Shown piece after piece: positions 1 to 35,085 of a stretch of 35,085 nt of DNA. The notes beneath the pieces were generated by a model. The model saw only the letters and a list, made by a program, of their open reading frames with translations. It was not told the DNA's origin and made no database searches. The number at the start of each line of letters is the position of its first letter. The stretch's first letter is position 1. The stretch is from Anaerostipes butyraticus (lineage in GTDB: Bacteria > Bacillota > Clostridia > Lachnospirales > Lachnospiraceae). The stretch is from the NCBI RefSeq assembly GCF_016586355.1, contig NZ_BLYI01000065.1, positions 1 to 35,085 on the forward strand. Direction: 5' to 3'. A program made the position numbers and the translations under genes.

Positions 1-149
1 AAATCTCTATTTAAATTATAGATAGGAGGTAATATGCGAACATTAAAATTTATCATAACCGCCCAGAGCATCCAAAAAGACCCGGACTGCGATTTCTCCG
101 GAATCGTAGCTGGTACACAGGGTTATCTGCAGGCAGAGTTTTCGTTTTC
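1..149. repeat. Terminal redundancy, left copy (circular contig overlap)
   Basis: The first 149 bases are identical to 34937-35085. Gene order runs on sensibly across the join, because the invertible-segment repeat and the ribosome binding site of the first gene lie together there. The simplest reading is overlap at the ends of a circular or circularly permuted genome of about 34,936 bases, not a biological long terminal repeat. Confidence 0.9.
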
Positions 150-348
150 CGAGGAATGGGCAGGCTGCCGGATGGCGGCTGTATTTTCCAGCATGAGAAA
201 GGAATATCCGCAGCCGATTAAAAACGGCAGATGCGTAATACCAGCAGAAGCACTTACTTGGGATAACTTCGGAGTGCGGGTTGTCGGACAGAGAGAAAAT
301 TATCGCATAACAACGAACGAAATCAAGATAAAGCAGGAGAGAAGGTGA
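34..348 (+). CDS. Small baseplate/fibre-associated protein (hypothetical)
   Basis: This 104-residue protein is led by an AGGAGG site 4 bases before the ATG and is followed 4 bases later by the large BppU-type gene. It has no signal peptide or membrane segment. Its pattern of FSFSEEWAG near residue 37, an AVFSS strand, then IPAEAL and a short charged tail resembles small beta-sandwich proteins found next to BppU-type baseplate proteins in Firmicutes siphophages; this is family recall, not proof. Its start lies just outside the right-hand inverted repeat of the invertible fibre segment, so inversion leaves its ribosome binding site intact. A structural or assembly role in the baseplate is inferred from position. 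Confidence 0.75.
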   Translation: MRTLKFIITAQSIQKDPDCDFSGIVAGTQGYLQAEFSFSEEWAGCRMAAVFSSMRKEYPQPIKNGRCVIPAEALTWDNFGVRVVGQRENYRITTNEIKIKQERR

Positions 349-352
349 AAAA

Positions 353-2635
353 ATGGATTTAGATGAAGCACTTGCGCAGGCAGATGTATATGCAGAAGAG
401 ACGGAAGTCTGCAAGATCGACAACGATCTGCGAACTATAACAGTTCCTTCTGGCCTCCAGACTGTTGGGGTGGAATCAGACGAAGATGTAAGGCGGCTGA
501 ATTTCCAGATGCCGAAGCAGTATGGAGAAGTGGATTTGTCCGAGTTTAACATCAGGATAAATTTCATGAATGCAAATAATAGCGGGGATGTATATGCAGT
601 AACGGATAAGGCAATCTCCGGGGATAATATTACGTTCTCTTGGCTGGTTGGCAGAAACGCTCTGGCGTACAGGGGAAGCATCCGGTTTATCGTGTGCTTG
701 AAGAAGACGGACGCAGAAGGTGTGGTACAGCAGGAATTTAATACCACTGTGGCAACATTGTCTGTTTTGGAAGGATTGGAAACCACAGAACAGGTAATCC
801 AGGAGAACCCGGATATCATCGAACAGATTCTTGCCAGACTGGATGAACTGGAGGAAAACGGCGGTGGCGGTGGAACACCGGGAAAAGACGGAGTTGGAAT
901 AAGTAATATCGCAAAGACTGGTACAGCCGGATTAGTGGATACCTATACCATCACTCTTACAAACAACGCGACATATACTTTTACCGTCACAAATGGAAAA
1001 GATGGTGATGATGGTGATCCCGGGCAGGATGGCATAACACCAACTATCGGAGAAAATGGAAACTGGTATCTGGGAGAAACGGACACTGGAAATCCGAGCA
1101 GGGGAAACAATGGGATTACACCAAACATCCAGATCGGAACCGTGCAGACGCTTGAACCTGGACAGCAGGCGACAGCGAGCATGACGGGAACGACGGAGAA
1201 TCCACTGTTGAATCTGGGGATCCCGAAAGGGGGGAAAGGAGATCCGGGAGAAGGCTCGGAGGCCGAACCCTATGAACTTCCGATCATGTCAGATACACAG
1301 CTGGGTGGCGGAAAAGCTGTAGAGAAAACGGATGAAGATGTGCCTGTAGCAGTAGACCCATCGACAGGACAATTGTTTGTTCCGACTTATCCGGAAAATA
1401 CAGGAGGTGACGTAGTAAACGTGGATGCAGAACTAAAAGAATACATGAACGTAGCAAAACCGGCGATCGCAAGCGCAATCATCAATAAAGGCGGAAACGT
1501 GGAACCGGATGACAGCCTGAATGATTATGCTACACGTATTTTAGCAATTCCGAATGATGTATATCCGGCTGAGACATTACCGGTGCAGACCAACCTGTCA
1601 GCCTCCGGATTGCAGGATTCTGTCGGGATCAAGCTGAACTGGTCTGACGTAAATGCCAGCGGATATCTTATTCTGCGGAAAGAGAATGCAATGCCTGCTA
1701 CTTCTGCTGATGGCGATATTGTATATAACGGCACTTATGCTGCCGATGGATATACCGATACTGGTGTACAGAAAGGTAAGGTATATTACTATCGTATATT
1801 CCCGAGGAACAGCAAGAATCAGTATCAGTCCCTGGAAGACGGCGCAGTTGCTATGGTAGATTACAAAGACCGTACCGGACAGACGCTCCTCGGAGATCTC
1901 CCGCTTGGTTCAAAAATAAAGTTTGGCCAGTATTTAGGTGCGGATTATTTCTGGGAGATTGTGGATACACAGGACAAAGCAAGTGGATTCGTGACAGTTG
2001 CGGCAGATCAGAATCTGGGAAGTAGGCAGTTTGACGCACCGGAACCCAACAGCCCTATATCGAGTAGGCGAACACAAGGTAATAACAGGTGGGCTTATTC
2101 AGCGGCTCGCCAGTTGCTGAACTCTGACCAGGATACAGGTGCTTGGTGGACAGTTCAGTATGAATATGATGCTGAACCGAGCTATGCGGCGCAGATACCT
2201 GGATTCCTGAAGGATTTTACTGCATATGAAAAAGGAATCGTTGTCACTAAGACAAATAAATGTATCCTTCCGAACGATGATGGCGGCGGAACAGAAATTG
2301 TAGAAGACAAGTTCTGGTTCCCGTCTTACTATGCAATGGGATTAGGTGTAATCCAGCCGCTTGAAGATAACCACATTTATGAAAAGTTCGTCGATAACGC
2401 ATCAAGATCATATCAGAGCCATTATTGGTTGAGAAGTATTAATGGTGCAGAATCACCGTCCTACGTACGGTATGTGAACTCCAGCGGTACTGCCAGCAAC
2501 AGTACCGCCAGCATCAGCGGCTTTGCGATGCGCCCGTTTTGCCAGCTTCCCACTTCTGCTTATATGACTTGGAGCGATAGCGACGAGGCATATGTCTTCG
2601 CTGACGATAGTCAGCGGAACCCTTCGGCAACATAG
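353..2635 (+). CDS. BppU-type baseplate / receptor-binding protein with collagen-like, FN3-like and DUF6273 domains
   Basis: This 760-residue protein is mosaic. Residues 1-165 resemble the BppU N-terminal domain that docks on the tail tip. About 170-320 is glycine-rich and collagen-like (GKDG, GDPGQDG, GIPKGGKGDPG). About 420-505 looks like a fibronectin type III domain (LNWSDVNASGYLILR ... YYYRIFPRN). About 520-735 is a DUF6273-type domain with GSKIKFGQY, WEIVD, DKFWFPS, HYWLRS and a closing MRPF. It is probably an exposed fibre that binds the host surface. The gene begins 4 bases after the preceding one with an AGGAGAAGG-like site. Near residues 713-723 eleven consecutive codons could all derive from AAY codons by changes at A, a pattern seen in diversity-generating-retroelement targets. 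Confidence 0.8.
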   Translation: MDLDEALAQADVYAEETEVCKIDNDLRTITVPSGLQTVGVESDEDVRRLNFQMPKQYGEVDLSEFNIRINFMNANNSGDVYAVTDKAISGDNITFSWLVGRNALAYRGSIRFIVCLKKTDAEGVVQQEFNTTVATLSVLEGLETTEQVIQENPDIIEQILARLDELEENGGGGGTPGKDGVGISNIAKTGTAGLVDTYTITLTNNATYTFTVTNGKDGDDGDPGQDGITPTIGENGNWYLGETDTGNPSRGNNGITPNIQIGTVQTLEPGQQATASMTGTTENPLLNLGIPKGGKGDPGEGSEAEPYELPIMSDTQLGGGKAVEKTDEDVPVAVDPSTGQLFVPTYPENTGGDVVNVDAELKEYMNVAKPAIASAIINKGGNVEPDDSLNDYATRILAIPNDVYPAETLPVQTNLSASGLQDSVGIKLNWSDVNASGYLILRKENAMPATSADGDIVYNGTYAADGYTDTGVQKGKVYYYRIFPRNSKNQYQSLEDGAVAMVDYKDRTGQTLLGDLPLGSKIKFGQYLGADYFWEIVDTQDKASGFVTVAADQNLGSRQFDAPEPNSPISSRRTQGNNRWAYSAARQLLNSDQDTGAWWTVQYEYDAEPSYAAQIPGFLKDFTAYEKGIVVTKTNKCILPNDDGGGTEIVEDKFWFPSYYAMGLGVIQPLEDNHIYEKFVDNASRSYQSHYWLRSINGAESPSYVRYVNSSGTASNSTASISGFAMRPFCQLPTSAYMTWSDSDEAYVFADDSQRNPSAT

Positions 2636-2673
2636 ATGAAATAAAGGAAGAGATTAGAAAGGAAAGTGAGGGT

Positions 2674-3141
2674 ATGAAAAAAATGGCAAGCACGATAATT
2701 GATACATACAATGCTATTACAGGAGCAGTGGTAGCAATTTTGAGTTTTATCTTAGGAGAACACTGGATTTTATTTGCGGCCTTTTTACTCTTGAACGTGG
2801 CTGACTGGATTACAGGATGGATGAAATCCAGAATGCTGGGAAAGGAAAATTCGGTTGCTGGCTGGAAAGGTGTTTTGAAGAAACTTGGATACTGGATCAT
2901 GATTGCGGTAGCGTTTGGTGCAGCGGCAATTTTTATCGAGATCGGGGCTGTGATCGGAGTGGATCTGGGTATTACTACACTGCTTGGATGGTTTGTGCTG
3001 GCATCGCTCCTGGTCAATGAAATCCGCAGTATTGTAGAAAATTTTGTGGAAGCAGGATTTAATGTGCCGGTAATTCTGATCAAGGGATTAGAGGTAGCAG
3101 ATAAAGCAATCAACAAAGAAAATCAGGAAGGAAAAGAATAA
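2674..3141 (+). CDS. Phage holin (holin 4_1 / Cph1-TcdE family)
   Basis: This 155-residue protein has several hydrophobic segments: residues about 12-30, 31-46, 68-88 and 92-112. The motif NVADWITGWMKSRM after the second segment and the GLEVADKAINKE tail are typical of the toxin-secretion/lysis holin family. The family forms inner-membrane lesions that release endolysin. It is followed by a small acidic gene and the amidase, the usual lysis order. The ATG has a GAAAGGAAAGTGAGGG leader. Confidence is high on family and context. Confidence 0.92.
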   Translation: MKKMASTIIDTYNAITGAVVAILSFILGEHWILFAAFLLLNVADWITGWMKSRMLGKENSVAGWKGVLKKLGYWIMIAVAFGAAAIFIEIGAVIGVDLGITTLLGWFVLASLLVNEIRSIVENFVEAGFNVPVILIKGLEVADKAINKENQEGKE

Positions 3142-3143
3142 CT

Positions 3144-3245
3144 ATGGAAGAATTAAAGAAAGCAGGATATGAACTGGATGAAGGGATTGAACCAACACCG
3201 GAAGAGATTGCAGAGGCAGAAAAAGAATTGAAGGAGGCAGAGTAA
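3144..3245 (+). CDS. Small acidic protein between holin and endolysin
   Basis: A 33-residue frame (begins MEELKKAGYELDEG, ends KELKEAE) starts 3 bases after the holin stop and stops 2 bases before the endolysin start. An AGGAAGGAAAAG site precedes it. It is highly acidic and predicted helical. The endolysin ribosome binding site lies in its last codons, so its translation may couple holin and amidase expression. Function is unknown; it could be only a coupling leader. Confidence 0.5.
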   Translation: MEELKKAGYELDEGIEPTPEEIAEAEKELKEAE

Positions 3246-3246
3246 T

Positions 3247-4212
3247 ATGGCAAAGTATAATGTACATGCAGGACATTGTCCGCAGGGGAAAGGCGCATCT
3301 GGCGCTGTCGGATTTTTAAAAGAATCTGTAGAGGACAGGATTGTAAAAAATGAGATGATCCGACTGCTGAAAGCAGAGGGGCATACAGCATATGATTGTA
3401 CCTGTGATGTGGCAACCACACAGAACGGATGTCTTGCCCGGATTGTTACGAAGTGTAATTCACATTCAGTGGATGCAGACGGTTCCGTACATTTGAATAG
3501 CGGCAGAAAAGACAAAAAAGGAGACGGTGATACCGGCGGAGTAGAGGTGCTGATCTATTCTTGGGATTCCAAAGTATATGATATGGCAGTAAGGATCTGT
3601 GAAGAGGTATCAAAAGAATTGAAAATCAGGAACCGAGGAGTTAAAGTTGATACGAGTCTTTATGTACTCCGCAATACTAAGGCGCCGGCATTCTTGGTTG
3701 AGTGTTGTTTCGTGGACGATAGAGATGATTACGAGAAATGGGATGCAAAGAGATGTGCGAAAGCGATTGTTCGTGGTATGCTGAACAAAGATATCAAAGG
3801 CGGATCCAGTACATCCGGCAGTTCCGGTTCATCATCAGGTTCAACTGCATCCGGAAGTGCGAGCGCATCCAAGGCGACTGTGACTGTAGACGGATACTGG
3901 GGACCGAATACCACAAAAGCCTTGCAGAAAATCTTCGGAACGACCGTAGACGGCAAGGTATCCAATCAGTATGAATGTTACAAAGACCAGAACCCTGGCC
4001 TAGAGGATGGCTGGGAATGGGAAGATGATCCATCCGGATACAGCCCACTAATCAAAGCCGTCCAGAAGATGGTAGGAGCAAAACAGGATGGACATATCGG
4101 GCCGAAGACGATCAGGGCAATCCAGAAATATTTTGGCTGCACGCAGGACGGAGTATTTAGTGCGAAATCTCCTTGCATCAAAAAGCTGCAGCAGTGGATC
4201 AATAAACAGTAG
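3247..4212 (+). CDS. Endolysin: N-acetylmuramoyl-L-alanine amidase (Amidase_3) with two peptidoglycan-binding repeats
   Basis: The 321-residue enzyme should cleave the bond between N-acetylmuramic acid and the stem peptide. Residues 1-180 form an Amidase_3 domain: HAGHCPQGKGASG with H10, downstream glutamates near 26-29, SVHLNSG in mid-domain, and FLVECCFVDDRDD for the C-terminal catalytic Glu. A Ser/Gly-rich linker spans about 182-205. Two peptidoglycan-binding-like repeats follow, each with WGPNTTKALQKIFG or IGPKTIRAIQKYFG-type motifs. There is no signal peptide, so export depends on the holin just upstream. The start has an AAGGAGGCAG site and is followed after the stop by a terminator. 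Confidence 0.95.
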   Translation: MAKYNVHAGHCPQGKGASGAVGFLKESVEDRIVKNEMIRLLKAEGHTAYDCTCDVATTQNGCLARIVTKCNSHSVDADGSVHLNSGRKDKKGDGDTGGVEVLIYSWDSKVYDMAVRICEEVSKELKIRNRGVKVDTSLYVLRNTKAPAFLVECCFVDDRDDYEKWDAKRCAKAIVRGMLNKDIKGGSSTSGSSGSSSGSTASGSASASKATVTVDGYWGPNTTKALQKIFGTTVDGKVSNQYECYKDQNPGLEDGWEWEDDPSGYSPLIKAVQKMVGAKQDGHIGPKTIRAIQKYFGCTQDGVFSAKSPCIKKLQQWINKQ

Positions 4213-4216
4213 AATT

Positions 4217-4247
4217 GGCCGGGGAGAAATCTCCGGCCTTTCTTTTT
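4217..4247 (+). terminator. Rho-independent terminator of the late/lysis operon
   Basis: GGCCGG at 4217-4222 pairs with CCGGCC at 4233-4238, with an AGA/TCT inner pairing, followed by a T-rich run TTTCTTTTT. It sits 5 bases after the endolysin stop and ends the rightward late transcript before the attachment site. Confidence 0.85.
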
Positions 4248-4301
4248 GCATGTACGTATAGTATAATGATTGTATAAATACATCCTTATTATTTTCATTA
4301 T

Positions 4302-4328
4302 AGCCGCCTCCTTAAACCGGAGACGGCT
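4302..4328. other. Inverted repeat upstream of attP
   Basis: AGCCGCCTCC at 4302-4311 pairs with GGAGACGGCT at 4319-4328 (one mismatch, 7-base loop). No T-run follows on the + strand. It could be a second weak terminator or part of the integration region. The rest of 4248-4343 contains no convincing gene. Confidence 0.4.
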
Positions 4329-4343
4329 GTTGCATAAGAAGAA

Positions 4344-4362
4344 TGTTCCATTTTTGTTCCAT
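4344..4362 (+). repeat. Integrase arm-type site, P arm
   Basis: TGTTCCATTTTTGTTCCAT occurs here and again, exactly, at 4610-4628. Each copy contains two TGTTCCAT units. The pair brackets the tRNA-derived core, as expected for arm-type sites bound by the N-terminal domain of Tn916/lambda-type integrases. The role is inferred from arrangement. Confidence 0.7.
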
Positions 4363-4410
4363 TAATTTCTGCCAAGTGCCGTATTTATGCGGCATAAGAG
4401 CATTTTTATT

Positions 4411-4459
4411 CCCTGACTCTTAATCAGGGTGTCGAGGGTTCGAACCCCTCATCGCGTAC
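4411..4459 (+). other. attP: attP core: 3' end of a tRNA-Lys(CTT) gene
   Basis: This segment matches the anticodon arm to acceptor end of a tRNA. There is a stem CCCTGA/TCAGGG around loop CTCTTAA (anticodon CTT, lysine), a T-arm GAGGG TTCGAAC CCCTC, and acceptor bases ATCGCGTA. No D-arm or 5' acceptor strand lies upstream, so it is not a functional tRNA here. It should restore the host tRNA on integration. It lies between two identical arm-type repeats and next to the integrase, the standard layout for tRNA-targeting temperate phages. Confidence 0.85.
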
Positions 4460-4480
4460 TGAAGATGCTGTTTTTGGCGG

Positions 4481-4533
4481 AAGCCGGGGATGGCATTTTT
4501 TCTTGCATTTATGCGGGTTTCCGGCTTTTTTCT
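4481..4533 (+). terminator. Terminator-like hairpin downstream of attP core
   Basis: AAGCCGG at 4481-4487 pairs with CCGGCTT at 4521-4527, followed by TTTTTCTTTTT. The loop is long and T-rich. It may terminate read-through from the tRNA or late operon after integration, or serve as the replacement terminator for the host tRNA. Confidence is moderate because of the loop length. Confidence 0.5.
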
Positions 4534-4609
4534 TTTTCATGTTGCAGGCAGAGGGACAAGTCAGAAATTATTCTGTATCTTAAAGTAAACGATTCTGGTA
4601 AAAAGTATT

Positions 4610-4628
4610 TGTTCCATTTTTGTTCCAT
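4610..4628 (+). repeat. Integrase arm-type site, P' arm
   Basis: This is the second exact copy of TGTTCCATTTTTGTTCCAT, located 2 bases beyond the integrase stop codon and about 150 bases from the tRNA-derived core. Together with 4344-4362 it frames attP. Confidence 0.7.
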
Positions 4629-4630
4629 CT

Positions 4631-5731
4631 TTAAAAATTCAATGCAGAATTGACGGCAGCAGTCGAGTCTTCTTTTTCCATCATGAGATGATTGTATACA
4701 TTCAAAACAGTAGCTTCCTTATCTCCCATGAGTCTTGCAACCATCTTTATTGATATCTGCGGTATCTGATAGCATAAGTTTGTGCAGTAGTTGTGCCTGA
4801 AAATATGAGCTGTAAGGCCTTCTATTGGTTGAGGCGATACTTTATTCATCTCCTTTATGATTCTTTCCCACATGCGGCGGTATGCACTCCTGGTCATTAA
4901 ATTTCCTTGTCTGGTAGTAAATAGATATGTTTTTCCGGATTTTTTTAGGTTTTCGACATATTGTTTTATATCATCATACACAACATCCGGGATCGGAAGA
5001 GTGCGGTATCCGTTTTTAGTTTTGGGCTCTTTGATAGCGATAAAATCATATGCCTTGCTAATATTCAGTGTTTGGGACTCCATGGATATATCTTCTGCGG
5101 TTAGCGCCAGGGCTTCGCCTCGTCTGATTCCGCAGCCGTAAAGCAGATAGACGTATATTTTGTCCTGTGCATTAAAATCTGCCTTAAAAACGGCTTCTCG
5201 TTCGTGTGGCAACAGGGCTCTTTTTTCAGGTGCTTTATATTTTATCTTTTGCACGCCTCGAAATATATCATCAGCGACATTGGCTGCGATCAATCGTTCT
5301 GCCACAGCAGAATCAACAATCTGCCGAAACGTCATCATGATTTGTTGCTGCGTTCTTGCCCTGCCGTTCGCATTATTGAGTACGATTTGCAGATGTACCT
5401 GCTGAATATCCTGCATCCTGATAAGTGCCAGTTCAGATAGGTACATTTCAATGATTCTGTCATACATTTCTTTTGTCCGGTTGGACGCAGAACTTTTATA
5501 CAGAGTTTTCCACCTGCGGGCATATGCCAGAAATGTGATATCATCCTTTTTCACGACATTCCGTTCTTTTACCTGGTATTCCAGCTCTTTTACTTTACGC
5601 TCCAGATCCTTGCTGCTCTTCCTGGATCGGAGATGTTTATAGTGCTTTTTCCCAGACTGGGTATACGTGCCATCCCAGACACGGGTAGAAAAATATCCGT
5701 CTTTCCCTTTTTTATACTTTGCTACAGCCAT
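4631..5731 (-). CDS. int: Tyrosine recombinase integrase (Tn916-type)
   Basis: The protein integrates and excises the prophage at the adjacent attP. I chose the ATG at 5731 (366 residues) because AAAGGTGG lies 5 bases upstream. An upstream in-frame GTG at 5740 falls inside that site. Residues about 5-60 form an AP2-like arm-binding domain (KYKKGKDGYFSTRVWDG). A SAM-like core-binding domain follows at about 60-165, then the catalytic domain. Visible catalytic residues are R203 in CGIRRGE, the KTKNGYR hairpin lysine, H309-x-x-R312 in HIFRH, and Y346 in VYNHL. All key residues are present, so it should be active. It is the only recombinase of the tyrosine or serine type in the genome. Confidence 0.96.
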   Translation of the reverse strand: MAVAKYKKGKDGYFSTRVWDGTYTQSGKKHYKHLRSRKSSKDLERKVKELEYQVKERNVVKKDDITFLAYARRWKTLYKSSASNRTKEMYDRIIEMYLSELALIRMQDIQQVHLQIVLNNANGRARTQQQIMMTFRQIVDSAVAERLIAANVADDIFRGVQKIKYKAPEKRALLPHEREAVFKADFNAQDKIYVYLLYGCGIRRGEALALTAEDISMESQTLNISKAYDFIAIKEPKTKNGYRTLPIPDVVYDDIKQYVENLKKSGKTYLFTTRQGNLMTRSAYRRMWERIIKEMNKVSPQPIEGLTAHIFRHNYCTNLCYQIPQISIKMVARLMGDKEATVLNVYNHLMMEKEDSTAAVNSALNF

Positions 5732-5740
5732 AATTACCAC

Positions 5741-5880
5741 CTTTCTTACTTAAAAAAGAGTACAAAAATAACAGCATTGGCAAAATTATATTTTTTATAA
5801 TTTACAAATGCTGCCCGTTGGTGATAAAATAAATTTGAATAAACTATAATCACCTTCGGGTCTATAGTCTTTATTTACTG
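5741..5880. other. Intergenic region upstream of integrase
   Basis: No gene is visible here. The stretch is AT-rich and must hold the integrase promoter on the minus strand, but I cannot pick a convincing -35/-10 pair. A 6-bp inverted repeat ACTATA (5843-5848) / TATAGT (5863-5868) encloses a TTCGGG-containing loop. With the + strand terminator that follows, a short rightward RNA is possible but unproven. Confidence 0.4.
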
Positions 5881-5906
5881 GCACCTGTTGCAGCAGGTGC
5901 TTTTTT
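5881..5906 (+). terminator. Rho-independent terminator (+ strand)
   Basis: GCACCTG (5881-5887) pairs perfectly with CAGGTGC (5894-5900) around a 6-base loop, followed by six T. The poly-T tail reads on the + strand, whereas both flanking genes point left. It therefore either stops rightward transcription entering the lysogeny genes or ends an unannotated small RNA. On the minus strand it has no T-tail but could still slow polymerase after the TM2 gene. Confidence 0.75.
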
Positions 5907-5908
5907 AT

Positions 5909-6292
5909 TTAAACAAAGTAAGGATTTGGCTTCATTAGAATCCTTATTATGTCTACAATCCATCCGACACCGCATAGACCGAGGGTAAATAAGTACAATA
6001 TTCCCATTCCTATTTTTCCCTCGTAAAATTTATGAGCTCCAAACATACCCAAGAATAAACAAAGAAAGAAGCTTGTCCATTTATTGCACTGTTTGCCGTT
6101 ATGTGTAAGCATGGGCGCGGTGCTGGCGGCAGATGATGACGCTGCAGCAGAAGCGGAAGAAGAATTATTGATGATAATATTTCTATCATCTGTTTTAAGA
6201 ATCTCTACTTGCTTCCCACATTTTGGACAAACAACACATTCATCGTCAATTAATTCGCCGCAATGTTTACAATACTTTTTCTTGTCTTCCAT
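5909..6292 (-). CDS. Zinc-ribbon TM2-domain membrane protein
   Basis: This protein has about 127 residues from the ATG at 6292, chosen for the GAGGGG site 8 bases upstream; a GTG three codons earlier is possible. The N-terminus holds a zinc ribbon (CKHCGELIDDECVVCPKCG). A low-complexity Ser/Ala stretch follows, then a TM2 domain with two membrane segments and the family pattern FLGMFGAHKFYEGK ... GVGWIVDI. It belongs to the leftward lysogeny block, so it may be made from the prophage. TM2 proteins occur in many temperate phages without a settled role. Superinfection exclusion is a guess. Confidence 0.8.
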   Translation of the reverse strand: MEDKKKYCKHCGELIDDECVVCPKCGKQVEILKTDDRNIIINNSSSASAAASSSAASTAPMLTHNGKQCNKWTSFFLCLFLGMFGAHKFYEGKIGMGILYLFTLGLCGVGWIVDIIRILMKPNPYFV

Positions 6293-6297
6293 TTTTA

Positions 6298-6519
6298 TCA
6301 CCCCTCTAAATGAGCATTGTGCTCGATTTCCTGAACATCATGTTTCTCAAAGTCATTGTGTTGGATGTGAGCTATAGCATGTTGGTATGCACGCAATCTC
6401 CCGACATCTGATAATTTTGCATTGATTAACACAGTATAACTCCCATCTTCATTACATACGACCATCTCTTTTCCTGTATTAGGAAAATCAATGACCTTGC
6501 AATTAACAACCGGTGTCAT
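6298..6519 (-). CDS. ImmA/IrrE-like small protein with degenerate HExxH motif
   Basis: This 73-residue protein overlaps the repressor stop by 17 bases. NADGSYTVLINAKLS-type strands precede HAIAHIQHNDFEK, and the tail reads VQEIEHNAH. The pattern matches short zincin-like proteins commonly encoded beside phage XRE repressors, in which the helix carries H-E-x-x-H. Here the position after H47 is Ala48, so the catalytic glutamate is missing while both histidines (47, 51) and a later glutamate remain. ImmA-type peptidases cleave repressors; this version may bind metal or repressor without cutting. The family assignment is by pattern and context. Confidence 0.65.
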   Translation of the reverse strand: MTPVVNCKVIDFPNTGKEMVVCNEDGSYTVLINAKLSDVGRLRAYQHAIAHIQHNDFEKHDVQEIEHNAHLEG

Positions 6520-6889
6520 CGCTATCTCCCCGTTCCTTTCTTTTTAGAGCAAGAGCCATATTATATAATGCGCGCAGATCCTCAGGATCCATATCTTTTT
6601 GCACATCGTATAATGCACGTAGGTCTTTGTTCTCAAACATTTCTTGCGCAACTCGCGCTGTCTCTTCGTTTATGTAGTATTTTTCACCACCTTTCTTTTC
6701 TTCTCCATTTAACAAGTATTCTGCTGATACTCCAAGATACTCAGATATATCTTGCAGGCGATCAGCCGGGAATACGCCTTTTTTTAATTGTCCAATATAT
6801 CCATTTGCATATCCTAAATCTCTTTCCATCTTTGATATAGGAATCTTCCGCTCTTTGCATATAGCCTTAACTCTTTCAACGCTATTCAT
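6503..6889 (-). CDS. XRE-family helix-turn-helix repressor (CI-like)
   Basis: This 128-residue protein has an XRE helix-turn-helix at about residues 5-62 (ISKMERDLGYANGYIGQLKKG ... ISEYLGVSAEYLL). A C-terminal helical segment, probably for dimerisation, contains NKDLRALYDVQKDMDPEDLRALYNMALAL, where LRALY is repeated. The ATG has a perfect AAGGAGG 4 bases upstream. It is transcribed away from the Cro-like gene across a region with two palindromic operators. It lacks a LexA-type protease domain, so induction would need another route such as the ImmA-like neighbour. It probably maintains lysogeny. Confidence 0.9.
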   Translation of the reverse strand: MNSVERVKAICKERKIPISKMERDLGYANGYIGQLKKGVFPADRLQDISEYLGVSAEYLLNGEEKKGGEKYYINEETARVAQEMFENKDLRALYDVQKDMDPEDLRALYNMALALKRKERGDSDDTGC

Positions 6890-6905
6890 GGTACCTCCTT
6901 AAAAA

Positions 6906-6919
6906 TAGGCAAAAGCCTA
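6906..6919. promoter_or_regulatory. Repressor operator, copy 1
   Basis: TAGGCAAAAGCCTA is a palindrome with an AAAA centre. It lies 9 bases upstream of the -35 box of the rightward promoter and within the leader of the repressor gene. The second copy at 6968-6985 has the same core. Confidence 0.8.
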
Positions 6920-6928
6920 AAAATGCCA

Positions 6929-6957
6929 TTGACAAATTAGAGAATACCCTGTATAAT
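6929..6957 (+). promoter_or_regulatory. Rightward early promoter (PR)
   Basis: TTGACA at 6929-6934 and TATAAT at 6952-6957 are separated by exactly 17 bases, a full sigma-A consensus. Start of transcription would fall near 6964, just before the second operator. It drives the Cro-like gene and the early block. A possible minus-strand promoter for the repressor overlaps it (-35-like TTGCCT at 6976-6971, -10-like TATACA at 6955-6950, 15-base spacer), but that is weak. Confidence 0.88.
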
Positions 6958-6967
6958 ACACTTAGGA

Positions 6968-6985
6968 TTTAGGCAAAAGCCTAAA
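6968..6985. promoter_or_regulatory. Repressor operator, copy 2
   Basis: TTTAGGCAAAAGCCTAAA is a perfect inverted repeat around AAAA and lies at about +5 to +22 of the rightward promoter. Repressor bound here would block initiation or early elongation. It also covers the -35 region of the possible leftward promoter. Confidence 0.82.
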
Positions 6986-7039
6986 ACCAACAATAGCAAT
7001 AATTAGAGGATAGTCTCTTTTGTTTGGTGGTACTTACAT

Positions 7040-7057
7040 TTTAGATTATTCTCTAAA
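7040..7057. promoter_or_regulatory. Second palindrome type in the immunity region
   Basis: TTTAGA(6 bases)TCTAAA is an inverted repeat. TATTCTCTAA inside it (7047-7056) is the exact reverse complement of TTAGAGAATA at 6937-6946, which lies within the spacer of the early promoter. A related TTAGAGGATA follows 7003. These may be sites for the Cro-like protein, distinct from the TAGGC operators. Confidence 0.45.
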
Positions 7058-7106
7058 TATTGTCAACAATGAAATTAGAAAAAACCCTAAAGAAAGGAGG
7101 ATTATT

Positions 7107-7289
7107 TTGATTTTAAGTAAAGTAGAGGACTTATGTAAAGAAAGAGGCATTACAATATCCAGGCTTGAAAAAGAATGTGGAATAGGGAATGCAACGATTA
7201 AAAGGTGGGATGAATCAATCCCGAGGTCTGACACTCTAAAAAAAGTTGCGGACTACTTCGATGTATCTATCGAATATTTCTTCGAATAA
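7107..7289 (+). CDS. Cro-like XRE helix-turn-helix regulator
   Basis: This is a short DNA-binding protein of 60 residues if the TTG at 7107 is used. I prefer it because AAAGGAGG lies 6 bases upstream. The longer in-frame ATG at 7020 has no site and would cover the regulatory palindrome. The helix-turn-helix spans GITISRLEKECGIGNATIKR, followed by VADYFDVSIEYFFE, which is typical of XRE proteins. It is the first gene on the early transcript, opposite the repressor, so a Cro-like role in the lysis/lysogeny switch is likely. Confidence 0.85.
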   Translation: MILSKVEDLCKERGITISRLEKECGIGNATIKRWDESIPRSDTLKKVADYFDVSIEYFFE

Positions 7290-7306
7290 CCAGAAAGGAT
7301 GATGAA

Positions 7307-7408
7307 ATGTACATAAGTGAATTTGTATGTGGAGTAATATCCACAATTGGAGTAGAACTTGCATTGATTATTGTATATGCAATCTATACCGATATTAAGA
7401 AAAAATAA
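7307..7408 (+). CDS. Small single-span membrane protein
   Basis: This 33-residue frame starts at an ATG with an AGAAAGGATGATGAA leader. Residues about 8-27 are hydrophobic (VCGVISTIGVELALIIVYAI) and the end is positively charged (DIKKK). It lies 17 bases after the Cro-like gene. Such mini-membrane proteins are common at this position in Clostridia phages. Function is unknown. Confidence 0.6.
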   Translation: MYISEFVCGVISTIGVELALIIVYAIYTDIKKK

Positions 7409-7409
7409 C

Positions 7410-7440
7410 GCCCCGGCAGTGCTGGAACCACCGCCGAGGC
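7410..7440 (+). other. Stable hairpin downstream of small membrane gene
   Basis: A 12-base arm starting GCCCCGGCAGTG pairs with an arm ending GCCGAGGC (two mismatches, 7-base loop CTGGAAC). No T-tail follows, so it is not a classic terminator. It may protect or attenuate the early transcript. The remainder up to 7534 holds no gene apart from the LexA-like box. Confidence 0.5.
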
Positions 7441-7506
7441 ACGTAACCAGCTAACCGATCTAGCTGTCTACGGATATATACTACCATTTATTTCCGCAGA
7501 TGGCAA

Positions 7507-7518
7507 GAACAAATGTTC
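7507..7518. promoter_or_regulatory. LexA/SOS-box-like palindrome
   Basis: GAACAAATGTTC fits the Gram-positive LexA consensus GAAC-N4-GTTC exactly. It lies 17 bases before the start of the next gene. It could make that gene DNA-damage responsive, although no promoter boxes are obvious. Confidence 0.5.
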
Positions 7519-7534
7519 TATCAGGAGGAAATTT

Positions 7535-7792
7535 ATGGATAATGAAAAGCAGAAACAAGTAACAAAAATGGAAGGACTTGAAAGATTCTTTGCAACAGAG
7601 GTAATTGAGCAGAGTAAAAGAACTGCAAAGAGATGGTTTGCGGCCTGGGTAATAACTTTTGTCGCTCTGATTATCAGCAATTTTGTATGGTTGTATGTAT
7701 TTCAGTCATACGATTATGTATCGCAAGATGGAAGCGGAGTAAATACGTATGAAACGGATATAAACGGTGACTTAAATGGGGCAGAAGATTAG
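7535..7792 (+). CDS. Small membrane protein, hypothetical
   Basis: This 85-residue protein has an AGGAGG site 6 bases before the ATG. A charged N-terminal helix (residues 1-32) is followed by one membrane segment (about 35-56, FAAWVITFVALIISNFVWLYVF) and an acidic tail. The topology suggests a single-pass protein. It sits in the early block behind a LexA-like box. No family function is recognised. Confidence 0.75.
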   Translation: MDNEKQKQVTKMEGLERFFATEVIEQSKRTAKRWFAAWVITFVALIISNFVWLYVFQSYDYVSQDGSGVNTYETDINGDLNGAED

Positions 7793-7880
7793 AAAAAAAT
7801 CAGGCACTAAAGGAAGTGCAAAGAAAAGAAGGAAGAAGTCTAGAAGTAAAAGATACAGGATTAGAAAAAGGAGGAGATAA
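7776..7880 (+). CDS. Very basic small protein, tentative
   Basis: A 34-residue frame starts inside the end of the previous gene (17-base overlap) and stops 2 bases before the next start. It begins MGQKIRKKSGTKG and ends RYRIRKRRR, with more than half Lys/Arg. It could bind nucleic acid. Its last codons also form the AAAGGAGG site of the next gene, and A-rich DNA naturally encodes Lys/Arg, so it may be a chance frame. Confidence 0.4.
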   Translation: MGQKIRKKSGTKGSAKKRRKKSRSKRYRIRKRRR

Positions 7881-7882
7881 GC

Positions 7883-8101
7883 ATGGAGTACCCAAAGGCT
7901 ATGATGAAGATTAAAGAGTTGATAGATATGGGCATCCCGGAAAGTATGCTGATGAATGCTTACCGGGAGAAAGGTCAAAACTTCGCCCAGAAGATTGATC
8001 CAAAACGGCCGAACTCACCGATCGTGTTTGATACAGCAGAGTTTGATAAATGGCGGATGAAGATGCAAAGGGCGGAAAACAAAGCAATCATAAGGGGGTA
8101 G
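7883..8101 (+). CDS. Small putative excisionase-like DNA-binding protein
   Basis: This 72-residue protein is led by AAAGGAGGAG. Its pattern MMKIKELIDMGIPESMLMNAY, a basic turn with PKRPNSPIVF, then FDTAEFDKWRMK resembles the winged-helix fold of AlpA/excisionase-type proteins. In that fold a short helix pair is followed by a beta wing and a W-containing helix. It could assist integrase during excision, or regulate early genes. It lies about 2 kb from the integrase, in the early rightward block, as expected for a lytic-phase Xis. The assignment is tentative. Confidence 0.55.
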   Translation: MEYPKAMMKIKELIDMGIPESMLMNAYREKGQNFAQKIDPKRPNSPIVFDTAEFDKWRMKMQRAENKAIIRG

Positions 8102-8104
8102 CGT

Positions 8105-8278
8105 ATGAGCAAAATAGAATTATCAATCCTGACCATCTTAGGACTCATCCTGGTATGGATGGGTTATCCTTTATGGCTTGGGATTTGCGTGGCAGCCCCG
8201 GCAATCTTTTTAACACCGGAAGGGGGTGAGAAAGATGGACGTAAAAACCTACATCGAAAAAGAAATAGACGCATGTAA
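8105..8278 (+). CDS. Small membrane protein overlapping next gene
   Basis: This is a 57-residue frame with an AAGGGGG site 5 bases before the ATG. Residues about 5-38 are strongly hydrophobic (one or two spans with a WMGYPLW turn), then a basic tail (RKNLHRKRNRRM). Its last 44 bases overlap the next gene in another frame. The good ribosome binding site supports it. Function unknown. Confidence 0.55.
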   Translation: MSKIELSILTILGLILVWMGYPLWLGICVAAPAIFLTPEGGEKDGRKNLHRKRNRRM

Positions 8279-8423
8279 CTTTGCACTGGAGAAAGAATAT
8301 CAGACATGCGCTGATGTCATAAGAGTGGCAGAGCTGGAAAGCCGGATGCAGACTCTTACAGAGGTCTTGTATATTCTGGAAAACAAAAATGCCCCAGGAG
8401 ACGAAGCTCCTAAGGGCAAGTAA
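8235..8423 (+). CDS. Small helical protein, hypothetical
   Basis: This protein has 62 residues from the ATG at 8235, preceded by GGAAGGGGGTGAG. A GTG three codons earlier lies inside that site. It is mainly helical and mixed-charge (KTYIEKEIDACNFALEKEY, then a second helix) with a flexible end. No family is recognised. It belongs to the early operon before the recombination genes. Confidence 0.65.
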   Translation: MDVKTYIEKEIDACNFALEKEYQTCADVIRVAELESRMQTLTEVLYILENKNAPGDEAPKGK

Positions 8424-8450
8424 CATTACAACACGTAAACATTATAACAC
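8423..8450. repeat. 12-bp imperfect tandem repeat
   Basis: ACATTACAACAC (8423-8434) and ACATTATAACAC (8439-8450) differ at one base and lie 16 bases apart in the gap before the YqaJ gene. They could be a regulator site. No promoter boxes are evident. Confidence 0.4.
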
Positions 8451-8469
8451 AGGTAAAAGGAGAAATGGA

Positions 8470-8532
8470 ATGGGAAACAGAGAAAAAATCGAAGAGGCAA
8501 TAAAAGTTGATGAAAACGAGGCAGGTAAATGA
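8470..8532 (+). CDS. Tentative 20-residue leader peptide before the YqaJ gene
   Basis: A 20-residue frame (starts MGNREKIEEA) is preceded by AAAGGAGAA and its TGA overlaps the next ATG as ATGA. The YqaJ gene has no good site of its own apart from GGCAGGTAA, so translation may be coupled through this peptide. It is too short to be sure. Confidence 0.35.
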   Translation: MGNREKIEEAIKVDENEAGK

Positions 8533-9203
8533 ATAAGATAACACAGATCGCACCGGGGATCCAGCGCATCCAGTTCGAGACTTTTGAAGAGTGGCTGGAT
8601 GCCAGGCATGGGATTGGTGGATCTGATGCAAGTGCTGTGATTGGGAAGAACCCTTATAAGACGAATCAGGAGCTATGGGTAGAAAAGACTGGAAGAGCAG
8701 TTGCTCCAGACATATCTGACAAGGATTACGTTAAGTATGGACATGATGCAGAGCCGCTCCTCCGGGAGTTGTTTGCTTTGGATCATCCGGAATACAAGGT
8801 TGAGTACTTCGGAGACAACATGATCCGGAACGAAAAGTATCCATGGGCGCATGCCTCCCTGGATGGAGAGTTGACCGATCAGGATGGAAGAAAAGGGATC
8901 CTGGAGATCAAGACCACAAACATCCTGCAGTCGATGCAGCGGGAAAAGTGGAATGATCAGATCCCGGACAATTACTACATACAGATTTTACACTACCTGC
9001 TCGTTACAGAGTATGAGTTCGTAGAGCTCAGGGCACAGCTGAAATCGGTATGGCAGGGGCAGATCCGGTTGAACACCAGAGATTATCGTATTGAACGGAA
9101 AGAAGTAGAAGAAGACATTGCGTATATAAAAGAACAGGAAGAAGCGTTCTGGCAGCAGGTGAAAACAGACCGGAAGCCATCGTTGATTCTTCCGGAGATA
9201 TAG
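8529..9203 (+). CDS. YqaJ-type viral recombination exonuclease
   Basis: This 224-residue PD-(D/E)XK nuclease of the YqaJ/lambda Exo-like family would resect double-strand ends to give single strands for RecT. Family landmarks are GIGGSDASAVIG near residue 33, HASLDGEL for the Asp, ILEIKTT for the E-x-K, and YYIQILHYL for the following helix. It heads a three-gene block with DUF1351 and RecT proteins, the standard Firmicutes phage recombination set. Its length is usual for the family. Confidence 0.92.
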   Translation: MNKITQIAPGIQRIQFETFEEWLDARHGIGGSDASAVIGKNPYKTNQELWVEKTGRAVAPDISDKDYVKYGHDAEPLLRELFALDHPEYKVEYFGDNMIRNEKYPWAHASLDGELTDQDGRKGILEIKTTNILQSMQREKWNDQIPDNYYIQILHYLLVTEYEFVELRAQLKSVWQGQIRLNTRDYRIERKEVEEDIAYIKEQEEAFWQQVKTDRKPSLILPEI

Positions 9204-9213
9204 GAGGGAAGAT

Positions 9214-10188
9214 ATGGAATTAAAGATCTATAATCCGCAGGAAGACGGATTTCTGCGGTCAATCGACTGGAATTTTCAGGAACTCAAGAAGGAGATCACA
9301 GAGAAAGCAAATGATTATAAGAACCTTGTCTATGATATCAATGATGATGGTCAGATAAAGGATGCTAAAAAAGACAGAGCGGATCTCCGAAAATTTAACA
9401 CAGTCCTGAATGACAAGAGAAAAGAAATGAAAAAGCGGGTTATGGAGCCGTATACGAAGTTTGAGAGCCAGGTCAAAGAGCTGACCGGGATCGTGGATCA
9501 GGCGATTGATAATATTGATGCTCAGATCAAAGATTATGAGGAAATCAAGAGGAATGAGAAGCTCGAGAAAGTACGTCGAATCTATGAAGAAGAGATGGGT
9601 GGTCTGGACCGGGTCGTCCCATTCGAAAAGATCTTCAGAGAGCAGTGGCTGAATGTTTCTACCACATTGAAATCGATCAAGGAAGAGATCGCATCTATTT
9701 ATCAGAAGGTCGATAAAGATCTGAAATTGATCAATACAGACGGAAGCGTGTATACGTTCGAAATGAAAGAAGAGTATCTGAAAAACTTCGATCTCCAGGA
9801 TGCGATCGCTCTGAAACAACGCCTGGAAGAGAACGAGAGGAGAAAGGCTGACTTCGAAGCACAGAGAAAAAGAGAAGAGGAAGAGCGACAAAAAAGGATG
9901 AAAGCAGAAGCACAGCAGATCGCTTCTGCCGGAAAGAAGGCGCCGCAGGGATCAAAGGCAGGAAAAGCAGCAAGAAAAGAAACACCTAAAAAGAATGCTG
10001 AGACAGTAAAGAGGAAGAAGATCGTATTTGAGATCACTGCGAACGAGAGTCACTTTGACTACCTCAATCAGGTGCTCGCAGAGATCCAGGAGGAACTGAA
10101 AAATGCAAACGCAGGGATCCTCCGGATCGATAAGGACAGCGTAGAAGTGTTTTATGTAAATAAGGAGGATGCAGACAAATGGCAGTAA
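9214..10188 (+). CDS. DUF1351 protein of the recombination block
   Basis: The 324-residue protein is strongly helical. Two coiled-coil stretches (about 20-115 and 200-240, the latter RLEENERRKADFEAQRKREE) and a basic Ala/Lys linker (about 240-270) precede a small C-terminal domain ending EVFYVNKEDADKW. It matches DUF1351 proteins that sit between phage nucleases and RecT. A role as an accessory or SSB-like partner of the recombinase is inferred from conserved context. The start has AGGAGGGAAG. It overlaps recT by 10 bases. Confidence 0.85.
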   Translation: MELKIYNPQEDGFLRSIDWNFQELKKEITEKANDYKNLVYDINDDGQIKDAKKDRADLRKFNTVLNDKRKEMKKRVMEPYTKFESQVKELTGIVDQAIDNIDAQIKDYEEIKRNEKLEKVRRIYEEEMGGLDRVVPFEKIFREQWLNVSTTLKSIKEEIASIYQKVDKDLKLINTDGSVYTFEMKEEYLKNFDLQDAIALKQRLEENERRKADFEAQRKREEEERQKRMKAEAQQIASAGKKAPQGSKAGKAARKETPKKNAETVKRKKIVFEITANESHFDYLNQVLAEIQEELKNANAGILRIDKDSVEVFYVNKEDADKWQ

Positions 10189-11033
10189 GAAACAGTTTAG
10201 CAAACAGGCAAAAAAGAACAGGGTTGACAGCCTATCTCACTCAGGATGCAGTCAAAGATCAGATCAATCGAGTAGTCGGAGGAAAAAACGGCACGCGCTT
10301 TATCTCTTCCGTGGTGTCAGCAGTACAGGCAAATCCGCAGCTGCAGGAATGCACGAACCCATCGATCTTAAGTGCAGCACTGTTAGGAGAATCTTTAAAT
10401 CTTTCTCCATCACCACAGTTGGGACAGTATTACATGGTCCCGTTCAACAACGGATCAAAAGGATGCAAGGAAGCCCAGTTTCAGCTCGGATATAAGGGAT
10501 ATATCCAGCTGGCGATCCGTTCCGGACAGTACAAAAAGCTAAATGTACTGGCGATCAAGGAGGGAGAGCTGATCCGATTTGATCCGCTGAACGAGGAGAT
10601 CGAAGTAAAACTGATCGATGATGAGGAAGAAAGAGAAGGGGCGACAACGATCGGATACTATGCAATGTTTGAATATACAAACGGATTCCGTAAAGCCCTG
10701 TATTGGTCAAAAAGGAAGATGGAAGCCCATGCCTTAAAGTATTCTCCGGGATACCGCAGTGACAAGGATAAGGGTACAAACTTCACCTTCTGGTCCAAAG
10801 ATTTTGATGGAATGGCATACAAAACGATGCTCAGGCAGTTGATCAGTAAGTGGGGGATCATGAGCATTGATATGATGACTGCTATGGATTCTGATATGGC
10901 GGTGATCCATGAGGACGGAACGAAGGATTATGTTGAGACCGTAACTCCGGAAGATGATGTGGTATCAGAGCAGGAAATGAATGAAGTAGAACAGAGTGGC
11001 GCTGCAGAAGAAGGGCAGCAGACATTCTTTTAA
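10179..11033 (+). CDS. recT: RecT-family single-strand annealing protein
   Basis: This 284-residue protein should coat single-stranded DNA and promote annealing. RecT hallmarks include LTQDAVKDQINRVVGG at the N-terminus, the NPSILSAALLGESLNLSPSPQLGQ segment, the QFQLGYKGYIQLAIRSGQY core, and the FWSKDFDGMAYKTMLRQLISKWG helix. The acidic C-terminal tail could interact with host SSB. It follows the nuclease and DUF1351 genes with an overlap, so the proteins probably work together in end repair, replication and recombination with other phages. Confidence 0.96.
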   Translation: MAVRNSLANRQKRTGLTAYLTQDAVKDQINRVVGGKNGTRFISSVVSAVQANPQLQECTNPSILSAALLGESLNLSPSPQLGQYYMVPFNNGSKGCKEAQFQLGYKGYIQLAIRSGQYKKLNVLAIKEGELIRFDPLNEEIEVKLIDDEEEREGATTIGYYAMFEYTNGFRKALYWSKRKMEAHALKYSPGYRSDKDKGTNFTFWSKDFDGMAYKTMLRQLISKWGIMSIDMMTAMDSDMAVIHEDGTKDYVETVTPEDDVVSEQEMNEVEQSGAAEEGQQTFF

Positions 11034-11053
11034 ACCAAGAAAGGAGAAGAAAG

Positions 11054-11479
11054 ATGCAGCATTTTGATCTTGAGAAGTTTGCGCAGGGAAAGCTTTCTGC
11101 GCAGATCAACAAAGCACTGGAGAGGGTAACGGAGAATGTCCAGGACCCGAACACGGATCCGGAGAAAGTCCGGAAGATCGTAGCGACCATTACGCTCCGG
11201 CCGAACGCCGAAAGGAACTATGTGGCCACGGCAGTCGAAGTAAAGACGACCCTGGCGCCGGAGATCGGAGCCGTAACAGCCCTCAACATGGGCAGGGACT
11301 TAAGGACCGGAAAAGTCGATTGTGTAGAGATCGCAAACCAGATCCCAGGACAGTTATCCGTAGAAGACATCACAGAGGAGACCGAAAAAGAAGAACCAGT
11401 GACGACATTTGATCCGGATACCGGAGAGATCTTTGAACCAAGCAACAATGTAGTAGATCTTAGGAGCAGACAGGCCTAA
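11054..11479 (+). CDS. Conserved phage protein often labelled replication terminator protein
   Basis: This 141-residue protein has an AAAGGAGAAG site. The pattern of a short helix (FAQGKLSAQINKALERVTENV), NPNTDPEKVRKI and beta strands carrying ATITLRPN matches a family found after recT in Firmicutes phages. Databases often carry it under a replication-terminator name without experimental proof. The C-terminus is acidic and disordered-looking (EETEKEEPVTTFDPDTGE). I would treat its function as unknown within the replication/recombination block. Confidence 0.75.
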   Translation: MQHFDLEKFAQGKLSAQINKALERVTENVQDPNTDPEKVRKIVATITLRPNAERNYVATAVEVKTTLAPEIGAVTALNMGRDLRTGKVDCVEIANQIPGQLSVEDITEETEKEEPVTTFDPDTGEIFEPSNNVVDLRSRQA

Positions 11480-11497
11480 GAGGAAGGAGTACATATC

Positions 11498-12241
11498 ATG
11501 AGTTATAACCTGAGAGATGCGATCGAGTATTTAGTAGATCTGGCAGATGATGCCAGGGAGCCGCACGTTGTTGATATCAACGGCAAGACATACTGTGATA
11601 AGGGGTTGAGAAGATATGACAGCGAAGAGATGGCAGAACCTCTGACAGCATCCAGCTTATCTTCCCTGCTGGATTATATCAACGGCAAATCAGACGAGCT
11701 GAGAGAGTCCATGATCATCCATGTAGAGAGCCCAACAGCTGTGAGACTGCTGTCCGGTCTTACCAAAGAAAGGCAGAGGGAGTCACTGTTTTATGTGAGG
11801 ACCAATCCAAACGGATTTGAGTTCGATCATTATTATGACCAGGAACGCTTTATCATCAACATGCAGACGGCGTTCCAGCAGACGAAGGAAGTTGCCCTGA
11901 TCACTACAGTCGCAGGTAATGTAGAGAACAAGACCGTTGCCAACTATGGAGACAACGGCACCAACCAGAGCGTTACGATCAGCCGCGGGGTGGCAGGAAA
12001 AGAAGCTGTGGAAGTACCGAACCCGGTCGTATTGCAGCCATTCAGGACGTTCCTGGAAGTGGAACAGCCGGAAAGCAAGTTTGTCTTCCGTATCGGAGAA
12101 GACACGGACGGAAAGCCATTGTTTAAACTGGTAGAAGCAGACGGAGGTCTCTGGAAGTATGATGCAGTCAGAGCGATCAAGGATTATATCAAAAAGAATC
12201 TGGATCCGGAGTTTTCTTCCAGGATCACGGTCATCGGGTAG
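11498..12241 (+). CDS. Conserved phage protein (possibly DUF2303-like)
   Basis: This 247-residue soluble protein starts at an ATG preceded by GAGGAAGGAG. It has an N-terminal helical part, a middle SSLLDYINGKSDELRES segment and a C-terminal beta-rich half with VLQPFRTFLEVEQPESKFVFR. That last motif and the layout recall the DUF2303/YfdQ family of phage proteins, but I am not certain. It lies between the replication-terminator-like gene and rusA, so a role in DNA metabolism is plausible. Confidence 0.6.
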   Translation: MSYNLRDAIEYLVDLADDAREPHVVDINGKTYCDKGLRRYDSEEMAEPLTASSLSSLLDYINGKSDELRESMIIHVESPTAVRLLSGLTKERQRESLFYVRTNPNGFEFDHYYDQERFIINMQTAFQQTKEVALITTVAGNVENKTVANYGDNGTNQSVTISRGVAGKEAVEVPNPVVLQPFRTFLEVEQPESKFVFRIGEDTDGKPLFKLVEADGGLWKYDAVRAIKDYIKKNLDPEFSSRITVIG

Positions 12242-12249
12242 GTGGCAGG

Positions 12250-12675
12250 ATGGGACCAGTAAAGTTTACAGTGCCAGGGCAGCCGAAAGGCAAAGCCCGG
12301 GCACGGACTGTCCGAAGAGGCGGCGGGAAGAGTTTTTCTTATACACCGGAAGGGACAGTCCTGTATGAAAACCTGATCAAGACATGTTACCTGCAGGATG
12401 CAGGGCATGTATTGTTCAATGATGGGCAGCCTCTGGCGGTGGATATCATCGCATTCTATGAGGTGCCAAAGAGTTACAGCAAGAAAAAGAAGCGTGAGAT
12501 GTTGGACGGCCAGCTGTATCCGACGAAGAAACCGGATATCGACAACATCGCAAAGTGTGTCCTGGACGCATTAAATAAGCTGGCATATCGGGATGATACA
12601 CAGGTCGTAAGGCTCCATATGGAGAAGCATTATGCCGAGATCCCGAGAGTGGAAGTAGAGATTAAAGAAATATAA
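12250..12675 (+). CDS. rusA: RusA-family Holliday junction resolvase
   Basis: This 141-residue protein would cut four-way DNA junctions made during recombination or replication. Diagnostic features are VPGQPKGKARART at the N-terminus and the acidic metal-binding motif KPDIDNIAKCVLDALN (Asp96, Asp98, Asp105 region) followed by AYRDDTQVVRL. Length is normal for RusA. The start follows GGTAGGTGGCAGG, 8 bases after the previous stop. It fits the recombination block with RecT and YqaJ. Confidence 0.93.
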   Translation: MGPVKFTVPGQPKGKARARTVRRGGGKSFSYTPEGTVLYENLIKTCYLQDAGHVLFNDGQPLAVDIIAFYEVPKSYSKKKKREMLDGQLYPTKKPDIDNIAKCVLDALNKLAYRDDTQVVRLHMEKHYAEIPRVEVEIKEI

Positions 12676-12694
12676 TCGGAAGGTGGTGTTCTAA

Positions 12695-13549
12695 GTGGGA
12701 CGCAGGCCCAAGACAGGCCTTGATTACTTTCCGAAAGACGTCGATTATTATGACGATTTTAAGATCATGGATCTGATGAATGAATACGGTCCGTTAGGGC
12801 AGACCATTTATGACGTCATCTTATGCATGATTTATCATGAGGGATATTACCTGGAGGTTCCTAAGATGGAGCAGTTAGCGGTAAAAATAATCAAAACCAT
12901 CGGGAACCGCTGGGTAAAGAAAAAAGACTTTGTGCTGCAAGTGATTCATTATTGTGCGGAGATAGGGCTGTTCGACCAAGCCCTCCTGAATCAAAATGTT
13001 ATCACCTCTGTTGGAGTTCAGCGACGCTATAAAGAAGTGACTGTTAGGAACAAAGTCGATAGGAGTAAATATTGGTTGATTGACGAAAATGGTCAACCTC
13101 TGTTAAATGCACCAAAAAATAAGATTTCTGCAACAGAAACAAGTATTTCTGCAACAGAAATCCCAATAAATGTATCAGAAAAACGACAAAAGGAAAGTAA
13201 AGGAAAGGAAAGTAAAAGATATTATGCAGATCCCGCCCTGGAGCGGGAGTTCCTTCTATATATCGATATGAGGAACCATACAGGACCAGAGCTTACAAAA
13301 GAACAGATCAAAGTTTTGAAGGAAGAACTGGACAGCCTTGGGGAAACAGATGAGGAGAAAATAGGAATTGTCCGTAAGGCATTCGCTTCGGGATGGAAGA
13401 GTTTTTATCCGATCAGGAAACGACAGCAAGGTAAGAAACCCAAAAAACAGGGATTTCATAATTTTAAACAAAGGGATTACGACTTTGATGAGTTGGAAAA
13501 GAAACTGATGGAAAAACAGATGGAAGGAGATGAGATCACATTTGAATGA
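12695..13549 (+). CDS. DUF4373-type replication initiator
   Basis: A GTG start at 12695 follows GGAAGGTGGTG. The 284-residue protein has an N-terminal DUF4373 winged-helix region (GLDYFPKDVDYYDDFKIMDL ... LGQTIYDVILCMIYHEGYYLEV). A low-complexity middle with ISATET and ISATEI in tandem and a basic C-terminal segment follow. DUF4373 proteins are found where lambda-O-like initiators sit in Firmicutes phages. The middle coding region contains two identical 16-bp inverted repeats and an A-rich stretch, consistent with an origin inside the initiator gene. No helicase loader follows. Confidence 0.85.
   Translation: MGRRPKTGLDYFPKDVDYYDDFKIMDLMNEYGPLGQTIYDVILCMIYHEGYYLEVPKMEQLAVKIIKTIGNRWVKKKDFVLQVIHYCAEIGLFDQALLNQNVITSVGVQRRYKEVTVRNKVDRSKYWLIDENGQPLLNAPKNKISATETSISATEIPINVSEKRQKESKGKESKRYYADPALEREFLLYIDMRNHTGPELTKEQIKVLKEELDSLGETDEEKIGIVRKAFASGWKSFYPIRKRQQGKKPKKQGFHNFKQRDYDFDELEKKLMEKQMEGDEITFE
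13124..13160. repeat. Candidate replication origin iterons
   Basis: ATTTCTGCAACAGAAA occurs exactly at 13124-13139 and 13145-13160, a 21-bp period that places both copies on the same DNA face. Each is an inverted repeat (TTTCTG/CAGAAA). A-rich DNA at about 13161-13225 (GGAAAGTAAAGGAAAGG type) follows. An origin within the initiator gene, as in lambda O, is inferred. Confidence 0.6.
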
Positions 13550-13868
13550 AATTTACAGGCCATTTTGTGAAGCGGATTATCGATCTGATCGGATCACAAA
13601 AGGAAATCGAAAGAAAGCGTATAAGAAGATACAGATCAAAGAGGGAAGCAAAAAGCGATTGATCATCGATCTGCTGCGAGAAGTAGGAAGGCCTCTGTCT
13701 GCAGATGAATCGTCCCTCATCCTATATGAGCGAGGGAAGGTAAAGACACCGCATCGCCAGGAAACGGCGCCGAGATTGTCGGAAATGAAGGATGACGGAA
13801 TTGTGAGAGCGGTCGATACAGACATCTATGGACACTCACTATACGAATTGACAGAAGCATGGAGATAG
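13530..13868 (+). CDS. Winged-helix DNA-binding protein
   Basis: This 112-residue protein overlaps the initiator gene by 20 bases. The last 65 residues form a winged helix: KRLIIDLLREVGRPLSADES, then a recognition-type helix HRQETAPRLSEMKDDG, then IVRAVDTDIYGHSLYEL. The N-terminus is basic. The ATG at 13530 sits too near the GGAG; the in-frame TTG at 13542 would be spaced better, so the start is uncertain. It may assist initiation or regulate early genes; it occupies the slot where many phages have a helicase loader. Confidence 0.7.
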   Translation: MRSHLNEIYRPFCEADYRSDRITKGNRKKAYKKIQIKEGSKKRLIIDLLREVGRPLSADESSLILYERGKVKTPHRQETAPRLSEMKDDGIVRAVDTDIYGHSLYELTEAWR

Positions 13869-14088
13869 GTAGAGAGCCGGCCTGATCGGGAGACTGCCAG
13901 CAACAGTAAACCCACTAAATATAGTTGTTTTTTCAAGTGATTCTTAATTATCCGTCAGGAATCCAGGATGGCCGCTTTGAGCGCACCAGTTTCATATACC
14001 ACGATTGGAACTAAGCGCATAAGGAACAAGCCAATGTATAAACCATGAGCCTGCTGCCTTTTGGCAGCGGGCGGAAAGGAGAAAAATA
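13869..14088. other. 220-base non-coding stretch with stem-loop
   Basis: No frame with a credible start is visible. Near the right end a 9-bp hairpin (14050-14058 with 14063-14071, loop TTTT) is followed by a purine-rich ribosome binding site and not a T-run, so it is not a simple terminator. An ACTG/CAGT inverted repeat sits at 13893-13907. It could be a small RNA, a structured leader for the next gene, or a recombination remnant. Confidence 0.5.
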
Positions 14089-14412
14089 GTGAAAAAAGAC
14101 ATTGAAAAAGATATTGCATTTATTGCTCATTATTATGGATATGAGGCACAAAGCAGACAGCTGATAGAAGAGATGGCAGAACTTACGCAGTCAATTAACA
14201 AAAAGTGGAGAGGAGAAAATACTGGATTATATCGTGGATATTACGATGATATGAAGGCTATAACAGAGGAAATTGCTGACGTACAGATCTGTATAGAACA
14301 GGTAAAATTGTTATTAGGTATTACAGATAAACAAATTGAAAGTGTAGCGGAATCTAAAATAATACGAGAAAAGTCACGGATTAGAGAAGCAAGAAGAAAA
14401 ACAATTTCTTAA
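14089..14412 (+). CDS. MazG-like nucleotide pyrophosphohydrolase
   Basis: This 107-residue all-alpha protein starts at GTG 14089, preceded by GAAAGGAG. The metal-binding signature is present: E28-x-x-E31 in LIEEMAEL and E61-x-x-D64 in TEEIADV, as in MazG/dUTPase-superfamily NTP pyrophosphohydrolases. The family hydrolyses non-canonical or signalling nucleotides; phage versions may blunt host stress signals or clean nucleotide pools. Substrate cannot be read from sequence. Confidence 0.8.
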   Translation: MKKDIEKDIAFIAHYYGYEAQSRQLIEEMAELTQSINKKWRGENTGLYRGYYDDMKAITEEIADVQICIEQVKLLLGITDKQIESVAESKIIREKSRIREARRKTIS

Positions 14413-14437
14413 AGATAAGTTCGAAAGGAGTACACAA

Positions 14438-14821
14438 ATGGGGAAAATAGACGCACAGTCACAATCTAGGATGGATGGTATGGCATATGCGTTACGGATA
14501 GCCAAAAGAGAAGGGATAGAAGGTCTGGAGGAAGAACTCAAGAGAAGAGGGATTACCGGGATAAATCTTCCGGCATCTCACAAGGAAATAGACCAGGAAC
14601 TGGATAAAATCAAGATGCAGGTATTGGATACAGTGCTTGCCATGTCGTGTCTGGTTCTTCGGAATGAGTTTTGCTTTGGAGAAAAGAGGCTTAACAGATT
14701 TAAGGAGCGATTCAATTTTGAGGCATCGTGCCTGGAAGATGGGCATACAACCTGGGCAGATGTCCTGGAAATGATTCGGAAGGAAACAGGGATAGAACTC
14801 CAGATCAGAGAGAACAAGTGA
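14438..14821 (+). CDS. Conserved early phage protein, hypothetical
   Basis: This 127-residue protein has a GAAAGGAG site 8 bases before its ATG. It is mainly helical, with MDGMAYALRIAKREGIEGL near the start and FGEKRLNRFKERFNFEAS in the second half. It has no membrane segment. It resembles helical proteins from Clostridia phage early regions, but no function is known to me. Confidence 0.65.
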   Translation: MGKIDAQSQSRMDGMAYALRIAKREGIEGLEEELKRRGITGINLPASHKEIDQELDKIKMQVLDTVLAMSCLVLRNEFCFGEKRLNRFKERFNFEASCLEDGHTTWADVLEMIRKETGIELQIRENK

Positions 14822-14850
14822 TCCTGAGAAAATCATAGAGGAGGGCGAAT

Positions 14851-15435
14851 ATGGAACAGAAAGCCTGGAAAGACATACCGGGATACGGTGGAAGGTATCA
14901 AGCCAGGATGGACGGTCAGGTATCAAGAAAGTATAAAAACGGGAAACGGAAGATATTTTCACAGTACACGAGAAAACCTGCTCATGGAAGCAAAAGATAT
15001 TATGTCAAGTTGACAGATCCGGAGACTAGGAAGGCGAAGGATGAGCCGGTACATCAGATTGTATTAAAAACTTTTGTGGGACCGTGCCCGGAAGGCTGCA
15101 TACCGATCCATAAGAATGGGATACCGGAAGACAACTTCCTTACAAACTTATGCTATATGTCAAAAGCGGCCGTAGGGAAGAAGGTAGGAGGAAAATCAAA
15201 AAGAAAGCCAGTTGCCCAGATTGATAGCAGTGGGGAGATAGTGGCCTTCTATTCTTCTGCCAGAGAAGCCGGCCGGGAAAATCATATGAGTTATCAAACG
15301 ATCATAGACCGGTGCAACGGGAAATGTAAAGGAATTTTTGCCCCGGATGGATATGCGTACAGCTGGGATGAGGACAGGAAAACCGAAGCAGCGATACGAA
15401 GAATAAAAGCGTTAAGAAAAGTTAAGGAGGGATAA
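14851..15435 (+). CDS. HNH homing-type endonuclease (NUMOD4-HNH-NUMOD1)
   Basis: This 194-residue protein has three parts: a NUMOD4 motif (WKDIPGYGGRYQARMDGQV) at residues 4-24, an HNH_3 core at about 65-110 (VHQIVLKTFVG, IHKNGIPEDNFLTNLCYMS), and a NUMOD1 DNA-recognition segment at about 118-180 (PVAQIDSSGEIVAFYSSARE ... AYSW). Catalytic His and Asn positions look intact. Free-standing HNH genes like this move between phages and can cut competing genomes. It has its own GAGGAGGGCG site and lies among small early genes. It may be a selfish insert. Confidence 0.88.
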   Translation: MEQKAWKDIPGYGGRYQARMDGQVSRKYKNGKRKIFSQYTRKPAHGSKRYYVKLTDPETRKAKDEPVHQIVLKTFVGPCPEGCIPIHKNGIPEDNFLTNLCYMSKAAVGKKVGGKSKRKPVAQIDSSGEIVAFYSSAREAGRENHMSYQTIIDRCNGKCKGIFAPDGYAYSWDEDRKTEAAIRRIKALRKVKEG

Positions 15436-15436
15436 T

Positions 15437-15802
15437 ATGCAGAACTTAGAGAAGATTCTGGAAGAGATAGACAGAGAGATAGAAGAACGCAGAAAAGACC
15501 CGGAGACGAGAGATGTTGATATCTGCTATGGGCTAAACAGGGCGAAAGAAATTATCCGCAAGCACATGAATGACGGCTGGATCCCGTTGGAGGAACGGCT
15601 GCCGGAAGGCGGGGAAGAGGTACTTGTACAGGGGGAGTTTTACAGTAGACGCAATAACATGACATACACACATATCCATATAATGCGTCTAAACAAGATG
15701 ACAGGTGAATGGAATGGGGTATATGGCGTGCCTAATGGAAAAGTCATCGCTTGGAAGCCACTTTCTGATCCATACTTCCCGGAGGAAGGAGAAAATAGAT
15801 GA
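15437..15802 (+). CDS. DUF551 domain protein
   Basis: This 121-residue protein has a helical N-terminus (EKILEEIDREIEERRKD) and the DUF551 signature WIPLEERLPEGGEEVLV, then a beta region ending VIAWKPLSDPYFP. DUF551 proteins are widespread in phage early regions with no assigned role. It starts 2 bases after the HNH stop with AAGGAGGG, and its end overlaps the next start by 4 bases. Confidence 0.85.
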   Translation: MQNLEKILEEIDREIEERRKDPETRDVDICYGLNRAKEIIRKHMNDGWIPLEERLPEGGEEVLVQGEFYSRRNNMTYTHIHIMRLNKMTGEWNGVYGVPNGKVIAWKPLSDPYFPEEGENR

Positions 15803-16038
15803 AAACCTATAAAGTAATTGGACATGCAAATGTAATATGTAGTATGCGGGTAAAAGCGAATAGCGAAGAAGAAGCGATAGAAATCGCTAATGAAGAATTT
15901 GGCGGGCTGACGAATTATGCAGGGATGGGAGGAGTGGAGCATCTTCTCGGAGTATTGGACAGTTCGGATGATAGATGCGTATTTCCAGATACAGACCCTG
16001 AGTTCGACGAGGCAATCGAGAGAGGAGCAGACGAATGA
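15799..16038 (+). CDS. Small acidic protein, hypothetical
   Basis: This 79-residue protein is coupled to its neighbours by ATGA overlaps at both ends. It begins with beta strands (KTYKVIGHANVICSMRV), then the helix SEEEAIEIANEEF, and an acidic tail. The strand-helix start followed by KANSEEEAIEIA resembles small phage proteins of the DpnD/PcfM-like class, which is tentative. It lies in an early cassette of small genes. Confidence 0.65.
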   Translation: MKTYKVIGHANVICSMRVKANSEEEAIEIANEEFGGLTNYAGMGGVEHLLGVLDSSDDRCVFPDTDPEFDEAIERGADE

Positions 16039-16409
16039 CAGAGAAAGAAGCAATAAGAAGATTGGAGATGTATAGAAATTGGGGATTTTCACAAAGATTA
16101 AATGAAGCAGTAGATACGGCAATCAAAGCCTTGAAAGAAATCCAGGAGTATCGGGAGCTCGGAACTGTGGAAGAGTGCCGGGAAGCCATGGCGAATAAGA
16201 AAAAATGTGAAAAGCAGTGGCATAATGACATGGAAAATCCGCTTGAACCGATCAAAGTCTACAGTGCATTAAAAAGCGAAATTTTAAAGCTAGAGTTACG
16301 GATAAAAAATAGACCAAAAGATATAAGCATTCTGGATTATACAGTTATCGCAGCATTGCAAAAAGTCTTGAAGAATAATTTGGAGGGAATGGAAGATGAA
16401 AATACATAA
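16035..16409 (+). CDS. Conserved small phage protein, hypothetical
   Basis: This 124-residue helical protein begins MTEKEAIRRLEM, a common opening for Lachnospiraceae phage early proteins. Later helices contain DTAIKALKEIQEY and LKSEILKLELRIKNR. It overlaps the preceding gene by 4 bases and the next by 14. No function is recognised. Confidence 0.65.
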   Translation: MTEKEAIRRLEMYRNWGFSQRLNEAVDTAIKALKEIQEYRELGTVEECREAMANKKKCEKQWHNDMENPLEPIKVYSALKSEILKLELRIKNRPKDISILDYTVIAALQKVLKNNLEGMEDENT

Positions 16410-16677
16410 GTTGAAACTTAACGCCAAATATTATGAAGACAGCGAGCGTGGAATAAAGACTTTTGAAATCAGGAAAAACGACAGGGATTACAAGATTGGA
16501 GACGTGCTGGAATTACGGGAATACATCGAGGATATTAGTGGATTAGGGTATTATACAGGAAATGCACACTGGAAAGTCATAACGTACATTATTGATGATG
16601 ATTTGTACTTGGCACCGGGATATGTTTGCTTTGGGCTTTCGCCGATTGCGGAACCGGAACAGGAGGACGCCGAATGA
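16396..16677 (+). CDS. DUF3850 (ASCH/PUA-like) protein
   Basis: This 93-residue protein matches DUF3850: a start HKLKLNAKYYEDSERGIKTFEIRKNDRDYKIGD type pattern, then VLELREY, and a closing PGYVCFGLSP. The fold is related to ASCH/PUA RNA-binding domains. Such proteins are common in phage early regions, and RNA binding is a family-level inference. It overlaps the genes on both sides, indicating tight coupling. Confidence 0.85.
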   Translation: MKIHKLKLNAKYYEDSERGIKTFEIRKNDRDYKIGDVLELREYIEDISGLGYYTGNAHWKVITYIIDDDLYLAPGYVCFGLSPIAEPEQEDAE

Positions 16678-16949
16678 GTGATGATTTAATCAGCCGGAAA
16701 GCGTTATTAGAAGTAATAGACATTAGTTTTATTATTCCTATTTTGAAAATGAATTTAAGACCAGAGCATGAAGCGGTTCTTAAAATACGAGAAATCATAA
16801 TGAATATGCCGACAGCCTTTGACAAGGAAAAGGTAATTGAAGAATTAAAGGGACAAATAGAATTGGTATCATACAATCCGATGACGGCTGGAAGATATAT
16901 TAAAAAAAATCGAGCAATCGAGATTGTCGAGAAAGGCGGAATTGAATAA
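16674..16949 (+). CDS. Small phage protein of the MSDDLISRKALL type, hypothetical
   Basis: This protein has 91 residues from the ATG at 16674, chosen because AGGAGG lies 9 bases upstream and the start overlaps the previous stop by 4 bases. An in-frame start at 16626 would run through DUF3850. The opening DDLISRKALLEVID is typical of a widespread but uncharacterised phage family. It ends VEKGGIE next to the following ATG. Confidence 0.75.
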   Translation: MSDDLISRKALLEVIDISFIIPILKMNLRPEHEAVLKIREIIMNMPTAFDKEKVIEELKGQIELVSYNPMTAGRYIKKNRAIEIVEKGGIE

Positions 16950-17164
16950 TGTCATACATAGATTGTCCTTGCTATTCCTGCAACGACCGAACGACAGGAG
17001 CTAAAAGAGTAGCCTGCCATCCGGACTGCGAGAAGTTCGCGGCCTGGAAGGCGAAACAGCAGAAGGCAAGGGAAAAGAAAAAGAAGGATAAGCCATACCG
17101 GTCTGACACGATGGCAAAATCCATCAAACGAAAACAGATGAACCAGAAGGCGGGAAGGAGATAA
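16949..17164 (+). CDS. Small Cys-rich basic protein
   Basis: This 71-residue protein starts on the last base of the previous stop. The N-terminus has CPCYSCNDRTTG and CHPDCEKFAAW, a likely zinc-binding knuckle. The rest is Lys/Arg-rich (REKKKKDKPYRSD). A nucleic-acid-binding role is a fair guess. Similar proteins occur in Clostridia phages just before the late regulator. Confidence 0.7.
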   Translation: MSYIDCPCYSCNDRTTGAKRVACHPDCEKFAAWKAKQQKAREKKKKDKPYRSDTMAKSIKRKQMNQKAGRR

Positions 17165-17167
17165 AAA

Positions 17168-17311
17168 ATGGACATAATTTTATTTTTACTAGCATGTGGA
17201 CTGGCAGTGCTTGCCTCAGGGCTGGCGATAGAGAACAACGAACTGCGAGAAACCATTAAACAGCAGGAGAAGATGCTCCGATTCCTGACTGAAACAGAGA
17301 GGGAGCCATGA
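17168..17311 (+). CDS. Small membrane-anchored protein
   Basis: This 47-residue frame has GAAGGAGAT 6 bases before the ATG. Residues 2-20 are hydrophobic (DIILFLLACGLAVLASGLA) and the rest forms a charged helix. The topology resembles a spanin-like or coiled-coil anchor protein, but location in the early block argues against lysis. Its stop overlaps the next start as ATGA. Confidence 0.6.
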   Translation: MDIILFLLACGLAVLASGLAIENNELRETIKQQEKMLRFLTETEREP

Positions 17312-17475
17312 AGAACCCATGCAAGGCCTGTGCAGAATACTGCATGGGTCTGTGCTGGGAACGGATAGAGTATCTGGAATGGTACCAGGAATATTGCGAC
17401 AGAGTAAGGAAACAAATAAAAGATGCAAGCAGGAGGGGAGAGCGTGGACAAGAATGTGTTGATCCAGTACGTTGA
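17308..17475 (+). CDS. Small Cys-rich protein, hypothetical
   Basis: This 55-residue frame starts at the ATGA overlap with the preceding gene. Six cysteines are visible, four of them in CKACAEYCMGLC, followed by WERIEYLEWYQEYC. Zinc or redox function is possible. Its end overlaps the start of the late regulator by 32 bases. Confidence 0.55.
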   Translation: MKNPCKACAEYCMGLCWERIEYLEWYQEYCDRVRKQIKDASRRGERGQECVDPVR

Positions 17476-17899
17476 TATGGTTGAAGAAATTAAAGATTTA
17501 AGAAGGAGAATCCATGAGTTAGAAAAGCAGATTGACAGGATAAAAACGGAGGGGACAGTAAAAGACACTGTATCTGGAGGCATGGGCGGAACACAACATT
17601 TCGTTGTGGAGGGATTCCCAGTACCAGAGTACAGCAGAAAGATGATGCTGCTTCGAAGCAGAAAAGCCATGCTGGAGGAGAAAGAAGCAGAACTTCTGGA
17701 GCTTACTAACCAGGTGGAAGAGTACATAGGCAGCATAGAAAAGAGCGAACTGCGGATCATGTTTCGTCTGTACTACATAGACGGATTGACATGGATCCAG
17801 GTAGCGCACCGGATGAACCGAATGTTTCCGAAACGCCGGATATCCTATAGCGAAGAAAGCTGCAGGAAAAGAAATGCAAGATTTTTTGAAGAAAATTAA
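17444..17899 (+). CDS. ArpU/sigma-70-region-4-like late gene regulator
   Basis: I chose the GTG at 17444 (151 residues) because GGAGGGGAG lies just upstream. A coiled-coil N-terminus (EEIKDLRRRIHELEKQI) is followed by a C-terminal region-4-like helix-turn-helix: LRIMFRLYYIDGLTWIQVAHRMN, then SYSEESCRKRNARFF. The family includes ArpU and DUF1492-type proteins that activate phage late promoters. It is the last early gene and lies directly before tandem repeats that could be its target, and about 0.5 kb before the terminase genes. Confidence 0.85.
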   Translation: MDKNVLIQYVDMVEEIKDLRRRIHELEKQIDRIKTEGTVKDTVSGGMGGTQHFVVEGFPVPEYSRKMMLLRSRKAMLEEKEAELLELTNQVEEYIGSIEKSELRIMFRLYYIDGLTWIQVAHRMNRMFPKRRISYSEESCRKRNARFFEEN

Positions 17900-17903
17900 A
17901 AAA

Positions 17904-17943
17904 ATGTCCGGTCATGTCCGGTCAAAAAGTGGTTAAATATAGA
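17904..17943 (+). promoter_or_regulatory. Probable late promoter with tandem 10-bp activator sites
   Basis: ATGTCCGGTC occurs twice in direct tandem (17904-17913 and 17914-17923), 5 bases after the regulator gene ends. The 10-bp period puts both on one DNA face. A -10-like TATAGA lies at 17938-17943. The usual -35 box is absent, as expected where an ArpU/sigma-like protein replaces it. Function is inferred from position and spacing. Confidence 0.65.
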
Positions 17944-18082
17944 CTAGAACAGATGGAATGATGATCTAATATTTTCATAAAGTTCTTCCTTAATGGATTT
18001 TTACCTTGGGCGGCCATAGTGTCGCCCTCCCCTTAATTGGTTAATGGCAGGTTTTTGTCATAATAATCTTCCTTATAGTTTT
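17944..18082. other. Untranslated leader between late promoter and terminator
   Basis: No gene is visible. GGGCG (18009-18013) can pair with CGCCC (18024-18028). If the late promoter starts near 17950, this segment plus the following terminator would give an RNA of about 150 bases unless polymerase reads through. Confidence 0.4.
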
Positions 18083-18110
18083 CAGCATCCAGAGATGGGT
18101 GCTGTTTTTA
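18083..18110 (+). terminator. Rho-independent terminator before the tRNA-like gene
   Basis: CAGCATCC (18083-18090) pairs with GGGTGCTG (18097-18104; one G-T pair) around AGAGAT, followed by TTTTTA. It ends the early transcript. It also lies downstream of the candidate late promoter, so late transcription would need partial read-through or antitermination. Confidence 0.75.
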
Positions 18111-18125
18111 TACTTAAATTTACGT

Positions 18126-18193
18126 GGAGCATATCGCCAACGGCAGGTGTGCAGGGTCGCGCCCTGTGTCCCGGTTCGACTCCGGGTGCTCCG
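18126..18193 (+). tRNA. tRNA-like gene, isotype uncertain
   Basis: A cloverleaf can be drawn: acceptor GGAGCAT with GTGCTCC, D-arm CGCC/GGTG with loop AACGGCA, anticodon stem GCAGG/CCTGT, and a perfect T-arm CCCGG TTCGACT CCGGG. At about 68 bases it is short. The variable loop is only about 2 bases and position 32/38 of the anticodon loop could pair. The loop GTCGCGC would read anticodon CGC (alanine GCG), but the acceptor lacks the usual alanine G3-U70 pair, so isotype is unsafe. It may be degenerate or specialised. It lies between a terminator and the terminase region. Confidence 0.6.
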
Positions 18194-18233
18194 CTTTTGC
18201 AGATAGATTAGATTGAGGTGGGGAGGTAGTAAG

Positions 18234-18413
18234 ATGATAGGACTGAAAGTCGAAGACTATTGCCAGAATTGTATTGACTTTGATCCAGAGAAAGAGGTAA
18301 TTGCCAAGCGATACATGAAATCTAAGGATGAAGAATGTTTAACGCTTGTGACATGTAAAAATGCCGACAAATGCAGAAGATTGATAAAGTATCTGAAAAA
18401 GAAAATAGAGTAG
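18234..18413 (+). CDS. Small Cys-rich protein upstream of terminase
   Basis: This protein has 59 residues from the ATG at 18234, chosen for GGGGAGG 8 bases upstream. Cysteines in YCQNCIDFDPEKE, EECLTLVTC and ADKCRRLI suggest a small metal-binding fold. It begins the late operon. Similar short proteins precede terminase in Clostridia phages; role unknown. Confidence 0.7.
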   Translation: MIGLKVEDYCQNCIDFDPEKEVIAKRYMKSKDEECLTLVTCKNADKCRRLIKYLKKKIE

Positions 18414-18429
18414 ACGGGAAGGTGGTGTT

Positions 18430-18942
18430 GTGGCAAATGAAAAGAATCTGATACGTCTAAGCCCGAGCGAAGCTCGAGAATATGGAAGAAGAGGCGGTAA
18501 AGCAAGCGGTAAGGCGAGACGTCGAAAAGCGGATTTTAGAAAGACATTAAACATGCTACTGACCGCTGAAATAGATAATGAAGATTGGAAGCCAGTTCTG
18601 GAGTCACTTGGCGTAGAGTGTACTTTGGAATCGGCTCTTTTAATGGCGCAGATTAAGGAAGCAATGAACGGCAATACGAAAGCGGCTTATTTTGTGGCTC
18701 AGTATGCTGGGCAATCAGATCAGACTGCTGCAGATGATGAGGAGCAGAAGATCAGAACGGATCGTGCAAAAAGAGCGAGAGATCAAGAAGTTGGTATTGA
18801 TGATAACCAGGATGAGAATATTAAAAACTTTTTGGACGCTGTCAGGCCAACACAAGACGAGCTGGATAAACTGTTCAATGAAGAAGATGGTCAGGAGGAT
18901 AGCGATAATGCCGAAGAGACAGAAGAAGCCGGCGAAATTTAA
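18430..18942 (+). CDS. terS: Terminase small subunit-like protein
   Basis: A GTG start at 18430 follows GGGAAGGTGG. The 170-residue protein begins with SPSEAREYGRRGGKASGKARRRK, a KGG-like basic motif, then helices (FRKTLNMLLTA, ALLMAQIKEAMNGNTKAAYFVAQYAGQ) and a long acidic tail. This architecture is usual for proteins annotated as small terminase subunits in Clostridia phages, which recognise the packaging site. It overlaps the large subunit gene by 35 bases. Confidence 0.8.
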   Translation: MANEKNLIRLSPSEAREYGRRGGKASGKARRRKADFRKTLNMLLTAEIDNEDWKPVLESLGVECTLESALLMAQIKEAMNGNTKAAYFVAQYAGQSDQTAADDEEQKIRTDRAKRARDQEVGIDDNQDENIKNFLDAVRPTQDELDKLFNEEDGQEDSDNAEETEEAGEI

Positions 18943-20227
18943 ATTCTTACCATTTTCCAGACAACAAAAGAAACTGATGAATTGGTGGAGACCTGTGGTC
19001 ACTGCTTCGGAAAATGATTTTGTCATAGCGGACGGAGCGATCAGATCAGGTAAAACAATAGCAATGATCATTGGATTCCTAGTATGGTCACAGGAGATGT
19101 TCCAGGGACAATCCTTTATCCTTGCTGGGAAGACGATGGGAGCCTTAAAGAAAAACGTAATCCGGCCGATGATGCAGATTCTGGAAGCATGGGGATGGGG
19201 ATATGAATATATCCGATCTGGAACAGATGCAAGGCTTGAGGTGGGAAGTAACACCTATTATTTGTACGGAGCCAATACAGAGGCAAGTCAGGATGCGCTG
19301 CAGGGGTTAACTGCTGCCGGAGCATATCTCGACGAAGCAGCATTGTTCCCGCAATCATTTATTGATCAGGCAATCGGACGGTGCTCTGTTGATGGTTGGA
19401 AAGTTTGGATGAATTGTAATCCAGAAGGACCGCATCATTATATCCGAGAAGAGTTCCTGCTGCCTGAAAAGCAAAAGGAAAAGAGAGTTTATCACTTGCA
19501 TTTCATGATGACGGATAACTTATCTTTATCTAAGGAACGCCGGGAAGCCTACGAACGATCATGGTCGCATGGAAGCGTATTCTATAAACGATTTGTCTTG
19601 GGATTATGGGTAGCTGCAGACGGTCTTATCTATCAGCAGTTTGCTGATCACACGAAGGACTATCTGATCACAGACAAGTGGTTGGAAGAAAATGAAATAA
19701 TGTATGCCACGATAGGAGTCGATTTCGGAGGAACGAAGTCGGCTCATTCTTTTACTCTTACGGGATTTACCAGAGGATATAAGCAAGTGATTGTTTTGGA
19801 TGAATATTATTGTAAGAAACGTCTGAATCCAAAGCAGTTACAGGATGACTTCATAGATTTTGTTAAACGGGCACAAATGAAATATAAAGTTTATGAGGCT
19901 TACTGTGACAGTGCAGAGCAGACATTGATCTCCGGTCTTGAGATGGCATGTGCACAGGTACACGTTGGTATAGATATCAAAAATGCAATAAAGGGACCAA
20001 TCAATGACCGGATTGCTTTTTATAACAGCTTGATTGCTCAGCATCGTTGGAAGATCATGGAACATTGTACGCATGTCATAGACGCATTTGAACAGGCTGT
20101 TTACGATGAGAAGAAAAAGAACATGGATGTTCGACTGGATGATGGATTGATGAACGTGGACAGTTTGGATAGTACAGAATACAGCACGGAGAGTATACAA
20201 GATGAAATCTTATATATTGCAGCTTAG
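18908..20227 (+). CDS. terL: Terminase large subunit (PBSX/Terminase_3 family)
   Basis: The packaging motor ATPase and nuclease has 439 residues from the ATG at 18908. AGGAGG lies 9 bases upstream; a longer frame from 18692 would overlap the small subunit almost entirely. Walker A is GAIRSGKT at 43-50. Walker B is AYLDEAAL with D142-E143. The RNase H-like nuclease domain starts with GVDFGGTKSAHS (D272). A later aspartate pair in YCDSAEQTLI and a basic C-terminal part complete the domain. Headful or cos packaging cannot be decided from this alone. Confidence 0.95.
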   Translation: MPKRQKKPAKFKFLPFSRQQKKLMNWWRPVVTASENDFVIADGAIRSGKTIAMIIGFLVWSQEMFQGQSFILAGKTMGALKKNVIRPMMQILEAWGWGYEYIRSGTDARLEVGSNTYYLYGANTEASQDALQGLTAAGAYLDEAALFPQSFIDQAIGRCSVDGWKVWMNCNPEGPHHYIREEFLLPEKQKEKRVYHLHFMMTDNLSLSKERREAYERSWSHGSVFYKRFVLGLWVAADGLIYQQFADHTKDYLITDKWLEENEIMYATIGVDFGGTKSAHSFTLTGFTRGYKQVIVLDEYYCKKRLNPKQLQDDFIDFVKRAQMKYKVYEAYCDSAEQTLISGLEMACAQVHVGIDIKNAIKGPINDRIAFYNSLIAQHRWKIMEHCTHVIDAFEQAVYDEKKKNMDVRLDDGLMNVDSLDSTEYSTESIQDEILYIAA

Positions 20228-20239
20228 GAGGTGTAGAAA

Positions 20240-21742
20240 GTGGATCATGCGATACGACAATATTTAACACAGAATAAATACAGTACTGCTTCGGATGAAA
20301 CTTACAGTCATATTGATGAATGGCTGGAATGGTATCAAGGTGAAGTGGAGAAATTCCACAAATATAAGATATACAACGGATCAACCACGGTAGAGCAGGA
20401 AATGTATCGTCTGGGAATGGCAAAGAAAGTCTGCGAAGACTGGGCCAATCTCCTGCTCAATGAAAAGGTTGCAATCAAAGCCGGAGACTACGAAGATAGG
20501 CTAAATAAAATACTGGAAGCCAACAACTTTAAGGTTAGAGGAAACCAGCTGATAGAAATGGCATTTGCACTGGGAACAGGGGCCTTTGTGGAATATAAAG
20601 ATGCAGATGATAATGTCATGATTGATTTTGTCAGGGCAGATATGGTCTATCCTTTATCCTGGGATAATGGAGATATCACAGAATGTGCGTTTGGCAGCAA
20701 TCGAGTAGTTGACGGAAAAGAGGCGGTATATCTTCAGATTCACAGAAAAGGAAGGCATGATGAGGAAGAAGGAGAGGAAGAAAATCCGGATCTATATTAT
20801 ATAGAGAATAAATACATAGATGCGGACAGCGGGGAGGAAATGGAACTTCCAGAAGGAATACTGGAATCAATTCCTATTGGATATGATAAACCGCTTTTTC
20901 AGGTTGTTACGCCGAATATCTGTAATAATGTTGATTTAGACAGCCCTTTGGGTATTTCAGTGTTTGCCAATAGCATCAGCCAGTTGAAAGGCTGCGATTT
21001 GGTCTATGACAGCTACATGAATGAGTATGTGCTTGGCAGGAAGCGCATTCTTGTACCGCTTTCACAGGCAAAGCGACAGATGGAAAAAGACGGTGTATAT
21101 ACGCCAGCCTTTGATCCGAAAGATACTATATATTATATGTTGCCAGATGACAGAGGGAACGAACAATCAATCACAGAGGTGGACATGTCAATCCGGGCTC
21201 AGGAGCATGAGTTAGGGATTCAGCGGAATCTGGATCTGCTGAGCTTAAAATGTGGTATGGGTACTGGAAGGTATAAGTTCGAAAATGGTGTGGTTAAGAC
21301 AGCGGCAGAGGTTATCAGTGACAAAGGAGATTTATACCAGAATCGGCAAAAGAATATAATCATCATTGAAGCTGCACTGATAGCTCTTGCCAAAGCGGTT
21401 GCATTTTTAGATGGGGTGTCCAATGATCTTGAGATGACAGTAGACTTTGATGATTCTATCATTGAAGATACCAACACAACAATTGATCGCAACATCAAAC
21501 TTGTTAATGCGGGGCTGCGATCTAAGTTGTCAGCAATCATGGAAATCAATAAGTGCAGCGAAGAGGAAGCAAAGAAAGAGCTGGATCGCATTGCAGAAGA
21601 TGGGCAGATAACCGGGCAGGATATCGACTGGACACAGACAGATGATGAAGATACCCAAGAAGAAACAGACGATCAGGACGAGGAGGATATAGAGGATGGA
21701 TCTTCTGGAGAATCAGCAGGCAGCGGAAGCGGTCGACAGTAG
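20240..21742 (+). CDS. Portal protein (SPP1 gp6-like)
   Basis: This 500-residue protein starts at GTG 20240 behind AGGAGGTG. It matches SPP1 Gp6-type portals: EWLEWYQGEVEKFHKYK near the N-terminus, LGMAKKVCEDWANLLLNEKV, a core with PLGISVFANSISQLKGCD, then DVSIRAQEHELGIQRNLDLLS-type helices. An acidic tail (TQEETDDQDEEDIED) closes it. Twelve copies form the DNA entry ring. It follows the large terminase and overlaps the minor capsid gene by 47 bases. Confidence 0.93.
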   Translation: MDHAIRQYLTQNKYSTASDETYSHIDEWLEWYQGEVEKFHKYKIYNGSTTVEQEMYRLGMAKKVCEDWANLLLNEKVAIKAGDYEDRLNKILEANNFKVRGNQLIEMAFALGTGAFVEYKDADDNVMIDFVRADMVYPLSWDNGDITECAFGSNRVVDGKEAVYLQIHRKGRHDEEEGEEENPDLYYIENKYIDADSGEEMELPEGILESIPIGYDKPLFQVVTPNICNNVDLDSPLGISVFANSISQLKGCDLVYDSYMNEYVLGRKRILVPLSQAKRQMEKDGVYTPAFDPKDTIYYMLPDDRGNEQSITEVDMSIRAQEHELGIQRNLDLLSLKCGMGTGRYKFENGVVKTAAEVISDKGDLYQNRQKNIIIIEAALIALAKAVAFLDGVSNDLEMTVDFDDSIIEDTNTTIDRNIKLVNAGLRSKLSAIMEINKCSEEEAKKELDRIAEDGQITGQDIDWTQTDDEDTQEETDDQDEEDIEDGSSGESAGSGSGRQ

Positions 21743-23282
21743 TTATATTGATTTAGAATCCAGACTGATGCAGAATATTATCCGGCATATTAAAGATTAC
21801 AATCAACCAATCGCATCTGATGAATGGTTGCTACAGAAGCTTGCAGAGATCGGAAAGCTAAATCAGGAGAATATGAAATTGATTGCAGAGGCCGCAGGCA
21901 TAAGCCAAACTGCGGCTGAAAGAATGCTGCAGGAGGCGGCAAATGAGGCGGCAAAAGCTACCGATACAGGATTCCGGTATCTTGCGCGGCGGAATTTGGC
22001 CGGAGAAGCGATAGAGGCAGAAAAGAGTAAAACTATGAAGCAGGCAATGAAGGCACTGAATGCACAGGCAAAAGATGCTCTAAATAAATGCAATACAACA
22101 ATGCTGTATAAAGCAAGAGATGCATTTAAGACTCTTGTTAATTCCGTTGTAGATAGTGCAAAAGAAATTGCAGACAAGCAATCATTTCTGGATGTGTTAG
22201 GAAATCATGCCGCAGCCACAACAATTGGAGCAGAATCTAGACAACAGGCTGTAAGAAAGTGTATCCGGGAATTTAACGACAAAGGCATCCCGGCTTTTGT
22301 TGATAAAGCCGGCAGGGAGTGGACTCCTGAGGCCTATGTGAATATGTGTATGAGAAATACAGCCCGGCAGACAGCGGAAGAAGTTCAGACAGCCAGATGC
22401 AAGGATTTTGGTGTAAATCTCATTGCGATCGATAGTCATTCCGGTGCGCGCCCGAAGTGCGCAAAGGATCAGGGTAAAATATTTGACCTGAACAATGGCA
22501 GCGGATACACGGAAGATGTGAAAGGAAAGAAGATCCGATATTATCCTTGGAATAGTTCCAGTTATGGGGAACCAGATGGAATCCTCGGTATTAACTGTGG
22601 GCACCATAAGTGGCCATTTATTCCAGGTGTGAATGTACAACGCTATTTCCCAACGGATGATTTGGATGCAAATAATAAGCTGTACAAAGAAACTCAAGTA
22701 CAAAGAGCTCTTGAACGGGATGTTCGGAAACAGAAACGAGAATGCATGCTATTTGACGAACTTGGAGATGAGACGGCATTCAAGGAATCGGCAGTAAAGC
22801 TAAAGCAGAAAGAGGCTAAATTAGAACATTATGTCGGGAGTAAAGATCATCTGCATCGTCGAAAAGACCGAGAGCAGGTTGTTGGGTTTGACAAACGGAT
22901 ATCTGCTAATGCGGTAGCTGCCAAGAAATACGTTGATAAGTATGGAGCTGTCCGATATAATGAAGATGGAACGGTTGTTGTAACAGATAACTGGAAGAAT
23001 CGTAGCCGTGTTTCTATACCTAAAGAGTATCGGGAAAATGCGATTATTGAGACAAGAGAAGTAAAAGGTAATCATGAGCAAATTAACCGTACTTTTTATA
23101 ATGCAGAAGGCAAAATGTATCGACAGACACATTCAGGATACCATAGCAATCCAAAGCAGCATCCATATGGGAAAAATGGAGAACATGCGCATGATTATAT
23201 ATGGAAAGATGATAGGATAATTAATCGTAATACGAGAGAATTAACGGATGCAGAAAGAAGAGAAAGTGGTGATATTTTATGA
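21696..23282 (+). CDS. Minor capsid protein (Phage_min_cap2) with extra C-terminal toxin-like domain
   Basis: This 528-residue protein has an AGGAGG site 9 bases before its ATG. Residues 1 to about 404 are a Phage_min_cap2-type body with AAGISQTAAERML, IPAFVDKAGREWTPEAYVNMC, HSGARPKCAKDQGKIF, GINCGHHKWPFIPG and the charged helix ALERDVRKQKREC. Typical family members stop near the YDREQV-like segment. Here about 124 residues follow, with a different look: WKNRSRVSIPKEYRENAI, KGNHEQINRTFY, a His-rich THSGYHSNPKQHPYG, GEHAHDYIW, and RELTDAERRESGDIL. I infer a polymorphic-toxin-type effector carried in the virion, comparable to the known MuF-fused toxins of temperate phages. The specific toxin class is not identified. 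Confidence 0.85.
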   Translation: MDLLENQQAAEAVDSSYIDLESRLMQNIIRHIKDYNQPIASDEWLLQKLAEIGKLNQENMKLIAEAAGISQTAAERMLQEAANEAAKATDTGFRYLARRNLAGEAIEAEKSKTMKQAMKALNAQAKDALNKCNTTMLYKARDAFKTLVNSVVDSAKEIADKQSFLDVLGNHAAATTIGAESRQQAVRKCIREFNDKGIPAFVDKAGREWTPEAYVNMCMRNTARQTAEEVQTARCKDFGVNLIAIDSHSGARPKCAKDQGKIFDLNNGSGYTEDVKGKKIRYYPWNSSSYGEPDGILGINCGHHKWPFIPGVNVQRYFPTDDLDANNKLYKETQVQRALERDVRKQKRECMLFDELGDETAFKESAVKLKQKEAKLEHYVGSKDHLHRRKDREQVVGFDKRISANAVAAKKYVDKYGAVRYNEDGTVVVTDNWKNRSRVSIPKEYRENAIIETREVKGNHEQINRTFYNAEGKMYRQTHSGYHSNPKQHPYGKNGEHAHDYIWKDDRIINRNTRELTDAERRESGDIL

Positions 23283-23503
23283 AGCCGGATGATTTGAAAG
23301 AGTTGATACTGTCATTATCGCAAGACGTAGTATTTGAGTATGATGGTGCCGTAGCCTGTATCAACCCATGGAATGAAAGAAAATTTGAGGTTGGCTACGA
23401 TGATGAAGTGAAGATATATAATAATATCGATGATGTAATGAAGGATCCGTTTTATCACGGCAAGTCATTACAAGAAATTTCAGAACAGTTGGATATTGAT
23501 TGA
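23279..23503 (+). CDS. Putative immunity protein for the capsid-fused toxin domain
   Basis: This 74-residue acidic protein starts at an ATGA overlap with the minor capsid/toxin gene and is followed at once by a terminator. It has no counterpart in the standard head gene order. The sequence begins MKPDDLKELILSLS, then CINPWNERKFEVGYDDEVK, and ends SLQEISEQLDID. Small size, acidity and obligate overlap with a candidate toxin fit an immunity protein. The alternative is a head accessory protein. Confidence 0.6.
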   Translation: MKPDDLKELILSLSQDVVFEYDGAVACINPWNERKFEVGYDDEVKIYNNIDDVMKDPFYHGKSLQEISEQLDID

Positions 23504-23537
23504 TACCGTTGATCGACAAGTGGTCAGCGGTATTTTT
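23503..23537 (+). terminator. Terminator inside the head operon, after the putative immunity gene
   Basis: ATACCGTTGATC (23503-23514) pairs with GGTCAGCGGTAT (23522-23533), including two G-T pairs, followed by a run of T. It isolates the portal-toxin-immunity genes from the protease and capsid genes, which is unusual inside a late operon and suggests an inserted cargo module with partial read-through. Confidence 0.75.
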
Positions 23538-23564
23538 ATACCATTTTGAAAGGGGTGGTGTTAA

Positions 23565-23885
23565 TTGATTGTAGTAACAATCACGCAAACCGGTCTTACG
23601 GTAGAAGGCCATGCAGGATATGCAAAAACCGGAAATGATATTATATGTGCGGCTGTCTCGGCCCTTGCGCAGGGGCTTGCCCATTCTCTGAGTGCACTGA
23701 CAGAGGATGCGATAGGCTATCAGTTTAGAGACGGGCACATTGATATAGAATATGAGAATCTATCAGAGGAAGGAAGGCTTCTGGTTGATTCTTTTTTTAT
23801 TGCCGTGAGTGACATACAAATGACTTACGGTGATCAGTACGTAAAAATTGATACGGCGCCAAACGGGCGGAAAACGGAGGTATAA
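23565..23885 (+). CDS. prp: Prp-family cysteine protease (ribosomal-processing protease homologue)
   Basis: This 106-residue protein starts at TTG 23565 behind AAAGGGGTGG. It matches Prp: VEGHAGYAKTGNDIICAAVSAL places the catalytic dyad at H16 and C28, the 12-residue spacing of Staphylococcus aureus Prp. The bacterial enzyme removes the N-terminal extension of ribosomal protein L27 at an LQFFA-type motif. Here the next two genes (scaffold, capsid) and the tail-tube gene all begin with such motifs, so this phage copy probably acts as the head and tail maturation protease. Confidence 0.92.
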   Translation: MIVVTITQTGLTVEGHAGYAKTGNDIICAAVSALAQGLAHSLSALTEDAIGYQFRDGHIDIEYENLSEEGRLLVDSFFIAVSDIQMTYGDQYVKIDTAPNGRKTEV

Positions 23886-23889
23886 GATC

Positions 23890-24525
23890 ATGAAATATAT
23901 GAACATGAAAAAAAGATATTGGACAATGGATTTACAGATTTTTGCTGGAGATGGCGGCGATGGAGCCGAACCAAATGAAGAATTAGATAATCCAGAAGAT
24001 GATCCGGAAGATGATCCGGAAGATGATCCAGAAGATGATCCGGAGGAAAAGAAATTTACTCAGCACGATGTGGATGAAGCGATCAAGAAACGTCTTGCGA
24101 GAGAAAGAAGAAAATGGAACCGGGAGCAGCAGAAAAAGGCTGCTAAAAAAGATACCGACGGCACGGGAGAAGCCGGTAAAGATGGCGAAAGCGAAGATGC
24201 GAAGGCAAGAAAGGAAGCCGAAATAAAAAATTCAAAATTGGAAGTGAAGGTTGCGTGCTATGAAGCAGACGTATCCAAAAATGCTGTAGATGATGTTGCA
24301 GCTCTTGCACATTCATATATGGAGGCAGATGAGGATCTTGATCTGGAAGACGCCATTGAAAAAGTAGTGAAGAAATATCCGCATTTCAAAAATCATTCTG
24401 GAAGATCAGATGATGTGGACGAAACAAAAGGAAAGTCCTGGGGAGAAAGGCAGAGGGGCGGCAGTAAAAAACTTACTGGTGTAGAAGCTGCTTTCCTTAA
24501 AAAAAATCCAGGACTTAAGTATTAG
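23890..24525 (+). CDS. Scaffolding protein (DUF4355-like) with Prp cleavage motif
   Basis: This protein has 211 residues from the ATG at 23890, chosen for GGAGG 9 bases upstream. The N-terminus holds MDLQIFAG at residues about 13-20, an L27-like Prp site. An acidic DDPE repeat tract follows, then a long charged coiled coil (VDEAIKKRLARERRKWNREQ) and a basic C-terminus ending GVEAAFLKKNPGLKY. Scaffolds of this type guide capsid assembly and are then removed. It sits directly before the major capsid gene. Confidence 0.88.
   Translation: MKYMNMKKRYWTMDLQIFAGDGGDGAEPNEELDNPEDDPEDDPEDDPEDDPEEKKFTQHDVDEAIKKRLARERRKWNREQQKKAAKKDTDGTGEAGKDGESEDAKARKEAEIKNSKLEVKVACYEADVSKNAVDDVAALAHSYMEADEDLDLEDAIEKVVKKYPHFKNHSGRSDDVDETKGKSWGERQRGGSKKLTGVEAAFLKKNPGLKY
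23989..24048 (+). repeat. 12-bp tandem repeats encoding DDPE units in scaffold
   Basis: Five near-identical 12-base units of the type GATCCGGAAGAT encode repeated (D/N)PED blocks. Copy number could vary by slippage without a frameshift because the unit is a multiple of three. Confidence 0.85.
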
Positions 24526-24534
24526 GAGGTAAAT

Positions 24535-25668
24535 ATGGGAGCATTTAAGATTTTTTTACAGTTATTTGCACATGAGCACCAGGAGAGATGGTCCAAGCTG
24601 GTACTTGCGAAGCTTCGACAGGAACTTGTGCTCAAGGACGGCGTTGTGTTTAACAACGACTATGAAGGATCACCGGCAGCCGGTGTCGTAAAGATTCCGG
24701 TACGCGATGAAGAAGTACAGGTAAGCGATTATGATAAAGCAAATGGAATCCAGGGAACGAATGGATCTACAGCATATGAGAATATGCCGATCACAAAGGA
24801 TAAAGCGCTCAATGAGATTATTGATGGATATGATGCGAATGCAGTACCGGATAATCTCGTAGCAGATCGACTGGATTCTGCTGCCTACAGCATGGCGAAA
24901 CAGATTGATACAGACGGAGGGACAACTCTTCTGGCATCGGCTACTGTAGATAACGAAGCTGAACTGACAAAAGACAATATCTATTCAAAGATTGTAGATA
25001 TTCGCAAAAGGATGAATAAAGCGAATATCCCGAACGATGGCAAGAGATATTTACTGGTATTACCAGATGCTATGTCTTTGATTTTAAAGTCTCCAGAGTT
25101 TATTTCTGCATCCAGCCTGGGAGATGAAGTGAAGCAGACCGGAGCAATCGGAAAGATTGCAGGATTCCTAGTAATTGAATGGAATGACACAACTGCAAAT
25201 TTACAGATACTGGCGGGACATCCACGGTTTGCGACTCGTGCTACAGAGTTTGCTGTAAACATCCATTTGCAAGACCTATCCGGATCCGGAAAATATATTG
25301 GAGCATCCGCAGTGCAAGGACGTAAAGTATATGATCATAAGGTATTACGATCCGTTGCGATCCGTGCTATCTATTCTCCTGGATCTCTTGTGATACAGGC
25401 GGCACAGGGAGTAACTGCAGGAAGTACAATGTTAACTGTATCTTCCGGAAATTCCGGGACAACATATGCTTATAAGAAAAATCCAGCAGAAAGAGTCGTT
25501 TATGGAACAACAAAGGCTACTTATGCAGGAACCGATCTTACGAGCGGAACCACGGAAATCGATGTAAAAGAAGGAGACATCATTGAGGTGGCCAATTTTG
25601 TATCTAACAAAGTGCAGAATGTTGGATATTACACAGTGGAAGCTGGAGATATCAAAGCGTCTGCTTAA
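24535..25668 (+). CDS. Major capsid protein
   Basis: This 377-residue protein starts at an ATG preceded by TTAGGAGGTAAAT. The opening FKIFLQLFAH is another L27/Prp-like motif, so mature protein probably starts near residue 13. The body matches capsid proteins of Firmicutes siphophages: VVKIPVRDEEVQVSDYDKA, LVADRLDSAAYSMAKQID, YLLVLPDAMSLILKSPEF and VLRSVAIRAIYSPG. The last 90 residues form a beta-rich, Ig-like extension (AGSTMLTVSSG ... AGTDLTSGTTEI). It follows the scaffold gene closely. Confidence 0.92.
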   Translation: MGAFKIFLQLFAHEHQERWSKLVLAKLRQELVLKDGVVFNNDYEGSPAAGVVKIPVRDEEVQVSDYDKANGIQGTNGSTAYENMPITKDKALNEIIDGYDANAVPDNLVADRLDSAAYSMAKQIDTDGGTTLLASATVDNEAELTKDNIYSKIVDIRKRMNKANIPNDGKRYLLVLPDAMSLILKSPEFISASSLGDEVKQTGAIGKIAGFLVIEWNDTTANLQILAGHPRFATRATEFAVNIHLQDLSGSGKYIGASAVQGRKVYDHKVLRSVAIRAIYSPGSLVIQAAQGVTAGSTMLTVSSGNSGTTYAYKKNPAERVVYGTTKATYAGTDLTSGTTEIDVKEGDIIEVANFVSNKVQNVGYYTVEAGDIKASA

Positions 25669-25680
25669 GGAGTGATATAT

Positions 25681-26070
25681 ATGTCGTATTATGTAGACGA
25701 AGAGTATTACAGAACGAAATACCACGGAGAAGAAGTGGACGATTTTGAATTTGATAAACTCTGTAAAATGGCAGAGGAACTCATAGAAGAAATGACGTTG
25801 TACAGACTTACTCCAGTGGCATTTCTGGCAATGCCAGAGGATGTGCAGGAAAGAGTAAGGCAGGCTGTATGTGTGCAGATGGATTATCTGGATGCAAATG
25901 GTGGAGCAGAAATGGATAACAGCACAGGAATCCAAAGTGCAACGCTGGGGAAATTTTCTTATTCCGGAAGCACGGGAACCAATGGAAGTACAGAACAGTC
26001 CAGATTTTCTCCACGTGCAGAACGCCTGCTCTGGCCTACCGGCCTGACATATCGGGGAGGGAGGTATTGA
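25681..26070 (+). CDS. Head-tail connector (Phage_connect_1 / gp6-like)
   Basis: This protein has 129 residues from the ATG at 25681, with AAGGAGTG 6 bases upstream. The helical N-terminus (DDFEFDKLCKMAEELIEEMTLYRL) and later VRQAVCVQMDYLDANGG match gp6-type adaptors that dock under the portal. It is the first gene after the capsid. The next gene starts 1 base after its stop. Confidence 0.85.
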   Translation: MSYYVDEEYYRTKYHGEEVDDFEFDKLCKMAEELIEEMTLYRLTPVAFLAMPEDVQERVRQAVCVQMDYLDANGGAEMDNSTGIQSATLGKFSYSGSTGTNGSTEQSRFSPRAERLLWPTGLTYRGGRY

Positions 26071-26071
26071 T

Positions 26072-26413
26072 GTGAAAGCGATACCGAAAAAACTCTTGAT
26101 TCACAAAGTGGTACTGCACAAAAAAGAAAAAGAAGATAAGTGGGGAAACGCGACTTTGGATGCAGGGACGGAACTGTCTTATGTAAGGATGGAACCGTCG
26201 AAGCAGATCGTGCGGGACAAAAATAATGCAGAGATCCAGCTGTCGGCTACTCTTTTCTTCGACTGTCGTAACAGCAGGCCGAAAGATATCACATTTCAGA
26301 CGGATGACATCATTGTTTTTAACGGGATGAAACATCAGGTGAAAGTAGTGGAGCCGTTATATGATGAGAAAATATTGCATCATTACGAATTGGGATTGAT
26401 TAAGAGTGCCTAA
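26072..26413 (+). CDS. Minor capsid / head-tail joining protein (Minor_capsid_1 type)
   Basis: This 113-residue protein starts at GTG 26072, preceded by GGGAGGGAGG. It is beta-rich with WGNATLDAGTELSYVRM, SATLFFDCRNSRP and DDIIVFNGMKHQVKVVEPL, as in head-completion proteins that close the connector. It overlaps the following gene by 8 bases. The order connector, minor capsid 1, 2, 3 is standard. Confidence 0.85.
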   Translation: MKAIPKKLLIHKVVLHKKEKEDKWGNATLDAGTELSYVRMEPSKQIVRDKNNAEIQLSATLFFDCRNSRPKDITFQTDDIIVFNGMKHQVKVVEPLYDEKILHHYELGLIKSA

Positions 26414-26816
26414 GATTAGTACCAGGGTGACATTTGACAAAAAGCGAGCTGCGGGCCTCATCAGGGCTTGCAGCAACGATGCCCTTACAGTGATGGGAAC
26501 TCAGGCGTTGCAAGACGCATCACAGCATGTGCCGCATGATCAGGAAACATTGGAAGACAGCGGCCTGACTTCCAGTGACAAAAAAGCTGCTGATGGTGAG
26601 TTTGTGCTGCGCTGGTCTACACCATATGCTCAGTATTTGTGGCATGGGGATGTTATGTATGGTAATCCCACAAACCGAACCTATGGACCGAAAAAAATAT
26701 CATTTACCAGTGCACTTGCCAGAGAAGAGTGGGCGAAATATGCCAGAGAGGTGTATGGAGACGAGTGGAAGATGGTATATCAAGCGGCATTAAAAAGGGG
26801 GCTTGGAAAAGAATGA
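26406..26816 (+). CDS. Minor capsid protein (Minor_capsid_2 type, HK97 gp10-like)
   Basis: This 136-residue protein starts at GTG 26406. Family features are ALTVMGTQALQDASQHVPHD, then LRWSTPYAQYLWHG and NPTNRTYGPKKISF, ending AKYAREVYGDEWKMVYQAAL. It is a neck protein at the head-tail interface. It overlaps neighbours on both sides (8 and 4 bases), indicating coupled translation. Confidence 0.88.
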   Translation: MPKISTRVTFDKKRAAGLIRACSNDALTVMGTQALQDASQHVPHDQETLEDSGLTSSDKKAADGEFVLRWSTPYAQYLWHGDVMYGNPTNRTYGPKKISFTSALAREEWAKYAREVYGDEWKMVYQAALKRGLGKE

Positions 26817-27202
26817 CACCACAAACAGAGTTATTAGAACTGATCGCGGAAACTGCAGAAAATAATTGCAATTTAGACACGTCAATATCCCTAAAAGAAC
26901 TTCCGGCGGAAGGCGGGCTGTATGCTGAATTGGGAGAAGGCTTTGGAAATACAACATACTACAATAAGAGTACCGAAAAAACAATCCCGGTGCTTTTTTT
27001 ATGCCGGCATGCAGATCAGAAACGTGGGTTAGAAGAACTTCACGAGATCAGCCATTATTTTCAGCGGTTAAGGCAGTATCCACAGGCAAAAACATTTGCT
27101 TGGTTAGATACAGAAATTGCAAAGGAACCAAATAAGATAGGGCGAGATGAGGATGGAGTTTATCATTTCTCCTGTATCTTAAATTGTAAAATATATTATT
27201 AG
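26813..27202 (+). CDS. Tail terminator/minor capsid protein (Minor_capsid_3 type)
   Basis: This protein has 129 residues from the ATG at 26813, which overlaps the previous stop as ATGA; the frame extends further upstream but only through the preceding gene. It has an N-terminal helix (TELLELIAETAENN), then LYAELGEGFGNTTYYN and VLFLCRHADQKRGLEELHEI. By position and family it caps the tail tube before joining to the head. Confidence 0.82.
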   Translation: MTPQTELLELIAETAENNCNLDTSISLKELPAEGGLYAELGEGFGNTTYYNKSTEKTIPVLFLCRHADQKRGLEELHEISHYFQRLRQYPQAKTFAWLDTEIAKEPNKIGRDEDGVYHFSCILNCKIYY

Positions 27203-27218
27203 GAAAGGAGCCAATATT

Positions 27219-27743
27219 ATGTGGAAAATGAACCTGCAGTTATTTGCAGAACCGGAATTACCGGATAATCCGATCACTCCGGAAATCAACTATGAAACAG
27301 AGGCTTTCATTAATACATCACCGGATGAAGAAACGCCAACATGGGCAAGTCTGGCAAACCTTACTCAGAACATGGCGCAGTCTTTAAATGAGGTGCTGCA
27401 GCAGGTAGCTTATTATGCAGATAAAGGGTGGAGTTCAACTGAGGTTACCGGTGCGCAGATGACATTAACATTAACCGGAGCCGTAAAACCGGGAGACACT
27501 GCATGCGACTACATTTTGAGTGACGAGGTTATGTATGGGCTTGGAGCCGCAAGAAAAACGCATATGAAGTTGCAGAAAGGCACGAAGGTGATTATCTGGC
27601 CGATTACTTTGGCAAATATTACGCCGTCATATGGAGATGCGTCAGCAATCAACGCATTGACAGTTACGATCCATGGAAATGGAAGGCCGGCAATCGGTAC
27701 AGCTACAGTTCAGTCCGTACAGCAGTCACAAGGAGGGGAATGA
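27219..27743 (+). CDS. Major tail (tube) protein with Prp cleavage motif
   Basis: This 174-residue protein has an AGGAAAGGAG site. It opens WKMNLQLFAEPELPD, a near-copy of the L27 extension cut by Prp, then the tail-tube body: VAYYADKGWSSTEVTGAQM, FLGxxR-like and KGTKVIIWPITLANIT segments. Its place between the neck proteins and the tail chaperones identifies the tube gene. Cleavage after FA is inferred. Confidence 0.88.
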   Translation: MWKMNLQLFAEPELPDNPITPEINYETEAFINTSPDEETPTWASLANLTQNMAQSLNEVLQQVAYYADKGWSSTEVTGAQMTLTLTGAVKPGDTACDYILSDEVMYGLGAARKTHMKLQKGTKVIIWPITLANITPSYGDASAINALTVTIHGNGRPAIGTATVQSVQQSQGGE

Positions 27744-27771
27744 TCCCTTCCTCTTTTTAGGAGGTGGAATA

Positions 27772-28218
27772 ATGGCTTACCAGGCAAGAAAACACAAGAG
27801 ATTTCAGGAAGATCTTGAGCTTGTCGATGAACACGGAGAAGTTGCGCATGTTCTCCATGTGGATCTCGACGCAGATGATATGGTCGTTAAGATCAACCGG
27901 AAATATGCAGAACTTACCAGGATTATGGCAGAAACAAACGAGATGAAAAGAAAGGCAAAAACAGCGCAGGAAGCAAACGTCTGCTTTGAAAAGCTCGGAA
28001 GAGCAATCGTTGATTTGCTGGAAGCTGTGTTTGGAACAGAAGATGCGAAGGTAATCTTGGACTTTTATGAAGGAAGATACATCGAGCTGACAAAGGAAGT
28101 TGTCCCGTTTCTTACACAAGTGGTAATACCAAGGTGTATTGAGATCAAAAATGAAAATAAGAAGAACGTCTTGAGTAGATATAATCGAAAAACCAGACGA
28201 AAACTCTTTGGAAGGTGA
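27772..28218 (+). CDS. Tail assembly chaperone
   Basis: This protein has 148 residues from the ATG at 27772, with AGGAGGTGG 5 bases upstream. It has a short beta start (DLELVDEHGEVAHVLHVDLD) and long helices (INRKYAELTRIMAETNEMK, LGRAIVDLLEAVFG), ending in a basic RYNRKTRRKLFGR. It lies between tube and tape measure, where chaperones that bind the tape measure are made. The Gp15 gene follows after 4 bases, in place of the usual frameshifted partner. Confidence 0.82.
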   Translation: MAYQARKHKRFQEDLELVDEHGEVAHVLHVDLDADDMVVKINRKYAELTRIMAETNEMKRKAKTAQEANVCFEKLGRAIVDLLEAVFGTEDAKVILDFYEGRYIELTKEVVPFLTQVVIPRCIEIKNENKKNVLSRYNRKTRRKLFGR

Positions 28219-28222
28219 TTCT

Positions 28223-28828
28223 ATGGGATTCTTGACAGAATACCATGATAACGAAGTAACAATCGGAAAATTAAAGTTTTTTATCAATCCGGCGTTTGAC
28301 ATAGTCCTGCAGGTGCAGGAACTGTTTGCAGAAGAAGAGTTAAGCGAGCAGGATAAAGTGGAACAGGCGTTGCGAATGCTTGTGCTAAATACAACGCGGT
28401 TAAGCTGGATGGATCCACATAAAAAGGTACTTCTGTTGAAAGAAATCTATAAAAAGTGCATCAATACAATGAAGCATCCGCCAACAAGAAGGAAACAGAG
28501 AGTTCTGGACTTTGAATATGACGGAGAATATATTTACTCTTCTTTTATGATGGACTATGGAATCGACTTGATAGAAGAGCAGGGAAAACTTAATTGGAAA
28601 AAATTTATCATACTTTTTCAAGGTCTCTCTGATCGAACAAAGATAAAAGAAATCATGCGGATTCGCGCAATGGATATTCCAGAATATAACGGAAAGAATG
28701 GGAAGTACGTGCAGGAAATACAAGATTTGAAGTCCTATTATGCTCTTCCGGTCAAAGGTGGAGGTGGCCAGTCAGGACTGGATGCTCTATTCTCAGCACT
28801 GGAAGGAATGGCGGTGAAACATGGCTGA
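28223..28828 (+). CDS. Bacteriophage Gp15 family tail assembly chaperone
   Basis: This protein has 201 residues from the ATG at 28223, with GGAAGGTG 5 bases upstream. It matches the Gp15 family: FFINPAFDIVLQVQELF, then KEIYKKCINTMKHPP, VLDFEYDGEYIYSSFMMDYG and LNWKKFIILFQGLSD, ending with GLDALFSALEGM. It takes the second chaperone slot before the tape measure. The last 8 bases overlap the next small gene. Confidence 0.9.
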   Translation: MGFLTEYHDNEVTIGKLKFFINPAFDIVLQVQELFAEEELSEQDKVEQALRMLVLNTTRLSWMDPHKKVLLLKEIYKKCINTMKHPPTRRKQRVLDFEYDGEYIYSSFMMDYGIDLIEEQGKLNWKKFIILFQGLSDRTKIKEIMRIRAMDIPEYNGKNGKYVQEIQDLKSYYALPVKGGGGQSGLDALFSALEGMAVKHG

Positions 28829-28976
28829 TCGAGATATAAGTAAAATGAAAAAAGTGGTGTGCCCATATTGTGGAACACCAGTCAATACTTTTTATGACAA
28901 AGACGCAGAGTGTAAAGGCGTCTTTTTTAAGTGCAAAAATAAAAAATGCGCAAAACAGTTTGAACTGAGGATTTAA
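28821..28976 (+). CDS. Small zinc-ribbon protein (Com-like)
   Basis: This 51-residue frame starts inside the end of the Gp15 gene. It has a rubredoxin-like zinc ribbon: CPYCGTPV near residue 15 and CKNKKCAKQFELRI at the end. Such Com-like Cys4 proteins are frequently tucked between tail chaperones and tape measure. In phage Mu, Com is a translational regulator, so control of the tape-measure mRNA is a possibility; the next leader indeed has a hairpin over its ribosome binding site. Confidence 0.7.
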   Translation: MADRDISKMKKVVCPYCGTPVNTFYDKDAECKGVFFKCKNKKCAKQFELRI

Positions 28977-28984
28977 GACGTTGT

Positions 28985-29027
28985 GCCCATGTGCCTGTCT
29001 GATTTTTGTAGATAAAGGCAGGTGGGC
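28985..29027 (+). promoter_or_regulatory. Hairpin sequestering the tape-measure ribosome binding site
   Basis: GCCCATGTGCC (28985-28995) can pair with GGCAGGTGGGC (29017-29027; 9 pairs with a 2-base internal mismatch). The 3' arm contains AGGTGGG, the likely Shine-Dalgarno of the tape-measure ATG at 29031. It may keep tape-measure synthesis low or make it responsive to a regulator or ribosome passage. Confidence 0.5.
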
Positions 29028-29030
29028 AAA

Positions 29031-31829
29031 ATGGCAAATAAAAAAGGTGATGTAACCTATGAAATCCGTGCAGATGACAGCCAGGTGGAATCTGACATTG
29101 AGCAGGCGAATAAGAAAGTCGAAAAGGCAGCAAAAAAGTCTGCGGATGAGGTTTTAAAGGTTGAGCAGGATAAGTCCAAAAAGATAGCTGCTGAAAATGA
29201 TAAGATTTCCAAAGATGCTGAAAAGACAGCAAATGATGTGGCAAACGCTTTTAAAGACGCAGGGCAGGACGCTGAAAAAGCCATGTCTGATATTGAGGTC
29301 GAAGATGTAACTGTCGATGTGGATGCAGATACCGAGAAAGCAGAAGACCGGATAGAAACCGTAAGCCATGATAAGAGCATTGATGTCGATGTTGAAGCAG
29401 ATACATCCGACGCAGAATCAAAGATCAGGACAGTGAGCCGCGATAAAGATGTCGATGTAAATGTGGATGCAGATATATCCGATGCCAAGTCCGGTATTAA
29501 CAAACTGGAAGACGAGATTGAAGATACTGCAAATAATGCAGAAAAGGCGTTTGGTAATCTGGGTGATGTAATATCAGAGTCTCTTGGAAATGCAGCCGGA
29601 AATCTTCCACTGATGGACCAAGTGGGGACATTAACAAAGGGCTTGTCCAGCACAACGGCAGTAGCAATTGGAGCCGGAGTGGCAGCAGGAGGAGCCCTGG
29701 CAGGGATTGGCAGTGCTGCGGTAGGCGCAGCCACAGATATTGACTCTGCTATGAACCAGCTGCAGGCGAGCACCGGAGCAACGGCCGAAGAAACCGAGAA
29801 ATATCGAAAGGTTTTGGAGAACGTTTATAAAAATAACTATGGCGAAAGCTATGGAGAAATTGCAAATGCGATCTCGTTAGTCGTACAGCAAATGGGAGAT
29901 TTAAACGATACGGATCTTCAAAAAGTGACAGAAGGCGTTTATACATTGTCAGATTCTTTTGATATGGATTTTAACGAAACTCTCCGTGGGGTTAAACAGC
30001 TAATGACACAGTTTGGTTTATCTGCGGAAGAAGCGTTAGACTTGATGGCAATCGGGTGCCAAGAAGGTTTAAATTATACGGATGAATTAGGCGACAATAT
30101 ATCAGAATACGGCGGGAAATTTGAGCAGGCCGGATATAGCGCAGAGGAATACTTCCAGCTGTTGAAAAACGGAACAGATGGCGGGGCGTATAACCTTGAC
30201 AAAGTAAATGATGCAATTAACGAAGTTACAAATCGCCTTGCGGATGGAACCATAGAGGATTCTCTTGGAAGTTTCAGTAAAGGAACGCAGAATGTTTTTA
30301 AAGAATGGCAAAACGGACAAGCTACCCAAAAGGATGTAATAGACTCAATAGTGAAAGACATCCGAGGGTGTAAAAATGAACAAGAAGCATTGACAATGGC
30401 GGCTACCGCATTCGGAACAATGGGTGAAGATGCCAATCTCGATTTTATAAAATCGCTTACTTCTGTTGGTGATACCTTTGATGATACAAAGGGGAAAATG
30501 GAAGAAGTAAAAGACATTAAATATGATGATCTTGGGTCTCAATTTGAAGAGCTAAAAAGAAGCGTAGAAAATCTTTTGGTTCCTCTGGGAGAAAGGTTGA
30601 CTCCTATCTTGTCAGATTTGATGGAACAAGTTTTGCCTCCACTGATTGATCTTCTGGAACCACTGATCGATCTTATTGGCGATATTTTAGAGCCATTAAT
30701 GACTATAGTTGGCGATATTCTGGGGCCCTTAATCGAGATTCTTTCGGAATTATTAACACCGTTTTTAGAATTGATTGATGCTTGTTTAGAGCCATTTTTG
30801 GAATTGATCCAGGAACTTTTCGACCCGATATCCGAACTGATTGAATCATGCATTATGCCACTGATCGAAATTATTTCGGACCTGATCGAACCCTTAGCGC
30901 AGGTTGTAAAAGATTGTCTGGAGCCGATGCTTGAAGTAATAAAGGAACTTTTCGACCCTATTGTCAGCCTGATCGAAGAAGCATTAATGCCACTGCTCGA
31001 GATTTTAGAGCCATTGGCGGACTTTATTTCCGCTGTGATTACGCCGGTTTTATGGGCTTTGTTAACGGCATTTCAGGTTGTTTTCGAATTGATAGCCGAA
31101 ACGACCCTGGAAAAAATTAAAATTGTCCAGGATATTTTGAAAAATCTGATTGAATTTGTTCAAAACGTCTTCTCAGGAAACTGGCGGGGAGCTTGGCAGA
31201 ATGTGAAGAATATTTTTAACAATATTATAAAATTATTCCCAAGAAGCATTCAGGATGTAATTAATAGCATCAGAGGGGTTTTGAGTGGGTTAATCAGTTT
31301 TATTAAAAATGTATTTGCCGGAAACTGGCGGGGAGCCTGGGAAAGTCTGAAAGATATTTTGCGAAGCGTGTGGAGCGGTATTGCCAGCATTTTTAAAGCT
31401 CCGCTAAATGCAATCGTAGATGGTTGGAACAGCTTGGCGAAAAAAATAAACGGAATAACAGTCCCGGACTGGGTACCGGGTGTCGGAGGAAAAGGTTTGA
31501 ATCTTCCAACCTTGCCAAGATTAAAAGTTGGATTGGATTATGTGCCGAGTGATTATTTCCCTGCTTACCTGGATGAAGGAGAATGGGTGTTGACAAAAGA
31601 GGAGGCACAGTTCTTAAGATCTATTGGGGGTATTGCTGGCGTGCAATCTATGATGGCATATTCTGACAGAGGAAATATTGATGTAACGGTCAAAGGAGAA
31701 TCCATTGATTATGATAAAATGGGAAATTCTGTTTACAATGCTTTTAAAAAGCACGGCATGACAATGCAGATAGGCCGGAGAGAATTTGGACGAGTTGTGG
31801 AAGATATAGTGAAGGAAAGGGGGCTTTAA
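29031..31829 (+). CDS. Tail tape measure protein
   Basis: The protein has 932 residues from the ATG at 29031. The N-terminal 90 residues form a charged coiled coil. About 93-163 holds three DVDVxADxSDAxSxI repeats. About 190-240 is small-residue hydrophobic (AVAIGAGVAAGGALAGIG). About 240-380 is a PhageMin_Tail-type domain (QASTGATAEETEKYRKVLEN). About 536-661 is a run of 11-residue repeats, each with a proline (LEPLIDLIGDI type). Then come two NVF[SA]GNWRGAW repeats and a C-terminal LDEGEWVLTKEEAQFLRS motif. It sets tail length, predicted at about 0.15 nm per residue by the usual rule, and follows the chaperones. Confidence 0.95.
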   Translation: MANKKGDVTYEIRADDSQVESDIEQANKKVEKAAKKSADEVLKVEQDKSKKIAAENDKISKDAEKTANDVANAFKDAGQDAEKAMSDIEVEDVTVDVDADTEKAEDRIETVSHDKSIDVDVEADTSDAESKIRTVSRDKDVDVNVDADISDAKSGINKLEDEIEDTANNAEKAFGNLGDVISESLGNAAGNLPLMDQVGTLTKGLSSTTAVAIGAGVAAGGALAGIGSAAVGAATDIDSAMNQLQASTGATAEETEKYRKVLENVYKNNYGESYGEIANAISLVVQQMGDLNDTDLQKVTEGVYTLSDSFDMDFNETLRGVKQLMTQFGLSAEEALDLMAIGCQEGLNYTDELGDNISEYGGKFEQAGYSAEEYFQLLKNGTDGGAYNLDKVNDAINEVTNRLADGTIEDSLGSFSKGTQNVFKEWQNGQATQKDVIDSIVKDIRGCKNEQEALTMAATAFGTMGEDANLDFIKSLTSVGDTFDDTKGKMEEVKDIKYDDLGSQFEELKRSVENLLVPLGERLTPILSDLMEQVLPPLIDLLEPLIDLIGDILEPLMTIVGDILGPLIEILSELLTPFLELIDACLEPFLELIQELFDPISELIESCIMPLIEIISDLIEPLAQVVKDCLEPMLEVIKELFDPIVSLIEEALMPLLEILEPLADFISAVITPVLWALLTAFQVVFELIAETTLEKIKIVQDILKNLIEFVQNVFSGNWRGAWQNVKNIFNNIIKLFPRSIQDVINSIRGVLSGLISFIKNVFAGNWRGAWESLKDILRSVWSGIASIFKAPLNAIVDGWNSLAKKINGITVPDWVPGVGGKGLNLPTLPRLKVGLDYVPSDYFPAYLDEGEWVLTKEEAQFLRSIGGIAGVQSMMAYSDRGNIDVTVKGESIDYDKMGNSVYNAFKKHGMTMQIGRREFGRVVEDIVKERGL

Positions 31830-31832
31830 CTC

Positions 31833-32768
31833 TTGGAAATCTTTTATATAAGTCATAATGGCGTAAGAGTAGATCTGATGAAAGGAAACTATAAGATAGA
31901 AGAAAGTTCTCTGTTTTCACATTCGTGGGATTATGATTCAAAAGAATCTGCATCCGGATATGGCGGCACAATCGAAAAATTTCGGAAGGATATTCAGGAT
32001 CGTGATTTAAAAATACACATTGAGGGTTCTGAATTAGTGACATATAAACAGGCATTTGATAATCTGATGGAGCTGTTTGATTCGGATGTTATAGACAACG
32101 AACCAGGGAAGCTTTATGTAGATGAACGATATTTAAAATGCTTTATTATAGAGGGAAGCCCTGATTATTTTGTTCCGGGATTAGATATAGCAACCTACAG
32201 TTTTAAGTTGGTTTCCGCTTATCCGTTTTGGATAAAGGAAACGCCGTACCAATTTTTAGCCGAGATTCCGGATTCTGTTGTAATTCTTCCGGGAGAAGAA
32301 GAGCCGGAACCAGAGATCACCATGGAACAGGGCATCATGTTCCCGGAGTTTCCATTCGATCTTACCGTAAAGGAAGGAAAGAAAACGAAAGGGCTCTTTG
32401 ACCTCCCGACCGATTTGAAGCGTGTCCGAGGCGCAAGGATGATAAACAATGAATCCTATCTTCCGTGCCATTTTCGGATGACGATCTATGGACCTGTAAC
32501 GGATCCGGAGATCGTGATTGCAAATCATATTTATAAAGTAGAGACTACTGTATTTACGGATGAGCGACTGGAAATTGATAGTCGGAGCAATACGGTGATT
32601 AAGATAGGAAGATTAGGAGAAGAGACAGATCTGTATAACAGCCGGTATAAGTTACAAAGTGTATTCGAAAAGATTCCGCCGGGGCGTCAAGTGCTCACAT
32701 GGCCAGGAGGCTACGGCATTGATATTACCTTGTTTGACGAAAGGAGCGAACCGAGATGGACTTTATAG
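31833..32768 (+). CDS. Distal tail protein (Dit, siphovirus tail family)
   Basis: This 311-residue protein starts at TTG 31833, 3 bases after the tape measure stop, with GGAAAGGGGG upstream. The N-terminal half has the Dit beta-fold pattern (EKFRKDIQDRDLKIHIEGSE, LMELFDSDV, YLKCFIIEGSPDYF, ATYSFKLVSAYPFW). The C-terminal part is a further beta domain (PVTDPEIVIANHIYKVE). It forms the hub ring at the tail tip. It overlaps the next gene by 13 bases. Confidence 0.9.
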   Translation: MEIFYISHNGVRVDLMKGNYKIEESSLFSHSWDYDSKESASGYGGTIEKFRKDIQDRDLKIHIEGSELVTYKQAFDNLMELFDSDVIDNEPGKLYVDERYLKCFIIEGSPDYFVPGLDIATYSFKLVSAYPFWIKETPYQFLAEIPDSVVILPGEEEPEPEITMEQGIMFPEFPFDLTVKEGKKTKGLFDLPTDLKRVRGARMINNESYLPCHFRMTIYGPVTDPEIVIANHIYKVETTVFTDERLEIDSRSNTVIKIGRLGEETDLYNSRYKLQSVFEKIPPGRQVLTWPGGYGIDITLFDERSEPRWTL

Positions 32769-33733
32769 TATGTTCTGCAGACCGGATGGAATTACGGCCA
32801 TTCCCGGATGATGCTACTATGGATTTTGACTTGGGCGGCGAAAACGATGTAGAGATAACCTGCACTCGTGGACAGCTGCAGATGGGATATTGGGTTATGT
32901 CGCCTGGTACGGAGTATTGTGCTCTGATTGAAGAGATGGAGGTAAACACCAATTCAGAGGAAGAAACATGGCGAGGAAATGCTATCCGGAAGTTATTGGA
33001 ACAGTACATCATACAGCCGCCTTCCGGTCAGGATTATCGCACAGTGTCCGGGGATGCCAACGCTATTCTAGAGTCTGTCTTAGGTGGAGCCTATGGCGGG
33101 CTTTTTACATTTCCGGAAGCATCAAGTGAGATTGATATTCCGTCCTATCAGTTTGATCGGTACACAGACACTCTGACAGGTTTTTCAAAAATGCTGGCAA
33201 CGAAAAATGCCAGACTGAACATCGAAGTGATCCAGGGCGGCGCAAACGAAGCTTTTGAAATCATGTTATCTGCTGTGCCGATTCAGGACTTGTCAGAAGA
33301 AATTGAGTATTCGCAAGACTCAAGAGTAAATATCAGCATCAAAGAGAGTAGGCGTGGAATCAATCACATGATTTGTTTGGGTAAAGGAGAATTAAAAGAC
33401 AGGCAGGTGGTACATCTCTATGCGCAACTGGATGGCAGCATATCTCAGAAGCAATACTACAAAGGATTGCAGGAGCGCACGGCGGTCTACGACAATAACA
33501 ACGCCGAAGATTTAAACGAACTGATCGAGGGCGGAACAGAGAAGCTGCAGGAGGACATGAATTATAAGAAAATGTCTCTGGAAGTGCAGGACATGGACCT
33601 GCAGATCGGGGATATCGTCGGCGGAAGGGATTACAACAGTGGATTATCTCTTAAAAAACCGGTCGTGCAAAAGATCGTAAAAATAGATAGCGGAACAGTG
33701 AAGATAGAATACAAAGTGGAAGGAGAAGAGTAG
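32756..33733 (+). CDS. Baseplate hub / Gp37-like tail protein (ReqiPepy6 type)
   Basis: This 325-residue protein matches the Gp37-like siphovirus family that replaces the N-terminal Tal hub: GENDVEITCTRGQLQMGYWV, MSPGTEYCALIEEMEVNTN, GLFTFPEASSEIDIPSYQF and a C-terminal LEVQDMDLQIGDIVGGRDY. No peptidase or lysozyme domain is fused. It would cap the tail tube below Dit. The fibre gene follows immediately. Confidence 0.88.
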   Translation: MDFIVCSADRMELRPFPDDATMDFDLGGENDVEITCTRGQLQMGYWVMSPGTEYCALIEEMEVNTNSEEETWRGNAIRKLLEQYIIQPPSGQDYRTVSGDANAILESVLGGAYGGLFTFPEASSEIDIPSYQFDRYTDTLTGFSKMLATKNARLNIEVIQGGANEAFEIMLSAVPIQDLSEEIEYSQDSRVNISIKESRRGINHMICLGKGELKDRQVVHLYAQLDGSISQKQYYKGLQERTAVYDNNNAEDLNELIEGGTEKLQEDMNYKKMSLEVQDMDLQIGDIVGGRDYNSGLSLKKPVVQKIVKIDSGTVKIEYKVEGEE

Positions 33734-34600
33734 ATGGCATTAGATATTGTAACAAGTTATCAGGGATTTGATCACATCACAGCGGATCAGATAGCAGATT
33801 TTCAGCGAGGATTGCTGGGGGACAGCTGTATCTTGCCGGTTGGGAGCAAAATGGAAGTAAATATACAGACGGCAAACCAGATCACAGTAGCAGACGGAGT
33901 TGTTGTTTACGATGGGCGAGAAATCCATATCCCATACGGGACGTCCGAAAACGTAGCGATCACATCCGGCACGCAAGGCATGATGAGAAATGACATCGTC
34001 TGCCTACAATATAACAGAGATGAATCCAGCGGAGTTGAAAGCGTAGAATTTGTCACGATTGCTGGAACACCAGCGGCCAGCGATCCACAGGATCCAGCAT
34101 ATAGCAACCTGGATATCAGGACAGGCGTATTTATGAGCCAGAAACCGTTCTGCCGAGTGCGATTGGATGGAACGGCGATCGAGGGCATTGATATGCTGGT
34201 TGCCGCGTTTGACTTAGGAATCTATCAATTAAATAGAGATTTAATCGATACAGATTGGATTTATCCTACAATTTCTGGCGGATTTGCGGAATACACAAGC
34301 GGATGGCGGCCACGTTATCGAAAAATAGGAAAATGGGTAGAGATATGCGGAGCGGTAAGGCCATCAAAAAATCTTTCTGTCGGTCAAGATCCAATTACAA
34401 TTTTTACAATGCCAGAAGGATTTAGACCACCAGTGCAGATACCGCAGTTATGCCAAGGTACGCTTCGATCTATCTGGTACTTTGAGGTATCTAATAATGG
34501 AAATGTTACTGTTTCTCGATCTCGGAGTAGTTTCAATTCATATGATAGTGCCGACACAGATGCTTGGTTCCCGTTTAATACCATGTATTTTGTGGGTTAA
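33734..34600 (+). CDS. Tail fibre with invertible C-terminal receptor-binding region (expressed orientation)
   Basis: This 288-residue protein starts right after the hub stop with GGAAGGAG upstream. Residues 1 to about 162 are a conserved attachment part (SYQGFDHITADQIADFQRG, TVADGVVVYDGREIHIPYG). From IYQLNRDL (residues 163-170, within the left inverted repeat) the rest is a variable domain with RYRKIGKWVEICGAV, FTMPEGFRPP and a closing FNTMYFVG. The silent cassette downstream encodes a related end starting IYNLNRDL in the same frame. Flipping the segment would give a fibre of about 280 residues with a new tip. This is a phase-variable receptor-binding protein. Confidence 0.9.
   Translation: MALDIVTSYQGFDHITADQIADFQRGLLGDSCILPVGSKMEVNIQTANQITVADGVVVYDGREIHIPYGTSENVAITSGTQGMMRNDIVCLQYNRDESSGVESVEFVTIAGTPAASDPQDPAYSNLDIRTGVFMSQKPFCRVRLDGTAIEGIDMLVAAFDLGIYQLNRDLIDTDWIYPTISGGFAEYTSGWRPRYRKIGKWVEICGAVRPSKNLSVGQDPITIFTMPEGFRPPVQIPQLCQGTLRSIWYFEVSNNGNVTVSRSRSSFNSYDSADTDAWFPFNTMYFVG
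34220..34243 (+). repeat. Left inverted repeat of invertible fibre segment
   Basis: The 24 bases encode IYQLNRDL. They match the reverse complement of 34936-34959 with only two mismatches. The shared central block is TAAATAGAGATTTA, itself a dyad (TAAAT/ATTTA around AGAG). This is the likely recombination site. Confidence 0.82.
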
Positions 34601-34602
34601 TA

Positions 34603-34959
34603 TTAATCAGCTGGAAAATCAATGGAGATTGACAACCATGCACCTGCAGGTATTGGAATATTCTGTGTTGTACCGTATTTCTGGACAACCAAAGAACCAT
34701 CGACGTTCGCAGTCAAATAAAAACGGTTCATCCCGCCGCCTTGGCAGACGTTATAAGCTGTTCGGATTGGGCGATATTCTTCCGGTAAGACAGCAACCGT
34801 TGTCTGCTGATCGGCTGAGATCTGATTAACCGGCTGTATAGTACCTGAGATATAGATCTTCCCTCCTTTTTTACGATAACGTAAATCGTTTTGAAAGTTG
34901 CTTGTCATGGAGAGATTTTGCCATTCAGTATCAGCTAAATCTCTATTTAAATTATAGAT
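34603..34959 (-). pseudogene. Silent alternative tail-fibre 3' cassette
   Basis: On the minus strand 118 codons run from IYNLNRDLADTEW to SISIDFPAD and stop 2 bases from the stop of the active gene. It has the same motif order as the active tip (YRKKGGKIYISGTIQPV, TVAVLPEEYRP, YNVCQGGGMNRFYLTANVDG, NVDGSLVV) but different residues at many positions. It has no start or promoter of its own in this orientation, because the frame extends only into antisense of the next gene. It becomes the expressed 3' end if the segment inverts. Confidence 0.88.
34936..34959 (-). repeat. Right inverted repeat of invertible fibre segment
   Basis: This is the partner of 34220-34243 in inverted orientation (two mismatches in 24). 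It lies directly upstream of the AGGAGG site of the next gene (window positions 1-23 after circularisation), so inversion keeps that site intact. Confidence 0.82.
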
Positions 34960-35085
34960 AGGAGGTAATATGCGAACATTAAAATTTATCATAACCGCCC
35001 AGAGCATCCAAAAAGACCCGGACTGCGATTTCTCCGGAATCGTAGCTGGTACACAGGGTTATCTGCAGGCAGAGTTTTCGTTTTC
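34937..35085. repeat. Terminal redundancy, right copy
   Basis: These 149 bases repeat positions 1-149 exactly and mark closure of the circular genome. They include the right inverted repeat of the fibre switch. Confidence 0.9.
34970..35085 (+). CDS. Partial repeat of the first gene (contig overlap)
   Basis: The first 38 codons of the gene at 34-348 appear again here because of the terminal overlap. It is not an extra gene. Confidence 0.9.
   Translation, partial: MRTLKFIITAQSIQKDPDCDFSGIVAGTQGYLQAEFSF

Follow-up and report, generated by a model that had tools for sequence, protein, structure and literature searches.

A probable receptor-binding tip switch in a temperate phage of Anaerostipes butyraticus, with no linked invertase and a candidate recombinase in the host

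Inversion of the Mu G segment or of the P1 C segment is expected to change phage host range. In both, tail-fibre tips are swapped by inversion, through the invertases Gin and Cin respectively, as summarized in PMC6109161. That paper (Mavrich et al., 2018) also contains the nearest described relatives of the locus considered here. One is the Rin receptor-binding-protein shufflon of Bifidobacterium prophages, in which a linked tyrosine enzyme is at work. The other is a second Bifidobacterium prophage locus, where about 500 bp, comprising a small gene together with the 3' end of the adjacent one, are inverted and no recombinase flanks them; its authors suggested an invertase supplied in trans, and the section concerned names no candidate enzyme. 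Tyrosine recombinases that act on other kinds of target are also relevant: PsrA inverts coding segments of hsdS at short repeats (PMC7096588, PMC4948785); RecV of Clostridioides difficile is required for some, not all, switches (PMC5903667); Mpi of Bacteroides fragilis, as cited in PMC6109161, is one enzyme serving several loci; and an inverton group of 33 members, 32 of them from Clostridia, is tied to a tyrosine recombinase group in PMC11892184.

The window, that is, the whole 35,085-nucleotide stretch analysed, is an entire contig (C65) of the A. butyraticus assembly (G000; 3.17 Mb, 85 contigs). It is a temperate phage, with matches to integrase, transcriptional regulator, RecE-like exonuclease (8529-9203), terminase, portal, tape measure, Dit, tail protein and endolysin, and its ends overlap by 149 bp (34937..35085, identical to 1-149), closing it as a circle of about 34.9 kb. 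An identity block at 4412..4505, the 3' part of a tRNA-Lys(CTT) gene, is shared with the starts of two other contigs (C38 and C75), the first 148 bp of which are phage sequence including this block, followed by other sequence. Since the block is a tRNA 3' part and two other contigs start there, integrated and excised forms of the phage seem to coexist in the sequenced culture. A tRNA-Ala(CGC) gene is found at 18126-18194, directly upstream of the terminase gene. No match to this phage was found by blastn against INPHARED, and no closer phage in IMG/VR with the fibre and the preceding tail gene as queries: the six loci recovered there are 32-40% identical, and no tip-like inverted pair was seen in them.

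At the end of the window lies the arrangement on which the original prediction was founded, and its coordinates and anatomy are borne out: two convergent, homologous tip cassettes enclosed by inverted repeats. In the present orientation the tail fibre or receptor-binding protein is encoded at 33734..34600 on the plus strand (288 aa), with a constant stalk that is not exchanged (residues 1-162; 33734..34219) and an active tip, the predicted receptor-binding head (34220..34600). The alternative tip, presumed silent, is encoded on the minus strand at 34603..34959 (118 aa, in the same frame from the repeat) and is a homologue of the last 126 residues of the fibre (31% identity over 106 aligned columns, E 3e-16). 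The two TAA stops (34598-34600 on the plus strand, 34605-34603 on the minus strand) are two bases apart. Bounding the invertible segment of 740 bp are the left repeat at 34220..34243 (plus; core TAAAT-AGAG-ATTTA at 34230-34243) and the right repeat at 34936..34959 (minus; core at 34936-34949), 24 nt each with two mismatches, encoding IYQLNRDL and IYNLNRDL as had been claimed. The arms are ATCTATCAATTAAATAGAGATTTA and ATCTATAATTTAAATAGAGATTTA, and both copies of the core are TAAATAGAGATTTA: an inverted TAAA[TC]-N4-[AG]TTTA with the same N4. By way of the end overlap, the right repeat minus one base is also present at 1-23, and across the contig joint, 3' of the switch and outside the invertible segment, is a 104-aa gene (34..348, plus strand).

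This inverted pair is the best in 33734-34960, with a score of 18; none of 500 mononucleotide shuffles did as well (maximum 15). Nucleotides match at 22 of 24 positions in the arms versus 140 of 330 in the rest of the codon-aligned tips, and identical residues have identical codons in 7 of 7 cases inside the arms versus 13 of 28 outside. Because the arms are thus conserved at the DNA level, codons included, homology of the proteins does not account for the repeat. The second tip keeps an open frame throughout its 118 codons and is homologous to intact tips elsewhere; its own matches are to four Enterococcus phages only, at 29-36%. Its silence, which the original prediction had asserted, is presumed: an in-frame ATG is found at 35007, beyond the repeat, giving a minus-strand frame of 134 aa, so that the second tip may have some expression of its own. 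Taken as a whole, the segment is very probably a functional site-specific tip switch.

For the copy in this particular culture, flipping is inferred. No copy of this exact phage in the opposite orientation turned up in the databases searched, and no part of 34000-35085 is present on any other readable contig of the assembly; some short contigs read as N and may hide a junction. A circumstantial sign that this copy switches is the position of the contig start: its first base corresponds to 34937, one base from 34936, where an assembly graph holding both orientations would branch, and the overlap of 149 bp left by the assembly at the contig ends compares with 148 bp at the att branch. The chance of a random contig start within one base either side of any of four branch coordinates is 12/34936, about 3e-4, for a coincidence noticed post hoc.

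What such a switch would exchange is indicated by the predicted fold of the active tip. A model built with tip relatives (mean pLDDT 84.6) matches the receptor-binding proteins of lactococcal phage TP901-1 (best E 1.3e-4), Listeria phage PSA and lactococcal phage p2. In the full-length fibre model the tip is poor (pLDDT 61.5); a structure search with that model also put the p2 receptor-binding protein first. The active tip is therefore predicted to have the fold of the receptor-binding heads of lactococcal phages, in which case inversion would exchange the head and keep the stalk, and a change in host recognition may be inferred.

As in Mu and P1, two alternative fibre 3' ends lie between inverted sites; unlike those phages, which have a linked small serine invertase, the window has none that could be matched. 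As had been predicted, a search for serine recombinases (PF00239) gives no match on the phage contig; on the readable contigs of the assembly it finds six, all in open frames of 549-629 aa and all outside the phage. Since no small serine invertase was matched beside the segment, the switch is not of the Gin/Cin type, and the comparison with the G segment made in the original prediction applies to the logic and not to the enzyme class, the linked relatives described below using tyrosine rather than serine recombinases. Also in agreement with the prediction, the phage has a single tyrosine recombinase match (PF00589; one of nine on the readable contigs of the assembly), the integrase, encoded at 4631..5740 on the minus strand, which is some 4.6 kb past the switch once the contig ends are joined. 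Neither a linked XerD-like tyrosine invertase nor an XerA-like recombinase gene was found beside the tips in the PF00589 search of the window.

The likeness to Rin is closer: a constant stalk is combined, by DNA inversion at a site in the coding frame, with exchangeable heads (about 100 aa in Rin). However, the linked form of Rin has an XerD-like tyrosine enzyme and the window no linked recombinase, and the window has two heads only and TAAAT-AGAG-ATTTA instead of the 11-bp rix site; neither arm is the rix site TTCCCTAACCC. Fibres bearing rix-like repeats (TTCCGTAACCC; TTCCCTAACCC in L180) are also among the matches of a profile of the window stalk. The second Bifidobacterium locus, unlike the window, has an 8-bp site (CAGGGTTA) and genes without identifiable function. 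Trans-supplied inversion has nonetheless already been suggested for that one phage locus, and the window switch is a variant on it. PsrA and its 15-bp IR1 can be likened to the present case by description only: enzymes of related type adjoin TAAAT-N4-ATTTA sites in hsdS genes in the loci surveyed here, whereas the PsrA type acts on adjacent restriction genes. With RecV and Mpi the likeness is that a single enzyme may serve more than one switch, although their targets are host loci and here the target would be a phage. In the literature searched, which takes in few subscription papers, no report of this type of switch was found, PMC6109161 being the nearest.

The window fibre matches 5 of 61 genomes of relatives and 25 of 397 genomes of the family, and among the fetched fibre loci of those genomes tip-region inverted pairs occur only in G356 (two prophages), G217 and G225. 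With the stalk profile, 142 ORFs were matched in the fetched loci (109 after identical ORFs were dropped); in 24 of the 109, near-duplicates such as L126 and L160 included, an inverted pair scoring at least 16 joins the tip region to downstream DNA, a score reached by 0 of 109 in each of two control comparisons (maxima 14 and 15). Weaker pairs (L114, L129, L146, L173) are left out of this count of switches. Five of the 24 have rix-like repeats (L144, L147, L148, L158, L181), and L046 and L132 have strong inverted pairs but quite different sites.

An XerA-like tyrosine recombinase (480-640 bits) adjoins the fibre in 13 of the loci listed, where the sites are mostly of the TTAAAT-AGCA type, like GAATTAAAT-AGCA (TTAAAT-GGCA in L099 and L100); the window has an inverted coding-frame site of the TTAAAT-AGNN type at its own stalk-tip joint. 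In 27 loci hand-picked from the 109 for tabulation, the repeat has the same codon phase in all 27, although for the linked loci L095 and L097 the repeat picked by the script is a different one. Agreement with the arms of TAAAT-N4-ATTTA is 10 of 10 positions in the window and in L127, and 5-9 in the remainder of the set. A perfect dyad is evidently not required, since the sites of L124 and L126 match at 8 of 10 positions and most sites of the linked class at 7-9; the motif is also AT-rich.

For fibres with no adjacent recombinase, nine whole records were searched (L124, L126, L160, L116, L113, L123, L127, L157, L173). PF00589 matches nothing in eight of them and one frame in L127, at the end of the record; six (L124, L126, L160, L113, L123, L173) have a large serine recombinase, with an additional sub-threshold serine recombinase match in L113. 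The most direct evidence comes from two of these IMG/VR records, L124 and L126, which are one phage in two orientations: the flanks are 99.7% and 99.8% identical, the 755-bp tip segment is 100% identical and inverted, and the active tip of one is the second tip of the other. Neither has a PF00589 match, an absence that is weak for L126 (16.5 kb) compared with L124 (38.6 kb), as virus records may be fragments; each has one serine recombinase, in a 499-aa frame. Tip switches can thus flip without a linked enzyme, and the central claim of the original prediction, an invertible receptor-binding tip in a phage with no invertase of its own, finds here a switch of the same kind caught in both states.

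The tip also exists in fixed form: L024 (3773-4612), in a genome of the same genus (G001), is 45% identical; its tip, 60% identical, sits on a different stalk, with neither an inverted pair nor a second tip found beside this fibre. In another genome (G129), contig C103 starts partway through a related fibre gene, near residue 169, where stalk and tip join (L032), perhaps another assembly break at a tip switch.

The enzymes linked to tips belong to a wider family, with relatives at eighty loci in named genomes and close relatives in eleven IMG/VR records. Six of the named loci (L183-L188), all from Lachnospiraceae, have enzymes 62-74% identical to the linked enzyme that group with the 13 linked enzymes in a tree made by a quick method, with long branches flagged. 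No fibre of the window's family was found at these six loci, and so only 13 of the 19 enzymes labelled as fibre-linked in the tree are shown to be linked. In the other 74 loci (L189-L262; Bacillota, Bacteroidota and others), which are not independent and include some near-copies, an inverted TAAA[TC]-N4-[AG]TTTA pair with the same N4 lies near the enzyme in 40, versus none for a control motif; single sites number 163 versus 11. Of nine ORFs overlying such sites, hand-picked from the 40 loci, eight match Methylase_S, seven of them above the Pfam cut-off, and these are read as hsdS shufflons. The core in the window shares the architecture of the sites beside these XerA/HsdS-related recombinases, a pattern that ties phage tips to hsdS-type recombinases. 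In L189, L190 and L192, matches to tail genes lie near the enzyme, with sites such as TAAAT-AGAA-ATTTA and TAAAT-AGCA-ATTT; as these tail genes differ, the switch may have passed between tail proteins that are unrelated.

One strong match to this family is present in the host. A profile built from two linked enzymes, without the host protein, was used to score all nine tyrosine recombinases in the assembly: an XerA-like enzyme on contig C47 (331 aa from its ATG) reached 245.7 bits, versus 64.6, 51.1, 27.4 and 17.1 for four other host tyrosine recombinases. It is 35-36% identical to the linked enzymes, and its position in the recombinase tree is unsure. Outside the phage switch the genome has 12 copies of the pattern TAAATNNNNATTTA, versus 6 for a reversed-pattern control, and one of the 12 is just before the start of the C47 gene, with an inverted partner site. 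The stretch between these two sites, upstream of the gene, is inverted over 191 bp in a sister genome (G010; 97.9% identity on the opposite strand), between colinear flanks of 88% and 92.5% identity, and the sister enzyme is 97% identical; the C47 gene therefore adjoins a segment that is flipped at sites with nearly the arms of the phage. The central four bases are AGAG in the phage and CATT/AATG in the host segment, a difference that tyrosine recombinases are expected to tolerate if the two partner sites agree with each other. Relatives of C47 at E<=1e-40 are found in 6 of 11 genomes of the genus, its own included, and the gene is thus not universal there. A segment of about 191 bp between an XerA-like recombinase and a divergent small gene is seen at L073 (11640-11980; the C47 locus), L288 and L289, and a third similar site lies further upstream of the host segment.

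From these comparisons a mechanism can be proposed. The 740-bp segment would be a two-state site-specific DNA switch in which the stalk of the fibre stays and its receptor-binding head is replaced. The DNA would be cut and rejoined by a tyrosine recombinase of the XerA/HsdS-shuffling type at the two TAAAT-AGAG-ATTTA cores, and the inversion would join the stalk in frame to the other head. As the phage has no match to an enzyme of this type, it would be supplied in trans, most likely by the host C47 gene. That an XerA/HsdS-type tyrosine recombinase acting in trans works the switch is, in our judgement, probable; that it is the C47 enzyme in particular is suggested by profile score and neighbouring sites, with somewhat less than even prospects. 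Weighing against C47 are the differing central bases, its identity of only 35-36% to the linked enzymes, the weaker profile matches of four other host recombinases and its patchy occurrence in the genus; the case from the site pattern is weakened by the imperfect, AT-rich sites of many relatives and by the quite different ones of L046 and L132. More tentative again, one host enzyme may flip both the chromosomal switch and the phage head, the phage being tuned to it.

The original prediction had left three sources of recombination side by side, and the host or co-resident enzyme is the one that best fits the present results; the other two are disfavoured. The phage integrase in a second role has two points in its favour: no other tyrosine recombinase was matched in the phage, and such a match is present in L127 too, which alone among the other tabulated loci agrees at 10 of 10 arm positions. 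On the other side, a BLAST search with the window integrase at E<=0.01 does not bring up the L127 frame, the profile built from the linked enzymes leaves the integrase off its list even at E<=10, and the att block of the phage, the tRNA-Lys 3' part, is unlike the repeat, as the prediction had held, with nothing within 3 mismatches of TTAAATAGAGATTTA near it. Six of the records with no adjacent enzyme lack any PF00589 match and carry a large serine recombinase instead, yet L124 and L126, two of the six, are inverted relative to each other: the class of integrase varies (large serine there, tyrosine in the window and L127) while the switch stays, which disfavours the integrase as the common enzyme and makes this explanation quite improbable. 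Homologous or annealing exchange between the repeats, perhaps aided by the RecE-type exonuclease that the phage does encode, is very improbable: repeats are only 13-28 bp in several relatives, they have a dyad form and a single codon phase, and their DNA is conserved well beyond the surrounding tips, which recombination by length alone does not explain.

A different source in trans would be a co-resident or passing mobile element instead of a resident host gene. The eleven IMG/VR records with close relatives of the linked enzyme are consistent with this, as is the case of G356, in which one prophage fibre with inverted sites and no adjoining enzyme (L033) and another with the enzyme (L062) have nearly the same site, CTAAAT-AGAA-AATT. 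However, the first of these prophages has in its packaging module an unlinked enzyme of its own (L061, 14153-15235; a 36% relative of the tip-linked recombinase) that could serve instead, and in the window's own assembly C47 is the sole strong match; a mobile source is therefore regarded as unlikely. It is also conceivable that the second tip is a frozen relic of a past inversion or cassette gain that no longer flips: a single orientation of this copy is seen on the readable contigs, and L024 offers an example of a related tip with no partner. Against this, the second tip is open throughout and homologous to intact tips, the repeats are intact, and the contig begins at the junction; a relic is improbable, to about the same degree as a second role for the integrase. 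The reading preferred here remains a switch worked by a recombinase supplied in trans.

If a host enzyme does work the switch, the phage would gain tip variation without carrying the enzyme for it, its host range would hinge on the state of the switching system in the host, and prophage host range in some gut bacteria would depend on phase-variation enzymes of their hosts. Phage switches with borrowed enzymes would then be a recurrent class alongside those that carry their own, and one that scans seeking a recombinase beside the switch would miss. Among the fibre loci, two pairs of near-identical ones with rix-like repeats (L158/L161 and L174/L178) have tips that are mutually rearranged, as expected of active Rin-type shufflons.
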